In this document: piece by piece, positions 1 to 64,000 of the stretch
How the letters are laid out: the number at the start of each line of letters is the position of its first letter
How positions within the stretch are numbered: position 1 is the stretch's first letter
DNA from: Planctomycetales bacterium 10988
Lineage (GTDB): Bacteria > Planctomycetota > Planctomycetia > Pirellulales > Pb10988
Direction: 5' to 3'
Length of the DNA: 64,000 nt
NCBI GenBank assembly: GCA_009664345.1
Contig: CP043547.1
Coordinates: forward strand, 1,612,001-1,676,000
Translations under genes and position numbers: made by a program
Notes under the pieces: generated by a model
What the model saw: the letters and a program-made list of their open reading frames with translations, nothing else
Databases searched by the model: none
What the model was told of the DNA's origin: nothing

Positions 1-238
1 TGGAAACCCGATCAACCAGCCTTCGGGCGTGGCCATCCGCCAACAAACAGCTTCGGTAAATTACCCATCTGAACATTTTAACTACCGTCTCTAAACCTCC
101 AAGTAACCGCTCGCGTCCATCTTCGGCTTACGCAAGGATGTGGCTTACAGCACACTATAGTCTTTTCGGTTGCTACAAGTCTGCAACAGTACAGTTCTGG
201 AATAGAGATTTCATTTCTGATTGGAGAGGATGACCAGG
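1..238. other. Left-edge non-coding stretch
   Basis: I see no coding region or RNA gene here. A short hairpin with GTTGC/GCAAC arms lies at about 170-188, and the Shine-Dalgarno of the first gene (GGAGAGGA) is at 223-230. The left part may belong to a gene cut by the window edge, but no frame supports that. Confidence 0.5.
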
Positions 239-637
239 ATGCAAGACCTTTCGATCAAGGCGGTGGAAGCAATTCTCGCCTATCCTTTTCTCCTTATGGG
301 GCTTTCTCATGTTATCCAGCCGGAGATGTGGAGAAAGTTCTTTGCCGAGTTGCATAAAATGGGGCCTAGAGGAGTAATTTGGCGGACGTTTACTCTTGAA
401 CTTTGGCCAGCTGCTGCGGTCATTGCATTTCACCAAGATTGGAGCTGGCCTGGAGTGATTTTGACACTCTACGGTCATTTGCTGATGTTGAAAATTTCCA
501 TTGGCTTGCTCTATCCTCCCCTTGGTTTAAAATCTCTCGCCATGGCTGAGGAACACGGCAAGCGCGGTTTTCAGATCGCCGGTGCGGTGCTAATCGCCTT
601 GGGCCTCTTCTGTGGATGGCGGGCCCTCACGATCTAG
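239..637 (+). CDS. Small DoxX-like integral membrane protein
   Basis: A 132-residue hydrophobic protein with about four predicted membrane segments: one near the start ending in GLSHVIQP, two in the middle around the TLELWPAAAVIAF and GVILTLYGHLLML stretches, and one at the end (AGAVLIALGLFCGW). The size and layout resemble DoxX/DUF6644-type four-helix membrane proteins, but I cannot name the family firmly and no catalytic motif is visible. I chose the ATG at 239 because GGAGAGGA lies eight bases upstream; the longer reading from the TTG at 221 has no ribosome site. It is followed 34 bases later by the DUF1801 gene on the same strand, so the two may be co-transcribed. The function is unknown. 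Confidence 0.6.
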   Translation: MQDLSIKAVEAILAYPFLLMGLSHVIQPEMWRKFFAELHKMGPRGVIWRTFTLELWPAAAVIAFHQDWSWPGVILTLYGHLLMLKISIGLLYPPLGLKSLAMAEEHGKRGFQIAGAVLIALGLFCGWRALTI

Positions 638-671
638 CGTGTAGGCAAAAGTAACTTGAAGGAGATAGAAA

Positions 672-1106
672 TTGAAAGGGTTTACCGATTCAAAGGTTGC
701 CGCGAAGTTTGATACCTATCCTTACCTCGTGCGAGAAAAGTTGCTCGAGGTAAGGACATTGATCTTCTACACAGCCGCGGAAACCAACGGGGTTGGGAAG
801 CTCGAAGAGACGCTCAAGTGGGGAGAACCTGCGTATTTCCCCAAAAATAAAGGTGGAAGCACCGTCCGAATCGATTGGAAGGAACAAACCCCTGATCACT
901 TTGGCATCTATTTCCATTGTCGAACAAATTTGGTCAGTCGATTCCGAGAGATGTTCCCGCAAGTCTTTCAATTTGAGGGAAATCGGGCACTCTTCCTCCC
1001 ACTCTCCGAAAAGCTTCCAAACGAAGCACTATCAAGCTGTTTCGCCCTCGCTTTCACCTACCACTTAACTAAAAAAGCGAAGCTTACTCCGGTCGATGGC
1101 GGTTGA
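672..1106 (+). CDS. DUF1801 (YdhG-like) domain protein
   Basis: A 144-residue soluble protein that matches the DUF1801 / YdhG-like family: an N-terminal stretch with repeated hydrophobic heptads, the central [10 protein letters not shown] segment typical of the family, and a C-terminal region with ALFLPL. Family members are small, and some have been described as iron-chaperone-like or general stress proteins; the biochemical role is not established. Translation starts at a TTG at 672, supported by AAGGAG ending about seven bases upstream; no ATG or GTG in frame is better placed. Its 3' end overlaps the convergent esterase gene by 23 bases (1084-1106), so there is no room for separate terminators. 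It probably shares a transcript with the membrane protein upstream. Confidence 0.75.
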
Positions 1107-1983
1107 GAAAATGAAGCGCCGCCCGAAAATGTTTTCGATCGAAAAAGACCTTCCCGCCATGTTTTGCCTTTTCAATGAGGATGAGTTTCGCTTCTAATCC
1201 CGCCTCCGTATAGAGCGAGAGAATCCGCTCACTTTGATCGGGAAGGACGACCGGATCTTCCTTCCCCTGGAAAATCAGCAATGGGGGATCGTCTGCCGAG
1301 ACATAGCTCGAAGGACTGGCAAAGCGTTCCATTCTCGGAGTCACTCCCCCTTGCAAACCGCCCAGCAAGGCGAAACTGCCGGATTTCTCGGTATAGGCCC
1401 GATCTGGCTGGGTCTTCCCACGCAAGACAAAATCCGAAGGCCCAAAGTAATCGATGACCGCTTGCACGGAAGAAGACTGATCGGGATGATCTCCCACTTC
1501 TCCCTCCAACTCGGGAACCGCTCCAGAAACTCCCATGAGCAGGGCTAAGTGTCCACCAGCGGAACTCCCCGCCACGGCAATCCAATTCGCATCGTAACCG
1601 AATTGATCGGCATGAGCACGCAACCAGCGGATCGCCGCTTTGCAATCGTGAATCTGTGCGGGAAAGATCGCCTCTTTCGTAAACCGATAGCTGATACTTG
1701 CCAAAGCAAAACCATGTTCGGTGATTTTAAGAAGTTTGGGATTTTTCTTGGAGCCACCTCGCCATCCGCCTCCGTGAATCCAAACAACCAAAGGAGCGGG
1801 GTGATCTGTCTTCGGCAGATAAAGGTCAAGCTTCAAAGCATTGCCATCCACCTCGGCATAAACTAAATCCCGCTCAACCTTCACGGTGCCGGTTTCATCT
1901 GCCTGGGCAATCGTACTCAGCAAGACTCCGGCGAGCGCTGTCCAGATCGACCAGCGAGTGGTAGGCGATGAATGTTTATCCAT
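1084..1983 (-). CDS. Secreted alpha/beta-hydrolase, BD-FAE/esterase-lipase type
   Basis: A 299-residue hydrolase with a probable signal peptide (hydrophobic [15 protein letters not shown] near residues 14-28). The oxyanion-hole motif HGGGWRGG lies near residue 70 and the nucleophile elbow GSSAGG near residue 140; the C-terminal EDPVV and AKHGG segments supply the likely Asp and His of the triad. This is the hormone-sensitive-lipase / bifunctional feruloyl-acetyl xylan esterase (BD-FAE) arrangement. The expected role is hydrolysis of ester bonds on polysaccharide side groups or small esters outside the cytoplasm; the substrate cannot be read from sequence. It converges with the DUF1801 gene with a 23-base overlap. 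Other hydrolases of this fold lie at 4882, 5925, 8992 and 14520. Confidence 0.85.
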
Positions 1984-2518
1984 GAAGGCTTCTCCAAACT
2001 GTGGGGGATGATAGGTCTGAGTATTGAGACCCGTTCGATTGATCTAGGTCAAATACTACTCGCCAGAAGGACTCTACTGCAAGAACTTAACTTGAGAAAC
2101 TCAAGGTTCGAAACAACGGATACTACCGCTCGTCTGCGATAGAAGATTTAAATTTGAAAAGCACTTTTTGATAAAATTCAATCTGTCAGATTTTTTGGTG
2201 AACCATTTCTTATGAAAAGAGTCTAAGTAGGCAACTATGGAAAGAAACGATTTAAACTTCAAGGATCAACCCTACGATGTTGCTCTCAATTTTCAACTTT
2301 TTGTCAGGAACAAACTTTGCCCGGCGATTTACAAGTCGTGCGCAGCAACATCCTTTACGTCTTTGATATCGGGTACGCATAGAAACGTTTCCCAAGGCCC
2401 GATGTCAAATGATAGATGTTGGGCCTTTTCGCATTTGTAGTTAATAGTTATTTGAAAGTTACTTTTATCAAGTCTTTCTCCAATTCTAACAGATTGAGTC
2501 TACTGGATTTTACTTTTT
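1984..2518. other. 535-base non-coding gap before the tRNA island
   Basis: No convincing gene is present. A 67-codon open frame at 2237-2440 has no good ribosome site, no recognisable composition and no family resemblance, so I do not call it. The sequence is AT-rich between 2140 and 2220 and probably carries the promoter of the divergent esterase on one side and of the tRNA region on the other, but no clear -35/-10 pair stands out. Confidence 0.5.
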
Positions 2519-2590
2519 GGGCTGGTAGCTGAGATGGTGTAGCAGCGGTCTGAAGCACCGCAGACGAGGATTCGAGCGCCTCCTGGCCCA
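2519..2590 (+). tRNA. tRNA-Phe (GAA)-like, possibly degenerate
   Basis: A 72-base cloverleaf: acceptor GGGCTGG/CTGGCCC with wobble pairs at positions 5 and 6, D stem GCTG/TAGC, anticodon stem GCGGT/ACCGC with loop CTGAAGC, anticodon GAA at 2552-2554, T loop TTCGAGC, and discriminator A. No CCA is encoded. The oddities are at normally invariant positions: the top T-stem pair 53-61 is A with G instead of G with C, and position 21 is G instead of A. The fold is clear enough to call a tRNA-like gene, but these changes raise the chance that it is a decayed copy or a specialised species. Confidence 0.65.
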
Positions 2591-2701
2591 CTTTGCGTAA
2601 GGATTGAATGATAAGTTCCAAAGGTCAAAATTCTTCAGAACCAGTTAAACACCTGGCCAAGGGGAGTTTTAGTTTGCTTTTGACCACAAACTTTAATAAG
2701 T

Positions 2702-2773
2702 GTCCTCATGGTGTAGCGGAAAGCACCGGGCCCTCCGAAGGTCCAAGCCCTGGTTCGAGTCCAGGTGGGGATA
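2702..2773 (+). tRNA. tRNA-Arg (CCG)
   Basis: A 72-base cloverleaf: acceptor GTCCTCA/TGGGGAT with G-T wobbles at the ends, D stem GTGT/GCAC, anticodon stem GGGCC/GGTCC, loop CTCCGAA with anticodon CCG at 2735-2737, T arm CCTGG-TTCGAGT-CCAGG, discriminator A, no encoded CCA. The core is canonical (T8, A14, GG at 18-19, A21). The D loop has an A after GG, matching the A20 arginine identity element. It should read CGG codons. It shares the GTGT/GCAC D stem with the two tRNA-Arg genes at 3886 and 4025, suggesting common descent. Confidence 0.88.
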
Positions 2774-2942
2774 TTCGCCTCGGCGGCGCTAGGAGCGAGC
2801 GGCCACATGGTTCCTGCGTTCACCACTGGAAAGACCGCTCAGAATTGCCAAATCTGAAAGCTCGTTCTCCAGATCGGCACCGCTGCGAGGCACTTTATAA
2901 TTCTTTAGATATTGATGGAAACGATTGTGAAGGAGTTTGAAC

Positions 2943-3824
2943 ATGTTGATCAATGAAGTAGGCCGCGAGTTCGTGATTAAAGACACGCATCGTGGGTTGT
3001 ATTACGAAGATGGAAAACTAACGAAAGTTCTTGAAGCAGGGCGTTATCAAATTCCATCAAATTATGGGTTTTTCAAAGAGTTGCCGACGGTTGAATGTCT
3101 GTTGGTCGACGTCCGCGAACGCGAGCTTACGATTCGTGGACAGGAAATTTTGACCGCTGATAAGGTGGCAATTCGGGTCAGTATTCTGGTGCAGTTCCGA
3201 GTGTCTGATCCGAAAGCTGCGATCCATACGGTCGAGAATTTTGAAGATCGACTTTATACCGATGTGCAACTTGCCGCTCGACGTTCGCTGGCCTCGATGA
3301 CGCTTGAAGAAATTCTGACGAATCGGAATCGGCTCAGTGAGGAGATTCTGACCGATGTCAAAGAATCGGCAACAGGCTATGGGGTGACGATCCGGCGGGC
3401 CGATGTGAAGGACCTGATTTTCCCAGGGAATCTTCAAGAGATTATGAACCGGGTTCTCGCCGCTGAGCGAAATAGCCAGGCTCAACTGGTCGAGGCACGT
3501 ACGCGGGCAGAAGTTGAGCAGATTCAAGCGAACTCGCGAGCCGAAGCGACGCGGCGTGAAGCCGAAGCAGACGCGGAAGCCCGCCAAGTCCGTGAACAGG
3601 CAGAAGCCGAGGCGGTGCAGGCCAAAGCGGTTGCGGAAGCCCGGGCTTACGAAGAGCGGGTCAAAGCTGCCGAGGCCTTGGAAGGGCATCCCGCCTTGCT
3701 GCGAATGGCGGAGCTTGAGACCTTGCGAGAGCTGGCCAGAAATGCCAACGCTCGACTTTATCTCGGGTTCGAACGCAATGGATTTGCAAGTACGGAATCT
3801 GAAGCTGTTCGAAACGGGAATTAA
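2943..3824 (+). CDS. SPFH/Band-7 domain protein, slipin-like
   Basis: A 293-residue protein with an SPFH (stomatin/prohibitin/flotillin/HflK) domain over roughly residues 10-190, including the strand pair around ELTIRGQEILTADKVAIRV and the conserved LEEILTNR stretch. It is followed by a long Ala/Glu/Arg-rich coiled coil (about residues 170-250) and a short C-terminal tail. Slipins usually form membrane-associated oligomeric cages and often have a partner protease; here I see neither an N-terminal hydrophobic anchor nor an adjacent NfeD-type protease. The start at ATG 2943 is set by AAGGAG at 2930-2935; the TTG at 2937 is too close to that site. It sits between tRNA-Arg(CCG) and tRNA-Arg(TCG) on the same strand, an unusual setting, and may share their transcript. 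Confidence 0.85.
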   Translation: MLINEVGREFVIKDTHRGLYYEDGKLTKVLEAGRYQIPSNYGFFKELPTVECLLVDVRERELTIRGQEILTADKVAIRVSILVQFRVSDPKAAIHTVENFEDRLYTDVQLAARRSLASMTLEEILTNRNRLSEEILTDVKESATGYGVTIRRADVKDLIFPGNLQEIMNRVLAAERNSQAQLVEARTRAEVEQIQANSRAEATRREAEADAEARQVREQAEAEAVQAKAVAEARAYEERVKAAEALEGHPALLRMAELETLRELARNANARLYLGFERNGFASTESEAVRNGN

Positions 3825-3885
3825 CCCTTCGATATTTTGAAGCCGGCGGGACCGATCTTCCTCTAGAGTTCGGTTCCCGCTATCT

Positions 3886-3956
3886 GCCTTGCGAGTGTGA
3901 TGGAAGCACGATGGTTTTCGAAGCCATAAGATGGGGTTCGACTCCCTAGCGAGGTA
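3886..3956 (+). tRNA. tRNA-Arg (TCG), unusual core
   Basis: A 71-base cloverleaf: acceptor GCCTTGC/GCGAGGT (G-T at the first pair), D stem GTGT/GCAC, anticodon stem ATGGT/GCCAT, loop TTTCGAA with anticodon TCG at 3918-3920, T arm TGGGG-TTCGACT-CCCTA, discriminator A, no CCA. It would read CGA and CGG. The near-invariant T8/A14 pair is replaced by G8/G14. The loop after the D-loop GG starts with A, as expected for arginine identity. Confidence 0.78.
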
Positions 3957-4024
3957 TTCCATTTATTTAATTTTCGAATTTGAAAACTTGACAATCGAAT
4001 GAAGGGAACAACATCACATCACTT

Positions 4025-4096
4025 GTCCTTGGGGTGTGCCGGATAGCACGCGAGCTTGCGAAGCTCGTAGACCAGGTTCGATTCCTGGCAAGGACA
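4025..4096 (+). tRNA. tRNA-Arg (GCG), rare bacterial anticodon
   Basis: A 72-base cloverleaf with fully paired stems: acceptor GTCCTTG/CAAGGAC, D stem GTGT/GCAC, anticodon stem CGAGC/GCTCG, loop TTGCGAA with anticodon GCG at 4058-4060, T arm CCAGG-TTCGATT-CCTGG, discriminator A, no CCA. It would read CGC and CGT, a job that most bacteria give to an inosine-modified ACG tRNA. As in the TCG gene, positions 8 and 14 are both G, and position 15 is C instead of a purine. The perfect stems argue that it is maintained, not decaying. Confidence 0.82.
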
Positions 4097-4122
4097 TTTC
4101 TTTGTTTATGAACAAAAGTTAT

Positions 4123-4578
4123 TCAATGTTGTTTCTCTTCGTACTGCTGCACGGTCTGGATAATATTTAAAAGGCAGGCCTGAAACTGCTCGCGTTGACC
4201 CACGGGAATTGCTTCTTCGATCGCCTCCCGAAGAATCTCTGAACCTGACAACATCTTTTCAGCGAGCTTCTTGCCCTTACTCTTTAAATAAACCCGCCGG
4301 GCACGGCCGTCTTGTTTACAACGCTCTCTTTGTATCCAGTCACGGTTTTCCAGTACTTTAAGCATCGCGGTGACAGTATTGGCATCGGTCGCCATCTTTT
4401 GTCCCAACTCGGTCTGAGTGATTCCATCTTCTTCCTGAAGCAGGGACAGAAGCACAAACTGATCCGCCGTGGCACTGTACGATGAGAAATGTGCCTGCGC
4501 GACACGATGCATCGTCAAATAAACATGTCGAAGTTGCATCGGAAGAGAATCTTCAATCGACGTTTCATTTTCTGACAC
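4123..4578 (-). CDS. MarR-family transcriptional regulator
   Basis: A 151-residue winged-helix repressor of the MarR family. The DNA-binding region lies at about residues 50-110: the ITQTELGQKMATDANTVTAM helix-turn-helix is followed by a wing with ENRDWIQR and DGRARRVYL. Flanking helices at both ends form the usual dimer interface. MarR proteins bind palindromic operators near their own gene and a neighbour, and release them on binding small phenolic or other ligands or on oxidation. The divergent secreted esterase at 4882 is the natural candidate target across the 303-base gap, though this is inference from position only. Its 3' end lies 26 bases after tRNA-Arg(GCG), convergently. Confidence 0.88.
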   Translation of the reverse strand: MSENETSIEDSLPMQLRHVYLTMHRVAQAHFSSYSATADQFVLLSLLQEEDGITQTELGQKMATDANTVTAMLKVLENRDWIQRERCKQDGRARRVYLKSKGKKLAEKMLSGSEILREAIEEAIPVGQREQFQACLLNIIQTVQQYEEKQH

Positions 4579-4881
4579 TTCCTTACCTCACTTCCCCGTG
4601 TAGCGTTGCTTGCCTGTCAAATTAAAACTACTTAAAGATCATTCGATTGCAAGGGTGATTGCGTTGGCAAGAAGGCAGCTCCTTGGTTTCCCTCCATGGA
4701 ATCTTCTCCATAAAGAGAATTTCGAGACGATTCGCAGAAAAATCTTGCTTTTAGTACGTTCAAGTAGTACTTTGAGTTCTAAGCCTTTTCCGACTTGAAG
4801 GCTTCCTGGAGTTAATTTTCTAGTTCGGCTGTTTTTTACAATCCCCCAACTTCATACGATTCTTCAATGTAGGAAGTTCTC
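4579..4881. other. Divergent promoter region, marR / esterase
   Basis: A 303-base gap between two divergent starts. It should hold promoters for both and perhaps a MarR operator, but I do not see an obvious long palindrome. A 62-codon frame at 4610-4798 has no support. TAGGAAG at 4871-4877 serves as ribosome site of the downstream gene. Confidence 0.5.
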
Positions 4882-5856
4882 ATGGTTCAACAAATCAGAA
4901 CGCTATTGGTTCTTTCGGTAATTTTTTCACTTTCCCTTACCACAATGAATGAGGTTTGGGGCCAAAATCGACCGCCGAATTCCCAGCAGAGATGGCGGCA
5001 GACCCAGTCTCGACAGCAACCTAGACGAAACCTCGAACCGTCCTGGCAGATGCCGAAGGTCCAAGGCGAGAACCTCCATTACGAATTATTTGACAGCGAG
5101 CTTGCGGGAGAGAAGGTCAGTTATTTAATTTATCTTCCGCCGGGCTATGAAGAAGCCAGGGATCAACGCTACCCGGTGGTTTATTGGTTGCATGGCATCG
5201 GGGGTTCTCAGCAGGGCGTTCCTCGAATGGCGAGTCGAATGACCGAAGCGATCCGAGCAGGGAAACTTTCTCCGATGATCGTTGTTTATGTCAATGGAAT
5301 GATTCGCAGTTCTTATGTTGATTCCAAAGATGGAAAAATGCCGGTGGAATCTGTAGCGATCCAAGAGCTAATCCCTTATATTGATGCGAATTATCGAACG
5401 ATTGCCAAGCGTGAAGGAAGAATGATTGAAGGGTTTTCGATGGGAGGAGCCGGTGCCGCCAAGTGGGGTCTGCGACATCCCGAGGTCTTTGGGTCGATCT
5501 CGATCATTGATGGGGCACTCCATTCCGGAGACCCGACCACCGGACGAAGAGGACAATCTTTTCAGTCGATCTATGGTGGCGATCGTGACTATTATGAAGC
5601 CCACAACCCTTATAAACTTGTAACCAAATCGGCGGAACAAATGAAAGGAAGAACCCCGATTCGAATCGTGACAGGCTCACGAGGTCTATCCACTTCGAAC
5701 CGTCAGTTTCATGAACATCTCCGGTCGCATGAAATCGATTGCGAATTTCATGTCGTTGAAGGAGCCCCGCATTCTCCCAATCCCATGTATGAAGGAATTG
5801 GAGATAAAAATTGGGAATTCTACCAACGGGCCTTTAACGAAGTTACGATTGAATAA
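4882..5856 (+). CDS. Secreted esterase of the esterase-D/feruloyl esterase type
   Basis: A 324-residue protein with a signal peptide (hydrophobic residues 6-22, ending near VWGQ) and a putative-esterase (PF00756) alpha/beta-hydrolase domain. A Gln/Arg-rich linker at residues 30-50 separates the two. The strand YLPPGYEEARDQRYPVVYWLHG near residue 75-100 is the family entry segment, the nucleophile elbow is GFSMGG near residue 184, and EGAPHS near the end supplies the His. Such enzymes deacylate plant-type polysaccharides or S-formylglutathione; with an export signal, polysaccharide decoration is more likely. It is followed 68 bases later by another secreted esterase of a different subfamily on the same strand, so the two probably form one transcript that ends at the terminator at 6949-6987. 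Confidence 0.85.
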   Translation: MVQQIRTLLVLSVIFSLSLTTMNEVWGQNRPPNSQQRWRQTQSRQQPRRNLEPSWQMPKVQGENLHYELFDSELAGEKVSYLIYLPPGYEEARDQRYPVVYWLHGIGGSQQGVPRMASRMTEAIRAGKLSPMIVVYVNGMIRSSYVDSKDGKMPVESVAIQELIPYIDANYRTIAKREGRMIEGFSMGGAGAAKWGLRHPEVFGSISIIDGALHSGDPTTGRRGQSFQSIYGGDRDYYEAHNPYKLVTKSAEQMKGRTPIRIVTGSRGLSTSNRQFHEHLRSHEIDCEFHVVEGAPHSPNPMYEGIGDKNWEFYQRAFNEVTIE

Positions 5857-5924
5857 CTTGCTTTGGCACTATTGAAAACAAATCAATCATCAACACTTTG
5901 TATAAATTTATTGGAAAGGATCGC

Positions 5925-6872
5925 ATGCTTCGAAAGAAACTTTTAACCCAAACATCCACTTTGTTCATCTTTGGGTTTCTTTGTCTTTACATTGTTAATC
6001 AAGTAGATGCACAAACATTTCGAGAACGATTACGCCAACGATTTGCTTCTCAACAGGAGCAAGCTCAGGATGTAGAAATTATCAAGGACATTGCCTACCG
6101 AGAAGGCAGCTCCGCTTGGAAGCTTGATTTAATGCTGCCGAAGAAAGCAAGTGAAAGCCCTCGACCTGCTATCATCTTTATCCATGGTGGCGGTTGGCGA
6201 AATGGGGATAAAGGACGTGGTTACTTTTATACAGGCGCGATCGACTATGCCAAAGATGGCTATGTTACGATGACCATCAACTATCGTCTTTTAGGTGAAG
6301 CCCCTTTTCCTTCCTGTATTGAAGATGTGAAATGCGCGGTTCGTTGGCTAAGGGCATATGCGGAGAAATACAATGTCGATCCAGATCGAATTGGTGCGTA
6401 TGGAAACTCCGCCGGGGCTCATTTGGTTTCGATGTTAGGCCTGGCCGGACAAGACGCGAAACTTGAAGGAGACGGTCCATGGCAAGAGCATTCGAGTGCC
6501 GTGCAAGCGGTTTGTGCTTCGGCCACCCCGGCGGATTTTCTCAACTGGGGAAGGCAAGGAGCCCGTTTTCGCAACTTCTCGACGATGTTTGGTGAAAGCT
6601 CGGATACTCCAGAGGAACTTGCCCGGCGATCCTCTCCGATGACCTATGTCAGTGCGGAAGCACCTCCGTTTTTGTTAGTCCATGGCACGGCAGATGGAGT
6701 TGTCCCTTACAGTCAAGGAAGACAATTGGAAAAGGCTTTGAAAAAAGCCGGGGCGAAAGATGTCACACTCTTAACCTATGAACAAGCTGGACACGGGGTC
6801 TTCAACCAACACGCGAAAGAGACCCATCCTAAAATGAAGGAATTTTTTAATCGCGTTCTACGTGAGCAATAA
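5925..6872 (+). CDS. Secreted alpha/beta-hydrolase, BD-FAE type
   Basis: A 315-residue exported hydrolase. The hydrophobic segment TLFIFGFLCLYIVNQVDAQ at residues 11-30 is a signal peptide. The catalytic domain has HGGGWRNGD (oxyanion hole), GNSAGAH (nucleophile Ser) and a C-terminal DGVVPYSQ plus AGHGVF for the Asp and His. It is a relative of the protein at 1084-1983, with the same motif order and a similar domain length. I use the ATG at 5925, which has GGAAAGGA five bases upstream, in preference to the TTG at 5898. It forms a likely two-gene operon with the esterase at 4882-5856. The substrate is not predictable beyond ester-linked sugars or related compounds. Confidence 0.86.
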   Translation: MLRKKLLTQTSTLFIFGFLCLYIVNQVDAQTFRERLRQRFASQQEQAQDVEIIKDIAYREGSSAWKLDLMLPKKASESPRPAIIFIHGGGWRNGDKGRGYFYTGAIDYAKDGYVTMTINYRLLGEAPFPSCIEDVKCAVRWLRAYAEKYNVDPDRIGAYGNSAGAHLVSMLGLAGQDAKLEGDGPWQEHSSAVQAVCASATPADFLNWGRQGARFRNFSTMFGESSDTPEELARRSSPMTYVSAEAPPFLLVHGTADGVVPYSQGRQLEKALKKAGAKDVTLLTYEQAGHGVFNQHAKETHPKMKEFFNRVLREQ

Positions 6873-6948
6873 ACTTTTCTAAAAATCCAACGATGTTTGA
6901 GGTTCAATGCTTACAAGGTGTGATCTTTCCTTGCTAACTAAATGAATC

Positions 6949-6987
6949 GAGCCACCTCTGAGATTTTCAGAGGTGGCTCGTTTTTTT
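6949..6987 (+). terminator. Rho-independent terminator after the esterase pair
   Basis: A perfect 13-bp stem (GAGCCACCTCTGA with its complement, loop GATTT) followed by G and seven T. It lies 77 bases after the stop of the esterase at 5925-6872. Confidence 0.93.
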
Positions 6988-7249
6988 GACGGGGTTGCTG
7001 CTTACTGTACGAAGCTTGTCTCTTTTAAAGCTTGTGGTCAACAATAGTTGAAAGTTTCTCTTACACATTGTTTTTTTATCCCAGCCGGATATTAGCTCTT
7101 CGGCGAGAATCCAAGGCGTTTTTTTATGATAGAGGACTCCTCGAATTGTTTGAGACTGATAAGATAAAAGGAAAAACAAGTTGTGCGATGTTGATCCATT
7201 CGCAACATGCTATCCATTGTTGTCCTGTTCTTTCAGAAAGTTTTCTAGT

Positions 7250-8971
7250 GTGAGTGTCCTTAGCAAGATTGAACAGCTCGTTCCAGGAATCCAGGGTTAC
7301 AAAACTTACAAGCGAGAATATTTTAGCCGTGATATCGTGGCTGGTTTGTCGGTGGCAGCCGTTGCGCTTCCGGTTGGAATTGCTTATTCGGAAATCGCTG
7401 GAGTTGCTCCGGTTGTTGGAATCTATGCCGCCATCTTTCCCTTGATCGCGTATGCCTTTTTTGGTTCTTCCAGGCAGTTAATGACTGGGCCGGATGCAGC
7501 GACTTGTCTCATGGCAGCCGCAGCAGTCGGAGCATTATCCGGAGGCGATCCTCAACGCCACGCAACCTTGATGGTTGCCCTCACTTTAATCACGGGAGTC
7601 TGCTACCTCGGAGCCGGGTTCGCCCGTCTTGGGTTCGTCGCCAACTTCCTCTCTCATCCGATTTTGGTTGGCTATCTCCATGGAATCGCGATCATCATCC
7701 TGATCGATCAAATGCCGAAGTTACTCGGTTTCACGATAGACGGAGAGGGTTTCCTCGCTAAGTCTCTTGAATTTGCTCGACAATTGAATGGAACTCACCC
7801 GATTACGCTGGCTGTCGGTGGAAGTTTGCTCCTGCTGTTAATTTCGATTAAATATTTTTCGCGGGTGCTGCCCGGTCCGTTCATCGTGGTAGCACTGGGA
7901 ATTCTGGCTTCTCAGTTGTTCGAGTTGGAGGCCCAGGGAGTTGCGGTCCTCGGTGAAGTCCCGGCAGGACTCCCGCCGTTCCGACTTCCTACCTTTGAAT
8001 TGAATCAATTCCCAGACTTAGTTCGTGATGCCGTGGGGCTTGTCTTGATTAGCTTTACGAGTGGAGTTTTAACCTCCAAAAGTTTCGCCCGACGTAGCGG
8101 CTATTCCATCGATGCGAATCAGGAACTCATTGGATTCGGAGCGGCAAACCTAGCATCGGGGTTAGCCCAAGGCTTTCCGGTTACGGGAGCGGATTCACGG
8201 ACCGCCGTGAACAATGCAACGGGAGGTCGCACGCAACTTGTAGGCCTGATCGCCGCGTTTACTATGCTGGGCATTCTCTTTTTCTTGACAAGTCCAATGT
8301 CAATGCTCCCCGAAACCGCGCTGGCAGCGATCATCATTGTATCGGTGTTTGGTTTTTTCGATTTTGCCGCTTTAAAAACTCTTTGGCACGCAAGTCGCCG
8401 TGAACTTCTTTTTTCCTTGGCGACGACGGGAGGAGTTCTCCTCTTCGGTGTATTGCCCGGTGTTCTTTTTGCTGTTGTACTTTCTCTGATTTGGTTGTTG
8501 TCGGTTGCGACTCGACCCTATGATGCGGTGCTTGGCAAGGTTTCGAACGTTGAAGGATTTCATGATCTCGACGATTACCCAAAGGCCCAAACGATTCCGG
8601 GACTTTTGATGTATCGTTTTGATGCTGATCTTGTCTTTTTCAACTGCGATCAATTTGAGAAGAGGATTGAAGAAGAAATTCAAAAGGCAGAGACCCCCAT
8701 TGAATGGGTCATTATTGATGCGAGACCTATCAATATCATCGATTACACGGGGATTCAGAAGTTGCAAGACCTTCGTGAAGAACTGGAAGATCGAGGGATT
8801 GAACTTGTCTTCACAGGAGTGAAACATCACCTTTCGGAATTTTTTCGATCGACTTGGGTTGAAAGAAGAGAGAACGAATTAAATTTTCGCCTCTTTCCTA
8901 GTATTGAATCTGCCATGGATGCGTTCAAAGAGCGTGAAGATCGTTCAACCCAGTCTTCAAAAAAAGATTAA
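7250..8971 (+). CDS. SulP-family anion permease with STAS domain
   Basis: A 573-residue SLC26/SulP transporter. The N-terminal membrane domain starts with the family signature around DIVAGLSVAAVALPVGIAYS and has about eleven to fourteen hydrophobic segments to roughly residue 410. The cytoplasmic STAS domain follows at about residues 440-555, with IDYTGIQ in the place of the usual D-S-G loop. Family members carry sulfate, bicarbonate or dicarboxylates across the inner membrane; the ion here is unknown. The frame stays open upstream to a TTG at 7181, but the first 23 codons look unrelated to the family; I prefer the GTG at 7250, preceded by AGAAAG. The gene lies alone, after a strong terminator, and converges with the hydrolase at 8992-9798. 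Confidence 0.9.
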   Translation: MSVLSKIEQLVPGIQGYKTYKREYFSRDIVAGLSVAAVALPVGIAYSEIAGVAPVVGIYAAIFPLIAYAFFGSSRQLMTGPDAATCLMAAAAVGALSGGDPQRHATLMVALTLITGVCYLGAGFARLGFVANFLSHPILVGYLHGIAIIILIDQMPKLLGFTIDGEGFLAKSLEFARQLNGTHPITLAVGGSLLLLLISIKYFSRVLPGPFIVVALGILASQLFELEAQGVAVLGEVPAGLPPFRLPTFELNQFPDLVRDAVGLVLISFTSGVLTSKSFARRSGYSIDANQELIGFGAANLASGLAQGFPVTGADSRTAVNNATGGRTQLVGLIAAFTMLGILFFLTSPMSMLPETALAAIIIVSVFGFFDFAALKTLWHASRRELLFSLATTGGVLLFGVLPGVLFAVVLSLIWLLSVATRPYDAVLGKVSNVEGFHDLDDYPKAQTIPGLLMYRFDADLVFFNCDQFEKRIEEEIQKAETPIEWVIIDARPINIIDYTGIQKLQDLREELEDRGIELVFTGVKHHLSEFFRSTWVERRENELNFRLFPSIESAMDAFKEREDRSTQSSKKD

Positions 8972-8991
8972 TCCTTGCTTTGAGCATTGTC

Positions 8992-9798
8992 TCACAAAGA
9001 GCGTTTGCGAACGGTTTCAAAGATGAATGTTTTAACCGCTGCCAGGTATGCTTCGAAGTTGACACTTAAAATCGAGTTGTGGTTTCCGGCAGGAAAACGG
9101 ACAAGCTCTTTTTGATCTGATCCTGCCCAAGCCAGGTTTCGTTCGGCATGAACAATTTCGACCAGCCCATCGAATTCGGTATGAAGGAGAAGAAGCGGAT
9201 TTTTATAGGCAGCCAATTTCGCTTGATGGTCAAAGTACTTTTTGGATTCCGCTTGTACTTCGGACTCACTCACCCCTGCGGTTTCCAAATCTGCATAGAG
9301 TAAAAATCGTTCGGCCGGATCAGCGATCCCACTTTCGAGAATCAATCCGGCAATGCTCGGTATGCGATGCACCAATTCGATGGCATAGAGTGAGCCGATG
9401 GACCTCCCAAAAGCGACCGTTTTTTCCGGGTTGACTCCAGCAGCTTTGAGAACCGCCTCGCCATCACCTAGCATTTCGACCAAATGAGCTTCCCCGGTGG
9501 AACCCCCATACTTTCGATATTCAACGAAGATGGTATTCAGCCCCATCTCCTCGAAGACCGTTGCTAAGTCAGGAACGTAATCGTAAACGGCTTCCCCATT
9601 TCCATGAAAATGTATGAGTGTCGGACGGTCGCTATCGATGATTTGTCGATGGCACTTCAGCGTGGCACCTCCGACCTCGACCTCGAACGGGTCTTCGATG
9701 TAGCGAGACTGTGGAAAGAGGTAACGACCGCTGATTGCCGGATCGTCGAGGATACTTTTACTCATACGTTTCTCATGTGCCATGACACGATAAAACAT
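8992..9798 (-). CDS. Cytoplasmic alpha/beta-hydrolase (S33-like)
   Basis: A 268-residue hydrolase without a signal peptide. The strand LIHFHGNGEAVYDY near residue 61-75 is the oxyanion-hole region, the nucleophile elbow is GRSIGS near residue 130, LLLHTEFDGLV carries the acidic residue, and GNHNSI near residue 242 supplies the His. The layout resembles the BAAT/serine-aminopeptidase S33-type hydrolases found singly in many planctomycete genomes. No substrate can be assigned. The start at 9798 has no clear ribosome site; an in-frame ATG at 9783 is an alternative. The gene converges with the SulP permease (20-base gap) and follows the DUF1552 gene's downstream end by 50 bases in the same direction. 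Confidence 0.75.
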   Translation of the reverse strand: MFYRVMAHEKRMSKSILDDPAISGRYLFPQSRYIEDPFEVEVGGATLKCHRQIIDSDRPTLIHFHGNGEAVYDYVPDLATVFEEMGLNTIFVEYRKYGGSTGEAHLVEMLGDGEAVLKAAGVNPEKTVAFGRSIGSLYAIELVHRIPSIAGLILESGIADPAERFLLYADLETAGVSESEVQAESKKYFDHQAKLAAYKNPLLLLHTEFDGLVEIVHAERNLAWAGSDQKELVRFPAGNHNSILSVNFEAYLAAVKTFIFETVRKRSL

Positions 9799-9848
9799 GG
9801 CAAGGATGGGTTAGCAAATTGAATAAGAGAAAAGCGGCTTTCAATTTC

Positions 9849-11198
9849 TTAGGAAAGTATATCCGAGATAATTCCGCGACTGTCAGCAAATTCTTTTAAG
9901 GGCAGGCCCAAGATTTGTGATTGCGTCAGCCAAAGATTCGCCAGCGGGGTTCCTTCTGGCATGTTGATATGTTGGCCGGATTTGAGACGACTTCCGCCTC
10001 CAGCCATGACAATAGGAAGATCGTTGTATTGATGCGTTGAGCCATCACCAAGGCCTGAACCATAGGTAAAAAGGGTATTATCCAACAAGGTCGAACCGTC
10101 AGACTCTTGGATGTTTTGCATCTTCTCGACGAGATAGGCAAATTGCTCCATGTGAAAACGGTCAACCCGCAGAAGGTCGTCAATCATCTTGGTTTGATTA
10201 TGCGACATCTGGTGGTGGCTGCGGGGTTTGCTAAACAGACCGTCAAACATATACGGCGTGTCCCAACGTTCGGGGCCGACCATGAAGGTGGCGACATTGG
10301 TAAGCCCGGTCTGAAGGGCCGCGACCATCAAATCGCCCATCAATCGAATGTAATCTCCCCGAGGTAGATACGCCTCCGGGGGCTCTTCGAAGTCGACTTG
10401 CGACAACTCCGCCTTCATCAACTCCAGGCGATTCATTTGCTTTTCGATCGCCCGGATCGCTTCGAAGTATTCGGAAAATTTATCTCGGTCGGCTTTGCCA
10501 AGCTCTCGCTGTAAAGATCGAGCATCTTCTAGAACAAGGCTGGTGATGTCTCGATTGCTGCTGATTTCTTGAGTCGAGAAAAGCCTGCGATACATCTTGC
10601 GAGGATCGCGAATCGAAGGGGCCAAGTGGCCGGTTCCATACCAAGATAGATTGTCGAAGTAAATCGACTCCTTGTTGTCACGGTGGCTGTTGCAACTAAA
10701 TTCCAACGTGCGAAACGGCGTATTTCGGCCAATGTGATCCGCAACGATATGATCCAACGTTCGATCCAACGGCCAAGCGGAACCTTCGATGGTATACGGC
10801 TTGGCACTGCTGAGATAGCAGGAGGCACACTGGGCATGGACGTCCGTCCCCTGCTGGAAGGTGCGATCCATTCCCGTGATCAAGTTGATATGTTGCTTCA
10901 CCTTTTCCAAAGGCTGCATGGTCGGAGTGAGCGACTCCAGCGGTTTGACACTGTGCTTGGGGTCTTGTTTCCCCAAGGATTTCATTACGCCGCCGAGGTT
11001 TCCTTTGGGAATGATGTGGTCGGCTTCACCGGGAAAAAAGCCACGCCGGACAACTCCGATGGGAACATAGAAATGGGCCATGCGTAACGGAGGCCCAGCG
11101 GCTTGAGAAATTCCAGCCGTCCCGAGGCTTTCCATCCACGGAAGTGCCAAGGCTGCCCCGCCGATGCCACGCAAGAATTGACGTCGTGAAGTAATCAT
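9849..11198 (-). CDS. DUF1552 family protein, exported by a Tat-like signal
   Basis: A 449-residue protein of the DUF1552 family, which is greatly expanded in planctomycetes and related bacteria. It begins with a twin-arginine-type leader (SRRQFLRGIGGAALALPW at residues 4-21), so it is probably folded before export. The body has the family landmarks near YGTGHLAPSIRDP and the C-terminal TLFTYGSGLGDG and DLPIVMAGGG stretches. The biochemical function is unknown, though it is nearly always encoded beside a large DUF1592/DUF1588 cytochrome-like protein, as here. Its start overlaps the stop of that upstream gene by four bases (ATGA at 11195-11198), so the two are translationally coupled and likely act together in an extracytoplasmic oxidation or degradation step. 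Confidence 0.92.
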   Translation of the reverse strand: MITSRRQFLRGIGGAALALPWMESLGTAGISQAAGPPLRMAHFYVPIGVVRRGFFPGEADHIIPKGNLGGVMKSLGKQDPKHSVKPLESLTPTMQPLEKVKQHINLITGMDRTFQQGTDVHAQCASCYLSSAKPYTIEGSAWPLDRTLDHIVADHIGRNTPFRTLEFSCNSHRDNKESIYFDNLSWYGTGHLAPSIRDPRKMYRRLFSTQEISSNRDITSLVLEDARSLQRELGKADRDKFSEYFEAIRAIEKQMNRLELMKAELSQVDFEEPPEAYLPRGDYIRLMGDLMVAALQTGLTNVATFMVGPERWDTPYMFDGLFSKPRSHHQMSHNQTKMIDDLLRVDRFHMEQFAYLVEKMQNIQESDGSTLLDNTLFTYGSGLGDGSTHQYNDLPIVMAGGGSRLKSGQHINMPEGTPLANLWLTQSQILGLPLKEFADSRGIISDILS

Positions 11199-13324
11199 GA
11201 TTTCGTCCTGAAAGGTTTGCTGAGAATGATCTCTTTCATCAAAGTTTGCATTTTGTAGCCATCATTTGCTACGGCCTGGGTGATTTTATCGAGGGCAATT
11301 TGATCCGCCGGTCCAAGTTCTCTAGCCAAAGCGAACGACAGTAAATGCCCCGCCAAAGCTCGACAAAATCGATTCGGATCGGCGAGAATAGCTTCCTTGA
11401 ACTCGACCGCATTGGTGAAGTCATGTTGTCGGAAGAGCTGCCCGGAGGCGTCAATCGCCGTCCCATTCTCGTATTGCTCACGCCACTTTCCGATTAGGTT
11501 ATAATTTTCGAGGGCAAAACCGAGCGGATCGATTTGTTCATGACAGCCTCGACAATCGGCACGTTGACGGTGAGCGGCCAATCGTTCACGAATAGGAAGG
11601 TTCTCTTCGCCGACATGAGATTCTTCGGGAAGTGGAGGAACATCCGCTGGGGGAGGTTCCGGAGGATCATTGAAAATGACGCCTGCCACCCAGGCTCCGC
11701 GAGTAATTGGTTGCGTTCGATCCGGGCCGGAAGTCATCGTCATCACGGCGGCATTCGTGATCACGCCACCATTGCGACGGTCGGTGACTGGCACTCGGCG
11801 GAAAGTCAAAACGGTGACATCTCCTCCTTTTCTTTTACCAATGCGCTCACTCAAATCCCCATAAGATTGGTTCAGTTTAAAGGAACGATAAGTAAAGTCG
11901 GAGTCGATCAGTTGGGTAATGGGAAGGTCTTCAATCAATACCGTTTCAAAGAGGAGTAGCGGCTCAAGCATCATGTGCATGCTCATGCGATACTTTGCGA
12001 AGTAAAAATCCGGATACTTTTCAGGATTCGGAACCGATGAAACAATCCGATCAAGTTGCAGCCATTGAGAAGGAAAGCTATCGCAGAATCGTTTTAGTTT
12101 CTTGTCTTGCAACATTCGATCGATTTGCTGCTCTAGCACCGCTGGATCGCGAAGTTCTCCCCATTCGGCGGCGGTGAGAAGTTTCATATCAGGCAAACTT
12201 CCCCACAGAAAGAACGACATCCGCGAAGCAAGCTCGAAGTCATCGATTGCTTGAAGGAAGGTCTCCTCCGTTTCTGGAACCGATTTATCGTAGAGATACA
12301 AGAAACGTGGCGAAGCAATTGCCGCCGCTGCCACGGATTTCATGACTTCGGTAAAATTTTCCCCTTCAGCCAATTTGCTTTCTACATAGCGGGCATAGCG
12401 ATCGATCAACGACTCCGTCGCAGGCGTGCGAAAGGCCTTTGTTAAGAACAGCCGCAGCCGCTCGCGAACCGCCTGACTCTCATTTTCATGGCTCTTGGGT
12501 GGAGCGAAAAACTTTTGCCAGATGCCAACCCGACGCGGACCAAAGTCCGGGCTTTGCGTGATAGACTGCCCAAGCTTGAGAAATTCATCCATCAAGAGCG
12601 GTGAGAGTGAAAGATGATCACCCTGGTTGTCGTAACCGTGTTCTGCTCGTAAATCTTGTGGAAAAGCAGCGACGCCAGCCAAGCGAGGTTCGATCATTTG
12701 AGATTTTCCCAACGGCCTGTTCCCAACCGTGACTTCGTTGGGAACCTTTCCCTGGGAGGGATCGAAGTAATCTCCATGCACCCGCATCGCTCGTTCAGGA
12801 AGCGTGAAAACAATACAGTTCAAGCCAAATAAATCCACGACCGCATTGTTATATTGAAAGCGATTCATTCGGCGGATGGGAGCACGACGGTAGGAATGTG
12901 CGTTTTCGGCGGCTTTGTGCAAAATCGGTTGGAGTTCAATAAGCACTTCCTCCCGCAATTCCGGAGATAAATCGGACGAATCTTCTGGAGGCATGGCCCG
13001 CGTATCCAGGGCATGAATCAACTTCCGGACGAGTTCGGCATCCTGTTCGAGAGATTCAGCGGTGACTCCGGTCAGGTCAAGATCGGCTTCCGAATAGCCC
13101 CCTTCTCCATGACAATAAGTGCAATGCTGTTGAAGAAGGGGAACAATCGAACCTGTCCCTTTGCTGCCCTCTTTGGCAAAACCCTCCGCGAGAAGCAAGG
13201 TGAGCAAGACCAAAGGAAGAACGAACCATCGCCGGATGTTTCGTTTCACAGGCAAACCGATCGCTGGGGTGGTATCATGCATCGTAATAGGAGAGCCCAT
13301 TGGGGGAGTACCGACGGAATCCAT
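11195..13324 (-). CDS. DUF1587/DUF1592/DUF1588/DUF1585 planctomycete cytochrome-like protein
   Basis: A 709-residue exported protein. A hydrophobic segment at about residues 33-46 precedes a c-type haem motif CTYCH at residues 68-72. The rest follows the planctomycete-specific domain order DUF1587 (near RRMNRFQYNN), DUF1595, DUF1592 (near LASRMSFFLWGSLPD), DUF1588 (with RRNGGVITN and a second CxxCH, CRGCH) and DUF1585 at the end. The two haem-type motifs suggest electron transfer in the periplasm. The family function is not established. It is the first gene of the two-gene operon with DUF1552. The start is uncertain: the ATG at 13324 and an internal ATG at 13282 are both possible and neither has a strong ribosome site. 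Confidence 0.92.
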   Translation of the reverse strand: MDSVGTPPMGSPITMHDTTPAIGLPVKRNIRRWFVLPLVLLTLLLAEGFAKEGSKGTGSIVPLLQQHCTYCHGEGGYSEADLDLTGVTAESLEQDAELVRKLIHALDTRAMPPEDSSDLSPELREEVLIELQPILHKAAENAHSYRRAPIRRMNRFQYNNAVVDLFGLNCIVFTLPERAMRVHGDYFDPSQGKVPNEVTVGNRPLGKSQMIEPRLAGVAAFPQDLRAEHGYDNQGDHLSLSPLLMDEFLKLGQSITQSPDFGPRRVGIWQKFFAPPKSHENESQAVRERLRLFLTKAFRTPATESLIDRYARYVESKLAEGENFTEVMKSVAAAAIASPRFLYLYDKSVPETEETFLQAIDDFELASRMSFFLWGSLPDMKLLTAAEWGELRDPAVLEQQIDRMLQDKKLKRFCDSFPSQWLQLDRIVSSVPNPEKYPDFYFAKYRMSMHMMLEPLLLFETVLIEDLPITQLIDSDFTYRSFKLNQSYGDLSERIGKRKGGDVTVLTFRRVPVTDRRNGGVITNAAVMTMTSGPDRTQPITRGAWVAGVIFNDPPEPPPADVPPLPEESHVGEENLPIRERLAAHRQRADCRGCHEQIDPLGFALENYNLIGKWREQYENGTAIDASGQLFRQHDFTNAVEFKEAILADPNRFCRALAGHLLSFALARELGPADQIALDKITQAVANDGYKMQTLMKEIILSKPFRTKS

Positions 13325-13584
13325 GGAAATCTATAGATTTTGTTAGCAGCAATACGCATTGGTTCAATTGGTTATATCAACCAAGATCAAAGCTCGATCG
13401 TACTATGTCCAGTTCGCCCTGTCAAAAACTTTCAGAGTTGATGAGAGTCCATCTTGCCGACTTTCAAGCCAGATTGAACGACCGATTTCATCATCGAACC
13501 CCAGGTGGAAGTTGCAACGGTTTCTCGTTTGATAGAAAATAGAGTTCTATCGGTTTTGATTAGCTTTTCTTGAGGAATAGAGAA

Positions 13585-14436
13585 ATGCAAGCGAGTGATC
13601 TTGTTATAAGAACAATGTCGCGGGAAGAAGTTCAAATCGCGTTGGACTGGGCAGCGGCAGAAGGTTGGAATCCAGGTTTGCACGATGCGGCATCGTTTTA
13701 TGAGGCTGATCCAGAAGGATTTTTCATTGGCCTATTGAAGGATGAACCGGTCGCGACGATCTCCGCGGTGAAGTATGGCAATGAGTTCGGATTTCTCGGC
13801 CTTTATATTGTGAAGCCGGAATACCGAGGACAAGGCTTTGGAAAGCAAGTTTGGAAGGCCGGACTCGAATATTTGGAGGGTTGCAACATTGGCCTTGATG
13901 GCGTTGTCGAGCAGCAAGAGAACTACAAGAAGCAAGGCTTCGCGATGGCCTATAAGAATCTTCGCTATCAAGGGATCGGAGGTGGAGAACGTCCCGAGGT
14001 ATCTGGTCTAACTTCTCTTTCAGCAATTCCTTTCGAAGAAATCGAAGCATACGATCGAGAAATGTTCCCAGCCCCGCGACCCAATTTTTTGCAAAGTTGG
14101 ATAAAGCAACCGGAGTCGATTGGCTTTGCAATCAAAAAAGATGGCCAACTTGCCGGCTATTCGCTCGCCCGGCGATGTCACGAAGGCTATAAAGTCGGCC
14201 CGCTCTTTGCGGGGGATTCAGAGATTGCTGAGCAGCTTTTTGTTGCCATCAAGTCAGAGCTTGATCAAGAGACCCCTGTGATCCTCGACATCCCGATCGT
14301 GAATCCCGCTGCCGTTGATTTAGTTCAGCGACACAAGATGGTACTCGTCTTTGAAACCGCCAGAATGTATACGCGATCCGCCCCGGACATTTCATTGGGC
14401 AAAGTATTCGGGATTACAACGTTTGAACTTGGATAG
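13585..14436 (+). CDS. Two-domain GNAT acetyltransferase
   Basis: A 283-residue protein with an N-terminal GNAT domain (about residues 5-130) and a C-terminal acetyltransferase-like domain of the Acetyltransf_18 type (about residues 150-280). The acetyl-CoA loop is seen in LYIVKPEYRGQGFGKQVW, with the R/Q-x-x-G-x-G/A core. Proteins with this pair belong to the YitH/HolE-like group, whose acceptor substrates are mostly unknown. The ATG at 13585 has GAGGA eight bases upstream; the TTG at 13570 does not. It stands alone between the divergent DUF1592 operon and a convergent esterase, and is followed by a hairpin at 14456-14492. Confidence 0.85.
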   Translation: MQASDLVIRTMSREEVQIALDWAAAEGWNPGLHDAASFYEADPEGFFIGLLKDEPVATISAVKYGNEFGFLGLYIVKPEYRGQGFGKQVWKAGLEYLEGCNIGLDGVVEQQENYKKQGFAMAYKNLRYQGIGGGERPEVSGLTSLSAIPFEEIEAYDREMFPAPRPNFLQSWIKQPESIGFAIKKDGQLAGYSLARRCHEGYKVGPLFAGDSEIAEQLFVAIKSELDQETPVILDIPIVNPAAVDLVQRHKMVLVFETARMYTRSAPDISLGKVFGITTFELG

Positions 14437-14455
14437 CACACCACTAATTTGCAAT

Positions 14456-14500
14456 GGCCGCCGGTGAGAACAAAACAGTTTCTCCAGCGGCCTTTGTCTT
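14456..14500 (+). terminator. Probable terminator after the GNAT gene
   Basis: A GC-rich hairpin with GGCCGC/GCGGCC at its base and GAGAA/TTCTC above a single-base bulge region, followed by TTTGTCTTTT. It lies 20 bases after the GNAT stop and could also serve the convergent esterase gene weakly. Confidence 0.65.
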
Positions 14501-14519
14501 TTCAATTAAAAAGCAAAAA

Positions 14520-15584
14520 TTACTTTTTGAGATTCGCGATCAAAAATTTCTCCAGCGAGCCGTAAGGATCATTTTCTGGAATCACATCGGGTCCGCGAAC
14601 GATGCAACTCAAACCGAGCTTCTCCATGGCTTCCTTAAGTTTCAGGCCGAGAACAACATGATGAACCCAGACGTTGGGACTGGTTGAAGAATCGACAGGA
14701 GTATTTTCTCGGCCATAGGTCATATAGACCGGCACTTGGTCATCGGAAGTCAGATGATTGATTGCCGAGGCGTCTTTGACTCGCTGTTGAACTTTGGGAG
14801 TCTGCCAATCTGATTCTTTCTTGACTCCATAAAAAGGTGGCAAGGCGGGGTGCATCTCGACCGAGGTGCCGAACCACTCTTCATAGGTTTGGGGATCATA
14901 GGTCGATTGGCCGTTTAAAGTTCCTGCTGCAGTAATTCGCGTTGACTGGCGTGCAATGGGATCGTCACTATGGGGGTCAGCAAGGTCATCATGGAAGGCC
15001 AACCACAGGGTAATGCCAGCACCTGCCGAACCACCATAGCATGCGACCTTGGTCGGATCGATATTCCATTCCTTCGCCCTGGCTCGAATCGTTTGCAAAC
15101 CGCGAGCGGCATCTTGCATCATGATAGGATAAGGTCCAACATCGGAGAGTCGATAATTCATCGAGGCAAACGCGATGCCGGCGTCATGAAATTGCTTGAC
15201 GGTTGACTGAGCAACCTTCGACTTGTCCCCGCTACGAAATCCCCCGCCATGAATATAAATGGCCAAAGGAGTCGGCGATTTGGCATTCGGAACCGGCCAT
15301 AGATCAAAGCGTTGCTTTTCATGCTCGCCGTATGCAACATCCGGCACCGTCGGCTTCGCCAACCCCCGGTTTCGTTCCGGAGTTGTATCACGTGTTTTTT
15401 GTCTGAAGGCACGGAACTCATCCATTGTGAGGTTCCCGTCCTTGTTTAAATCAGCCTGAGGAAACCTCTGCAAAAACCGCTCTAAACGCTCATTGAGTTC
15501 ATCTTCGGTGAACCTGTTTTGTGCATAAAGCGAAGAGCTTCCTATGAGTAAAATAGAAAGAAATGAGAGTAATATCTTGTTCAT
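14520..15584 (-). CDS. Secreted alpha/beta-hydrolase with an EF-hand
   Basis: A 354-residue exported protein: a signal peptide at residues 1-22 (ending SLYAQ), an EF-hand calcium loop DLNKDGNLTMDEF near residues 45-57, and a BD-FAE-type hydrolase domain from about residue 85. Its oxyanion-hole motif is HGGGFRSGD and its nucleophile elbow GGSAGAG near residue 180. EF-hand plus hydrolase fusions are common among planctomycete secreted enzymes and may stabilise the protein or tether it with calcium. The acid and His residues of the triad are less obvious than in its relatives, as the C-terminal part diverges: the expected D-x-V-V/H region reads ENTPVDSS and VWVHHVVLG. The substrate is unknown. 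Confidence 0.85.
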   Translation of the reverse strand: MNKILLSFLSILLIGSSSLYAQNRFTEDELNERLERFLQRFPQADLNKDGNLTMDEFRAFRQKTRDTTPERNRGLAKPTVPDVAYGEHEKQRFDLWPVPNAKSPTPLAIYIHGGGFRSGDKSKVAQSTVKQFHDAGIAFASMNYRLSDVGPYPIMMQDAARGLQTIRARAKEWNIDPTKVACYGGSAGAGITLWLAFHDDLADPHSDDPIARQSTRITAAGTLNGQSTYDPQTYEEWFGTSVEMHPALPPFYGVKKESDWQTPKVQQRVKDASAINHLTSDDQVPVYMTYGRENTPVDSSTSPNVWVHHVVLGLKLKEAMEKLGLSCIVRGPDVIPENDPYGSLEKFLIANLKK

Positions 15585-15839
15585 ACCATGTTCCCTATTC
15601 TGTTACAAAAGCTAGCAATAACCTTCGGAGCGCGATCGAGCTTTCTATTGTACGCTTCCCGCAATTCATTCAGCAACTAGGGGAGCGAAAAGGGATCGTT
15701 TCGGGAATCTTTCAAATCAATAAAAAGTGTTTTTTGCGTTCAATACAAAAAGCGTTTTTTAATAGTTGCTTTGCCCTTTGACTTTGCTTACTTAATCAAA
15801 ATATAATTACTTTCATTTGAAAGTAGAGGTTATCTGAAG

Positions 15840-16736
15840 ATGGAAGAAATCAAGAAATTACTTGAGGATGCGAAAAAACAAATTGCAAATTCGAAGTTAC
15901 CTGCCCGTCGTGAGGAACTGGAATCGCTACTTCTTCCCTCGATCCGGATGAAAACAAAAAAGGTAGAAGATAAAAGTTTCCGGCTGGGGGAAAGTCGTTT
16001 TGGAGGCTGCCCCGATTTACCGGAAGGCTGGGACTGGCCTCAATGGAACCCTCCTGAACATCTGGTTTTCGAAGCCTATGAAGCGAAGCCCACCTATTTA
16101 AGCTTTATAGCCCAGATCAATTTGCAAGAATTGCCCTGGCATCCTGAAGGCTTTTCTAAAAGAGGGATACTTTATTTTTTCTGCGATGCAATAAATCCGC
16201 CTTGGGGTTACGTCCCAGAGCACAAGGAAGGTTTCCGAGTTCTATTTTTCGATGGCCCGGAGGACTGCCTGACACGGGTAAAAGCGCCGAGCGAACTTAA
16301 TGATGAGAGAGTTTTTAAGTCGGTGGGTCTCGATTTTTCGATCGAAGAGACTTTGCCAAGGGTGCTTGACGATCTCGATCTTCATACGGAAGTAGAAAGT
16401 TATATAGAGTTGCTAAAGTCGCTCTTTGGTTCTGTGTGTGAGTTACATCATCGTATGTTTGGACATCCTCAATCGATTCAAGCAGATATGAAATTCGATT
16501 GTGCAGCAGCGTACAAGTGACTTTTCTGTGAGGAATCTTCGGATGATGAAGACCCCACCGACGAAGAGATTGATCAGGCAGCGAAAGATCGGCAATTGTT
16601 GCTTCAACTCGATTCCGAGTTTGAGAAGCTTGGTTGGATGTGGGGAGATGCCGGACGACTCTATTTTTGGATTCGTAAAAAAGATCTTCGGAATCGAGTA
16701 TTTCAGAATGTTTGGATGATTTTACAATGCTCCTAA
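15840..16736 (+). pseudogene. DUF1963 (YwqG-like) gene interrupted by an in-frame TGA
   Basis: The frame starts at 15840 and reads a DUF1963/YwqG-like protein: GGCPDLPEGWDWP near residue 58, a central FIAQINLQE, a C-terminal HHRMFGHPQSIQADM. Then a TGA at 16518-16520 (codon 227) stops it. The same frame continues past the stop without any shift for another 71 codons to the TAA at 16734-16736, and this second part clearly carries the family's end (QLLLQLDSE, MWGDAGRLYFWI, VWMILQC). A single nonsense change in a 298-residue protein explains this. I see no selenocysteine-type hairpin just after the TGA. The gene may still make a truncated product, or the TGA could be a sequencing error. Its function is not established; YwqG-type genes often sit near contact-dependent toxin or immunity loci. 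Confidence 0.85.
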
Positions 16737-16746
16737 TACCACCGAA

Positions 16747-18435
16747 TTAGCTTTCTTCTGTATCGGATGGGGTGGAGTCATGCTTGGGAGTTGCATCTGA
16801 TTTTCGTTCTTCTAACCAACTGACTAGATGCGTGGCGAGGCTTTCTCCAACTTGATGTTCATCGCCTGCAACCGCATGTGCGCCGGCATCGAAGAAATCA
16901 TTGGAATAGAGTTCATAACGCGATCGGACGATCACCTGGGCCTGCGGGGCATATTTCCGGGCGTGATGCAAAATCGTGAGGGCCGCTTTGTGGTAAGGGA
17001 TGGTGATGACCACCGCCTTGCAGTCCCGCAGTCGAGCATGCTCTAACACCTCACTTTGCGTGGCGTCGCCAAGTTCTGCTGCGAAACCCAACTCCTTGGC
17101 CTTTTGTGTTCCGCTATGATTCATGTCGATTACCGCCACGCGAATTCCCTGGTCGATCAAAGGTCGGGCTGCGATCTGGCCGGCAGGGCCAAACCCGATG
17201 ATAAGCACCTCCGGAGGAATATGCGAGGCCTCTGTTTCTTCGATAATTCGAGCTTGCACCCCTAACAGACTTGTCAGCCAATTCCCAAAACGCGGGGCAA
17301 GCGGCACAAGAAACGCACTCAGAAAGAAGGAGACAATCGCCGCCGAAACCACCAGGGCATAGACCCCTTCTGAGACCACCCCGCTTGTTCGACCGATCGA
17401 ACCAAGCACAAAAGCAAACTCTCCGATCTGTGCAAGACAAAGTCCGGTCGCCGCGGCGATCCTCAAGGTCTGCCCCAAAGCCAGAAAGATGAGCAAGATG
17501 ATCAACAACTTGCCAAAAGTGAGCAGGACAACGACCCCACCGACGAGATACCAATTCTGTAAAATCCAGATCGGATCAGCGACCATTCCCGCCGAGCCGA
17601 AGAAGAGCGTGAGTAAAACCACTTGAAGAGGGGAAACATCCGATCGAATTTGCGTGGCGAAGGCGGAACTCCCCAGCATCATGCCTGCCGCGAAGGCCCC
17701 CAATGCCGGAGAAATCCCCACCGCATGCGAGGCCCACGCCGCACCGAGCCCCATCACCACGGCGAAAATCACCGTTAATTCTCGATTTCTAGAGAGCGTG
17801 AGTGTGCCTAAGGCCAACACGGCGATCTTCGTAATGACATAAAGACCGATAATCAGTCCGGTAGCCAGCAGAAGTAGCTTCCCAATATTCCAAGCAATTT
17901 CACCACTGGCCCCTTCTCCCCCGAGTACACTCATCAAGAGGGCAAGCGGCACGACGGCCATATCTTGCGTCAATAAAACCCCCAGGCTGTTCCGCCCATG
18001 AGGCATGTCGATTTCGCTGCGTTCCATCAAAATACGAAGCACAACCGCGGTACTGCTCAACGCAATCATGGCACCGAAGGCGACCGATTCCTTCCAACCA
18101 AGTCCAAAGAGGGAGGCTCCTAACCAAGCGAGAAGTATCGTAAGCAGAACCTGGGCGATCCCCCCTAACAATGGCTTTGCCCCGAGTTTTTTGAGCCGAT
18201 CAACAGAAAATTCCAGCCCAAGACTGAAGAGCAAGAGTGCCACTCCCAGCTCCGAAATGGCTTCGATCTCATGTTCGGAACTGACCGCATGGACGCTGCC
18301 CGGGCCTCCTAAAATCATGCCAGTAAGCAAATAACCAACCAGCGGGCTTTGACCAAATCGAGAAAAAAGACCCCCAACGAGGAGTGACGCCCCCAACAGA
18401 ATAACGATATCGTGTAGTATGGTCCAAAGCTCCAA
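16747..18435 (-). CDS. CPA2 cation:proton antiporter with RCK/TrkA-N domain (KefB-like)
   Basis: A 562-residue transporter of the monovalent cation:proton antiporter-2 family. About twelve hydrophobic segments make up the Na+/H+-exchanger-type membrane domain (residues 1-390), with LLLFSLGLEFS and the SPALGAFAAGMMLG region typical of KefB/KefC. A cytoplasmic RCK/TrkA-N domain follows, starting at VLIIGFGPAGQIAARP with its NAD-binding glycine pattern and covering about 130 residues. It probably exchanges K+ or Na+ for protons at the inner membrane. The longest frame begins at a TTG at 18456; I prefer the TTG at 18435, which has GGAGG six bases upstream. The C-terminal tail is short and polar. 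The gene stands alone, 10 bases from the end of the broken DUF1963 gene, convergently. Confidence 0.88.
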   Translation of the reverse strand: MELWTILHDIVILLGASLLVGGLFSRFGQSPLVGYLLTGMILGGPGSVHAVSSEHEIEAISELGVALLLFSLGLEFSVDRLKKLGAKPLLGGIAQVLLTILLAWLGASLFGLGWKESVAFGAMIALSSTAVVLRILMERSEIDMPHGRNSLGVLLTQDMAVVPLALLMSVLGGEGASGEIAWNIGKLLLLATGLIIGLYVITKIAVLALGTLTLSRNRELTVIFAVVMGLGAAWASHAVGISPALGAFAAGMMLGSSAFATQIRSDVSPLQVVLLTLFFGSAGMVADPIWILQNWYLVGGVVVLLTFGKLLIILLIFLALGQTLRIAAATGLCLAQIGEFAFVLGSIGRTSGVVSEGVYALVVSAAIVSFFLSAFLVPLAPRFGNWLTSLLGVQARIIEETEASHIPPEVLIIGFGPAGQIAARPLIDQGIRVAVIDMNHSGTQKAKELGFAAELGDATQSEVLEHARLRDCKAVVITIPYHKAALTILHHARKYAPQAQVIVRSRYELYSNDFFDAGAHAVAGDEHQVGESLATHLVSWLEERKSDATPKHDSTPSDTEES

Positions 18436-18587
18436 GGACGGCCTCCATGAAAGCAATTCAAGAGATAAAGAAGAGTTTCCCTAGTGTAGCAGACCCCGCT
18501 TTTTCTTCAATCGATCACTCCAGAAAACCTTGGTGACTGAGGGCATAGCGTGTCCCATCTTCTATAAAATTCCCCAGAGACTTATGA

Positions 18588-19382
18588 ATGAAAAAGATGT
18601 TAGAAGTCCTTCATCATTTAAAACTTCCTCCTTGGCTCATCGATTGTGCGCTAGGGAAGACTGAGCCACCCCCGTTTACATTTGATATGCCTACGTATTA
18701 TGGGTATGGGTTTCCCCCTTCGGTCCTCCCTATCTGGTCATCGGAGGATGGTCCAGACTATATTGCACTGTTACATCATCCATTTAGAAACCGTCAGACG
18801 ACTTTTATAACTTTTCATATACCAAGTGGAAGTTTTACGGAATTTGCAAGGACTTCTGATCAATTAAAAGTCCGTGTTCTCTATGATTTATTTTGCAATG
18901 CTCCAGAGATAGAAGCAGTAGAGGAGTTTGCCGAAAAAGTAGGGCTGTGTGATAGAGAGAAATTAGAGACCTATTTTGAGCCGTATCATACGGAGGAGGA
19001 ATTGGCTCAACATCCCAGTTTTATCGGATGTTTACCGCTGGAATTGATTGAGAGCAATCGGGAAAACTATTCGGGAGATTTTCTCGAGTACGAAAGCGAG
19101 ATCGAAAAATTCTGTTGTTTTGAGGTGCCAGAAGAAAAATTAATGCAGCAAAAAAATTTATTACCAACTTGGTTTTCCACGGAATCGCAGCCTCAAGTGT
19201 TTGATGAGTTTCTATGGAAGGGTGACTTCACCTCAGCTTGGTTCTCTTTGAACTCAACAGGATGGAAATCTTCCGATATGAAAATTGCTCTTCAACGTCT
19301 CACAGACAAAAGCAAAAATGACTACTTACAGATCCTAAACTCCTGGATACAAACAGAAATACCCTCCGAATCAAGATACTAA
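18588..19382 (+). CDS. Hypothetical protein, 264 residues
   Basis: I do not recognise this protein. It is soluble, acidic and without signal peptide or membrane segments. It is rich in aromatic residues (near FTFDMPTYYGYGF) and cysteine (FCCFEVPEE near residue 180). An N-terminal region of about 110 residues reads like an alpha/beta domain (DYIALLHHPFRNRQTTFITFH), followed by a helical, Glu-rich part. The general look is that of single-gene SMI1/KNR4-like or immunity-type proteins, but I see no motif proving this. The gene is AT-rich, lies in the accessory stretch between 15.8 and 22.2 kb and ends 38 bases before the insertion sequence. It may originally have been linked to the paralogue array beyond the IS. 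Confidence 0.6.
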   Translation: MKKMLEVLHHLKLPPWLIDCALGKTEPPPFTFDMPTYYGYGFPPSVLPIWSSEDGPDYIALLHHPFRNRQTTFITFHIPSGSFTEFARTSDQLKVRVLYDLFCNAPEIEAVEEFAEKVGLCDREKLETYFEPYHTEEELAQHPSFIGCLPLELIESNRENYSGDFLEYESEIEKFCCFEVPEEKLMQQKNLLPTWFSTESQPQVFDEFLWKGDFTSAWFSLNSTGWKSSDMKIALQRLTDKSKNDYLQILNSWIQTEIPSESRY

Positions 19383-19422
19383 CGAAGAGTCTATGGTCAA
19401 GACTGACTGACCTGAAGTATTA

Positions 19423-19440
19423 GGCTCTGTCTGAAAAGGT
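19423..19440 (+). repeat. Left terminal inverted repeat of the IS
   Basis: An 18-base terminal repeat, perfectly complementary to 20345-20362, preceded by TA. Confidence 0.92.
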
Positions 19441-19506
19441 ACTTGCATCTCTGTTCGCACTTTCTCAGACTGGAAGGAACTCGTTTCTTTCGCCAAGGAG
19501 GTTCTT

Positions 19507-20345
19507 ATGCCACGCCATCAACTGACCGACGATCAGTGGGAATGTATCCACGATCTGTTCCCTCAACCTCAACGGACCGGGCGGCCACCGAAGAATCGAC
19601 GCCAGGTGATCAACGCCATTTTGTGGGTGTTGCGGACCGGGTCTCCTTGGCGAGACCTTCCCGCGGAGTACGGCCCGTGGCAGACGATTTATCACCGCTT
19701 CAATGCCTGGAATGCCGACGGGACGCTCGACCAGATTCTCGATCGGTTGCGAGCGGCCTACCTCGATACCGGGGCGATCGAGGGCGAACTGTGGTGCGTC
19801 GACGGGACCTCCGTCCGAGCCCATCGTTGTGCGGCAGGCGGCGGCAAAAAAGCGACCCGCACGAGCCAAGCGACCACGCCTTAGGCCGTTCTCGCGGGGG
19901 TTTTTCCACGAAAATCCACCTCCTGTGCGACGGGCAAGGACATCCGCTGGCCTTCCATCTCACTGCCGGACAAGCCCACGAGAGCACCGCGCTTGCGCCG
20001 TTGCTCGAACGTGCCGAAGAGGATTTCATCGACTCGTGCGGCCCACCGCTGGCCTGGCCGATGCGGCTGGCGGGCGATAAAGCCTACCGAGCAGATTGGA
20101 TCGACGAGCTCCTGGAGTCGCTGGGAATCACTCCGGTAATCCCCTCCAAGTCGAGCGAGCGAAACCGGCGAGCGGCCGGGTTCGATCCCGCTCAATACCG
20201 CCGCCGCAACATCGTCGAACGCGTCATCGGCTGGCTGAAAGAATGCCGTCGCGTCTTCGCACGCTTCGAGAAAACCGCCCTCAACTATGCCGGCATGCTC
20301 AAACTGGCGATCATTCAACGCTACTTGAAGTTAATCATCGCCTAA
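19507..20345 (+). CDS. IS5-family DDE transposase made by -1 frameshift
   Basis: The first frame starts at ATG 19507 and gives 125 residues that begin MPRHQLTDDQWECI and include the DUF4096-type N-terminal domain (GRPPKNRRQVINAILWVLRTG) and the first catalytic Asp in CVDGTSVRAH. It would stop at 19882-19884. The second frame, one base back, contains GRSRGGFSTKIHLLCDG, the second Asp in AGDKAYRAD and the catalytic Glu region in RRNIVERVIGWLKE, ending at 20345. The two overlap around a run of six A at 19846-19851, the obvious slip site. The joined protein is about 279 residues, normal for the IS427-like part of IS5. Programmed frameshifting is known for such elements; here it is inferred from the frame layout. 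Confidence 0.9.
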
Positions 20346-20362
20346 CCTTTTCAGACAGAGCC
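20345..20362 (-). repeat. Right terminal inverted repeat of the IS
   Basis: An 18-base terminal repeat, perfectly complementary to 19423-19440, followed by TA. Its first base is the last base of the transposase stop codon. Confidence 0.92.
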
Positions 20363-20363
20363 T

Positions 20364-20591
20364 AATGTAAATCGAGTATCTAAATTACCACTCGGTCTTT
20401 GGTTCATTGAAGGAACTGTCGATGGAACATCGGGAGTCACACTGCATAGAGGTTTTAAGGTTTCGATCATACTGGAAGAACAAAGGGATCAATGGAAGGT
20501 GATTTATCTAGAACTCGATGAAAAAGTTTATGTAAACAGTTTAGCTGATCGTTCTCTACAATCTTCCCATGAAAAAGCCAGTGAATCTTGA
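20364..20591 (+). pseudogene. 3' fragment of a membrane-paralogue gene cut by the IS
   Basis: Directly after the right end of the IS the frame reads NRVSKLPLGLWFIEGTVDG and continues to a TGA at 20589-20591. The part FKVSIILEE, then WKVIYLELDEKVYVNSL, matches the C-terminal motif of the three genes that follow (compare WSVYYLQIKNFCYVNRLHEL and WQIYYFQIDQYCYINRLHEF). It is therefore the tail of a fourth member of that array. No start or N-terminal part exists on the left of the IS, so the insertion was accompanied by a deletion, or the missing part was lost later. Its stop overlaps the longest frame of the next gene. Confidence 0.8.
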
Positions 20592-20605
20592 AAGAAGATT
20601 CTACA

Positions 20606-21121
20606 ATGAAGACAGGTCCTCATTCCTATGGATATGTTTGGAAAACCAATTCGAGAGTTCAGCCTGGGGTTTTACGGAGGCTTCTGTTTATTTTAGAAAT
20701 CTTCGCGTATCTGGTCTTTTTGTGCTACTTTCATATTTTGGGCGGATACATCTTTTATGTTCAATCACTTCCGAAACATTCCATGCGAGAACCATCGGAA
20801 GTCGAGTACAGAATCGACTATCATGGAGAGCTTCTTTTGAGCGAAGTCTTGCGAGAGGTAATCGCCGATCGAGTCATCGTATATTCCGATGATGAACATT
20901 TTCCATTCTTCGTGCCTGAAAATCGTTTCACGGTCGTTGAAGATATTTCTGATCAACTACTATTAATTCGCGGAAAATATAATCACTATTTCGGTCCGGG
21001 GAGATGGGAGTTTCAGGATTTTACGATCGCCATCAGAAAAGAAGAAAAGCAATGGAGTGTTTATTATCTACAAATTAAAAACTTTTGTTATGTAAATCGA
21101 CTCCATGAACTAAATAAGTAA
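20606..21121 (+). CDS. Membrane-anchored paralogue 1 of a small array
   Basis: A 171-residue protein of unknown family. One strong membrane segment at about residues 26-50 (LLFILEIFAYLVFLCYF) follows a short basic N-terminus; the rest, about 115 residues, should lie outside the cytoplasm. It ends with the motif shared by the array: FTIAIRKEE, then WSVYYLQI and YVNRLHEL. I use the ATG at 20606, preceded by AGAAGA; the longer frame from the TTG at 20588 overlaps the stop of the preceding fragment. The next paralogue starts 17 bases after its stop. The low GC content and repeated structure suggest a fast-evolving family. No catalytic residues are recognisable; function unknown. Confidence 0.7.
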   Translation: MKTGPHSYGYVWKTNSRVQPGVLRRLLFILEIFAYLVFLCYFHILGGYIFYVQSLPKHSMREPSEVEYRIDYHGELLLSEVLREVIADRVIVYSDDEHFPFFVPENRFTVVEDISDQLLLIRGKYNHYFGPGRWEFQDFTIAIRKEEKQWSVYYLQIKNFCYVNRLHELNK

Positions 21122-21138
21122 TATCAGGACCAAACGCA

Positions 21139-21672
21139 ATGAATATCGATGGTAGTTCAAAATATATTGTTGAATATGCCACTTTACCTGGTGAAGAGAA
21201 ACCTTCCTCGGGAAGAGGCCTGATGGTTATTCTCTTTATATTATGTGCCATTCCATTTGTTAATGCCTTACCCTCGGTTGCTATTATTCTTTATATGAAC
21301 TGGCATATTCCAGAGACACCGATTGTCTCTCCCACCCTGGCTGTTCCAAATATACAATCTGACAAAGACACCAATGTATGGAACATCATCGAAACTACGC
21401 TTTCAGATTGCACAAACCACCCAAGTACCTTTAAAGCCCTGCCACCTATCTTTTCAATGACGCCCTGGCTAAAGCATAAGAATTTAGAAGGCTATTCTGG
21501 GACTGTAGCATATCGAATTGGTCATCGTCAGTATGAAGAAAAGCCGTATTCTATTTTGATGCGGAACGAGGAGAGTGGCTGGCAAATTTATTACTTTCAA
21601 ATTGATCAGTATTGCTATATCAATCGACTACATGAATTTAATATAAAAATTAGAAGTGAGGACAGGCTATGA
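21139..21672 (+). CDS. Membrane-anchored paralogue 2 of a small array
   Basis: A 177-residue protein with a cytoplasmic N-terminus of about 27 residues, a hydrophobic stretch at residues 28-52 (GLMVILFILCAIPFVNAL then VAIILYMNW), and an outside domain. Two cysteines are possible outside (SDCTNH and QYCYIN). The C-terminal part, YSILMRNEES followed by WQIYYFQI and YINRLHEF, matches paralogues 1 and 3 and the fragment at the IS edge. AGGA at 21125-21128 supports the start. Its stop overlaps the start of the next gene by four bases (ATGA at 21669-21672), so the pair is translationally coupled. Function unknown. Confidence 0.7.
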   Translation: MNIDGSSKYIVEYATLPGEEKPSSGRGLMVILFILCAIPFVNALPSVAIILYMNWHIPETPIVSPTLAVPNIQSDKDTNVWNIIETTLSDCTNHPSTFKALPPIFSMTPWLKHKNLEGYSGTVAYRIGHRQYEEKPYSILMRNEESGWQIYYFQIDQYCYINRLHEFNIKIRSEDRL

Positions 21673-22178
21673 ATAATCGTTTAAAAAGAAATTTAATACT
21701 CATTGGAGGGAGTTGTTTAGCACTTTATCTTCTTTTTGTCGGTATCGCATATTTTTATTTTGCCAATCAGCCGCAACCTTCTTTTCGGGAGCCGGTGACT
21801 ACGGAAACGCTTGTATATCAACTTGAAAAAAATACAATTCAAGACAGCCCCAAAAAATTCTTAGCAGAGTTTTCTCAACAGGTCTTACTTGATCGCCTGA
21901 AATTTCAAGGGTCTTTAAGGGAGGTGCGGATTCAACAAATTGATCAAATGAAGAAAAATCAATGGCTGGTCTCCGGGGTTTATACGGCATCCGCTTCTTT
22001 GGAAATTGATCAAGATCAACGATTTTCCTTTATTATCCAAACGACCGGGGAGCAGGAAGGGGAGCTACTGTTTCTTCAACTTGGTCCCTATAGTTATGTC
22101 AACAAACTTGAAGAAGTGTTTGATGTTTCCATCAACTTATTAGATGAGCCAGTTCAAGTTCGCCGCGCAACCTGGTAA
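21669..22178 (+). CDS. Membrane-anchored paralogue 3 of a small array
   Basis: A 169-residue protein with an N-terminal membrane anchor at residues 9-32 (LILIGGSCLALYLLFVGIAY) and an outside domain of about 130 residues, containing no cysteine. The end again shows the shared pattern: FSFIIQTTGE, then LLFLQLG and YVNKLEEVF. It is less like the other two, so it may be the oldest copy. The start overlaps the previous stop by four bases and has GAGGACAGG in front. A bidirectional terminator at 22214-22248 closes the operon. Function unknown; the four copies together look like a locally amplified gene family. Confidence 0.7.
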   Translation: MNNRLKRNLILIGGSCLALYLLFVGIAYFYFANQPQPSFREPVTTETLVYQLEKNTIQDSPKKFLAEFSQQVLLDRLKFQGSLREVRIQQIDQMKKNQWLVSGVYTASASLEIDQDQRFSFIIQTTGEQEGELLFLQLGPYSYVNKLEEVFDVSINLLDEPVQVRRATW

Positions 22179-22213
22179 TCCTCGATTGAAAAACTTTTTA
22201 CACAAACCAAAAG

Positions 22214-22248
22214 AAAAGGCCTCTCATCCGAAGACAAGAGGCCTTTTT
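22214..22248. terminator. Bidirectional terminator between paralogue array and acnA
   Basis: An 11-bp stem, AAAAGGCCTCT with its complement AGAGGCCTTTT, around a 12-base loop. T runs on both strands let it end transcription of the array (+) and of aconitase (-). Confidence 0.88.
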
Positions 22249-22277
22249 CTATTGATAGTAGAAAACGAAGTCAAATG

Positions 22278-25007
22278 TCATTCAGGATTCGCCATTCGCA
22301 TTTTACGCAACACGGTTTGTAGAATCCCCCCGTTGCGGTAGTATTCGACTTCCACCGGGGTATCGATGCGGACTTTGGCTTGGAAGGTCTTTTTGGAACC
22401 ATCCGCCGCAGTGGCCGTGACATCGAGAATCTTTCCAGGAGTCAATTGATCATCCAACCCGGCGAAGTCATAAATTTCTTCCCCGTTTAGACCGAGGGAC
22501 TTCCAGGTTTCGCCTTCCATAAATTGCAGCGGCAGAATTCCCATGCCTACTAAGTTACTGCGGTGAATCCGTTCGAAACTGCTGGCAATCACGGCTTTGA
22601 CACCGAGGAGCAACGTTCCTTTCGCGGCCCAGTCCCGGCTACTTCCGGTCCCATATTCGGCACCTGCCAGGATGACCAATGGAATTTTCTCTTCCGCATA
22701 CTTCATCGCGGCATCGTAAATGGCCATCTGTTCGCCATCGGGGAGATGCCGCGTGACGCCACCTTCGGTGCCCGGAGCCAGTTGGTTACGGATACGGATG
22801 TTGGCAAAGGTTCCGCGGGTCATCACGCGATCGTTTCCACGACGGGAACCATAGCTGTTGAACTGGTTCTTTTCGACCCCATTCTCTTGCAGATACTTGC
22901 CTGCGGGGCTATCCGCTTTGATGGCACCTGCCGGAGAGATATGGTCGGTTGTGACCGAATCTTCCATCAGTGCGAGGACGCGGGCCCCTTCAATCGACCC
23001 AATCGGTTCCGGTTGCGGGGCGAGACCTTGGAAGAAGGGCGGAAGCTGAATGTACGTGCTGGCATCATCCCACTCGTAAAGTTCTCCTTCCGGCGAAGTG
23101 ATGGCGTTCCAAACTTCGTTTTCTTGGAAGACTTTTCCATAACGGACTTGATACATATCCGGTGTGAGGGCTTGCACAATGGCTTCGGAAATCTCTTCGT
23201 GGGTCGGCCAAATCTCGGTCAACATCACCGGATTGTTCTCTTGATCAAAGCCAATCGGTTCGGTAACCAAGTCGATATCGGTGGTTCCTGCCAAGGCATA
23301 AGCAACGACAAGCGGTGGGCTGGCCAGATAGTTGGCTTTCACCATGGGATTAACGCGGCCTTCGAAGTTTCGGTTTCCACTCAGGACAGCCGAAGCAACC
23401 AGGTCTTTTTCGGCAACGGCCTTGGCGACCGGTTCGGGAAGCGGCCCACTATTTCCGATACAAGTCGTGCAACCATAACCAACAGTATGGAAACCGAGCT
23501 GTTCCAGGTAAGGTTGCAGACCGGAGCGATCAAGATAATCGGTCACGACGCGGGAGCCAGGGGCGAGGCTCGTTTTGACATAAGGCTTCACATTCAAGCC
23601 TTTTTCGACCGCTTTTTTCGCCAAGAGCCCAGCACCAATCATTACCGAGGGGTTACTCGTATTGGTGCAGCTCGTGATGGCGGCAATGACAACTGCCCCA
23701 TGGGAGATATCCGTGGAATGGCCATTGTCTTGCACCGTCGCGACCGATTGCATCTTCTCCGAATCGAGAGCGAAACCGCGTTCACTCATCGGGGCTACCA
23801 GAGAATGTTCAAACGAACTCTTCATTTGCTTAAGCGGCACCCGATCTTGAGGGCGTTTCGGCCCCGCTAGAGAAGGCTCGACCGTTCCCATATCAAGACT
23901 CAAGGTATCGCTAAACTCAGGCACTGGTGAATCTGCGGTTCGGAAAAGGCCCTGTTCTTTGCAATATTTCTCGACCAGCTCGACTTCGACCTCGGTGCGT
24001 CCCGTTTGTCGCAAGTAGGTTAAAGTATTCGCATCGACCGGGAAAAAGCCCATCGTAGCCCCATATTCCGGTGCCATATTACTGATGGTTGCCCGATCCG
24101 CCAACGTCAGGGCATCAAGACCTGGGCCATAGAATTCAACGAACTTCCCGACGACACCTTTTTGACGAAGCATTTCGGTGACCATCAATACCAAGTCGGT
24201 GGCAGTTGCTCCAGCGGCGAGTCTACCGGTCAGTTCAAAACCGACGACTTCCGGGAGAAGCATATAAATCGGCTGACCGAGCATCACCGCTTCGGCTTCA
24301 ATCCCCCCAACGCCCCAACCCAAAACTCCGAGACCATTGATCATCGTAGTATGGCTATCAGTTCCGACCAAGGTATCCGGGACAGCAATCGGGCCTTGTT
24401 CGTCTTGGCGAAGGAAGACACATTTCGCGAGATATTCCAAGTTCACTTGGTGAACAATTCCAACCGAAGGCGGAACCACGCGGAAGTTGTCGAAAGCCTT
24501 TTGTCCCCAGTGCAGGAATTCATAGCGTTCGCGATTACGTTCAAATTCAATTTCAACATTGAGTTGCAATGCTTGGCGGATGCCGAAACGATCAACTTGC
24601 ACAGAGTGATCGATCACCAGATCGACGGGAATTAAAGGGTTAATCTGCTCTGGATTCCCGCCCAACTCCTGCATGGCATTCCGCATGGCAGCCAAGTCAA
24701 CGAGGGCCGGCACCCCAGTGAAGTCTTGCAAAATCACACGGGCCGGCTTGAAAGCGATTTCCACTCCTTCGTCGGCTTTTGGCTTCCAACCAGCGATCTT
24801 TCGAATATCATCTTCCGTCACCGTGAACCCATCGCAGGTTCGCAAGGCGGCTTCCAGGAGTAATCGGATCGAATATGGCAAAGCGGAGATCGTGCCTAAG
24901 CCATGCTCTTCGACGCTTTGAAGCCGATAAATTCCCACCTCTCCCTGGCTTGTAGAAAACGTGTCGCGAGCACCAAATGGATCTTGATTAGCCTGGGGTG
25001 TGTTCAT
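22278..25007 (-). CDS. acnA: Aconitate hydratase A
   Basis: A 909-residue aconitase of the AcnA/IRP type, converting citrate to isocitrate through cis-aconitate in the TCA cycle. The three cluster cysteines are present: one in [12 protein letters not shown] near residue 445 and two in [13 protein letters not shown] near 511 and 514. The C-terminal swivel domain begins after about residue 650 and includes [10 protein letters not shown] and [17 protein letters not shown]. The length fits the family (E. coli AcnA is 891). The early motif [10 protein letters not shown] and [13 protein letters not shown] are also intact. The gene is monocistronic, closed by the terminator at 22214-22248. Some AcnA proteins bind RNA when they lose the cluster; nothing here argues for or against this. 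Confidence 0.97.
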
Positions 25008-25493
25008 GAGCGTTTACCCTCGGTACCTGTATTTCCAAATTGAAAAGAGATTGTCGTTTCACAAAACTCAGTCTGTAAAACCTCAATGTTTGCTGGTCGG
25101 CATCCGTGCTCTTAAACTGCACAAATTCTAACGCATTCAAACGTCTTTGTCTGGTAGGACCAGAGAACAAAATTCTAGGACAAAGAATTATTCGTAATAA
25201 TAATACCGGTTTTTGACTCCATTTTATGCAAGCAAGTTGCGATTCAAGAAATCAATCACTTCCATTTTAGTGCTCCTTTTCATACGAAATAGAATAAAAT
25301 TCCAACTCCAGCGGGGATTGAAAAAAGATCGATCACAAAAAACTCCCCTCCAAGCGGTATGATTCCTTTTAATCTGCTTCGCTTTTTTGCGAGTCTTGAC
25401 TGTTTAATCCAAAAGACCTTGAATCGCTAAGACTTCTATTTAAGCTAAGAGGAATACCCGTCTCTGCAACACCAATTCCATAGGGATTCGAAG
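25008..25493. other. 486-base gap upstream of acnA
   Basis: A divergent promoter region between aconitase and the MORN-like gene. It is AT-rich, with a TAATAATAATA run near 25195-25205. I see no RNA gene or clear operator. The ribosome site GGGATTCG before 25494 is weak. Confidence 0.5.
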
Positions 25494-26009
25494 ATGAAGT
25501 ACGTTCTCGTCATTGTCAGCTTTCTGCTTGGTGCGATGCTCGCGGTTCCTTTGCTCTCTTATCTCTATAAAACAGGGAATATCAAGCACTTTGGAATAGA
25601 AAACGTCCGAGGGGAAGGGGAGTGGAAGAATCTGCACCGTGATGGGCCTTGGAGGTTCTATTTTGATAACGACACACTCCACTCCGAGGGTACCTATGAC
25701 ATGGGAACTCAGATTGGAAAATGGACCTTCTATCACCCGAATGGAGAGAAAAAGTCTGAAGGAGAATTCTCCGACGGTTTGCGAAGTGGTCACTGGATCG
25801 AATGGTATGAAAACGGTCGTAAAAGGGAAGAAGGGGATTACAAGGAAGGACGCAGAGAAGGCTACTGGACATTTCGTCATGAGAATGGCCAAGTCGAATC
25901 CAGCGGAAGTTACCAAGACGGAAAACAAATTGGCGAGTGGTATTATCACGATGAAGAAGGAAATCAAATCGGAGTTCTCAACTACTCCAAATTCAATGAT
26001 GCTGAATAA
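25494..26009 (+). CDS. MORN-variant repeat protein with membrane anchor
   Basis: A 171-residue protein: an N-terminal membrane anchor or signal (VLVIVSFLLGAMLAVPLLS, residues 4-22), then five to six MORN_2-type repeats of about 24 residues. The repeat unit has the form G-x-W-x-F-Y-x-x-N-G-x-x-x-x-E-G-x-Y/F-x-x-G, seen in GKWTFYHPNGEKKSEGEFSD, HWIEWYENGRKREEGDYKEG and YWTFRHENGQVESSGSYQDG. Proteins like this are often annotated as YwqK-type toxin-immunity partners, but in planctomycetes they usually stand alone. The repeats form a beta-rich surface for binding proteins or lipids. The gene is single, with no toxin gene nearby, so I do not assign an immunity role. Confidence 0.8.
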   Translation: MKYVLVIVSFLLGAMLAVPLLSYLYKTGNIKHFGIENVRGEGEWKNLHRDGPWRFYFDNDTLHSEGTYDMGTQIGKWTFYHPNGEKKSEGEFSDGLRSGHWIEWYENGRKREEGDYKEGRREGYWTFRHENGQVESSGSYQDGKQIGEWYYHDEEGNQIGVLNYSKFNDAE

Positions 26010-26407
26010 GCTGGCTTCTTCTAATCAACGTTCAGTTCTCTCAGCCCGACTCTAATAAACAGCTTCTATCATCATTGAAATCGCAAGTCTGTGGAATACC
26101 CTCGATTCCTTAGGCTTGCGATTTTCTTTTTGAGTGACTTTCCAACCTTCACTTCTTCGACTTTTTATTGACCAAGAAATTGCAAGTTCATCCATCTCCC
26201 AAACGAAGTTGCTCCTTCTACATCTCTAAATTGAAATTCAAGAGCCAAACCATAGCTGCTTCTCGCTGGGAACAGCCAATCATCGCATCGGAAAGACTTC
26301 CAAACTTGCGCATAAAAAAGAGTCCCCAAACAGTGATGCTTGTGGACTCTTGAATTTATGGGATTAACTCTTCGCGATCGAAATCGAGCCTTTGAGGCAG
26401 TCGAGAA
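26010..26407. other. 398-base gap with terminator
   Basis: Between two convergent genes. It holds the terminator at 26314-26351 for the DUF1559 gene on the minus strand; otherwise I see no feature. Confidence 0.55.
26314..26351 (-). terminator. Terminator of the first DUF1559 gene
   Basis: An eight-bp stem, AAGAGTCC with GGACTCTT, with A-rich sequence at 26314-26319 that gives a T run on the minus strand after the hairpin. Confidence 0.75.
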
Positions 26408-27493
26408 CTATCGAAGCATATCTTCGTCAACGACAGTACTACCACGATATTTACCAGCAAGCGCACGACCTTGCGGTACGTTCTGAGGATCGGTGTAGTC
26501 CCGAGGACCTTCGTTTGCGCCAAGACGGGAACCCGAAGGAGTGTAGATTGCACTATAGGTAAACCAGTCAATCTCATCCGCGAGGAATTTGGTGTGTTGG
26601 TCGCAGAAGACCACATTCACACCACCCGGGTGACGGCTTTTCGGACGAGCTGCTTGACGATCACCGCCTTGAAGTCCATTGATACGCATGGTGAAAGTAT
26701 CTGTATTAAAGTTAGTCGGAGCAGTGTTGACATTATCTGCGTAGTAGCAGATGCAAACATCCGATTCGAAGACTTGAACATTGGCAGTAGCGGTACCACC
26801 GGCACGAGACCAGTTCCAAGCATCCAGATTTTCACCGACCATCAAAGTGGTAGCCGTTCCGTCATCTGCACTGACCATGGCGAGAGACATACGATTACGA
26901 CCCGGCCAGAAGATGGTGTTGTTCGTACCTGGATTGACAATTAAGTAGTCATTATGGAAGACCGAAGACTTAATGGATTCTTTCCAATAGCTATGCGAAC
27001 TGGTTTCCGAATCAGCGGCCGGGGTGAATCGTTGACCGTTATCATCTTGTAGGTTACGCATCCCACAGTTGGCGGCATAAGTCATTTGAGGACCGGTTTG
27101 TGCAGGATCGTTTGGGCAAAGCAAAACTTTCAAAGTTTGATTGGGGTGCGTTCCACGGGTGTTCGCAGCCGCATTGGCATTGTAACGATTGAAGATATCA
27201 TTACGTTCCATGAAAGGAAGCGTGGGGAATACCCAACCAACAGCATTACCACCTTCTACAGTAGAGTAGTTGGGGTTTTGCGAAACAGCCCAACCGGGAA
27301 GATAACCTTTAGCGGCATCGTGTTGCATCAGAGCGATGCTGACGTTTCGGATTTGGTTGGTACATTGAGTACGACGAGCGGTTTCACGAACCGCGTTTAC
27401 AGCTGGCATCAACATGGCCGCCAAAATGGCGATGATGCTCATAACAACGAGAAGTTCGACGAGTGTGAAGCCTGAACGGCTAGATTTTTCCAT
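26408..27493 (-). CDS. DUF1559 prepilin-like protein, copy 1
   Basis: A 361-residue member of the planctomycete DUF1559 family. It starts with a type IV pilin-like leader: a short basic tail, then the cleavage and methylation site G|FTLVELLVV and a 20-residue hydrophobic helix. The DUF1559 domain fills the rest and ends with the H-X9-DG-type tail (HPGGVNVVFCDQHTKFL; here DQ replaces DG). The protein should be processed by a prepilin peptidase and exposed at the cell surface or in the periplasm. I use the ATG at 27493 because GGGAG lies just upstream; the longer frame from 27508 includes that site. Copies 2 and 3 at 27922 and 29373 are close paralogues with a similar leader before the start. 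Confidence 0.92.
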   Translation of the reverse strand: MEKSSRSGFTLVELLVVMSIIAILAAMLMPAVNAVRETARRTQCTNQIRNVSIALMQHDAAKGYLPGWAVSQNPNYSTVEGGNAVGWVFPTLPFMERNDIFNRYNANAAANTRGTHPNQTLKVLLCPNDPAQTGPQMTYAANCGMRNLQDDNGQRFTPAADSETSSHSYWKESIKSSVFHNDYLIVNPGTNNTIFWPGRNRMSLAMVSADDGTATTLMVGENLDAWNWSRAGGTATANVQVFESDVCICYYADNVNTAPTNFNTDTFTMRINGLQGGDRQAARPKSRHPGGVNVVFCDQHTKFLADEIDWFTYSAIYTPSGSRLGANEGPRDYTDPQNVPQGRALAGKYRGSTVVDEDMLR

Positions 27494-27921
27494 AGAGTCT
27501 CCCATCAAGTGAAGAATGCCAAAAAAACAGGAATGTTCTCAGGGGATAAGAACAATCTTTTTAAAAGCAATCGTTATGCCAGATTGGAACTCTAGGTAGG
27601 GACCGGTAGCGCAAGTACTTTGATATGAATACTTACGTCAAATGTGATCAAAAAAATATTTTTCAGAGAATTTTTACAAAAGTTTTTAATTTAGCCCTAA
27701 AGTATTTGCAAGCAAAATCAAACAGAAATATTTTCGGCCAACATGCACCATTAGGCTGTAAAAATTACTTTCCTCTTAATATTTTGGCATGGACACCATA
27801 TAGTTAAAAAAATTAATAAAAAAAAGAGACCCTAGAATTGAAAGATCAATTTTAGGGTCTCTGATATTAGAGGTATTCAATTAACGCGAGATTTGTCTAA
27901 ATCTCAATTAATTTAAAAAGA
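27494..27921. other. 428-base spacer between DUF1559 copies 1 and 2
   Basis: It carries the ribosome site and leader of copy 1 (minus strand; CCCCTGAGAACAT at about 27533-27545) and the terminator of copy 2 (27818-27862). The middle, 27620-27800, is very AT-rich and shows no gene. Confidence 0.6.
27818..27862 (-). terminator. Terminator of DUF1559 copy 2
   Basis: A 16-bp stem, AGAGACCCTAGAATTG at 27825-27840 with CAATTTTAGGGTCTCT at 27847-27862, one G-T pair, loop AAAGAT, and an A run (T run on the minus strand) at 27818-27825. Confidence 0.92.
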
Positions 27922-29013
27922 TTATCGGATACGATCTTCGTCAACCAAGGTATTGACATACTTGGCACCAATCACACGACCAGCGGTTGGTTGGTTCGTA
28001 CCATCCCAGTCACGTGGACCAGCATTGTTACGATTAATACGGTTACCTGCAGGGGTATAAAGAGCACTATAGGTAAACCAATCAATCTCATCCGGCAAGA
28101 ACTTGGTGTGTTGATCACAGAAAACCACATTCACACCACCTGGGTGACGACTCTTTGGTCGCGGAGCAACCGAATTTCCTCCTTGAAGACCATTAATACG
28201 CATAGTAAAGGTATTTAAGTTAAAATCCTCTGGGGGACCGTTGGTAGAATCTGCGAAGAAACAAATGCAAACGTCACTTTCGTAAACTTGCACTTGAGCA
28301 TCGGCATCCCCTCCGGGACGAGACCAATTATTCGCATCAAGATTTTCACCAGCCATAATGGTTGTTGCAGTTCCATCGTCCGCACTTACCATCGAAAGGG
28401 ACATGGAATTACGACCTTGCCAGAAGTTGCCGTTGGCAGAGGTATTGTTTGGAACCAAGTATCGGTTATGAAACAGAGAAGATTGAGGGCGTTCTTTCAT
28501 ATAGGAATCTGAATGAGTTTCCTCAGGCACAGCATTTCTGTTAGCTCCATAACGTTCTCCATTGTCCTCTGCAGTATTCCGCATTCCACAGTTGACGGCA
28601 TAGGTCATTTGGATACCGGTTTGAGAAGGATCATTCGGACAAAGCAAAACCTTAATTGTTTGGTTAGGATGCTTTCCACGATTTCCGCCAGCATTGGCAT
28701 TGTAACGATTATAAATATCGTTACGTTCCATAAAGGGGAGAGTTGGGAAAACCCAACCAACGGCATTTCCACCATTAACTTCGGAGTAATCCGGATTTTG
28801 CGAGACAGCCCAACCGGGAAGTTCTCCTTTGGCGGCATCGTGTTGCATCAGAGCGATGCCGACGTTTCGGATTTGGTTAGTGCATTGAGTACGACGAGCG
28901 GTTTCACGAACCGCATTCACAGCCGGCATCAGCATGGCTGCCAAAATGGCGATAATGCTCATCACCACCAGAAGTTCAACAAGGGTAAAACCTTGTCGTT
29001 CAAATCGTTTCAT
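27922..29013 (-). CDS. DUF1559 prepilin-like protein, copy 2
   Basis: A 363-residue paralogue of copies 1 and 3. The prepilin leader reads KRFERQG|FTLVELLVV, followed by the hydrophobic helix and a conserved stretch with ETARRTQCTNQIRNVG. The domain body has the same landmarks as copy 1 (GWVFPTLPFMERNDIYNRY, KVLLCPNDPSQT, MSLSMVSADDGTATT) and the same tail with FCDQHTKFL. The start is the ATG at 29013 with GGGAG in front. The leader upstream again has CCCCTGAG and a GTCTA/TAGAC hairpin around 29045-29069. It has its own terminator, so each copy appears to be an independent transcription unit despite the tandem order. Confidence 0.92.
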   Translation of the reverse strand: MKRFERQGFTLVELLVVMSIIAILAAMLMPAVNAVRETARRTQCTNQIRNVGIALMQHDAAKGELPGWAVSQNPDYSEVNGGNAVGWVFPTLPFMERNDIYNRYNANAGGNRGKHPNQTIKVLLCPNDPSQTGIQMTYAVNCGMRNTAEDNGERYGANRNAVPEETHSDSYMKERPQSSLFHNRYLVPNNTSANGNFWQGRNSMSLSMVSADDGTATTIMAGENLDANNWSRPGGDADAQVQVYESDVCICFFADSTNGPPEDFNLNTFTMRINGLQGGNSVAPRPKSRHPGGVNVVFCDQHTKFLPDEIDWFTYSALYTPAGNRINRNNAGPRDWDGTNQPTAGRVIGAKYVNTLVDEDRIR

Positions 29014-29372
29014 AGATTCTCCCATCAAGTAAGTAAACTGAACTGTCTAGATGTCCTCAGGGGTTAGACAGAAATTTACTTAAGCAGAAAGTATGCCATT
29101 TTTACTCAAGAGAGAAATCTATAAACCATAAGCCATTATAACACATCAACTTATACCATATTTTTTTAGAGAAGCGTGAATCTAGGCTGGCTGAAAAGCC
29201 AGGTTATAACTCTTAAGATGCAACAATTTCAGTAAAACATAGACTGAAAAAAAGAATGCTTATCGTCATCTATAACAGTAATATTTACCGTATTCTAAGC
29301 AAGCAAAAACCGGGTTTTACTCTAGGAATAAAACCCGGTTTATTGAAATTCTTAATTTAGGAGGACGCCTTC
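29014..29372. other. 359-base spacer between DUF1559 copies 2 and 3
   Basis: It contains the leader of copy 2, a small hairpin with a GAAA tetraloop (CTGGCT/AGCCAG, 29187-29202) and the terminator of copy 3 (29305-29341). No gene is visible. Confidence 0.6.
29305..29341 (-). terminator. Terminator of DUF1559 copy 3
   Basis: A 13-bp perfect stem, AAACCGGGTTTTA with TAAAACCCGGTTT, around a nine-base loop, followed on the minus strand by a T run (29305-29309). Confidence 0.9.
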
Positions 29373-30458
29373 TTAGCGAATTCGATCCTCATCAACCAAG
29401 GTGTTTTTGTATTTTCCACCAATGGTTCGACCTTTGGCTACGTTCTGAGGATCGGTGTAGTCCCGAGGGCCTGCGTTGGTGGTGGGAATTCGGGTACCTG
29501 CTGGGGAGTAAAGAGCACTATAAGTGAACCAATCAATCTCATCCGGCAAAAACTTGGTGTGTTGATCACAGAAGACTACATTCACACCACCTGGGTGACG
29601 ACTCTTCGGTCGGCCAGCTCGGCCAGCACCACCTTGAAGACCATTAATACGCATGGTGAAGGTTGTCTCATTGAAGTTCGCTGGCGGTTCGTTATTTTCA
29701 TCGGTGAAGAAGCAAATACAAACTTCACTTTCGTGGACTTCTACGTTGGCATCAGCTTCGTTTGGACCGGGACGAGACCAAAACCGAGCGTCAAGATTTT
29801 CACCGACCATGATCGTCGTAGCGGTTCCATCATCTGCACTCACCATCGCAAGCGACATTTGATTCCGACCTTGCCAGAAAAAAGTCTTGTTACTGCCGGG
29901 GTTGACCATAAGATAATTATTGTGAAACAGAGAAGCAGCCGTAACTTCTTTCATGTAAGCATGCGAACTTGTAGTTTCAGGAGGCGTGGTACCGTAGCGC
30001 ACCCCATCATCTGTATCAGTATTTCGCTGCCCGCAATTTACCGCATAAGTCGTTTCACGACCATTTTGAGACGGATCATTCGGGCAGAGCAGAACCTTAA
30101 TCGTTTGACCAGGCAGCTTCCCGCGATTTCCACCGGCATTGGCATTGTAACGGTTATAAATGTCGTTACGTTCCATAAAGGGGAGCGTTGGGAAAACCCA
30201 GCCGATGGCGTTCCCACCTTCAACGGTGTTATAGTCGGGGTTTTGAGAGACAGCCCAACCTGGAAGAGTCCCTTTAGCAGCATCGTGTTGCATTAGAGCG
30301 ATACCGACGTTTCGGATTTGGTTGGTGCATTGTGTACGACGGGCGGTTTCACGCACCGCGTTTACAGCCGGCATCAGCATGGCGGCTAGGATGGCAATAA
30401 TGCTCATCACAACTAGCAATTCAACCAGGGTAAAACCCGAGCGGATTGATTTCTTCAT
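29373..30458 (-). CDS. DUF1559 prepilin-like protein, copy 3
   Basis: A 361-residue paralogue of copies 1 and 2. The prepilin leader is MKKSIRSG|FTLVELLVV. The body shows GWVFPTLPFMERNDIYNRY, KVLLCPNDPSQN and MSLAMVSADDGTATTIM, and the tail FCDQHTKFLPDEIDWFTYSA is shared with copy 2. It starts at ATG 30458 with GGGAGTC upstream. The first base of the triplet in transcription order, it has its own leader with TAACCCCT near 30492-30499 and its own terminator. Sequence similarity extends through the whole length, and differences concentrate around residues 140-180 and 240-265, which may be the exposed loops. Confidence 0.92.
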   Translation of the reverse strand: MKKSIRSGFTLVELLVVMSIIAILAAMLMPAVNAVRETARRTQCTNQIRNVGIALMQHDAAKGTLPGWAVSQNPDYNTVEGGNAIGWVFPTLPFMERNDIYNRYNANAGGNRGKLPGQTIKVLLCPNDPSQNGRETTYAVNCGQRNTDTDDGVRYGTTPPETTSSHAYMKEVTAASLFHNNYLMVNPGSNKTFFWQGRNQMSLAMVSADDGTATTIMVGENLDARFWSRPGPNEADANVEVHESEVCICFFTDENNEPPANFNETTFTMRINGLQGGAGRAGRPKSRHPGGVNVVFCDQHTKFLPDEIDWFTYSALYSPAGTRIPTTNAGPRDYTDPQNVAKGRTIGGKYKNTLVDEDRIR

Positions 30459-30831
30459 AAAGAGACTCCCATCAAGAAAAACAAATTAAAATAGGGGTTA
30501 GGTAGTTGATTTTCTTATAGGCAACTCAAATACCAAAGCGGTTTTCCCGTGCGAGCGATCGCCTCTTAAATGATTGATAATAAACAGGTTAAAAAAATTT
30601 TGATTTCGAAGTATATCTAAATTTGAATAGAGATCGGTCGTAACAAGTAAAAACTTCCAACAATTTTAAACAGTATATTTTTCTCAATACCGTGATGTTA
30701 GACGATAATTATTACCGTATTTATCCCCCATTCTGACTGGATTGGGAAAGAAAAAGGACGCTTTTCACGGTGAGAAACGTCCATAACTTTAGAAGCACTG
30801 AATTGTTGAAACTTTAGGTCTTCTCGTTTTG
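30459..30831. other. 373-base gap before the two-helix membrane pair
   Basis: It holds the leader of DUF1559 copy 3 and, at 30751-30782, the terminator of the gene at 30832. The sequence between is AT-rich without a gene. Confidence 0.55.
30751..30782 (-). terminator. Terminator of the membrane protein gene at 30832
   Basis: A hairpin with GGACG/CGTCC at its base and TTTTCAC/GTGAGAA above a single mismatch, followed on the minus strand by TTTTT. Confidence 0.78.
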
Positions 30832-31662
30832 CTAGGTTTGATTGCCAAAGGGGTCTTTATTCGCCGAAGAGTCCGTTTGGGGGTTAAATGCTTGGAACCC
30901 TTCTTGGTTCTCCGCGAATTCTGTCCCTGCCAGGGGATCAGATTGGGAATCATAATCTTCAGAGGTGTACGAAGTGTCTGACTGGTTGGATGAAAAGAGG
31001 AAAGGAGACGCCAGCCAAAGTATTCCTAAGAAGGCAAGAAACATCCCTCCAGCCATCATTCCCAAGGAGGCATAAATCGAAGTTGGCTTGCGATCGAGGG
31101 CGAGAATCACCATCTTATCAAGGTCCATGCTGGGAAAATTCTCTCGCATGATACTTTCTTCTTCTGAATCAAGAGAGGTGGTTCGATTAATCACCAGCCC
31201 TTCGATGGACTCGACCAGCTCCATCCCATCGGGGATATCGCCGATCTTTTTGAACTTCGTCGTTCGAACTAATACCGAAATCGGATGAATCTCTGTTGGA
31301 ACAAGGTGTTCGGGAATGGCATCGAGCGTTCCAAATTGTTCTTCAAGTTCAGCGATCTGCTGCCAATAGGGATGCTCGTAGGAGATGACGGGATAATACA
31401 AATAGTTGACTTTGTCATTCTCATCCGGTTCGCCGGAATCATAGCGGCCCTGTTCATACTCATAGACACACCCTGCATAAACGGCAAAGTGCCGATCCAG
31501 CTCGATATAACGTTCTTCCGGTGGCCCAAAAGTCTCGATTTCTTGCAACGAGACCGGGGCCGGCTTCGAACTAACCCCTTCCCCCAACTGATATTCAAGA
31601 TAGCCAAAGTAAATGAGTGCGCCGCCCAAAATGAGCGGAACAAGCTTGATACGAAAGTCCAT
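30832..31662 (-). CDS. Two-helix membrane protein, tandem paralogue A
   Basis: A 276-residue protein of unknown family. A first membrane helix lies at about residues 7-23 (VPLILGGALIYFGYLEY), then an outside domain of about 180 residues, then a second helix near residues 205-228 (LGMMAGGMFLAFLGILWLA), and a Ser/Asp/Gln-rich cytoplasmic tail ending DPFGNQT. The outside domain shares a series of segments with the next gene: GPPEERYIEL, YYPVISYEHP, HPISVLVRT, IPDGMELV and LDSEEE. I use the ATG at 31662, which has GAAGGGG in front; the frame is open 45 codons further. The order helix-domain-helix recalls GIDE-like or NfeD-like proteins, but I cannot support a function. Confidence 0.7.
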   Translation of the reverse strand: MDFRIKLVPLILGGALIYFGYLEYQLGEGVSSKPAPVSLQEIETFGPPEERYIELDRHFAVYAGCVYEYEQGRYDSGEPDENDKVNYLYYPVISYEHPYWQQIAELEEQFGTLDAIPEHLVPTEIHPISVLVRTTKFKKIGDIPDGMELVESIEGLVINRTTSLDSEEESIMRENFPSMDLDKMVILALDRKPTSIYASLGMMAGGMFLAFLGILWLASPFLFSSNQSDTSYTSEDYDSQSDPLAGTEFAENQEGFQAFNPQTDSSANKDPFGNQT

Positions 31663-31967
31663 CAATACCCCTTCAAAAATAGAAAAGAATCTATAAGCCT
31701 CGACAATGGAAAAGCTTGGAAATCCTGCACAACGGAAATAGATAAAAGATAAGTAAGCATTTTCAAACCCAGAGAATCGATAGCTCGATGGGGGCATCTC
31801 TTAGGCTGGATACGACTTAATAAACAAAAGCATTAACAAAATACGCCACCTTGTCAATGAACTTTTGAATACTTTTTAGCTAAGAATCAAATTTCCTAAG
31901 CAAAGCGGCATAATAATGAGCAATATCGCCACCCAATAGGTGATGAACCATCGAATCTGAGCTTTTT
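31663..31967. other. 305-base spacer between the membrane paralogues
   Basis: No gene, terminator or repeat stands out. The open frame upstream of 31662 is without a ribosome site of its own. The promoter of the first paralogue may lie near 31800-31860, an AT-rich stretch. Confidence 0.5.
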
Positions 31968-32675
31968 TTATCTTGTCAGAAGATAATGGGCCATGAGAAT
32001 ACTTCCGATGAGAAGGAAGATGATTCCAGTACCAAACATAAGAACGCCAAATGCGATCGGAGGTGGCTTGTCCCGCAAGGTAAAAATCAGACATTGATCG
32101 AAGTCGATGCCTGGAAAGCCTTCGCTTAAGAGTTTCTTCTCCTCTGAATCCAAGCTCTTGCGACTCTCAATCACTCCGACTAAGGAATCTTGTAAGACAA
32201 TCCCGTCTGGAATTTCCCGAACTCGCTTGTATTCATAGGACCGGACAAGCACAGCAATCGGTTCGATCTGCCGAGGCAAAGCATGATCGGGAATTTGATC
32301 CCAACTTCCATATTCCTCCAGCAATTCATCAAGCTCTAATAAGAAGGGATGCTCCGTCGAAATCACAGGATAGTAGACATAATCCAATTTGAGCCGCGAA
32401 TCATCTTTGCTGAAGTCGAAACGGGATTTCTCCCCGGCGTAGACTGCTCCAGTAAATAACGCAAGATGTTGTTCAAATTGAAGATAAGTCTCTTTGGGAG
32501 GCCCGTTTTGTTCTATGTTCGATAAAGGAACCGGAACGGGTTCAAGCGGGTTGCTGAAACCTTCGGAGATATCTCGATAGCCGAGAATGAGTAAGAGCAC
32601 GGCGATCCCCAAGGGAACCAACCGCCAATAAAGTCCATTCTGGCTCCCAGAATTGCTAGTCTCTTCGTAATCCAC
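31968..32675 (-). CDS. Two-helix membrane protein, tandem paralogue B
   Basis: A 235-residue paralogue of the gene at 30832-31662. Helix one is at about residues 17-34 (LVPLGIAVLLLILGYRDI) and helix two at about 207-230 (FGVLMFGTGIIFLLIGSIL). The domain between has the same line of motifs: NGPPKETYLQF, YYPVISTEHP, EPIAVLVRS, IPDGIVLQ and SLDSEEK. It ends soon after the second helix and lacks the long polar tail of paralogue A. No catalytic motif is visible. The two genes are in the same direction but separated by about 300 bases, so they may be transcribed separately. The role is unknown; the conserved outside domain suggests ligand or protein binding. Confidence 0.7.
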   Translation of the reverse strand: MDYEETSNSGSQNGLYWRLVPLGIAVLLLILGYRDISEGFSNPLEPVPVPLSNIEQNGPPKETYLQFEQHLALFTGAVYAGEKSRFDFSKDDSRLKLDYVYYPVISTEHPFLLELDELLEEYGSWDQIPDHALPRQIEPIAVLVRSYEYKRVREIPDGIVLQDSLVGVIESRKSLDSEEKKLLSEGFPGIDFDQCLIFTLRDKPPPIAFGVLMFGTGIIFLLIGSILMAHYLLTR

Positions 32676-32845
32676 TCACCGTACCTCAGCTACTACTCTA
32701 GTTTGAATTGAATCGTCTTTTTAGCAATCTACTCAAGAGAGTACGGTAGTCGCAAGGATAAATCCCTGTATTTTCTCTAGATTAATTGAAATTTGATTTG
32801 AGGAGCCTCATCGAGCCCTTCCGGTTGACCATTGTAGAGATGAAG

Positions 32846-34438
32846 TTACTCCGGGGTTGTCTGCTGACCAACACGATGTTCGGTGAGAGCAATCGCTTTG
32901 AGTAACCCTTGGGCTTTGTTGAGGGTTTCTTGATATTCACTAGAAGGAACACTATCCGCCACGATGCCTGCCCCGGCTTGCACATAGGCCTTGTTTCCTT
33001 GCACGACCATCGTTCGCAAGGCAATACAGGTATCCATATTTCCAGAGAAATCGAAGTAGCCAACCGCTCCGGCATACGGTCCACGGCGATGCGGTTCGAG
33101 TTCATCAATGATTTGCATGGCCCGAACTTTTGGAGCCCCAGAGACCGTACCCGCCGGCAAACAGGCCCTTAACGCATCGAAGGCCGTTGTCTCAGGACGG
33201 AGCTTGCCATTGACGTTCGAAGTGATGTGCATGACATGGCTATACCGCTCGATGACCATCATGTCGGAAATCTCGACGCTTCCGAATTGGGAAACACGCC
33301 CGACATCGTTTCTGCCTAAATCGACGAGCATCACATGTTCGGCCCGTTCTTTGGGATCGGCCAAAAGTTCTTCGGCAAGTTGTCGGTCTTCGAGTTCTGT
33401 TTTGCCACGTTTTCTGGTTCCTGCCAGAGGCCGGACGGTGACGACTCCATCCACAACTCGAACCATAATTTCCGGCGAGCTTCCTACTAAAGTCGCTGAA
33501 GGCATCCGCAAGTAAAACATAAAGGGGCTGGGATTCACCACGCGAAGCGTGCGGTAGATCTCAAAGGAGGAGACATTCACCTCTGTCATCAGCCGTTGAC
33601 TGAGAACCACCTGAAAAATATCGCCGGCTCGAATGTATTCTTGGCAAGCTTCGACGGCCGCTTCGAATTCTTCCTTTTTGAAGTTCGATTCATAGGAAAC
33701 CGGCGGCGGCTGGACCAGATGTTCGGCGGGAATGTCTTCTAGTGGTAACTCTCGATCAAGACGTTGTAGCTCATCGACTAGTTGATCGACTTTTTCCACT
33801 GCCTCTTGTCGGGCGTTCTCCAGGTCCGTTTCTCCCCGGAGGTGGGCCATGGCGATGACGTAGATCGTCTTTTGCACATGATCAAAAATGACCATCCGAT
33901 CGAAAAAGGCAAAACAAAGATCGGGCAAATCGCGGTCGTCTTCCGGGGCATTCGGCAGATGCTCAGTGTAGCGAACCGTATCATACCCGGCGTAGCCAAT
34001 CGCCCCGCCACAGAAAGGAGGAAGTTCCTCCAAATGGGCCGTGCGGTATTGTTCGATTTTCTTTTGCAAGTCCGCCAGCGGGTCTTCGGAGGTGTAGACC
34101 GTGGTTTCCCCTTGGTCGGTGATCCGAACTTCGTCGGCTCGGGCTTCGATTTGCAAAAAAGGTTGGCTGGTGAGGAAACTATAACGGCCAACTTTTTCTC
34201 CCCCGATGACGCTTTCGAAAAGGCAAGCCCAATCTCCTTGATCCAAGCGATGAAAGGCTGAAACCGGCGTAAGGCAATCGCTCGTCATCCGGCGATAGAC
34301 CGGCACAAAATCGACATTGCCGGCTAGTTGCTCAAAGACCGTCAGATCGGGGAAATGGTCGGGCATCAGAGTTTTGGCCAATTTTTCGTGAAACAAAAAG
34401 GACTTGAATGACAAGTATGGATAGAGAGTCGCAAACAT
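32846..34438 (-). CDS. trpE: Anthranilate synthase component I
   Basis: A 530-residue chorismate-binding enzyme that forms anthranilate from chorismate with ammonia delivered by TrpG, the first step of tryptophan synthesis. The N-terminal domain includes [17 protein letters not shown] (tryptophan-binding region, here with CLFES in place of LLES). The catalytic domain has [10 protein letters not shown], the metal and substrate segment [35 protein letters not shown] and [15 protein letters not shown]. The length fits TrpE, while para-aminobenzoate synthase PabB would usually be shorter. Neither trpG nor other trp genes are in the window. The start at 34438 has no clear ribosome site, and an ATG 24 codons further in is a possible alternative. 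Confidence 0.93.
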
Positions 34439-34750
34439 TTACGGGTTTGGTTCGAGCACTGACTCTACAGAGGCACTTGAGTGATTCCAAGTTCAGTTAA
34501 ATCGCAGGGAAAGTTCTTCCTAGTTTATAGAAAACGATTTCGTTTGATAACGGCCAGCCGGAGGTTTTCTGATTCCTTTTCAAAGTTCATTCTACAGAAG
34601 AAAGAAACTCTCCCACGGTCAAATGGCGAGTTCCCACCGGATTCAAGAATTGCCTAAGTCCATTCCGGTGACTAAGATGGAAAATGAATCCATTATCTCA
34701 AAATTGTTTATTTGCATAAAGAGCTAGAACTAGAATGGAGGGCCAACGGG
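34439..34750. other. 312-base divergent region, trpE / mcsA
   Basis: Divergent promoters for trpE and mcsA are expected here. No leader peptide rich in tryptophan, no attenuator hairpin and no RNA gene is visible. GGAGG at 34737-34741 is the ribosome site of mcsA. Confidence 0.5.
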
Positions 34751-35284
34751 ATGAAATGTCAAAAATGTGGAGACCCAGCGGTGATCCATATTACCGAGGT
34801 TCTAAAGGGAAATGCCTTTCTAGAACTGCATCTCTGCAATAATCATGCAAAAATCTATCTGGAGAATTTCGGCGTTGCCTCGCAGGCGACGGCCATCGCG
34901 ATCGGTCAGCAATTAACCGCATTGACGGAAAAAGCCCTGGAAACCATTACCGGAAAACCCGTTTCCAAGGCGCCGTCAGAAAAATCCTGCCCCGAATGTC
35001 ATATCAAACTGAGTGACCTCAAACAGAAAGGCCGACTCGGTTGCCCGGAAGATTACCATGTCTTTGCCGAAGAGTTGGAAGATTTGCTGATCACTCTTCA
35101 AGGGGCAAATGAACACCGAGGGAAAAAACCGAAACGCTGGTCACAGCAACAAACCCTCAAGCAACACCGCTATCAATTGCAACAAGAAATGCAGCAAGCG
35201 ATTGAAACGGAAGATTATGAAAAAGCGGCGGAGTTGCGTGACCGGATGCGTGCCTGGGAAGAAGGCGAATCCTTTTCCTCTTAA
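34751..35284 (+). CDS. mcsA: McsA-like zinc-binding UVR-motif protein
   Basis: A 177-residue protein with two N-terminal zinc-binding pairs: CQKC plus LCNNHA in the first 35 residues and CPECH plus LGCPEDY in the middle, then a C-terminal UVR motif (about residues 140-170, LQQEMQQAIETEDYEKAAEL). McsA is the activator of the protein arginine kinase McsB, which marks proteins for ClpCP degradation in Bacillus and relatives. The ATG at 34751 follows GGAGG by nine bases; the longer frame from a TTG at 34712 is not supported. In most genomes mcsA and mcsB are adjacent; here 1.28 kb with a convergent, damaged HEPN-like gene lies between them. No ctsR or clpC is in the window. Confidence 0.85.
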   Translation: MKCQKCGDPAVIHITEVLKGNAFLELHLCNNHAKIYLENFGVASQATAIAIGQQLTALTEKALETITGKPVSKAPSEKSCPECHIKLSDLKQKGRLGCPEDYHVFAEELEDLLITLQGANEHRGKKPKRWSQQQTLKQHRYQLQQEMQQAIETEDYEKAAELRDRMRAWEEGESFSS

Positions 35285-35303
35285 CTGTGCAGCGACACGT
35301 TAT

Positions 35304-35972
35304 CTAAATAGAGTGCAGGGTGCCATTCATTAATTGCCGCACTGACTTCAACATCCCTTCGACATCATCCTTGGCAAACTCTTCGTAATTTCCGTGGGCA
35401 GCATTATTTCGCAAATCTGCGAGTTTAGAAATTTCCCTCCATATCATCTTGCTGTAGGCCCCTTGTTTTTTAAGTTCATCGTTCATGAAACTAAGCTTAG
35501 GGTGACCCTGAAAAGTTATGGAGTATTCTTTACAGAGCTTTCTTAAGCCGTCTTCGAGGACAGAACCAGCCAAAACGGCAGAGGCTTGATAATAACCTTT
35601 CGAGAGAAGATGTTCCGCCTGCTCCAAGAAATCATCGAACAAGTCGGCTTCAACCAACTTTCTAATATTAGCCAAATGCCCCCCTGCACATCATCGCGGA
35701 CCCCCTTCAGGATTCCTACCCCCCCACATCACTGGAGTAGGTCTTATGAATTTATCAGTCTGGAGTTGCTTGAACTCAAGATATTGCGGACTATTTTCTC
35801 CGAAAGAATTTGCCAGAAGACTTAGTGAACTGATTGCCCACCTAGAAGATTCGACTTCATCAACAAACTTATCATAGGGATTATAGGGAGTGGCACGAGC
35901 GTTCCGGTATATTCCTTCTCCAGTTTCAATGAGAGATTCCAGACGTTCAATTATGCGTTGCTTCGCTTTCAT
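35304..35972 (-). pseudogene. HEPN-like (DUF4145-type) gene with two compensating frameshifts
   Basis: Two frames on the minus strand, 35691-35972 and 35304-35675, are the halves of one protein of about 222 codons. The first ends with PQYLEFKQLQTDKFIRPTPV before running out; the second starts at ANIRKLVEADLF and carries the HEPN motif RNNAAH (R-x4-H) near the end. Between them a short stretch in a third phase reads VGILKGVRDDVQGG, just what full-length relatives have at this point. The phase changes at a run of seven C (35719-35725, one too many) and back at a run of six C (35679-35684, one too few). The result is an in-frame stop at 35691. Family proteins are all-alpha, sometimes ribonucleases. 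It may be a pseudogene, or carry two homopolymer errors. Confidence 0.78.
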
Positions 35973-36564
35973 GTAAATTCATCCCTACAAAACGTGTCCC
36001 TTGTTTCATGTACGCTCATTTCTACAGATCTACAGAACGTGTCCCTTGGCGTATTAGTTCAAATAATCCAGTTTTTTCCGCGTCACATTGAGGAATTTGC
36101 TAGTTCACTGAACTTTCTCCTAGAGATCAAGGGCAACCACTTTTCCTTCTGCCTTCATTTTCTATATTAGAAGTTGCCTCTCAAAGGTGAGTTCCGCCTC
36201 GAACGGTTCTGACTCCCTTTGCGAAACGGCTCCATTTTCCTAAAACTTAGTTAGGGAACAGACTCAGCATGGATCAAGTAGGTTTCTTTCCGATTTTGTT
36301 CCAATCGATTGAGTCAGTGAGCTTCGGATTTCAAAACGGTTTACTAGTCGATGCGGTGGGTCGAAGAGTAAATTTCAGGCGGCAAGACCAACTCTCTCCC
36401 CAGAAGTCTCCTTCAAGCCGACTCGCTTGAGAAAGACAAGGACTTTGGAGAATCGGGGCTTGGGTAACGATCTTGCTTCCCTTACACTGAATCTTTCGAG
36501 AAGAACGAGAGGGCTGCCAGGGACTCGTTCCAAATTATTTCAAACCACCAAGTGGGGTAAGCCG
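35973..36564. other. 592-base gap upstream of mcsB
   Basis: It contains a pair of direct repeats at 35985-36003 and 36030-36048 near the start of the HEPN-like gene. The rest, to the start of mcsB, shows no gene; a frame upstream of mcsB is open from 36427 but looks unlike the family. GTAAG/GGGG before 36565 is the only ribosome-like site. Confidence 0.55.
35985..36048. repeat. Direct repeat pair, 19 bases
   Basis: CTACAAAACGTGTCCCTTG at 35985-36003 and CTACAGAACGTGTCCCTTG at 36030-36048 differ at one base. Each is preceded by CATGTA and CTCAT-like sequence, so the repeated unit is about 35-45 bases. It lies directly upstream of the HEPN-like gene on the minus strand and may be the trace of an insertion or a tandem duplication. 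Confidence 0.7.
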
Positions 36565-37638
36565 GTGCAATTGGATGATCTAACGCGGACCTCGGGCGAA
36601 TGGTTACGCGGAGAAGGAACGGATGCCGATATTGTCATGAGCAGTCGGATTCGTCTGGCTCGCAATATCGCGGAATACCCCTTTATCAGTCGGGCAAGTC
36701 AGCAAGATCGCGTCGAAATCGAACGGATGTTGCATGATTGTCTGCAAGAAAAACTCAGCCAAGACTTACTCTTTTTAGACATCAATCAACTCTCGGCCCT
36801 CGATCGCCAATTCCTCGTCGAACGCCATTTGATCAGCCATGAACATGCCGATGGCGAAGGCCCTCGCTCGGTCGCCTTGGCTATGAAAGAGCGTGTGAGT
36901 TTGATGATCAATGAAGAGGATCACCTCCGCATTCAGGTCATCGCCAGCGGGCTGAATCTCAAAGAAGTTTGGTCCGAAATCGACCGGATCGATGATCTGA
37001 TCGAAGAACAACTCACCTATGCTTATAGCTCCAAGCTCGGCTATTTAACGGCTTGTCCCACCAATGTCGGCACCGGAATGCGGGTGAGTGTGATGATGCA
37101 CCTGCCTGCCTTAGCCATGACCGGAGAAGCCGAAAAGGTCTTCCGTTCCCTGCAAAAAATCAATCTCGCCGTGCGGGGGTTCTTCGGAGAAGGCTCGCAG
37201 GCGATTGGCGATTTTTACCAGATCAGCAATCAAATCACCCTCGGCCGTAGCGAAGAGGACCTCATCCAGCACGTGATGGATGTCATTCCGGTCATTATTG
37301 AATATGAACGCAAGGCCCGGAATGAATGGATGGAGAAACGCCAAGAAAAGCTCCACGATGATATTTCGCGGGCGTATGCTATCTTACAAAATACCAAGAC
37401 GATCACTTCCGAAGAGACGATGACCTTGCTCTCGAAGGTCCGCATGGGAATCAATCTGAAATTGATCGATGACTTGCCAATTCCTAGTGTGAACAAATTA
37501 TTTCTCTTCACACAACCCGCTCATTTGCAAAAGCTGCGTGGCCGCGAAATGGACAAGCTCGATCGCGATATCGAACGGGCCAATTATCTCCGTTCGCATC
37601 TGAATGAAGCCTCCGAAGGGGACGTTCGCAATTCTTAG
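36565..37638 (+). CDS. mcsB: Protein arginine kinase McsB
   Basis: A 357-residue ATP:guanido phosphotransferase of the McsB type. It phosphorylates arginine side chains of proteins, which in Bacillus sends them to the ClpCP protease. Visible landmarks are GEWLRGEGTDADIVMSSRIR at the start, HLISHEHADGEGPRSVAL, ERVSLMINEEDHLRIQV (the conserved active-site region), TACPTNVGTGMRVSVM with the catalytic cysteine, and GEGSQAIGDFYQISNQITLG. The C-terminal segment has the arginine-rich LRGREMDKLDRDIERANYLR. I choose the GTG at 36565, preceded by GGGGTAAG; the frame is open 46 codons further but that part is unlike McsB, and the resulting length matches the family. It lies downstream of mcsA but is split from it by the HEPN-like gene. 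Confidence 0.92.
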   Translation: MQLDDLTRTSGEWLRGEGTDADIVMSSRIRLARNIAEYPFISRASQQDRVEIERMLHDCLQEKLSQDLLFLDINQLSALDRQFLVERHLISHEHADGEGPRSVALAMKERVSLMINEEDHLRIQVIASGLNLKEVWSEIDRIDDLIEEQLTYAYSSKLGYLTACPTNVGTGMRVSVMMHLPALAMTGEAEKVFRSLQKINLAVRGFFGEGSQAIGDFYQISNQITLGRSEEDLIQHVMDVIPVIIEYERKARNEWMEKRQEKLHDDISRAYAILQNTKTITSEETMTLLSKVRMGINLKLIDDLPIPSVNKLFLFTQPAHLQKLRGREMDKLDRDIERANYLRSHLNEASEGDVRNS

Positions 37639-37658
37639 CAAAATAAAAGGAGGCGAGA

Positions 37659-38177
37659 TTAGCCATTCGCCTTGGTTGCTTGAATTTTTTCTCGCAACGG
37701 CTGAATCACATTTTTGGGAACAAAGCGTTCCAGGGATTCTTCGTCGGCGAGTTTGGCGATCTGCTTAATGAGCGAACTTGAAACGTGCGAGAAGGCTTCG
37801 TCCGCCATCAAAAAGACGGTTTCCAATTCTCGATCAAGCTGACGATTCGCCATCGACATGGTGAATTCGGATTCGGTATCACTCAAAGATCGGACCCCAC
37901 GCAGCATCACGCGGGCACCGCAACTCCGCACAAAGCGAACCGCCAATCCGGTAAACGCCTGCACTCGCACATTGTCCAAACCTTCGATCGCCCCTTCGAC
38001 CAATTCCACCCTTTCTTGAGGGGAAAAGAGCGGTCGCTTCTCAGGATTGATTCCGATTCCGACCACCAATTGATCGAACAGGACACTTCCTCTGCTGATA
38101 ACATCCAAATGCCCCAAGGTAATCGGATCAAACGATCCGGTATAAACGGCCACCCGAGGGGAAATCGCTGGGGACAT
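37659..38177 (-). CDS. coaD: Pantetheine-phosphate adenylyltransferase
   Basis: A 172-residue nucleotidyltransferase catalysing the step from 4'-phosphopantetheine and ATP to dephospho-CoA, the fourth step of CoA synthesis. The H-x-G-H-type site is in YTGSFDPITLGHLDVI at residues 12-27, with the conserved VVGIGINPEKRPLFS and the RGVRSLSDTESEF loop; VSSSLIKQIAKL near the end is also typical. Length is normal (about 160 in E. coli). The ATG at 38177 follows GGAG by eight bases; an upstream frame to 38201 is less likely. It converges with mcsB with a 20-base gap. Confidence 0.95.
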   Translation of the reverse strand: MSPAISPRVAVYTGSFDPITLGHLDVISRGSVLFDQLVVGIGINPEKRPLFSPQERVELVEGAIEGLDNVRVQAFTGLAVRFVRSCGARVMLRGVRSLSDTESEFTMSMANRQLDRELETVFLMADEAFSHVSSSLIKQIAKLADEESLERFVPKNVIQPLREKIQATKANG

Positions 38178-38327
38178 CGAGGTTCTCCACAGAAGAAACA
38201 AATGGAATCGTTCCGAGTCCCCCCATCATGTAGGGATTTGCGAAAAATTGCAAATGACTGCCGGCCGTTCTTTTCCTCAGTTTACCGAGAAATTGCCAAG
38301 TTTTTCGGAGAAGTTGTCTTTTAACAC

Positions 38328-39482
38328 TTATGCTGTCTTCAAGACCTCGACCGCCTGTTCAAGTTCCTCTTCGGTATTGTAGGCATGCGGGCTGATGCGG
38401 AGTCCTGGACCACGTTGGGCAAGGGCAATCCCGGCTTCCTGGCAACGGGTTCGTAAGGCTTGAGGGTCTTTATCGGGCAGGGAAAAGATCAAGATTCCCG
38501 AGCGATGTTCGTCTTCTTGAGGACTGTAAATCGTCGCTCCGATCGAACGCAATTTTTCATCCACGAACTTCACCAAGTGGATAATTCGATCTCCGATGGC
38601 TTTTGGACCGAAGCGGGAAAGCAACGCCAGCGACTGACCTAAACCGAGTTGCCCTACCGTGTTATAGGTTCCACTTTCGTAACGGCCAGCGGTGGTTTTC
38701 AGCTGAAAATTAAGATCGGAAAAGGCATACGGATTGGCAACGCTATTCCAACCAATTTGCCGCGGCTGTAAGAAATCGAGATGCTTTTTCCGAACAAAGA
38801 AAATGCCGGCTCCCTCCGGACCAAGCATCCACTTATGCCCATCCGCTGCCAGAAAATCGATGGGGAGTTCTTGCGAATCGAGCGGAAAAATTCCCATTCC
38901 TTGAATGGCATCTAAAAAAAGATAAATTCCTCGCGATTGAGCCCATTCACAAATAGGACCAAGCGTTTGCCGGTAACCTGTAGCAAAGCCCACCCAACTC
39001 AGAGTCAGCAAGCGTGTCCGCGAATCACAGGCCTCATTGAGAGCTTGCCAATCGATTACGCCTCCTGGAGCGAGAACCGTTCGGGTTTCAATTCCGCGGC
39101 TTTCCAAATTCCACCAAGGATAGACATTTGCCGGAAACTCCCCGGAGAGCATCAACAGATTATCCCCTTTTTCCCAGGGAAAACCTTCGGCAACCAGACT
39201 GATGCCGTGACTGGTGTTGTTGATCAAGGCAATTTCGTCTTCCTCCGCATTTAGCAATTTCGCAGCATTGGTTTTGGTGCCGAGCATCCGTTCATGCCAA
39301 GCGGGCCAATGAATGTCCCCATCACTTTGGAGACTCGATGTCCACTCTTTCAGAATCTTTGCCGTAGGGCGGGGCAGGGGAGAAACTGCCGCGTGATCCA
39401 AATAAATCCAACGCTCCGTGACGGACATTTCTTGACGGAATTGCTCCCAAAAGGCCAGGTCGGGTTGCGGAAGTCCATTCAT
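38328..39482 (-). CDS. Class-V aminotransferase (cysteine desulfurase-like)
   Basis: A 384-residue PLP-dependent enzyme of aminotransferase class V. The N-terminal motif YLDHAAVSPLPRP, the region INNTSHGISLVAEGFPW, the PLP-contact segment LFLDAIQGMGIFPLD and the lysine motif DGHKWMLGPEGAG are present, and ESGTYNTVGQLGL precedes the C-terminal domain. No active-site cysteine loop of the IscS type is evident, so this may be a desulfurase of the SufS/CsdA kind or another class-V enzyme such as an isopenicillin-epimerase-like protein. I chose the ATG at 39482, with AAGG eight bases upstream. It stands in a run of minus-strand genes with coaD but without iron-sulfur assembly genes nearby, which weakens a specific role. 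Confidence 0.85.
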   Translation of the reverse strand: MNGLPQPDLAFWEQFRQEMSVTERWIYLDHAAVSPLPRPTAKILKEWTSSLQSDGDIHWPAWHERMLGTKTNAAKLLNAEEDEIALINNTSHGISLVAEGFPWEKGDNLLMLSGEFPANVYPWWNLESRGIETRTVLAPGGVIDWQALNEACDSRTRLLTLSWVGFATGYRQTLGPICEWAQSRGIYLFLDAIQGMGIFPLDSQELPIDFLAADGHKWMLGPEGAGIFFVRKKHLDFLQPRQIGWNSVANPYAFSDLNFQLKTTAGRYESGTYNTVGQLGLGQSLALLSRFGPKAIGDRIIHLVKFVDEKLRSIGATIYSPQEDEHRSGILIFSLPDKDPQALRTRCQEAGIALAQRGPGLRISPHAYNTEEELEQAVEVLKTA

Positions 39483-39971
39483 CGTATTACCTTCTAGCAC
39501 TTTGGGCTTTGCTTGCTAAAATCGTCAACAATCGTTTTGTTTTTCGGTTTTTGATCTCTCTTGCGAAGCCCGAAAGCGGCTTCGAACGGTCTGTTTTGGA
39601 GGCAATCTCCGATCTCGATGCAATATTTTTGCGAGAAAAAGCCGAAGATACTAGAAGCTGATTCAAAACCATCACGTTAGGGAACAACGTCGTGGACGGT
39701 CAGATTGGCGGGAGAGTTCATCTATTTATTAGGTGATTTTCCCCGTTTCGTAGGATTTGATCGTCGACTCTTAGGCGAAAGCGAAATCGGTAGCTGTTAC
39801 TTTCCGCTCAACCCAAGAAACACGTAGGTTCCTTATAACAAATAAAATTCATCATTTTTCAAAGAAAGAATTGCCAGGTCTCGCTTGAACAGAATCGGTA
39901 TTCTCAGAAAGAATGCTAGACTTAGGCAGATTCGCAAGTAATTTGGAAATCGGGCTATGTGGGAGCAGTCC
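39483..39971. other. 489-base gap before the small membrane protein
   Basis: Between two divergent genes. Minus-strand open frames here have no ribosome site or recognisable composition. The sequence carries GGGAG at 39961-39965 for the downstream gene. Nothing else stands out. Confidence 0.5.
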
Positions 39972-40154
39972 ATGGAGAAAGGAATGACGTATGCCGCTTT
40001 GGCGGTGGCGGGGATTTTAATATTGCTATTCGGACTCGATTTAGCGATAGGAATCCCTTTTGGAAATGCCAGTCTTGCTCTCAATGTCGGCTTTTTGCTT
40101 TGCTCGATCATTGTTGCATTTCTTGCCTGGACGACACTTCGCGAGTTGAGATAG
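39972..40154 (+). CDS. Small two-helix membrane protein (planctomycete type)
   Basis: A 60-residue protein with two hydrophobic helices, AALAVAGILILLFGLDLAIG near residues 7-26 and LNVGFLLCSIIVAFLAW near 35-52, and a short basic tail LRELR. Proteins of this kind, with a G-I-P-F-G turn between the helices, recur in planctomycete genomes, and I know no function for them. The ATG at 39972 has GGGAG six bases upstream; the frame is open five codons earlier at 39957. It lies between the class-V aminotransferase and the cobA-hemD gene, divergent from the former and convergent with the latter. Confidence 0.65.
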   Translation: MEKGMTYAALAVAGILILLFGLDLAIGIPFGNASLALNVGFLLCSIIVAFLAWTTLRELR

Positions 40155-40197
40155 CCCCTGGTTCGAATGACAGACCTTTCTTCCTTTAGGAAATCCC

Positions 40198-41712
40198 TCA
40201 CCTCTGGGATGCGGCAGTCAACGCTTCGATCACACCTGGCATATGATACTCTCTTGCCTCTGCCGCTGGTTGAAAGCCCGCTTCTCGCAAGGCGGTCGAA
40301 GTCACCGGACTGATACTCACCAGCTTGGTTTTCTTTAAATCTTCCCCAAACATGGCGATCAAATTGCGGGCGATGGCTGGGCTTGTCACCGTGACCCAGT
40401 CGATCTCTCCCGCTTGGCAAAGCGATTTGATTTCTGGATCGGGCAGGGCGACATCTTCACTTTGATAAACCGTGACCTGTTCGATGGTAGCCCCTAATTC
40501 CTGTAATTGCTTGGGCATCACATCTCGTCCTCGACTCGCTCTTGGGAGTAAGATTCGTTTCCCCGGAGCTTCATCACGAAGGGCATCGACCATCCCTTCG
40601 GAGCGATAAACCTCTGGAATTAGATCGGCCCGCAGATGCCACTGTCGCAGTTCGTCCGCGGTTCCTGGCCCGATGGCAGCCAACTTCTGTCCGGCTAAAC
40701 TCCGTAAGTCTTTCCCCGAGGCAAACAGCCGCTCCAAGAAATACCGGACCCCATTCTTGCTGGAAAAGATGACCCAATCGAAAGCGGCGATTCGCCCAAT
40801 TACTTCCTCGATCTGAGACCAATCGGGCAAAGGATCAATGGTAATTGCTGGTTGAATGAGAACCTCCGCTCCTAGCTCACGCAGCGGTTTAGCCAGTTCT
40901 TCCGCTTGATCTTCAGGACGAGTTACCAAAATCCGTTGCCCGAACAGAGGACGTTCTTCAAACCAGGTCCAACGCGTTTCGGTCGCGGCCACTTCGCCAA
41001 CGATGGCGAGAATCGGCGGTCGAAGGCGATCCGGTTTGTTCTGATCCAGCACTTGGGCTACTTCATCCAGCCGCGTCAAAATCGTTCGCTGATCCGGCCA
41101 AGAACATCGGCGGACAAGGGCAACGGGGGTGCTCGGGTCTTTGCCCGCTTCCATTAAGGAATCGCTCCAATGCTTGGCGGTGGTGACTCCCATATAGAAA
41201 ACCAACGTCCCTGGAAAAGCGGCCAAGGCATCGAATTTCAACGAAGAAAACGGTTTGCCAGGCCGTTCTTGTCCGGTCACGAACGCCACCGCGGAGGCCA
41301 CATCTCGATCGGTGAGCGGGATGCCGGCATAGCTAGGAAGGGCCCCTGCCGAGGTAATTCCAGGAACGATTTCATACTCAATTCCCGCTGCTATGAGCGG
41401 AGGCACTTCTTCCATGATCCGGCCAAAGATCGTGGGATTTCCCCCTTTGAGTCGCACCACGCGTTTGCCTTCGCTAGCGGCTTCGATCATCCGCTGAGTA
41501 ATTTCCGGCTGCGGCATTAACTTTCCATGTCCATGCCGACCCAAGCAAATACACTCCGCCAAAGCGGCGGCATGGCGGAGAATCTCCGGATTGACCAAAT
41601 AGTCATAGAGAATCAATTCCGCTTCTTGCAGGCATTCCACTCCTTTGAGCGTAATCAGCCCCGCATCGCCTGGACCTGCCCCGACAAGTGATACTTTCCC
41701 TCGTTTTTTCAT
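40198..41712 (-). CDS. cobA-hemD: Fused uroporphyrinogen-III methyltransferase / uroporphyrinogen-III synthase
   Basis: A 504-residue fusion. The N-terminal half (residues 1-250) is a SUMT: VGAGPGDAGLITLKG, the SAM loop region GNPTIFGRIMEEVPPLIAAG and the VPGITSAGALPSYAGIPLTDR segment. It makes precorrin-2 from uroporphyrinogen III, leading to sirohaem or B12. The C-terminal half starts near RILVTRPEDQAEELAKPL and is a HemD uroporphyrinogen-III synthase, which closes hydroxymethylbilane into the ring; it has the usual weakly conserved sequence with GTADELR and VTVTSPAIARNL. The fusion joins the last common and the first branch-specific step. Such a fusion is known in several bacteria. A cobalamin adenosyltransferase lies about 5.3 kb away, so B12 metabolism is present. 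Confidence 0.93.
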   Translation of the reverse strand: MKKRGKVSLVGAGPGDAGLITLKGVECLQEAELILYDYLVNPEILRHAAALAECICLGRHGHGKLMPQPEITQRMIEAASEGKRVVRLKGGNPTIFGRIMEEVPPLIAAGIEYEIVPGITSAGALPSYAGIPLTDRDVASAVAFVTGQERPGKPFSSLKFDALAAFPGTLVFYMGVTTAKHWSDSLMEAGKDPSTPVALVRRCSWPDQRTILTRLDEVAQVLDQNKPDRLRPPILAIVGEVAATETRWTWFEERPLFGQRILVTRPEDQAEELAKPLRELGAEVLIQPAITIDPLPDWSQIEEVIGRIAAFDWVIFSSKNGVRYFLERLFASGKDLRSLAGQKLAAIGPGTADELRQWHLRADLIPEVYRSEGMVDALRDEAPGKRILLPRASRGRDVMPKQLQELGATIEQVTVYQSEDVALPDPEIKSLCQAGEIDWVTVTSPAIARNLIAMFGEDLKKTKLVSISPVTSTALREAGFQPAAEAREYHMPGVIEALTAASQR

Positions 41713-42028
41713 ATTTTCTTTGCTTCTTGATTCCTATAAAATACCAACAAGGTATGCTAAAGTGGAACTGGTTGTAGGGTACGGTCCTTTTTGCCACGGA
41801 GTACCTAGCGACAAACTTCCACTGCTGACCTCAATCGTCTTCCCCTTGAAAGACAATTTCAAATCGTTCTTTTTCTGCTATGCTTCTGATATGATAGTAA
41901 AAGGGAAAGAATACGATTAGGGTAGGGGACTTCAAGACGAAGTGACCTTCTTAAGTAAACATGATTCCTCGGGGTTCCGAGGCAACCAAAGCTCTCCCTG
42001 TGCTTTTCCTGTAAGAACTTGAAACACC
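41713..42028. other. 316-base gap upstream of cobA-hemD and the TPR gene
   Basis: A divergent promoter region. I see no cobalamin-type riboswitch or other RNA fold. AT-rich patches near 41720-41760 and 41875-41915 may carry promoters. The TPR gene starts at 42029 with a weak ribosome site. Confidence 0.5.
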
Positions 42029-43408
42029 ATGGCCGAAACAAAAGATCCTAGCTATAAGCCTCCCAGCCCTCGGGAGCGTAAAGCCCTGCAAGACAATTTT
42101 ACCCGGGCCAACCAAGTCGCCGCGACCGGGGGATATGAATATGCGGTCGGGTTATTGACGATCTGTGTCACCAGAGACCCAGGCAATAAGCTCTACGCGC
42201 AAGCCTTTTTGAGCAACTTGCAAAAGCAGTACGACAACAACCCAGGTAAGATCGGCCAGTTCAAGAAACTCGGCACCGCGACCAGCAAAGCCAGCATGCG
42301 ACGGCATATTTCCAAAGGTCGTTACGTTGAGGCGATCAAGCTCGGCGTCGAAGTTCTGAAAGTCAATCCTTGGGATACCGGCGGGCTTGTGAATATGGCT
42401 CAGGCTTGTGAAGGGATGGAGTTCCACGAATGCGAACTCTTTTACTTCGACAATGCCTTGATGACGGACAAAGATTCGGTTGATCTCAACCGCAAGTTCG
42501 GAATCACCCTCGAACGCCTCGGAGAATTTGATCGAGCGACGAACTGTTGGCGTCGTGTGCTGGAACAAAAGCCCCAAGACGAAGAGGCCAAGAAAAAAAT
42601 CTCGGACCTTTCGGTTCGCAAAACGATCGACACTGGCTATGAAGATGCGGACAGCACCAAGGATGCCCGCCGTGTCACGACTCCGATGGGCCGGGGCGAT
42701 CGGGATATTTCCCCTGAGGAACGGCTTGAAAAAGAGCTGCAACGCGATCCTTCCGACATTTCCAAATATCTGGAACTTGCCGGACTTTACCGAGCCAAAG
42801 ATCGTTGGAAGGAAGCCAGAGATACTCTGCAAAAAGCAACGGAAGCCTCCGGTGGGGATCACAACATCCAGGAAAAATTCGAAGACGCCGAGATGACCTA
42901 TCGGGAGCGGCAAACCGAAAAGGCCAAGGTGATGGCTCAGGAAGACCCCACCGAAGAACGCATCGAAATGCACCAAAAGTTAAGCCGAGCCCTTAACCGT
43001 TACAAATTGGATGTTTATCGAAAACGGGCCGAACGCAGCCCGGAAAACTTGACCTTCCATTATGAACTCGCCCGTTGCTTCGAACGGTCCAAAATGGTCA
43101 AGGAAGCGATTGCCTCTTATCAAAAAGCACGCGGAGATGAAGCCCATAAAGGGGAAGTGCTTTACGGGTTAGGTCGATGTTTTGCCTCAATCAAACAGTA
43201 TCGCTTGGCACTCAATCACCTTAAAGAAGCGAGTACCTTGCTGAAACCTGGTGAAGACGGCGACAAAATCTCGGCACTTTATATGACCGGGGTCATCGCG
43301 ATGGATATGCTGGATGACCTGGATACTGCCCAAGAGAGTTTCACGAAAGTGGCGAGTCTTGATTTTAGTTATAAAGATGTTGCCGAACGCCTAGACAAAC
43401 TCTCCTAA
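42029..43408 (+). CDS. Tetratricopeptide-repeat protein
   Basis: A 459-residue soluble protein built of TPR-like helical pairs. The clearest units are GRYVEAIKLGVEVLKVNPWD, GEFDRATNCWRRVLEQKPQD, ELAGLYRAKDRWKEARDTLQ, ELARCFERSKMVKEAIASYQ and GRCFASIKQYRLALNHLKEA. A charged central stretch (residues 205-235) with DADSTKDARRVTTPMGRGDR links two repeat blocks. It has no signal peptide or membrane segment, so it is cytoplasmic and probably a scaffold or adaptor. Proteins with this layout are common in planctomycetes, often beside ribosomal genes, but no partner is known. The gene is followed by rpsT at 171 bases in the same direction. Confidence 0.82.
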   Translation: MAETKDPSYKPPSPRERKALQDNFTRANQVAATGGYEYAVGLLTICVTRDPGNKLYAQAFLSNLQKQYDNNPGKIGQFKKLGTATSKASMRRHISKGRYVEAIKLGVEVLKVNPWDTGGLVNMAQACEGMEFHECELFYFDNALMTDKDSVDLNRKFGITLERLGEFDRATNCWRRVLEQKPQDEEAKKKISDLSVRKTIDTGYEDADSTKDARRVTTPMGRGDRDISPEERLEKELQRDPSDISKYLELAGLYRAKDRWKEARDTLQKATEASGGDHNIQEKFEDAEMTYRERQTEKAKVMAQEDPTEERIEMHQKLSRALNRYKLDVYRKRAERSPENLTFHYELARCFERSKMVKEAIASYQKARGDEAHKGEVLYGLGRCFASIKQYRLALNHLKEASTLLKPGEDGDKISALYMTGVIAMDMLDDLDTAQESFTKVASLDFSYKDVAERLDKLS

Positions 43409-43579
43409 GGTCGCCATAATAGCGGTTTCCATTTTGGAAGCAAATTCAAAGGGAACCTTACTTTCCATCCTTCAGTTCCTGCTTCTTCCCTGTTGGTTTC
43501 AGCCTCGCAATGGCAGTTGTGATGCAAACGGAAGAGGAAGGAATGTTCACCTTGTAGAAATGAAACAAGCGAAACGACT

Positions 43580-43858
43580 ATGCCTAACTCCCCAAATGCC
43601 AAAAAACGCCTTCGTCAAAACATTGCCCAACGTGCTCATAACCGCTCGATCCGTGCAACGGTTCGCACGCAAATTCGACGTGTTGAAGATGCCATCAAAG
43701 CTGGTGATGTCGAAGAAACGCAAGCTCAATATCGTTTAGCTCAAAAGAAACTTGATAAGATTGGCGCGAAAAATCTTTTCCATCCCAACAAAGTCGCCCG
43801 CATCAAATCGCGACTTGTTGCCAATATCAAGAAAATGCAAGCTGGCGAAGAAGCCTAG
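43580..43858 (+). CDS. rpsT: 30S ribosomal protein S20
   Basis: A 92-residue small-subunit protein that binds 16S rRNA and helps early assembly. It begins MPNSPNAKKRLRQN and has the family pattern of long basic helices with RAHNRSIRATVRTQIRRVED and FHPNKVARIKSRLVANIKKM. Length matches the family (87 in E. coli). The ATG at 43580 has only a weak ribosome site; the 171-base leader before it may contribute control, since S20 often regulates its own translation, but I see no clear fold. It converges with the pyrK-like gene. Confidence 0.95.
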   Translation: MPNSPNAKKRLRQNIAQRAHNRSIRATVRTQIRRVEDAIKAGDVEETQAQYRLAQKKLDKIGAKNLFHPNKVARIKSRLVANIKKMQAGEEA

Positions 43859-43933
43859 AGCTTGTTTCGTTTTCGGGGAAATGCCCCTACAAGATGTCGC
43901 TTGGATGGAAATATTTGTCTTGATAAAGACACT

Positions 43934-44821
43934 CTAAAAGAGGACCCGCTGTGCATCGAACACGGGTCCTTCCATGCAAGTTCGGGCATAATCCCAATCC
44001 TCGCCCTCTGTGCGAATCTTTGCCACACAACTAAAGCAGATCCCCAAACCACACGCCATCGGGGTTTCTAAAGAGACCTCACAGGGGACTTGATGGCGGG
44101 CACAAATGGCCGCCACGGCCTCCATCATCGGCTCGGGACCACAGCAAGCAACTTGACACTGTTTGCCACCGTTCTTTTGCAATTCTTCCAGCAAAAGGTC
44201 CGTGACAAAGCCGTGATGGCCATAAGACCCGTCATCGGTACTACAACGGACTTCCATGCCTGCTTGGGAAAAATCATCGAGTCCAGCCAGATATTCCCCG
44301 CTGCGTGCCCCATAACAAAACGTCACCTTCCGCTGGGAATCAGGAGAGAGTTGACGGGTGCCATCGCCGTAAATTTTGCATTGCAAGGATTCTCGGCCAT
44401 AGGCCAAAAAGGGGGTTTGTCCAATCCCACCTGCCACGAAGATCAAATGTTCCTCGGTGGCGGGCGAAAAGCCATTTCCCAGAGGTCCCCAGATTTCAAC
44501 TTCTTGACTTTTTTTTACTTGTGTCAAAAGCCTCGTCATTCGGCCTAAAACAAGGTAAACGATATCTAAATAGACCTGCTCACCTTGTTCGTTTTCAGCG
44601 ACGTCATAGAGCGCGAATGGCCGTCCCAGCAAAGGGTCTTCCCCAGAGAGCAGGCGGACCATCACAAATTGCCCCGGCACAATCGCCTTGGCAATCGTTG
44701 GACATTCCACCCGAAGCCGGTATGTTTCTGTGGCCAGCTTCACGTTCTCGATCACACGAACCGTTTGCTGGCAGAGAGATTTTTTGGGGATACCTGCCGG
44801 TGAGCAAGACGCATCTTCCAT
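43934..44821 (-). CDS. PyrK-type iron-sulfur flavoprotein, dihydroorotate dehydrogenase electron-transfer-like
   Basis: A 295-residue protein with the ferredoxin-reductase layout: an FAD domain with LRVECPTIA, VPGQFVMV and RPFALYDV, an NAD domain with VAGGIGQTPF and KVTFCYGARSGEYLAGL, and a C-terminal 2Fe-2S site in ETPMACGLGICFSC plus a fourth cysteine in RTCMEGPVF. This is PyrK, which passes electrons from the dehydrogenase PyrDB to NAD in pyrimidine synthesis. No pyrD is in the window, so it could instead serve another flavoprotein. The start is the ATG at 44821, overlapping by one base the stop of the upstream pseudouridine synthase (TAATG), with GAAGGAAA in front. The pair are co-transcribed. 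Confidence 0.87.
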   Translation of the reverse strand: MEDASCSPAGIPKKSLCQQTVRVIENVKLATETYRLRVECPTIAKAIVPGQFVMVRLLSGEDPLLGRPFALYDVAENEQGEQVYLDIVYLVLGRMTRLLTQVKKSQEVEIWGPLGNGFSPATEEHLIFVAGGIGQTPFLAYGRESLQCKIYGDGTRQLSPDSQRKVTFCYGARSGEYLAGLDDFSQAGMEVRCSTDDGSYGHHGFVTDLLLEELQKNGGKQCQVACCGPEPMMEAVAAICARHQVPCEVSLETPMACGLGICFSCVAKIRTEGEDWDYARTCMEGPVFDAQRVLF

Positions 44822-45969
44822 TAACGTTTCCTTCGCTTCCGAGGGAAGTTCGATTTCGACGAATCGCCACCACCGCTGGCACGTTTTCCTTTTCCTTTCG
44901 GAGACCAAGACTTCTTGCGAGGTCCTTTTCCGCCACTCGCTCGATTGGGGTATAAAGGAGTGTAGGCTCCACGTTTGCCGGATTGTTTGGGTGGTTCTGC
45001 TGCCTCTTCGCGTTCGGCTTTTTCCTTCAAAACCTCATCAATCGAGGTCGAACTCGGTTTTGTATCCTGAGAATAAGAACGAGGAGGGCGTTTCGGCTTC
45101 AGAGCATAATCCCACAGCTCTTTCACCTCAGAAGGTTTCAGCTCCCGATAAGCCCCGGTGGGAATATCTTTCATGCGGAGTGGACCAATCGCGATCCGCT
45201 TCAGCTTGAGAACCTTGTGACCAACCCGAGCCAAAAGCCGGCGGATTTCGCGATTCTTTCCCTCACTGAGGGTAATTTCCAAGTGGGACGTGTCCCCATG
45301 CTGGCCTTTGAAGAGGGCCGAGTTCGCCTTGGCTTTTCCTTCCGCCAGCCAGATCCCTTGTTCCAGTTGGATTAAAATTTTGCGATCGGGAGCCCCTTGT
45401 ACCTCGACTCGATAGACCTTTTCCACCCCATGTTTGGGATGTGTCAGCGCCTGGGCAAGGTCGCCGTCATTGGTGATCAGAAGTAGGCCTTCGCTACTTT
45501 TATCCAATCGCCCAACGGTAAAAAGGTGGGCATCCGTAGGCGGGAGCAAATCGATGACACGGGTACGACCGGAAGGATCGCGATTTGTCGAAACAACTCC
45601 GGAAGGCTTGTTGACAAGATAATAGACTTTTTTCGGGAGTCGGATCAGTTCCCCATCGACGCGAATCTCTTGCTCTTCCGGCTTGACACGAACCCCCAGT
45701 TTATCAGCAGGGACCCCATCGACGAGGACCCGACCTTCTAAAATGAATTCCTCACAAGAACGGCGACTTCCATAACCAGCCGTGGCCAAAATCTTCTGCA
45801 ACCGCTCTCCATCGGGGTGCGGAGCCGTTTTCGGAGGGGCCGATGCACCTCGTTTGGAATAAGATTTCTTGCGTTGCGCGAAGGGTTTACCACCACCGGG
45901 ACGCTTTCCGGCGGGACGTTTTCCTGGAGGACGAGAACCTTGTTGAAAGGAGCGTTTCTTACGAGCCAT
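44821..45969 (-). CDS. Pseudouridine synthase of the RsuA/RluB group
   Basis: A 382-residue RNA pseudouridine synthase. An N-terminal basic extension of about 45 residues rich in Lys/Arg/Pro/Gly precedes an S4 RNA-binding domain (GERLQKILATAGYGSRRSCEE, residues 53-73). The catalytic domain has the active-site motif GRLDKSSEGLLLITNDGDL with the nucleophile Asp, and TLSEGKNREIRRL. A C-terminal extension of 80 residues, again basic and low in complexity, ends SNFPRKRRKR. It isomerises a uridine in 23S or 16S rRNA; the exact site cannot be read. The extensions are common in planctomycete and other large RluB proteins and may add RNA binding. It is the first gene of the pair with pyrK. Confidence 0.92.
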   Translation of the reverse strand: MARKKRSFQQGSRPPGKRPAGKRPGGGKPFAQRKKSYSKRGASAPPKTAPHPDGERLQKILATAGYGSRRSCEEFILEGRVLVDGVPADKLGVRVKPEEQEIRVDGELIRLPKKVYYLVNKPSGVVSTNRDPSGRTRVIDLLPPTDAHLFTVGRLDKSSEGLLLITNDGDLAQALTHPKHGVEKVYRVEVQGAPDRKILIQLEQGIWLAEGKAKANSALFKGQHGDTSHLEITLSEGKNREIRRLLARVGHKVLKLKRIAIGPLRMKDIPTGAYRELKPSEVKELWDYALKPKRPPRSYSQDTKPSSTSIDEVLKEKAEREEAAEPPKQSGKRGAYTPLYPNRASGGKGPRKKSWSPKGKGKRASGGGDSSKSNFPRKRRKR

Positions 45970-46349
45970 GGGGGGAAGGATTTCCTGGAAAGAGTGAGTT
46001 GACCCGGAAAAATGAAAGACCGGCGCAAACTCAAAATAGGACGTTACTTAGAGCCAGTGGTCAAAAACCTCACAATGAGAGGTCCAACACCAAGTAAAGT
46101 TGGCTCAGAATTAACTATTGACCACATCCTCTAAAAAATATGGTAGCAAATCAGGGAATCCTCGCCAGTGGGGGAACGCGCTTCCCGTCGCGTTTAGAGT
46201 GCATTACTCTAGTCCCCCCTTGCCAATCCTGGCAACCTGACACGAGAAAGAGACGTGTGTATTGTCGCTAGAGCCGTTGTTTTATCTGAATGAGCCTCCG
46301 AAGGAACCGTGCTATCTATGATCGATGACGGCAATGGAGTTCACAGCAA
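45970..46349. other. 380-base gap
   Basis: Between the pseudouridine synthase promoter and the end of the small lipoprotein gene. It contains no convincing gene and no strong hairpin. Probably it holds the promoter of the pseudouridine synthase operon. Confidence 0.5.
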
Positions 46350-46592
46350 TTAAAAACCAATGCGTTCCCACCATCGTGCGCGACGTGGTTCAGCCACATT
46401 ATGTTCAAAGCCGGGGGGACGAAGTTCTGGGATATCGGGGGCGATATCGTCTTCAGGATAAGGATCAAACCGCTCCGCTCGTTGAATCTGTTCTTGCCGC
46501 GAAGTCGCAGCAAACCAGCGAGGGCCGCCAAATTGGTTACACCCCATGGTCAACAGAAACAGCAGCAGGAGACCATCGCGTTGCAATTTCAC
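46350..46592 (-). CDS. Small lipoprotein-like secreted protein (planctomycete type)
   Basis: An 80-residue protein with an N-terminal signal of lipoprotein type: KLQRDGLLLLFLLTMGC, where the Cys at residue 18 is the likely lipidated residue (the lipobox is imperfect). The mature part has FGGPRWF, an RAERFDPYPEDDIAPDIPE core and ends RPPGFEHNVAEPRRARWWER. Similar short secreted proteins with a DPYPxxDxGP core occur in many planctomycetes. The start is a GTG at 46592 with GGAG in front. Function unknown. It is isolated, with gaps on both sides. Confidence 0.65.
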   Translation of the reverse strand: MKLQRDGLLLLFLLTMGCNQFGGPRWFAATSRQEQIQRAERFDPYPEDDIAPDIPELRPPGFEHNVAEPRRARWWERIGF

Positions 46593-46968
46593 TTAATGAG
46601 ACTCCATCGAGAAATATGGTGGATGAGTGATCTTGCACCGACGGTCATTGAGAACCGTTCAACACTGTTTAGCAAGCTCCGTGGCCTACTAAAATCCGGT
46701 CGGTCGAGGTCGTGAAACCTCTCAGATACACATTGCGTGAAGGCATCCAAGCGAACATCTCCCCACTATATAGCGACTTCTCGAAATAGCGGGAAGACGA
46801 AGTTGAGATTCGCTCTTTTGCTAACTTAACAAATCGACGCATTCCCCAACGAAAAACCAATCTGCTTTGCCCCGCGGAACGATTTCTTCGCCGATCCCGT
46901 AACGATTACTTGGAATGTCACACGTTCGACAGTTAAGGCAGTCATCAGCTTGATCGGGCTAGCAGGGG
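46593..46968. other. 376-base gap
   Basis: No gene, RNA or repeat is apparent between the small lipoprotein and the adenosyltransferase. A 63-codon frame at 46669-46860 has no support. Confidence 0.5.
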
Positions 46969-47529
46969 CTAAGAGGATTTCTCGGGGCGATGCCATTGAA
47001 TATCCGATTTTTGAGCCGATTGATTCGCAAATCGGGCCATTACAAACAATAAGTCACTTAACCGATTTAAATAGACAATAAGTAGAGGACGTATCTCCGC
47101 AGTGGTCTCCGCCGCCAGAGAAACGACTCGCCGCTCCGCCCGCCGACAAATCGTCCGAGCCAAATGCAGGAAAGCCCCGACCGGACTCCCTCCCGGCAAA
47201 ATAAAAGAAGTGAGAGGAGGTAAAGTGCTTTCTAAATCATCAATGGCGGCTTCTAACGATTTTACAGCAGCTTCCGTGAGGATTGCCATATTTCGTTCAA
47301 CGGGATTGGTCGTGGCCAGCTCCGCTCCGATATCAAACAAAGCCGATTGAATCACTGCCAAGAGGTTGGTGATCTTTTCATCCGGCTGATGGGCACCCGC
47401 CAAGCCGAGCGTCGCATTTAATTCATCAATCGTGCCATAGGCTTCAATACGAAGATGATCTTTTGGAATCCTCGCTCCGCCCAACAACCCTGTCTGCCCG
47501 GCATCTCCGGTCTTCGTATAAATCTTCAT
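46969..47529 (-). CDS. Cob(I)alamin adenosyltransferase, PduO type
   Basis: A 186-residue PduO-type ATP:cob(I)alamin adenosyltransferase that adds the 5'-deoxyadenosyl group to make coenzyme B12. The ATP-binding motif YTKTGDAGQTGLLGG lies at residues 4-18, with GTIDELNATLG and the C-terminal half including CRRAERRVVSL and LNRLSDLLFVMAR. The length matches the family, which includes human MMAB. It begins at ATG 47529. Nothing nearby uses B12 and no riboswitch is visible upstream. Confidence 0.95.
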   Translation of the reverse strand: MKIYTKTGDAGQTGLLGGARIPKDHLRIEAYGTIDELNATLGLAGAHQPDEKITNLLAVIQSALFDIGAELATTNPVERNMAILTEAAVKSLEAAIDDLESTLPPLTSFILPGGSPVGAFLHLARTICRRAERRVVSLAAETTAEIRPLLIVYLNRLSDLLFVMARFANQSAQKSDIQWHRPEKSS

Positions 47530-47586
47530 CGCTTGACCCTTCCTAGAAACCTTTTATTTACTATGCGACATGTTTGATGGCTTATC

Positions 47587-47634
47587 AAAAAAACGAGAGC
47601 CGCCCGAACAGACGACCCTCGTTTGATAAGTCAG
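47587..47634 (-). terminator. Terminator of the FG-GAP protein gene
   Basis: A hairpin with an AAACGAG/CTCGTTT base (47591-47597 with 47628-47634) and a GC-rich top, followed on the minus strand by TTTTTTT. It lies 22 bases after the stop of the gene at 47656-50517. Confidence 0.82.
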
Positions 47635-47655
47635 GTTCTAGAATATTCAAAATTG

Positions 47656-50517
47656 TCAACGAATGCCAAGCCCACTGAAAAGTTTATCGATCTCTTCTGA
47701 CTTCGAATAAAAGGTTTCCAACGCCTCTAAATATTCCATCTTTGCCCGATCATAGGCAAGATGGTAGTAGTAAACAGTACTTTCCTCATGGTATTCCGAC
47801 GAATCCTCTCCTTCTGGCTCGTACTCAAGTTCTGAACTGAAAGGGGCGAGGAACGGCATCGGAGCAGGGGAACTACTGTGCGTTCCCGCGATGAAGGCTC
47901 CTCCGCTAAAGCTTGGATCGAAGGCGTACAGGTTGGATAATTCTTCCAGAGTCTGACCATCAAAGGCTTTGACATGTGGACCACCACCCGTTCCCGCCGA
48001 CGTGAGAATATCCGCGAAGCCATCCTGATTCAGATCAAAGCCGGCAACACGAACGCCCCCCAGGAACGACGGGTCATAGGCATAAAAGTCATGCAGCACC
48101 GCCCCGGTCTTCCCACTAAAGACTTTTATATGCGGACCGCCGCCTTCACCGGCCCCTGTGATCAGGTCGCCGAAGCCATCGGCATCCACGTCGCCTACCG
48201 CAATGTAGTTCCCTCCGAGGAAGCTCGGATCGTAAGCATAGAACTCATCGACCCCGTCCGTGACTTGATCGCCGCTCGTTCCATCGAAGACGCGAACGTG
48301 CGAGGCTCCTCCGGCCCCCGGCGAAGTCACCACTTCCTCCATGCCGTCATTGTCGATATCCCCGGCGGCGACTTTCACGCCACCAGTGAATGTGGAATCA
48401 TAAGCGAAAAAGTCCGCCAAAAGAGCACCATCGGCCCCACTATAGACTTTCACATGGGGACCTCCGCCTGCCCCTGCGGAGACGATCACGTCGTCAAAGC
48501 CATCTCCATTCACATCGCCGGAGGCAACAAAGACCCCGCCGGTGAACATGGGATCGAAAGCATAAAATTCACCCAAAGGTCCTTCAATCAATTCAAAGGT
48601 ACTGCCGTCAAAAACCTTGACATGCGGCCCGCCGCCAGCACCGGGAGCCGTGATGAAATCGAGAATGCCATCGCCATTCACATCGCCGGTAGCCACCCGC
48701 ACTCCGCCGGTGAAACTCGGATCATAGGCAAAGAAGCTATGAACCTCGACGCCTTCTTCATCCAAAATCCGCACATGCGGCCCACCCCCGGCATCTGCCC
48801 CGGCGATGAAGAAAGAATCATTCCCGACAAAGGTAACAACAATATCGTTGCCATCTCCGCCAAAATAGTCGATCTGAAGCAGAGCATCTCCTACATAAAC
48901 TTCAGGAAAAAATCCACCTTGGGGAAGCCCTGCAAAGCGACCTTCCACCGGATCAGTCCCATCGTTATCAACTAGAACAAAGCTCGAACCGATTTCAGGA
49001 TCATAGGGCGAAAAGGCCAACTCAAGCTCGGCGGTAGAAGCAATCTGCACGATGCCTTCCACCAAAAGAGCGCTAGAAGGACTATAAAATTCGGTTGGGA
49101 CAAAGTTAGTCTTGGTATCCTCCCCAAAGATTAATCCCTCCAACGTACTATCTTCCAGAGAGAGGAAGATATCAGAAGCAGTAATGTTTAATGTTCCTAA
49201 TAGATGGAACTCTCCACCGTAAAAGGTGAGGTCTTCTGGATGAAGTTCAAGATCGCCCGTGAAGGGCCCCTTGGCAGCTAGATAGTACGTTACCTCGTTA
49301 TTAACCGCATCTTGCAAATCATCCGTTAGAAAAACCGCCTCTGCAGAAAAAGCATAAGCCCGAGATTGGAATGTATTGTTGCCGATGAATGAGTAAAACT
49401 CCCTGTCATTGACTGGATCAACGGGGAGGGCAGATGTTAACCACCGAACTGAAGGAGTAAGTCCTGCATCATCAAAGAGGTTGTTTTGAGCATTATCAAA
49501 GTAGGAGGGATGTGGAAGTTGTAAGACAGAGCTAGTTCCTGTGGTACTTCCCCTAAACTCATTTTCCGTAAAATATGGCCATGGCCCAATCGGAGTTGCC
49601 TCGATAGAGACTAACGTATTCCCTTGCTCCCCAAACTCATTAAAACCACCCGAAGTTCCGGTAATAATATTTTTGAAGAAACTGGCTCCAACAGTATATC
49701 CTCTAATATCTATCAATTTTCGAGGGACATTTGCCAATGTGTATTGTTGCTCGAAATCGCTTCCTGCAGGCTCATCACCTGTGAAAGTTTTTCCACTAAA
49801 AATATTATGTTCTAGCCCTATTCGAAGCGTAGCATTAATACCATCTAAGCTTTCATTGATAAAGCCTGCTTCGCCATCAGCAACAATTTCAGAATCAACG
49901 ATTCCAATACCGAGATACTGGTTGTCTTGCAGAGCCTTAATGTATACCGCTGCCTTTTCGATACTAGGATCGGAGCTATCAAATCCAACAATGGTAAATC
50001 CAACTTCGCTATTTGCAATAGGATCTCCTATGTAAATGATATCATAACTTTCTTCCGTTTCTGGAGCAACGTAGATCGTACCAAGCTCACTGCCATAACT
50101 TTCAGAACCAATAATCGTTGTTTCTGAACGACCCTGGGTTGATTGAAGAGTCAGACCATGATCAATCGTTACGTTTTCATGAAAGGTTCCGGTTCCTACC
50201 AAGACCGTATTGTTCAATGTGGAAGCATCGACGGCTTCTTGGATGGTTGAAAAAGCATCCGTTCCAAAGATCAGGCCGGTGACTTCGCCGGGTTCATTGT
50301 GAGCAAACGTGACCGTATCGCCAGCATCGAGACCGCTGGCCCCTTGGTCATTTTCAATGAAGTAAGAATCATCCGCGTAAAAGGTCGTCAGCAGATTTCT
50401 CGCTTCAAGCGATTCGATTTGCAAAACCTCTGACACGCCTCTTGCTGGCTGGGACGCTTTTCGAGAAGAACGCTGGAAAGATGTGCGAAAGGATCGGAGA
50501 GACAATGGTCGCTTCAT
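47656..50517 (-). CDS. Large FG-GAP/VCBS-repeat surface protein with planctomycete N-terminal motif
   Basis: A 953-residue exported protein. The basic N-terminus (first 40 residues) ends in the motif IESLEARNLLT, typical of large planctomycete surface proteins that start with LExRxLLS. A parallel-beta-helix-like region follows (residues 60-550; FSTIQEAVDAS and GTFHENVTIDHGLTLQS are characteristic). From about residue 567 to 875 there are six near-identical FG-GAP units of about 50 residues, each with the pattern A-G-G-G-P-H-V-x-V-F-x-G, then F-Y-A-Y-D-P-x-F-x-G-G-V and G-D-V-N-G-D-G-x-x-D. The DNDG-like loops probably bind calcium. The C-terminal 80 residues are acidic and helical. It is likely a surface adhesin or matrix protein. 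The perfect palindrome at 50741 lies 224 bases upstream of its start. Confidence 0.85.
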   Translation of the reverse strand: MKRPLSLRSFRTSFQRSSRKASQPARGVSEVLQIESLEARNLLTTFYADDSYFIENDQGASGLDAGDTVTFAHNEPGEVTGLIFGTDAFSTIQEAVDASTLNNTVLVGTGTFHENVTIDHGLTLQSTQGRSETTIIGSESYGSELGTIYVAPETEESYDIIYIGDPIANSEVGFTIVGFDSSDPSIEKAAVYIKALQDNQYLGIGIVDSEIVADGEAGFINESLDGINATLRIGLEHNIFSGKTFTGDEPAGSDFEQQYTLANVPRKLIDIRGYTVGASFFKNIITGTSGGFNEFGEQGNTLVSIEATPIGPWPYFTENEFRGSTTGTSSVLQLPHPSYFDNAQNNLFDDAGLTPSVRWLTSALPVDPVNDREFYSFIGNNTFQSRAYAFSAEAVFLTDDLQDAVNNEVTYYLAAKGPFTGDLELHPEDLTFYGGEFHLLGTLNITASDIFLSLEDSTLEGLIFGEDTKTNFVPTEFYSPSSALLVEGIVQIASTAELELAFSPYDPEIGSSFVLVDNDGTDPVEGRFAGLPQGGFFPEVYVGDALLQIDYFGGDGNDIVVTFVGNDSFFIAGADAGGGPHVRILDEEGVEVHSFFAYDPSFTGGVRVATGDVNGDGILDFITAPGAGGGPHVKVFDGSTFELIEGPLGEFYAFDPMFTGGVFVASGDVNGDGFDDVIVSAGAGGGPHVKVYSGADGALLADFFAYDSTFTGGVKVAAGDIDNDGMEEVVTSPGAGGASHVRVFDGTSGDQVTDGVDEFYAYDPSFLGGNYIAVGDVDADGFGDLITGAGEGGGPHIKVFSGKTGAVLHDFYAYDPSFLGGVRVAGFDLNQDGFADILTSAGTGGGPHVKAFDGQTLEELSNLYAFDPSFSGGAFIAGTHSSSPAPMPFLAPFSSELEYEPEGEDSSEYHEESTVYYYHLAYDRAKMEYLEALETFYSKSEEIDKLFSGLGIR

Positions 50518-51211
50518 TCGTCGTGTACCTCTGGATGAGAGTCGAGGGGAATCTATTACTCACCCGCCATTAGTGACTCTAACAGATTTTAAATTAAATA
50601 CAATCTCCTAGCGAAATCTTTTAAACACTTTTTCTTATTGATGACATCTTTTCATTCTTGTTAAACCTTTTATTCAGCCTAGTGTCTCTAATTCTCTCGG
50701 ACTTTTGTTCCCAATCATTTACACTTCCAGTGACCTTACTGTTAACAAAAGTTTACAGTTGTAAACTTTTGTTAACATAACTTCTTTGCGTCTGTTCATT
50801 TTGAAAAATGTTTATTCTCTGAACAGAAAAAATCCATCAATATTTCCTTGATCTTCAGTCAAACGTTGCCAAACACAGTTCTCATCCTATGATACATCAA
50901 TTCATAAGGCTGTTCGTGAAGTGAACTTCTTCGCTCGCAGTGGGCGATGCAATGGACATTTCGTCATTCTCTGTAAGGTGGATGATCCGATGATTTCCGA
51001 TCGATCCGAACGCCATTTCGTTTCCTTACTGCCAAGTGCGAAGATTTGTCGTAAAGGATAGGTGTGAAGCGTAAATTTGGTGCAACGGGCCTTGCAAGTT
51101 TTTGGGTGGCCGTGTCTACTACCAATACGTTACCGTGAGCCAGTTTAGGTCGCTGAGCACCCTGTTTTTCAAGTTTATCCTAAAGCTAGTGGTGAGCCCT
51201 TAGAGGCTCGG
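50518..51211. other. 694-base intergenic region with a palindrome
   Basis: A divergent promoter region between the FG-GAP protein (-) and rimB (+). It contains the perfect inverted repeat at 50741-50776. No gene is visible; the remaining sequence is AT-rich near 50580-50680 and mixed further on. Confidence 0.6.
50741..50776. promoter_or_regulatory. Perfect 17-bp-arm palindrome, possible operator
   Basis: GTTAACAAAAGTTTACA and its exact complement are separated by GT. The arms are too AT-rich for a usual terminator, and there is no T run after. Position 224 bases upstream of the FG-GAP gene start, and 436 bases upstream of rimB, fits a regulator binding site; a cruciform or a site-specific recombination site is also possible. 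Confidence 0.6.
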
Positions 51212-51751
51212 ATGAAACCTTCTGAAGGATGTTTTTCCTCGATGGACAACTTGCAAGCTACGAACTTACCGCTCATCGGGTGGCGTGAAACTTTGTCACT
51301 ACCCGATCTCGGTATTCCTCAAATTAAGGTTAAAATTGATACAGGTGCGGCAACTTCTTCGATCCATGCCTACGATGTTCAAATTTTTGAACGCGCAGGA
51401 AAAGAGATCGTTCGCTTTGAAATTCATCCGATCCAACATAGCAAAGCCGAAGCGAAACAGGTCGAAATCGAACTTTTGGAACATCGATTGGTACGCAGTT
51501 CGACAGGACATGCGACTGATCGCCCGGTAATATGTACGATGGCAGAAATAGGTGGATTCCGCTGGCCGATTGAGCTAACTTTGGCGAGTCGCGATTCGAT
51601 GGGATTTCGGATGTTACTCGGTCGCCAAGCGTTGCGCGATCATTTTTGGGTCGATTCGGCCGGTTCCTTCCTTTTAAGCCACCCCCCCAAAATTCGTCGG
51701 AAGAAAAAGAAGAAAAAACGCCCCCGCCACCCAGATGGAGGCTCCTCATGA
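51212..51751 (+). CDS. rimB: RimB-like retropepsin-fold ATP-dependent zinc-protease-family protein
   Basis: A 179-residue protein of the family once called ATP-dependent zinc protease (DUF785), now RimB in Pseudomonas. The retropepsin-like site [11 protein letters not shown] lies near residue 45, with [12 protein letters not shown] and [16 protein letters not shown] later; the C-terminus is a very basic KKKKKK tail of about 20 residues. In Pseudomonas RimB works with the glutamate ligase RimK on ribosomal protein S6 tails. The ATG of rimK overlaps its stop by four bases (ATGA at 51748-51751), so the two are translationally coupled. Start choice is open: ATG 51212 (AGAGG upstream) or ATG 51242 (GAAGGA upstream). 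Confidence 0.9.
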
Positions 51752-52686
51752 AATTTGTTGTGTTGTCTCGTAAATCTTCCCTCTATTCCACCCGCCGTTT
51801 GGTGGAGGCCTGCCAGGAGCGTGGTCACACGGCACAAGTTGTCGATTATTTACGCTGTTATATGGATATCACTTCGCACAGCCCCAAGGTGCTTTATCAA
51901 GGAAAGCCCCTGGATAGCGTGGATGCGGTAATTCCTCGGATCGGGGCCTCGCAGACTTTTTATGGAACCGCGGTTGTCCGACAATTCGAAATGATGGGTG
52001 TCCTGACGGCCAATGACTCGCAAGGAATCAGCCGCTCTCGCGACAAGCTCCGCTGTATGCAACTTCTTTCTCGACAAGGAGTTGGGTTGCCGGTCACGAG
52101 TTTTGCGCACTCCACCAAAGATATCGATGGGGTCATCGACACCGTCGGCGGAGCCCCGCTGGTCATTAAGCTCTTGGAAGGAACGCAGGGAATCGGGGTC
52201 ATTTTGGCCGAAACCCGCAAGGCCGCCGAAGCAGTCATTGAAGCCTTCCGCGGGATGAACGCGAATATCTTAGTACAGGAATATGTGAAAGAAGCCGGCG
52301 GGGCTGATATTCGTTGCTTCGTCGTGGGGGAACGAGTCGTCACCGCCATGCGTCGGCAGGCCCCTCCTGGGGAATTTCGCTCGAATCTCCATCGTGGAGG
52401 AAGTGCCGAAAAGGTCAAGCTCACACCGGAAGAACGAAGCACCGCCACACGGGCCGCCAAAACAATGGGCCTCAGCGTCGCGGGGGTTGATATCATTCGC
52501 TCCAATCATGGGCCGGTTGTCTTAGAAGTAAACTCTTCGCCTGGACTTGAAGGAATTGAAGAGGCGACCGGAGTCAACGTTGCCGGAAAGATCATTGAAT
52601 TCCTAGAAAAGCGGTTTGCAAAACGCAAAACGAAAAAGACTCCGCCGATGGAAGAAAACGATGACATGCCGCTCAACGATGATTAA
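51748..52686 (+). CDS. rimK: Ribosomal S6 modification-type glutamate ligase RimK
   Basis: A 312-residue ATP-grasp ligase that adds glutamate residues to the C-terminus of a protein such as S6. The N-terminal domain begins [20 protein letters not shown], and the ATP-grasp part has [56 protein letters not shown] and [20 protein letters not shown] with the metal residues. A short basic and acidic tail follows ([14 protein letters not shown]). The start at 51748 is set by the overlap with rimB; a frame open upstream from 51646 would lie within rimB and is unlikely. A strong terminator lies at 52729-52771. Confidence 0.94.
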
Positions 52687-52728
52687 ATACTTTCAATAGA
52701 AAATAAAATCTGACACTGTCATAAAAAT

Positions 52729-52771
52729 AAACGGAATCGAAGATTTTAGATACTTCTCCGATTCCGTTTTT
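52729..52771 (+). terminator. Terminator after rimK
   Basis: An 11-bp stem, AAACGGAATCG with CGATTCCGTTT, extended by AAG/CTT pairs, followed by T5. It ends the rimB-rimK operon and, with its A run on the other side, may also serve the EF-G-like gene. Confidence 0.9.
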
Positions 52772-52812
52772 CTATGGATGAACGATTAACTTTTTAAATA
52801 ATTTGAAGGATG

Positions 52813-54909
52813 TTATTCGTCTTCATCTTCGACCATGTTTGATTGATCAATAATGGACTGCATGACATAAGAAGGTACGACGTCATAGTGGCTGAATTCG
52901 ATGGTATAGCTACCTTGACCGCCTGTCATACTTGAAAGCGTTCTAGCATAGGTGGTAACTTCTGACAAAGGAACTTCAGCATGGACCATTTGCATATTGC
53001 CTCCGGCGGCTTCCATTCCTAACGTTTTGCCACGCCTGCCGGCCAGGTCTGAGTTCACATCCCCGAGGCTATCGTTCGGGACGGTAACATGTAAAGAAAC
53101 AAGGGGTTCCAATAAACAGGGGCTTGCTTCTTTAAACACTTGGCTAAACACTTTCGAGGCCGCCATTTTAAAGGCTGCTTCCGAACTATCGACAGGATGG
53201 TGTTTTCCATAATAAACTTCAACACAAACATTCTGCACACGATAACCTGCCAGGACGCCTTTATTGAGACGTTCTTTAAAACCTTTCTCCACGGCCGGTA
53301 AAAAGTTTCCTGGAATCGAACCTCCGACAATCGAATCAACCCACAGAAAATTGTGGTCTTCATCATAATGATAAGATTTCAACTGCGGGAAACGTTCTTT
53401 TGTTGTAAACTCTTCCGGTTTTGTACCACGCGGGAATGGATACATCCGGATATGGACTTCGCCGAATTGCCCACGACCGCCGGATTGTTTCTTGTGACGA
53501 TAGCTTCCTTCCGCTTCCGCTTGAATCGTTTCGCGATAAGGAATCTTGGGTTCATGCGTTTCGATTTCCACATGGTCCCGGCGTCTTAAACGTTCTTGCA
53601 TAATCTGGAGATGAAGTTCGCTCATCCCTGTCATGACGAGTTCATGCGTTTGGGAATCGCGATCCAGATGCAAGGTCGGGTCTTCCTCAGTCAGTTTATG
53701 AAGTGCGACCGAAAGCTTGGCTTCATCCCCCCGGCTTTTGGGAGTGACGGCCAAGCCGACCATGGGAGTTGGAAAGTGCAGGGCTTCGACCTCGGCATCG
53801 CCCAGGCAACGGCCAGTCACCAACTCCTCCATTTTCGGAACGGCAACGATTTCACCAGGGATCGCCTGATCGACCGGCTCGGTTTTTTCTCCTTGTACAG
53901 AAAGTAATTGATGTAGTTTTAAATCCTTGCGAACCCCGGAAACATGCACCGACTGATCTTTATGGAGCGTTCCGGAGTATACTTTGAGAAAACTCAAACG
54001 TTGCACAAAAGGGTCGATGCGGGTCTTCACGACTTGGGCAATCAGCGGGCCATTTTCATCAAAGGTCAGCGGCTCAGGGCTCTCACTCCCATTGGTCGCA
54101 TAACGCTGGATTCCATTCGGTGGAACCGAGCCAAGTTCGAGGGCATCCAAGAGTTCGTCGATGCCAGCGTCATTTTTTCCCGAAACACAGAGAATCGGAA
54201 TGAGATGGCCTTCGGCAATGGCCTTACTCATGAGGCGATCAATTTCCTCTTCGTTGGGCAATTCGCCTTCGAAATAGCGAGCGGTCATCTCTTCATCGAC
54301 TTCGATAATCGTTTCAAGAAGTTCCTCGCCCAAAGCGGCCGCGTCCATCACGGTGCTCTTCTTGTCGCCGGGTTCGAGGACAGAAACGACTTCCGTGAAG
54401 TCATGACCCAAGGCATTCGGAACGTTCATCAAGAGACATTCCTTGCCAAAAGCCGTGCGGATTTGTTGAATGAGCTCGGCGAAGTCGATGTTGTCCTGAT
54501 CGAGCTTGGTAAGAACAATCATGCGGCCGAGGTGTAATTTGCCCGCTTCTTGAAAGACACGGCGGGTGTTGACTTCGATGCCATGTCCGGCATTGATGGC
54601 GATCACGGCGGTTTCGACCGCTTGCAGGGCACCGAGCGTTTGCCCTAGAAAATCCGGATAGCCCGGCGTGTCGAAGACGAAGAAGCGTCTTCCATGGTGA
54701 TCAAAATGAACGAGAGCAGATTCAATCGAGTAATGATGAGATTGCTCTTCTGGATCAAAATCACAACACGTGGTACCTTCGTCCACGTTTCCCGGCTTTT
54801 CCAGAACGCCGGTGTGAAAGAGGAGAGATTCAACCAGGGTCGTCTTTCCAGATGCCCCATGGCCACAAAAAGCAACAGCACGCAGGTCTTGGACCGATTT
54901 CTTAATCAT
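52813..54909 (-). CDS. EF-G-like translational GTPase
   Basis: A 698-residue relative of elongation factor G, of the group annotated as EF-G-like or FusB-type. The P-loop reads GHGASGKTTL near residue 17-26 instead of GHIDAGKTT. The switch II DTPGYPDF and the NKXD-like LTKLDQDN follow, and then GNDAGIDELL region, domain II from about residue 285, domain III, domain IV with GGRGQFGEV and a domain V with QGSYTIEFSHYDVVPSYV. These proteins are widely present beside a true EF-G; their role is not fully known. I chose the ATG at 54909, with GGGAGGAAA upstream; the open frame extends 39 codons further without a ribosome site. No S12, S7 or Tu genes are nearby, as expected for this paralogue. Confidence 0.9.
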   Translation of the reverse strand: MIKKSVQDLRAVAFCGHGASGKTTLVESLLFHTGVLEKPGNVDEGTTCCDFDPEEQSHHYSIESALVHFDHHGRRFFVFDTPGYPDFLGQTLGALQAVETAVIAINAGHGIEVNTRRVFQEAGKLHLGRMIVLTKLDQDNIDFAELIQQIRTAFGKECLLMNVPNALGHDFTEVVSVLEPGDKKSTVMDAAALGEELLETIIEVDEEMTARYFEGELPNEEEIDRLMSKAIAEGHLIPILCVSGKNDAGIDELLDALELGSVPPNGIQRYATNGSESPEPLTFDENGPLIAQVVKTRIDPFVQRLSFLKVYSGTLHKDQSVHVSGVRKDLKLHQLLSVQGEKTEPVDQAIPGEIVAVPKMEELVTGRCLGDAEVEALHFPTPMVGLAVTPKSRGDEAKLSVALHKLTEEDPTLHLDRDSQTHELVMTGMSELHLQIMQERLRRRDHVEIETHEPKIPYRETIQAEAEGSYRHKKQSGGRGQFGEVHIRMYPFPRGTKPEEFTTKERFPQLKSYHYDEDHNFLWVDSIVGGSIPGNFLPAVEKGFKERLNKGVLAGYRVQNVCVEVYYGKHHPVDSSEAAFKMAASKVFSQVFKEASPCLLEPLVSLHVTVPNDSLGDVNSDLAGRRGKTLGMEAAGGNMQMVHAEVPLSEVTTYARTLSSMTGGQGSYTIEFSHYDVVPSYVMQSIIDQSNMVEDEDE

Positions 54910-55237
54910 TTCAGGTTTCCTCCCGGTCGTACTGTCCCAAGAGGGCCGATTGCCTGACGGCACAAAGGCCTTCTCAGGGTTCCCTAACATACGGCGAGGC
55001 CGTATTGAAAATGAAAGCGACATCAAACGCTTTCAACGAAAAACTTTAACTGAGCTTCTTTTGAAAATCAGTGAAAAGTTAAACATTGAGAAATCGTCTG
55101 GTCGGGCTTGAAGAAACGCCACTACCATCGCTTTGTTAGAGATTTTTCGAGCTTTTGGTCAAAGATATTCTTGAAGTTTTGACCATCTGGCTCTTGTACG
55201 CACCAAGAGGTTTTGACTCGCTCGTCAAGGACGCGCT
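54910..55237. other. 328-base gap upstream of the EF-G-like gene
   Basis: It holds the ribosome site of the EF-G-like gene (GGGAGGAAA near 54918-54926) and presumably its promoter. No gene or clear hairpin is seen. Confidence 0.5.
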
Positions 55238-55960
55238 TTAATCGACGGATTCCGCTGCTGCTAATGCCTCCTGTAAGGAAAACCGTTTTTCATAAAGTGC
55301 CCTGCCAATAATAACGCCATCCATGGGAATTGCCGCGAGTTCCAGGACATCCTTCACTCGTGCAACCCCGCCTGAGGCAATGACAGGCAAAGAAACCGCC
55401 TGTTGCATCTTTTGCATCTCTTTCAGATTCGGCCCTTGCAACATCCCATCGGTGGAAATATCCGTGAAGATAATTCCGGCGACCGGTTCCTTTTCGAATT
55501 GGCTGGCCAACTCGAGGGCAGGGGTTTGACTGGTTTCCAGCCATCCTCCGGTCGCGACCATGCCATCACGTGCGTCGATTCCCAAGACGAGTTGTTGAGG
55601 AAATCGCGAACACATGTTGGCAAACCAATCGGGATTCTTCAGGGCTTGCGTTCCCACAATCACCCGCTTTAATCCGATCGAGAGCAGTGTCTCGATCGTC
55701 GATTCCTCCCTGACTCCGCCTCCTAATTGGCAAGGAACATCCACTTCTTGCAAAATGCGACGGACACTCTCAAGGTTTTGCGGAGAGCCTTCTTTAGCTC
55801 CATCGAGATCGACAAGATGCAGCCGCCTGGCTCCTTCTTGCACCCAATGGATGGCCATTTCCGCAGGGTCTTCCGCGAAGACCGTTTCTTGATCGTAGTC
55901 GCCTTGTCGCAGCCGGACGCAACGTCCCGCACGCAAGTCAATGGCTGGCCAAATCTCCAT
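55238..55960 (-). CDS. hisA: Phosphoribosylformimino-5-aminoimidazole carboxamide ribotide isomerase
   Basis: A 240-residue TIM-barrel isomerase of histidine synthesis. The N-terminal Asp is in PAIDLRAGRCVRLRQGDY, with the second active-site Asp in LGIDARDGMVATGGW. The phosphate loops read CQLGGGVREESTIE and IASGGVARVKD, and the family's middle FTDISTDGMLQGPN is complete. Length is standard. It follows hisH in the same direction after a 181-base gap, so the two may be one transcript, but hisF and other his genes are not in the window. Confidence 0.96.
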   Translation of the reverse strand: MEIWPAIDLRAGRCVRLRQGDYDQETVFAEDPAEMAIHWVQEGARRLHLVDLDGAKEGSPQNLESVRRILQEVDVPCQLGGGVREESTIETLLSIGLKRVIVGTQALKNPDWFANMCSRFPQQLVLGIDARDGMVATGGWLETSQTPALELASQFEKEPVAGIIFTDISTDGMLQGPNLKEMQKMQQAVSLPVIASGGVARVKDVLELAAIPMDGVIIGRALYEKRFSLQEALAAAESVD

Positions 55961-56141
55961 GCCACCCGCTCCTGTGCCTGTTCAATAGATGGGGCGAAAA
56001 TTGCAATATGTCTTCTCTTGCAGTCAGATGCAACAAGAAGCCATCCAAAAGATGAAGAAAAAAAGAATCGACGGTGTGGTTCTTTCGAAGATTCCTAACC
56101 CTTCGGTTTTGTTTATTCTGTCGTGTTCGTTTTGTAAATCT

Positions 56142-56771
56142 TTAGGAAGAAGGACTCAAAGTCGTCGCGAATTCCGCAAAGTTTTGCAAGATGCGAAGCC
56201 CCAGGTTTTGACTTTTTTCAGGGTGAAACTGTGTTGCGAAGAGATTCTTCCGCCAAATCATGGAAGTAAATTCTCCGGCATAGTTCGTCGTCGTCGCAAT
56301 CACGGAGTCGTCTTCGGGAGCCACATAATAAGAGTGGACGAAGTACACATAGGAATCCTCCTGCAAACCATCCAACAGCGGGGCAGGGCGTTTGATCGAA
56401 ATCTGATTCCAACCCATGTGCGGGACTTTTTCCGATTCCGGCGGCTCGAAGCGTACCACTTTTCCAGGAATGATGCCCAACCCTTCATAAATGCCGTACT
56501 CGTAACTCACATCGAAAAGAAGTTGCAAACCAAGGCAAATCCCCAAGAAAGGCTTGTCCGCCGTGATGGCGTCTTCAATCGGCTTCACTAAATCAAGCCG
56601 TTTCAGTTCACTCATCGCATCGCGAAAGGCCCCGACGCCGGGAAGGATGATCTTTTCCGCCTTTTCGAGTTGCTGAAAATCTCCGGTGATGATCGCCTCG
56701 TGACCGACTTTTTCGATGGCTTTTTGGACACTTCGTAAATTTCCCATGCCGTAATCGATGATCGCAATCAC
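56142..56771 (-). CDS. hisH: Imidazole glycerol phosphate synthase glutaminase subunit
   Basis: A 209-residue class-I glutamine amidotransferase that supplies ammonia to HisF. The nucleophile Cys is in LGICLGLQLLF near residue 82, and the His-Glu pair in ATQFHPEKSQNLG near residue 185. The start YGMGNLRSVQKAIEKVG and the ILPGVGAFRDAM loop are typical. Length matches the family. It is the first of a hisH-hisA pair on the minus strand; a partner hisF must be elsewhere. Confidence 0.96.
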   Translation of the reverse strand: MIAIIDYGMGNLRSVQKAIEKVGHEAIITGDFQQLEKAEKIILPGVGAFRDAMSELKRLDLVKPIEDAITADKPFLGICLGLQLLFDVSYEYGIYEGLGIIPGKVVRFEPPESEKVPHMGWNQISIKRPAPLLDGLQEDSYVYFVHSYYVAPEDDSVIATTTNYAGEFTSMIWRKNLFATQFHPEKSQNLGLRILQNFAEFATTLSPSS

Positions 56772-57131
56772 GAGCCACCCTACTTTCTAACGGAGTAAAA
56801 TGAAGAAATAATGAAAATGAGGAAATCGGAAATCATTCCCAGGAAGGAAATCGTGCGGGTCGAGCCCATTCTTTCGGTGATGCTTTCTAGAGGGAGTCCT
56901 CCGAGAGATCGCCGAGAAAAATGGTTTTGAAAACGAAGAAAAGTAGCAACCCTCACCTCTTCTATGGTAGCATAGAGCAGGGGAAGCTTCGAGGTGTTCA
57001 AGCCAAAACAGGTCGTGAATTCGCGAACCAATCCAGAAAGAAGATCGTCTCCATTTTTACTTGTGTTGCTTCATCAACTTGAGACAGTTTCTTGCAGTCC
57101 TTGGTTCTGTGGTTCCAGGTTGGGTAAAAAG
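56772..57131. other. 360-base divergent region, hisH / GNAT
   Basis: Divergent promoters are expected. An 83-codon minus-strand frame at 56780-57031 ends close to hisH but has no ribosome site or family match. No RNA fold is evident. Confidence 0.5.
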
Positions 57132-57695
57132 ATGGCCCTCACCTATTTCAAACGATTTCGCATGGAGTTTGATCTTACAAACTACTTCATTCCTGCCTAT
57201 GCGATGCCGGCGGGATATCATCTGATTCCTTGGGAACACACCCAATTGGAACATCATGCCGAAGCGAAGTTCAACAGCTTCCGCCACGAAATCGATGCCA
57301 ATGTCTTTCCCTGCCTGGGAGATTCCGCTGGCTGTTTGCGATTGATGGGCGATATCAGCAGGAAGCCTGGATTCTTGGAAGAAGCGACTTGGCTCGCCGT
57401 TTATCAAAATGCCCCGAAGACCAAATCCTATACCTATTGCGGCACCATTCAAGGAATCTGCGACGCTTATCAATTCGGAGCCATTCAAAATCTCGGCGTC
57501 GTCCCGGATCACCGGGGACATGGACTGGGGAAGATTCTTCTCTGGCATGCTTTGGAAGGATTCAAACGGGCGGGTCTTGAACGCTGTTTTTTAGAAGTCA
57601 CGGCCCATAATGAAGGTGCGATCGGCCTTTATGAACGGCTTGGCTTTCACAAAGTTCGCACCCTCTACAAAGTTGTCGAAACGAACTACTGCTAA
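57132..57695 (+). CDS. GNAT-family N-acetyltransferase
   Basis: A 187-residue acetyltransferase. The N-terminal part carries AEAKFNSFRHEIDANVFPCL; the acetyl-CoA site is in NLGVVPDHRGHGLGKILL near residue 130, followed by LEVTAHNEGAIGLYERLGFH, the conserved beta-bulge and C-terminal helix. The acceptor substrate is unknown. The ATG at 57132 is preceded by GGTTGGGTAAAA, a weak site; the frame is open 46 codons upstream without family similarity. It stands alone. Confidence 0.87.
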   Translation: MALTYFKRFRMEFDLTNYFIPAYAMPAGYHLIPWEHTQLEHHAEAKFNSFRHEIDANVFPCLGDSAGCLRLMGDISRKPGFLEEATWLAVYQNAPKTKSYTYCGTIQGICDAYQFGAIQNLGVVPDHRGHGLGKILLWHALEGFKRAGLERCFLEVTAHNEGAIGLYERLGFHKVRTLYKVVETNYC

Positions 57696-57967
57696 ATTCA
57701 CATCGCTTCTCTCTAAAACCCTTGTGTTTGCTCAAAATCCTTTGAGAGAGTTCCTAAGAAAATTCTCGTGTCATCTCCAAAGAGTTCCTTCCCGTGGCTT
57801 CCCTTTGGACGGGATTGGAGTACGATGAAACAATATCGGAGTAAAGAAGTACTCATAAAGGACGCGCTGAAAGCCTTCTTGCTCCTCTCAACTTGCTCCC
57901 TCCATCGGGTAAGTGGCGAGACGGTAAAGTCCTCAACGCTTGCCCGTTTTTTGCTTTGGATAACCGT

Positions 57968-59542
57968 ATGCATTCAGATCATCTCCCCGATTCCGATCAC
58001 GACGCCTTTCCACCCGATCCCCAAGCGGAGGCTTTTCGTGGACAGGATAACCCTTTTGATCCTGCTTTCGAGGAGAATCCCGAAGGCACTCGTGGCGGCT
58101 CGACCGGTCTTTTTGCGATGACGGTCTTGGCCTGGATCGTGATTCTTGGTTGGACCATCTTTGTCTTTTCTCTGACGAACTTGGCTCCTAAAGAGCAGAA
58201 TCCGAAAGCGAGCCAGAAGGTGGTCGATCTGCCGACTCGCATCTTGCAGATTCAGGGGAAATACCTTGTTGCCACCAAATCCATTGTTCCAACAGGCTTT
58301 GAAGAACAAGTTGAAAACGACATTGAAGCCAATCTCTCGACATTAAATACCGGAACGGTCAATCAGAGGCTTCGATTTATTGTTCTCTCGGGCGAACTTC
58401 AAGGCCCCCAAGAGGCAATGACAACGCTTCAGGATTTAGAAGCCCGCTTGTCACGCAATCAAGATGTGGAAGTTACCGAGGAGCAGCAACAATTGCTTGC
58501 CACTTTGCAACTGCTCTATCAGGATTATTTGCAAGAGAAATGGAACGCCCCGCAGCTTTCGAAAAAGCAACGTCAACGGTTGACACAAGACTTGGGTTGG
58601 TTCGGTGACCTGGCATTGGCTCCGGTTGATGGGGAAAATATGTCCCTTCGTGCGAAAGTTTTGATGGAAGCCCGGCAAGTCTTTGGAGTCATTATCCTCG
58701 GAGTCGGCGGGCTATTCTTGTTAGGAGGCATCGGGGTCATCGCCCTGATTGTACTCGGCATTCTCTCCCTGCGAGGAACGCAACTTGCCAAGGTCTTTCC
58801 GAAGTCTCCTCCAGGGGGAATCTATGCGGAAACCTTTGCCCTGTGGCTTACGATCTTTCTCATCGCCAACCTTTCAGCCGGATGGTTAGGTATCGCTCGG
58901 CTTGGGATGTGGGTGCAAGGCGTGATCATGATCGGCAGCATGTCCGCCCTGGTATGGCCCTGTATTCGCGGCCTGAGCTGGAAACAAGTACGCCAAGATA
59001 TGGGACTTCAATTCGGCAAATCGCCGGTCTTGACCCTGCTCGGGGGACCAGGATGCTATTCGATCTCCTTGCCGATTCTGGGGATTGGCATTCTGATTAC
59101 CCTGCAACTTGCTCAGTGGAGCGCTGGCATGCAACCGGTCAAACAGCCGGGTGATAACTTTTCTCCTGTGCAAGGCCCGTCTCACCCCATCGTTCTACAG
59201 TTTGATAACATCACCACCCTCGGCTTTCTTCAAGTGTTCTTCCTTGCTGCAATCGCCGCCCCGATTACTGAAGAAATCATGTTCCGCGGGGTTCTCTACC
59301 GACACCTTCGTGAAGCCTTCGCTCCTCTTGCGACCGGGATTGGCATCTTCTTAAGTGTCATGATTAGCAGTTTGATTTTCGCTTCCGTGCATCCACAAGG
59401 CTGGATCGCCATTCCGGCACTTTCCGGGCTCGCGATCGGCTTTGCACTCACAAGAGAAATGACCGACTCCATCATTCCCTCGATGATTGCTCACGCGATC
59501 CATAATGGAATGTTAACCCTGGTGATGTTAATTATCTTTTAG
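57968..59542 (+). CDS. CPBP-family intramembrane metalloprotease
   Basis: A 524-residue membrane protein. A hydrophilic N-terminal part rich in Asp and Pro is followed by a membrane helix at about residues 45-65, an extracytoplasmic segment of about 170 residues with a coiled-coil look, several helices and a C-terminal CPBP (CAAX-protease/bacteriocin-processing) domain. Its three metal and catalytic motifs are complete: EEIMFR near residue 437, FASVHP and HAIHN near the end. CPBP proteases cleave within the membrane; substrates range from prenylated proteins to bacteriocin leaders. The ATG at 57968 is the preferred start, with a frame open 25 codons upstream. The long inserted domain is not typical of short CPBP proteins. 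Confidence 0.88.
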   Translation: MHSDHLPDSDHDAFPPDPQAEAFRGQDNPFDPAFEENPEGTRGGSTGLFAMTVLAWIVILGWTIFVFSLTNLAPKEQNPKASQKVVDLPTRILQIQGKYLVATKSIVPTGFEEQVENDIEANLSTLNTGTVNQRLRFIVLSGELQGPQEAMTTLQDLEARLSRNQDVEVTEEQQQLLATLQLLYQDYLQEKWNAPQLSKKQRQRLTQDLGWFGDLALAPVDGENMSLRAKVLMEARQVFGVIILGVGGLFLLGGIGVIALIVLGILSLRGTQLAKVFPKSPPGGIYAETFALWLTIFLIANLSAGWLGIARLGMWVQGVIMIGSMSALVWPCIRGLSWKQVRQDMGLQFGKSPVLTLLGGPGCYSISLPILGIGILITLQLAQWSAGMQPVKQPGDNFSPVQGPSHPIVLQFDNITTLGFLQVFFLAAIAAPITEEIMFRGVLYRHLREAFAPLATGIGIFLSVMISSLIFASVHPQGWIAIPALSGLAIGFALTREMTDSIIPSMIAHAIHNGMLTLVMLIIF

Positions 59543-59883
59543 AAAGATAGTTGGATTCCAACTTTCTACTTGCCAATTTTAACTTCTATCCTTCTTTTGC
59601 CTATTAAATATAAAGAATCGATTAGGAAACCCTTACATTAGAAAAAAATTTGGGAAACTAGGCATTCTAACATGGCTTCTACGGGATGAATTGCCGATAT
59701 GCTTTCTATGCTCTAGTAAAGAGAATCGGATTCAACAAACCCTATCAGTTTAGAAACACTTTCAAGCGGTCTGAGCCGTAGCTCAAGAGAGAATGAAAGC
59801 GTTTCGGGGACAGCCCATGATGAGGGAAGCAAAGTAGCCATCAACCCATTCTCAGCGTGTCCCGACCCGAGAAGGATTCATTC
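59543..59883. other. 341-base gap before the small hypothetical gene
   Basis: Nothing distinct: no gene and no strong hairpin. GAAGGA at 59871-59876 is the ribosome site of the next gene. Confidence 0.5.
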
Positions 59884-60111
59884 ATGAATTTTAAAATGCC
59901 TGCCGAAAAAAATCAGCAAACCTCTCCCGACACCGAAGACACCGTTGTATCAAGCACCATTCCCACACTTGTCACCGCAGAGCTTGATCAACTTACTGTC
60001 GAGTTGGAAGAAGAGCTTGATTGTTATTTAAAAAAGGTTGCCCAATATGAACAACTTGGGCATGCTGTTAAATCTCGACTGTTAAGTTTTCCCGTCGGTG
60101 TCAATAGCTAA
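59884..60111 (+). CDS. Hypothetical protein, 75 residues
   Basis: A short acidic protein, with a Thr/Ser-rich first half and a helical, coiled-coil-like second half (ELDQLTVELEEELDCYLKKV). It has no membrane segment and I do not recognise it. The ATG at 59884 is well supported by GAAGGA seven bases upstream; the frame is open nine codons earlier. It lies 38 bases before the YfhO-type gene on the same strand and may be co-transcribed. Function unknown. Confidence 0.6.
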   Translation: MNFKMPAEKNQQTSPDTEDTVVSSTIPTLVTAELDQLTVELEEELDCYLKKVAQYEQLGHAVKSRLLSFPVGVNS

Positions 60112-60149
60112 CGAAGTGGAGCTTTACAATTTGGCGGAAAGTTCAATCG

Positions 60150-63074
60150 ATGCCAAGGAACCTTTGGCGCACCCTCCCAGCAACCGTATGTCAGATTGAT
60201 CCATGCGGAACGAAACGGTTCCCAGCTTGCATCTCTTCTCCACTTTGTATCATTTTTATTTTCTATTTATTTTGTTGCCTGGTCTTCCATACTCCTGTCA
60301 TTTTCGGGGAGTATGGTTTTGCCTATCGAGATGCGGCTCACTTTTATTATCCCCTCTGGCAACTTGTGCATGAAGAGTGGGAAGCAGGCCGGGTTCCTCT
60401 CTGGAATCCTTATGAAAACGGCGGTAGTTCTTTAGTTGGAAATCCAACAGCCGCTGTCTATTATCCAGGGCAACTTTTCTTTTTCCTGCCTTTATCTTAT
60501 GGAAAAGCTTTTTCACTTTACTTGGTGCTCCATCATTTCTGGGCCATGGCAAGTGTGGCGATGCTCGCTAGAAAATGGAACCGATCTCTTACGGCTTCGG
60601 CCTTGGCGGGTTTAAGTTACGGCCTTGGCGGGCATGTTCTTTTTCAAGTCTATAATCCGATCTTTTTAATCGGGGCAGCTTGGCTTCCGTGGATGCTTTA
60701 TTCCGGTGAACGCTTACTGACAAAAAATAAAGTTTGCTATCTTCCATGGTTAACCCTTTTCACTTCCTTGATGATTCTCGGTGGCGACCCGCAATCCGCC
60801 TATTTAGGCGGTCTCTGTTTAGCCGTCTTCTGGCTGTTAATATTTTTTAGAGATAGAAAGCTAAACAAAGTTTCTCTACATGATTCTAAAGTTGAGAAAC
60901 CTTCTTGGAAGAAAAAGTTATTCAACAGTTCCCTCCTAAAACTCATCGGGGCAGCGGGATTAACACTCGGTTGTGTTTATCCACAAATCCAAGCGACGCG
61001 AGAAATCTCTACCAATACCACAAGGGCAGAAACGAGGGTTCCGCGTAGCATCTATGAGCTTGTTAAGTTCGATCAAAAAAGTCTTCTTCCTGAAAAAGAA
61101 CTCGATTGGTACGATGGTTTTCTTGATCACCCTCAGGCGAGTCAACATCGAAGGCAGATCTATTTATTTAGTATCGGTCCTTGGAGATTGCCGGAGTTCA
61201 TCTGGCCGAATTTGTTTGGCAGACCGTTCCCTATTCATAGTCGATGGCTGGCGCGAATGCCTTCCGAAAGTGAAACGTGGGTGCCAAGTTATTATCTTGG
61301 TTTATTCCCTTTCATCTTGGGCATCTCGGTCTTTCATCTAAGAAGAGGAAATATACTAAAACGATGGGCCTGTTGGATTCTATTACTAGGAAGTTTTGCT
61401 TGCTTGGGTGAATACGGCCTTGGTTGGTTATTCAGAGAACTTTATCATTGGATACTTTTTCTTTGGCCTACACTACTTGAATCGTCACAATCTGACACTT
61501 CTTCTTGGCCGATTGGCCCGGCATTCGGTGGCGTTTACTGGGCGATGACTGTTCTTCTTCCGCTGTTTGTTCAATTCCGCTTTCCTGCTAAATGTTTTCT
61601 GTTGGTCGCCTGGGCCTTTGCCTTCCTTACTGCTTGGGGGTGGGATTCACTTACTCGCCAACAACGAAAAAGTACTTTTTATATTTTAGGAACTATTTGC
61701 TTTTTAAGTATTGTAGTAGCTTCTGTATTCTGGTTCTCTTTTAATCATTGGAAAAACTGGATAGAGGCAATCCACCCCAATTTACTCTATGGACCTTTTC
61801 AACAAGATGCTGCCTTGGCAGATCTATCTTGGTCGTTGTGTCAGACATTTCTTTTGAGTCTTTGCTTGTTGATGATTGTTTCTTTGGTTATATACCAAAA
61901 TACTTTCCTACGTTATAAAAAACAAAAGTGGATATCGGCCCTTGTTGTCGGGATCTGTTTTCTGGATCTGACACTTGCCAATCATTGGATGATCCAAGTC
62001 GCACCGTTAAAGTGTTGGGAAACCACTTCCCAACTGTCAGATGCGATGCAAACAGAAAAGCCTTTTCGCTTTATGCGTCCTCCAAATTGGTTTCCTCCAC
62101 AATTTACCCAGACGAGTTCTCCAAAGCGGATTCAAGAAGGGCTTGATTGGGATCGGCAAAGTTTGTTACCCAAATATAACCAACTCGACAGTGTAGAAGT
62201 TTTGCAATCCGTCGGAACTTTTTCAGATCGCGAGTTTCAAGAACTTTTCATTCTAACAAGACAGACGAATGCGGAATCAAATTCTTCTACTTATCTGCAA
62301 CCGAGGCGGCTCTTGGATGCGTGGAATGTTCACTATTTCATTGTGCCTGGGAATTGGTCGGAGGAAGACCCGTTGCGTTCTACGGTTGGATTGCGGCATG
62401 ACTGGCGTTCGCAAGTTCCATCTGCTGATGAAAAAACGCCACTCGGTTCCCCCACGGCTGAAGTGATTCCTTGGCAAACCTTAGAAAAAGCTAAGCTCTG
62501 GGGTGTGCAAATTCTTGAAAATCCTTCTGCATTTGAAAGAGCTTGGCTTGTGCATGAGACCGTTTCGATTCCTCCACGCGATCCTCAAGATCGAAAGACT
62601 TTTCGAAAATGGTCTTTGGCGATGCGATTTCCTGCCCAAGATGGCATTGATCTCCAAAGGACTGCCCTGGTAGAGGAGATAGATAACCCTCAACCCGGTA
62701 CTTCTAGAAAGCTGAACCCGTCCAATACTTCAGTAAAGCAAGAGGTTTGCAAGGTGGTGGACTATCAGCCCCAAGAAGTGGTGATTGAGGTTGATCTTCA
62801 AAAGCCAGGGGTGTTGGTTTTGTCGGATCGTTATAATCCACACTGGCAAGCCGAGGTAGAAGGGGAAGGGAAGCGGTGGTCAGCAACGGTGAAACGTTGC
62901 AATCTGTTAATGAAAGGAATCCGTCTACCGGTTGGGAAGTACCACGTCCGTTTCTATTATGGATGGACGGGGTTTTGGAAAGGTTGGGCGATCGCGGGAG
63001 TGAGTTGGCTAGTCGTTATCGGACTCATACTCGTTCGCGGACGGCTTCGATGGCCATCTTTAAGGCATCGGTAA
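60150..63074 (+). CDS. YfhO-type large membrane protein
   Basis: A 974-residue protein with about twelve membrane helices in the first two thirds and a large outside domain at the end. The beginning, with FHTPVIFGEYGFAYRDAAHFY and an Asp-Ala-His after the first helix, then PLWNPYENGGSSLVGNPTAAVYYPGQ, resembles the YfhO/GT-C glycosyltransferase fold, in which an Asp in the first loop is catalytic. YfhO proteins in Bacillus help glycosylate lipoteichoic acid; in a planctomycete the acceptor must be different, for example surface polysaccharide or protein. The C-terminal part of about 300 residues carries a beta-rich domain with DRYNPHWQAEVEGEGK and PVGKYHVRFYY, as in other YfhO-type proteins. 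Its 3' end overlaps the FHA gene on the other strand by 50 bases. Confidence 0.88.
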   Translation: MPRNLWRTLPATVCQIDPCGTKRFPACISSPLCIIFIFYLFCCLVFHTPVIFGEYGFAYRDAAHFYYPLWQLVHEEWEAGRVPLWNPYENGGSSLVGNPTAAVYYPGQLFFFLPLSYGKAFSLYLVLHHFWAMASVAMLARKWNRSLTASALAGLSYGLGGHVLFQVYNPIFLIGAAWLPWMLYSGERLLTKNKVCYLPWLTLFTSLMILGGDPQSAYLGGLCLAVFWLLIFFRDRKLNKVSLHDSKVEKPSWKKKLFNSSLLKLIGAAGLTLGCVYPQIQATREISTNTTRAETRVPRSIYELVKFDQKSLLPEKELDWYDGFLDHPQASQHRRQIYLFSIGPWRLPEFIWPNLFGRPFPIHSRWLARMPSESETWVPSYYLGLFPFILGISVFHLRRGNILKRWACWILLLGSFACLGEYGLGWLFRELYHWILFLWPTLLESSQSDTSSWPIGPAFGGVYWAMTVLLPLFVQFRFPAKCFLLVAWAFAFLTAWGWDSLTRQQRKSTFYILGTICFLSIVVASVFWFSFNHWKNWIEAIHPNLLYGPFQQDAALADLSWSLCQTFLLSLCLLMIVSLVIYQNTFLRYKKQKWISALVVGICFLDLTLANHWMIQVAPLKCWETTSQLSDAMQTEKPFRFMRPPNWFPPQFTQTSSPKRIQEGLDWDRQSLLPKYNQLDSVEVLQSVGTFSDREFQELFILTRQTNAESNSSTYLQPRRLLDAWNVHYFIVPGNWSEEDPLRSTVGLRHDWRSQVPSADEKTPLGSPTAEVIPWQTLEKAKLWGVQILENPSAFERAWLVHETVSIPPRDPQDRKTFRKWSLAMRFPAQDGIDLQRTALVEEIDNPQPGTSRKLNPSNTSVKQEVCKVVDYQPQEVVIEVDLQKPGVLVLSDRYNPHWQAEVEGEGKRWSATVKRCNLLMKGIRLPVGKYHVRFYYGWTGFWKGWAIAGVSWLVVIGLILVRGRLRWPSLRHR

Positions 63075-63672
63075 TTTCATGCTTTCCAATGCCAGTATGG
63101 GAGGAGCGGTATTCATTGATCGCATCCCAAATGACGTTCATCAGCTCTTCTTCAGAACCAGAGAGTAATCGATGGGCTTCCGGAGCAGGGGCGGGAGCAA
63201 CTTTCGTGGCGGATTCGGCGGCCTTCTGTTCGCGTTCTTTGCGAGCCATCGCCATTGCTTCGCGAATCTGGGCAATCTCGTTATCGGTTGCCAGTCGGGT
63301 GTAGGTAACTTCCGTTGGATCAGAACCATCGGCCAGCAAATCGCGGGCGGAATCGAGCAAATTCCCTTTATCTTCGACATTGTTCTCTAGCTGAACATTA
63401 AATCGGAGCCCCCCGACACTGAGTTCGTCATCATTTTTCAGAAAGCTACCGTTAACGAGTTGCTTTCGATTGACGTAAGTGCCGTTGGAACTGCCGAGAT
63501 CGAAAACCGTTACTTCATTTTGATCCCGAACGATTTCGCAATGCAAACGACTCACACGATTTGAGTTCAGTCGCAAATCACAATGACTTCCACGACCGAT
63601 CACAAATTTCGGTTTGTTGATCGATATTCGTTTCCCGGCAAACTTACCCGAGAGGACCGTTAGATACACCAC
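63025..63672 (-). CDS. FHA-domain protein
   Basis: A 215-residue protein with an N-terminal forkhead-associated domain: VIGRGSHCDLRLNSNRVSRL and FDLGSSNGTYVNRKQL are the phosphothreonine-binding loops (residues 25-75). A charged linker follows, and then a helical C-terminus with LARKEREQKAAESATK and a conserved-looking end ELMNVIWDAINEYRSSHTG. FHA proteins bind phosphothreonine peptides, usually of a Ser/Thr kinase partner; no kinase is in the window. Start is a GTG at 63672 (a second GTG follows directly), with GAGGTGAG in front. It overlaps the convergent YfhO-type gene by 50 bases, in its C-terminal part. Confidence 0.88.
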   Translation of the reverse strand: MVYLTVLSGKFAGKRISINKPKFVIGRGSHCDLRLNSNRVSRLHCEIVRDQNEVTVFDLGSSNGTYVNRKQLVNGSFLKNDDELSVGGLRFNVQLENNVEDKGNLLDSARDLLADGSDPTEVTYTRLATDNEIAQIREAMAMARKEREQKAAESATKVAPAPAPEAHRLLSGSEEELMNVIWDAINEYRSSHTGIGKHEITDALKMAIEAVRERV

Positions 63673-64000
63673 TCACCTCACCATTGACGAACCGAAATCC
63701 TCTGGCAGTCGTCAAGGAAATCATCCCCAAGAGATGACTTCACTAGGAGCCAACGGACAAATCGCACAGGGAACGTGTTCACGAAATCGGGTGATACAAC
63801 AGTGCGAACTGTCCCTAAACTTTTCTATTTTGCAAATTGAAACGGATGAAAATCTTGACAAGAGATTCACCGGGAGAGGTCATTGTTTCTGGAAAAGATC
63901 GATTATGGCCTCCAAAAAACGCCGCCATGAATGTGTCTTTTTCCATCAATTTATTCTACCATACGATCTATCTCCGCTAAGGAAGATTTTACGTCGTCGG
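63673..64000. other. Right-edge 328-base non-coding stretch
   Basis: Upstream region of the FHA gene, and possibly of a gene beyond the window. No frame longer than about 60 codons, RNA gene or repeat is seen. Confidence 0.5.

Follow-up and report, generated by a model that had tools for sequence, protein, structure and literature searches.

A tRNA-Arg locus of Planctomycetales bacterium 10988 is a fragment of a second, slipin-linked tRNA set

The tRNA-Arg locus and its genome

The analyzed stretch of DNA, hereafter the window, comprises 64,000 nucleotides (bases 1612001-1676000) of the single-contig 6.65-Mb genome of Planctomycetales bacterium 10988. ARAGORN and the Rfam model RF00005 agree on four tRNA genes at window positions 2519-4096 (Table 1). 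Three of them are the tRNA-Arg genes with the anticodons CCG, TCG, and GCG that an earlier, sequence-only reading had reported at 2702-4096, with RF00005 scores of 48.0, 45.5, and 50.6 bits, respectively, against a gathering score of 29. The features described in that reading are also present: all three genes share the D stem GTGT/GCAC and the discriminator A (A73), and none encodes CCA. The missing CCA is ordinary here, since inspection by eye of the 61 tRNA sequences called in the genome found an encoded CCA only in the housekeeping tRNA-Trp. The four window tRNAs fall within the ten lowest scores of the 58 tRNA matches of the genome. The tRNA-Phe gene, the slipin gene, the leader RNA, and 11 distant kindred tRNAs were absent from the earlier reading. 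The slipin gene likely starts at the ATG at 2943 rather than the TTG at 2937. The remaining Pfam-matched neighbors in the window are ordinary and include a DUF1801 protein, esterases, a MarR regulator, a sulfate permease, and a DUF1552 protein.

Table 1. Features of the locus (window positions) and the tRNAs of island B (genome positions)
Feature	Position	Strand	Remarks
Array-type tRNA-Phe (GAA)	2519..2590	+	ARAGORN, Rfam; G37; purine-purine 53-61 mismatch; 5' end of the ancestral array
Array-type tRNA-Arg (CCG)	2702..2773	+	ARAGORN, Rfam; directly 5' of leader RNA and slipin
Structured slipin-leader RNA, ~117 nt	2775..2891	+	invariant GGAGCGA; nearly invariant TCGTnCTCC; comparative fold
Slipin / SPFH (Band 7) protein	2937..3824	+	Pfam Band_7 101.5 bits; between Arg-CCG and Arg-TCG
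Array-type tRNA-Arg (TCG)	3886..3956	+	ARAGORN, Rfam; G8/G14, A37
Array-type tRNA-Arg (GCG)	4025..4096	+	ARAGORN, Rfam; G8/G14, A37
Island B tRNAs	genome 1785594-1788270		Glu, Lys-TTT, Lys-CTT, Gly, Asn, Val, Asp, Leu, Tyr, Ser, Gln

The stretches surrounding the 58 genome matches were passed to ARAGORN, yielding the 61 called tRNAs. The genome carries a normal tRNA set, including Arg-ACG (350048), Arg-TCG (5525428), Arg-TCT, and Arg-CCT, and encodes TadA (156.4 bits against the NCBIfam cut-off of 150), while a CCG tRNA is absent from the housekeeping set among these 61. The sequence-only reading had described the three tRNA-Arg genes as jointly reading all four CGN codons without an inosine-modified ACG tRNA, and had called such a set archaeal. 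The search of the genome found both tRNA-Arg(ACG) and tadA elsewhere, so the three genes neither constitute the CGN decoding system of this genome nor represent an archaeal pattern.

The window genes constitute island A (Phe; Arg-CCG, leader RNA, slipin, Arg-TCG, and Arg-GCG), which holds four tRNAs, and a second island, island B, carries 11 more tRNAs of the array kind at a distance of 170 kb. A Met-CAT-like sequence without an ARAGORN call is visible by eye between the Tyr and Ser genes of island B. With 15 called tRNAs and one Met-like sequence, the genome's own set is incomplete, lies in two pieces, and falls short of half the largest set known. Both islands are chromosomal, lying on the single 6.65-Mb contig, and thus do not share the plasmid location of trn-type arrays. 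The AAAANYACTTTTTR motif in the island spacers occurs genome-wide and is not array-specific.

Among 18 proteins near the two islands, 13 matched Pfam families, and the scan revealed neither a phage family nor a nucleotidyltransferase or end-healing enzyme. Island B contains a frame-broken stretch with ligase-like motifs recognized by eye; it has no Pfam match at 0.01, no PDB match, and no homolog in the fetched loci, so that naming this frame a ligase depends on the motifs read by eye. RtcB is encoded at 3.43 Mb, away from the islands, and the two homologs of the HNH family in the genome, one of them with a stop, also lie outside them. Island B also encodes a member of a protein family without a Pfam match that recurs at ten other loci, eight of which bear an array. 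AlphaFold models of three sequences of the array-linked GHDERHWF protein family had a mean pLDDT of 46 and were set aside.

Slipin-linked tRNA arrays in relatives and in a phage

A slipin match was found in 109 of 196 genomes of the order, with four close matches (79-84% identity) and about 40 more near 27-35%. Of the 45 slipin matches ranking highest outside the own genome, we fetched 40, with up to 20 kb each (G070, G191, G082, G046, and G054 were left out). In 22 of these 40 loci there are at least five tRNAs, and up to 37, compared with a mean of about 0.2 tRNAs per 20 kb in the genome studied here. The arrays have a conserved order that begins with Phe, Glu, Pro, Ile, Lys, Ile-TAT, Lys, Thr, Gly, Pro, Asn, Gly, Gln, Gln, Val, Leu, Leu, Asp, and Leu. 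Orthologs of the tRNA-Phe open the array in many relatives. Arrays of the long-slipin type end with Arg, Arg, Arg-GCG, and Cys followed by the slipin gene, and in the close-type loci Arg genes flank the slipin gene, as they do in the window. The number of amino acids covered per array ranges from 4 to 19 of 20 over 27 arrays, with the larger arrays covering nearly all.

Comparison of the own islands with the 21 planctomycete loci of at least 15 tRNAs revealed that all shared genes are colinear in 14 and all but one or two in the other seven. In two of these loci (L104 and L091) and in the phage contig L204 described below, 13 genes are shared with the own islands and all are colinear, a result reached by none of 1000 shuffles. 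For this test, island B was set between Phe and Arg-CCG, the own Leu-TAA was entered as Leu-CAA, its closest counterpart, and the own Gln-TTG was left out. This colinearity identifies island A as the two ends of the array and island B as most of the remaining middle. The window segment 2519-4096 is a fragment of a second tRNA set, which in relatives forms a single dense array of up to 37-40 genes adjacent to a slipin gene.

For 13 of the 15 own island tRNAs, the closest sequence is the same isoacceptor in other genera (identity 0.80-0.95; 0.95 for the tRNA-Phe against its Roseiconus copy), and the best match to an own housekeeping tRNA does not exceed 0.74. The three tRNA-Arg genes reach 0.85, 0.88, and 0.86 with the same isoacceptor in other genera and at most 0.73 with other own island tRNAs, which indicates that they diverged before these lineages did and argues against the local duplication that the sequence-only reading had suggested. 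A model of the array-type tRNA-Arg gave at least 57 bits for array genes and at most 38.9 bits for own housekeeping tRNAs; under stricter filters, it detected such genes in 81 of 396 genomes of the order, a patchy spread. In the close relatives L083, L127, L128, and L129, an Arg-like tRNA stands at the place of Arg-CCG, with the rest of the array gone.

We further scanned named genomes using the best 80 of 517 slipin relatives (identity 46-85%), of which the ten nearest are planctomycetes. At least five tRNAs lie nearby at nine of these 80 loci. The planctomycete arrays are those of Roseiconus nitratireducens (34 tRNAs), Aporhodopirellula aestuarii (28), a Planctomyces MAG (23), Stieleria sedimenti (23), and a Rhodopirellula MAG (40), while the others belong to two Chloroflexi (24 and 32) and, in the Verrucomicrobia, to Rariglobus (13) and a member of the Opitutaceae (7). 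The remaining 71 of the 80 loci have fewer than five tRNAs, and one or no tRNA is kept at the slipin loci L083 and L127-L130; slipin thus does not need the array. The gene order in the two Chloroflexi arrays does not match, with only 4 of 12 genes colinear at L159 (939 of 1000 shuffles were as good) and 6 of 10 at L155 (84 of 1000), so that a single ancestral array across all phyla is not established.

Several loci near planctomycete arrays or slipins encode RNA-repair proteins: KptA (171.3 bits) and RlaP (152.1 bits) at L100, a Ro60-like protein at L082, and endonuclease V at L081, with the KptA cluster also at L081 and L082, the Ro60-like cluster also at L081, and the endonuclease V cluster also at L082. 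In two verrucomicrobial array loci (L163 and L178), an RtcB-like gene lies directly 5' of the slipin gene (115.6 and 127.6 bits), and in Rariglobus two RlaP proteins (144.8 and 178.9 bits) are encoded 3' of it. Repair genes other than slipin were observed at a few array loci only, in two phyla (Planctomycetes and Verrucomicrobia); the Pfam scan of the proteins beside the two Chloroflexi arrays found TPR, VWA, or no family and no repair family. An HNH gene, defined as a sequence cluster, occurs in 9 of 22 planctomycete arrays, and the same family lies directly 5' of the tRNA arrays on both Nostoc plasmids that we read. The family is also present in phages, in some with a tRNA gene at the match. 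Since 12 of 14 IMG/VR loci with this family have at most one tRNA, it is not array-specific and is no proof of kinship.

A 94-kb contig from IMG/VR (L204) carries 36 tRNAs in the planctomycete order together with HNH and slipin genes, the slipin being 69-77% identical to six chromosomal slipins. Within 20 kb, this contig encodes a terminase (300 bits), a portal protein (124 bits), and a topoisomerase (334 bits); its array is therefore located among phage genes, in contrast to the own islands, where the Pfam scan of 18 proteins gave no such neighbor. Phage and host exchange this module or did so in the past. Three viral contigs carry a relative of the slipin: one has the array, one ends at the slipin gene, and one is without an array in the stretch examined.

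Array tRNA sequences and the slipin-leader RNA

Analysis of the array tRNAs indicated that their folds are maintained. Across 31 isoacceptor sets with 651 base pairs, changes on both sides were observed in 378 pairs compared with 88 when the pairing was slid, and 96.4% of the cells were paired compared with 41.6%. The structure of the best-paired member was used for each set, and sets of fewer than eight sequences and the unparsed Gly-GCC, Ser-GCT, Ile-GAT, and Ser-TGA were left out. In the Arg-GCG family (23 distinct sequences), all 483 of 483 base-pair cells are paired and 10 of 21 pairs have changed on both sides. None of 500 shuffles reached this result, which, together with the full pairing and the two-sided changes, excludes chance for the Arg-GCG fold. 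The Arg-GCG alignment retained the phage copy and left out L087:11429 (a different gene), L119 (cut), and the Chloroflexi and Verrucomicrobia copies. Because compensatory change keeps the stems despite the divergence from housekeeping tRNAs, the array tRNAs as a class are not decayed sequence, and the two-sided stem changes, in the 31 sets and in Arg-GCG, led us to reject degenerate pseudogenes as a description of the class. The sequence-only reading had held that a normal tRNA-Arg(ACG) with tadA would make the three genes redundant relics. They are redundant in decoding, but the compensatory changes in the 31 sets argue against their belonging to a dead class.

The unusual features of the array tRNAs are shared rather than random, as shown by the tRNA-Phe and Arg-GCG families. 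The purine-purine mismatch at 53-61 of tRNA-Phe, with positions assigned by eye, is present in 20 of 20 aligned planctomycete orthologs and in the phage copy, and G8 together with G14 is shared in Arg-GCG. The earlier reading was right about the oddity of the GCG anticodon. Among 27 planctomycete arrays, Arg-GCG occurs in 22 and Arg-ACG in none, while Ile-TAT occurs in 15. Arg-ACG does occur in some arrays outside the planctomycetes, namely L178 and both Nostoc plasmids. The parsed array Arg-NCG, Leu-NAG, Gln, and His genes have A37 in 148 of 162 cases, compared with G37 in 7 of 7 own housekeeping counterparts from this one genome. The array Leu-UUR genes carry C38 in 27 of 29 cases and the Leu-GAG genes C33 in 13 of 15. 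The array Leu tRNAs with TAA, TAG, CAA, and GAG anticodons measure 72-80 nt apart from two of 91 nt, those with CAG are of mixed length (75-86 nt), and the own housekeeping Leu tRNAs measure 82-87 nt.

We considered freedom from modification as a general rule for the array tRNAs but did not adopt it. Arg-GCG, Ile-TAT, A37 in Leu-NAG, and C38 in Leu-UUR fit such a rule, but it is opposed by G37 kept in the array Pro tRNAs (28 of 28), A37A38 kept in the array Trp (19 of 20) and Ser-UCN (16 of 22) tRNAs, Arg-ACG in some arrays outside the planctomycetes, and the ordinary A37 of E. coli Arg, Gln, and His tRNAs. Because A37 is common in the Arg, Gln, and His tRNAs of E. coli, the array A37 may mark foreign descent rather than evasion.

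The sequence at 2775-2891, between Arg-CCG and slipin, is conserved at the corresponding position in planctomycetes, Acidobacteria, Cyanobacteria, Chloroflexi, and Actinobacteria. Its consensus fold has 20 pairs, of which nine have changed on both sides. A model of this leader found 25 copies in 57 sources besides the window, all outside the training set, one per locus, and each directly 5' of a slipin gene; within the order, 5 of 196 genomes have a match, with a single one in the own genome. The same search did not find the leader RNA at the close slipin locus L084 or at the 16 long-slipin loci searched. The motif matches at L171 and L201 were misplaced and were left out of the alignment, and the copy of L171 was later found elsewhere by the model. 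When folded alone, the stretch is not unusual (z -1.16), and the evidence for its structure is thus comparative. An Rfam search of 2775-2891 gave only a chance-level match to the S15 leader (11.2 bits, E 4.9), below the gathering score. Burroughs and Aravind reportedly described, in 2016, a tRNA-like RNA accompanying Band-7 repair systems, and the slipin-leader RNA may be this RNA; a literature search for the Band-7-linked tRNA-like RNA by name found nothing.

Known systems and possible functions

The closest known system is the trn operon of Anabaena. Its array of 26 genes is induced by translation inhibitors, and the repressor TrcR, described there as confined to cyanobacteria and two cyanophages, also controls slipin, rtcB, and an HNH gene (PMC10272220). 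The planctomycete arrays resemble those of Anabaena and Nostoc (about 20-26 tRNAs) in being dense and redundant with the housekeeping set, in the slipin and rtcB genes that share the Anabaena regulon, in the HNH family that some of them share with the region directly 5' of the Nostoc arrays, and in the short Leu tRNAs of Nostoc (75-78 nt). They differ in that the own islands are chromosomal and fragmentary, the slipin gene is physically linked, the surrounding genes are others, and the planctomycete arrays have Arg-GCG where both Nostoc arrays read Arg-ACG. In the literature covered, mostly outside subscription papers, no report places such arrays beside slipin and RNA-repair genes, and the shared Anabaena regulon is the nearest case.

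Two further kinds of systems share some of these features. The repair systems of slipin/Band-7 and Ro60/Y-RNA (reportedly described by Burroughs and Aravind in 2016; Hughes et al. 2020, PMC7790460) resemble the present loci in the slipin and in a structured RNA beside the scaffold gene, and some relatives here have RtcB-like, RlaP, KptA, or Ro60-like neighbors; they differ from the present loci, which include a near-complete tRNA set, and the window keeps only the slipin and the leader RNA. Phage tRNA arrays, for which PMC10264068 describes 36 tRNAs in mycobacteriophage C1 and proposes that altered anticodon loops escape host tRNA nucleases, are similar in their size, their altered anticodon loops, and an HNH family that is also phage-borne. 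Unlike them, the islands lie on a host chromosome, are linked to slipin, and have no phage family among the Pfam matches round the window. Both tRNA arrays and degenerate tRNA clusters of planctomycetes are already known; Kim et al. 2016 describe these clusters as degenerate and often horizontally acquired and note a tRNA-Ile UAU in them (PMC4807772). Those clusters are very probably the same as the arrays described here. Kim et al. interpret them as partly degraded; the two-sided pair counts and the slipin linkage oppose plain decay.

Since the set is only a remnant in its own genome, there is a limit to what the window itself can show. Taking the relatives into account, we consider with modest confidence that the arrays are best read as a reserve tRNA set coupled to RNA repair, of the same sort as the Anabaena trn operon and here reduced to fragments. 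The second, near-complete tRNA set is probably a spare kit for times when the normal tRNAs are damaged. The reserve array would be switched on when housekeeping tRNAs are cut or translation is blocked. With their altered anticodon loops and cores, the array tRNAs would be poorer targets for nucleases that act on normal tRNAs. The slipin may provide the membrane scaffold on which ligase, nucleotidyltransferase, and end-healing enzymes repair cut tRNAs, with the leader RNA as its partner or regulator. The module carried by at least one phage may serve the same purpose there, and phage and host would exchange it.

Several observations count against this reserve reading: the own set is incomplete and split, the ligase-like frame is broken, the spread is patchy (81 of 396), and few loci have repair genes. 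In addition, housekeeping tRNAs cover the codons, slipin often lacks an array, and the HNH gene is not array-specific.

A broader version can be offered only tentatively. Planctomycetes may carry a further tRNA set that covers almost every amino acid and forms one unit with a slipin RNA-repair complex and the accompanying leader RNA; in their arrays, CGN would be read inosine-free and AUA often through Ile-UAU. Similar slipin-linked sets are present in Verrucomicrobiota and Chloroflexota, and the planctomycete set in at least one phage. Such a set might be a spare translation kit for surviving tRNA-cutting attacks, which would turn the "degenerate clusters" into a defense and counter-defense module.

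Large redundant tRNA arrays of bacteria have often been attributed to mobile passengers. An origin of this kind, in which a phage- or plasmid-derived array serves its mobile element, is repeatedly captured by chromosomes, and then decays, with the window as a late stage of decay without host function, appears rather unlikely. It would account for the 94-kb phage contig, where terminase, portal, topoisomerase, HNH, and slipin genes accompany a 36-gene array in the same order, for the patchy spread, and for the own copy being split and more than half lost, and it agrees with the horizontally acquired, degenerate clusters of Kim et al. 2016 (PMC4807772). However, the compensatory changes across many genera indicate long maintenance, the 13 Pfam-matched proteins of the 18 near the own islands include none from phages, RNA-repair genes lie beside arrays or their slipins in two phyla, and only one of the three viral contigs with a slipin relative (one of which ends at the slipin) has the array. 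Phage carriage fits a viral or selfish origin equally well. As gene order, folds, and the slipin neighbor are kept across many genera, repair genes lie near some copies, and the same module is present in a phage contig, the arrays support a testable proposal that bacteria and phages retain a substitute tRNA set, along with repair proteins and a structured RNA unmatched in Rfam, as protection from weapons that cut tRNAs.

It is improbable that the array tRNAs, rather than serving translation, are decoys that titrate tRNA-cutting toxins or function with the slipin complex as its substrates or RNA partners: almost every amino acid is covered by the larger arrays, and the anticodons and cloverleaf pairing are preserved, which a decoy would not require, even though the non-canonical cores (G8/G14 in Arg-GCG and the 53-61 purine mismatch in Phe), the C33 of Leu-GAG (13 of 15), and the competitive-inhibitor role suggested for the tRNA-like part of Salmonella YrlA RNA (PMC7790460, Hughes et al. 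2020) are in line with such a role. Finally, that the three genes provide this organism with an alternative, inosine-free reading of CGN is most improbable, since its own Arg-ACG, Arg-TCG, and TadA are present and, despite the replacement of ACG by GCG in planctomycete arrays (22 versus 0 of 27) and the housekeeping set without a CCG tRNA, the tRNA-Arg genes form only the terminal part of a set that spans almost every amino acid.

Unusual tRNA genes of island B

Island B is one of two remnants in this genome of the array, the second, near-complete tRNA gene set of its relatives. Comparison with the arrays revealed that the sequence nearest to the own array tRNA-Leu TAA is an array Leu-CAA gene (0.87), and that the Leu TAA gene occupies the place of Leu-CAA in the array gene order, from which an anticodon switch appears likely. 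The Met-CAT-like tRNA of island B was not called by ARAGORN, and a similar tRNA is called at locus L099.

Features with coordinates (L033 denotes the island B locus)
Feature	Location	Remarks
Met-CAT-like tRNA	L033:8545-8614	located between tRNA-Tyr and tRNA-Ser; D arm reduced
Array tRNA-Leu TAA	genome 1786336-1786411	island B
Uncharacterised protein	L033:8815-9486	island B; motif LCGHDERHWF
Frame-broken stretch	L033:9503-10157	island B; nucleotidyltransferase/ligase-like motifs by eye
HNH of array family	genome 6524115-6524750	open frame
Motif AAAANYACTTTTTR	window 2157-2170, 14516-14529, 61668-61681	examples; copies genome-wide

A protein family, a frame-broken stretch and a repeated motif in island B

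The LCGHDERHWF family occurs in island B and at ten other loci, eight of which carry arrays; it matched nothing in Pfam or NCBIfam, and structure prediction gave no usable model. In the frame-broken stretch, the motifs KLDGTN and EGVV were read by eye, and its ligase likeness consists of these motifs, with database searches returning no match. In addition, seven copies of AAAANYACTTTTTR lie in island B (2.9 kb); genome-wide, the motif has 556 copies versus 1 for the same pattern reversed.

HNH genes of the array family

The open-frame HNH gene lies approximately 2 kb from a housekeeping tRNA-Val/Asn pair, and a second copy, at genome position 2424387, contains an internal stop. Among viral contigs, an HNH of this family lies near a different array with 18 called tRNAs on another IMG/VR contig (L220). 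The locus of Tunturiibacter phage Tunturi_5 (L227) combines 16 called tRNAs and an HNH with genes annotated as tRNA splicing ligase, tRNA nucleotidyltransferase, and ribosomal protein S6 modification.
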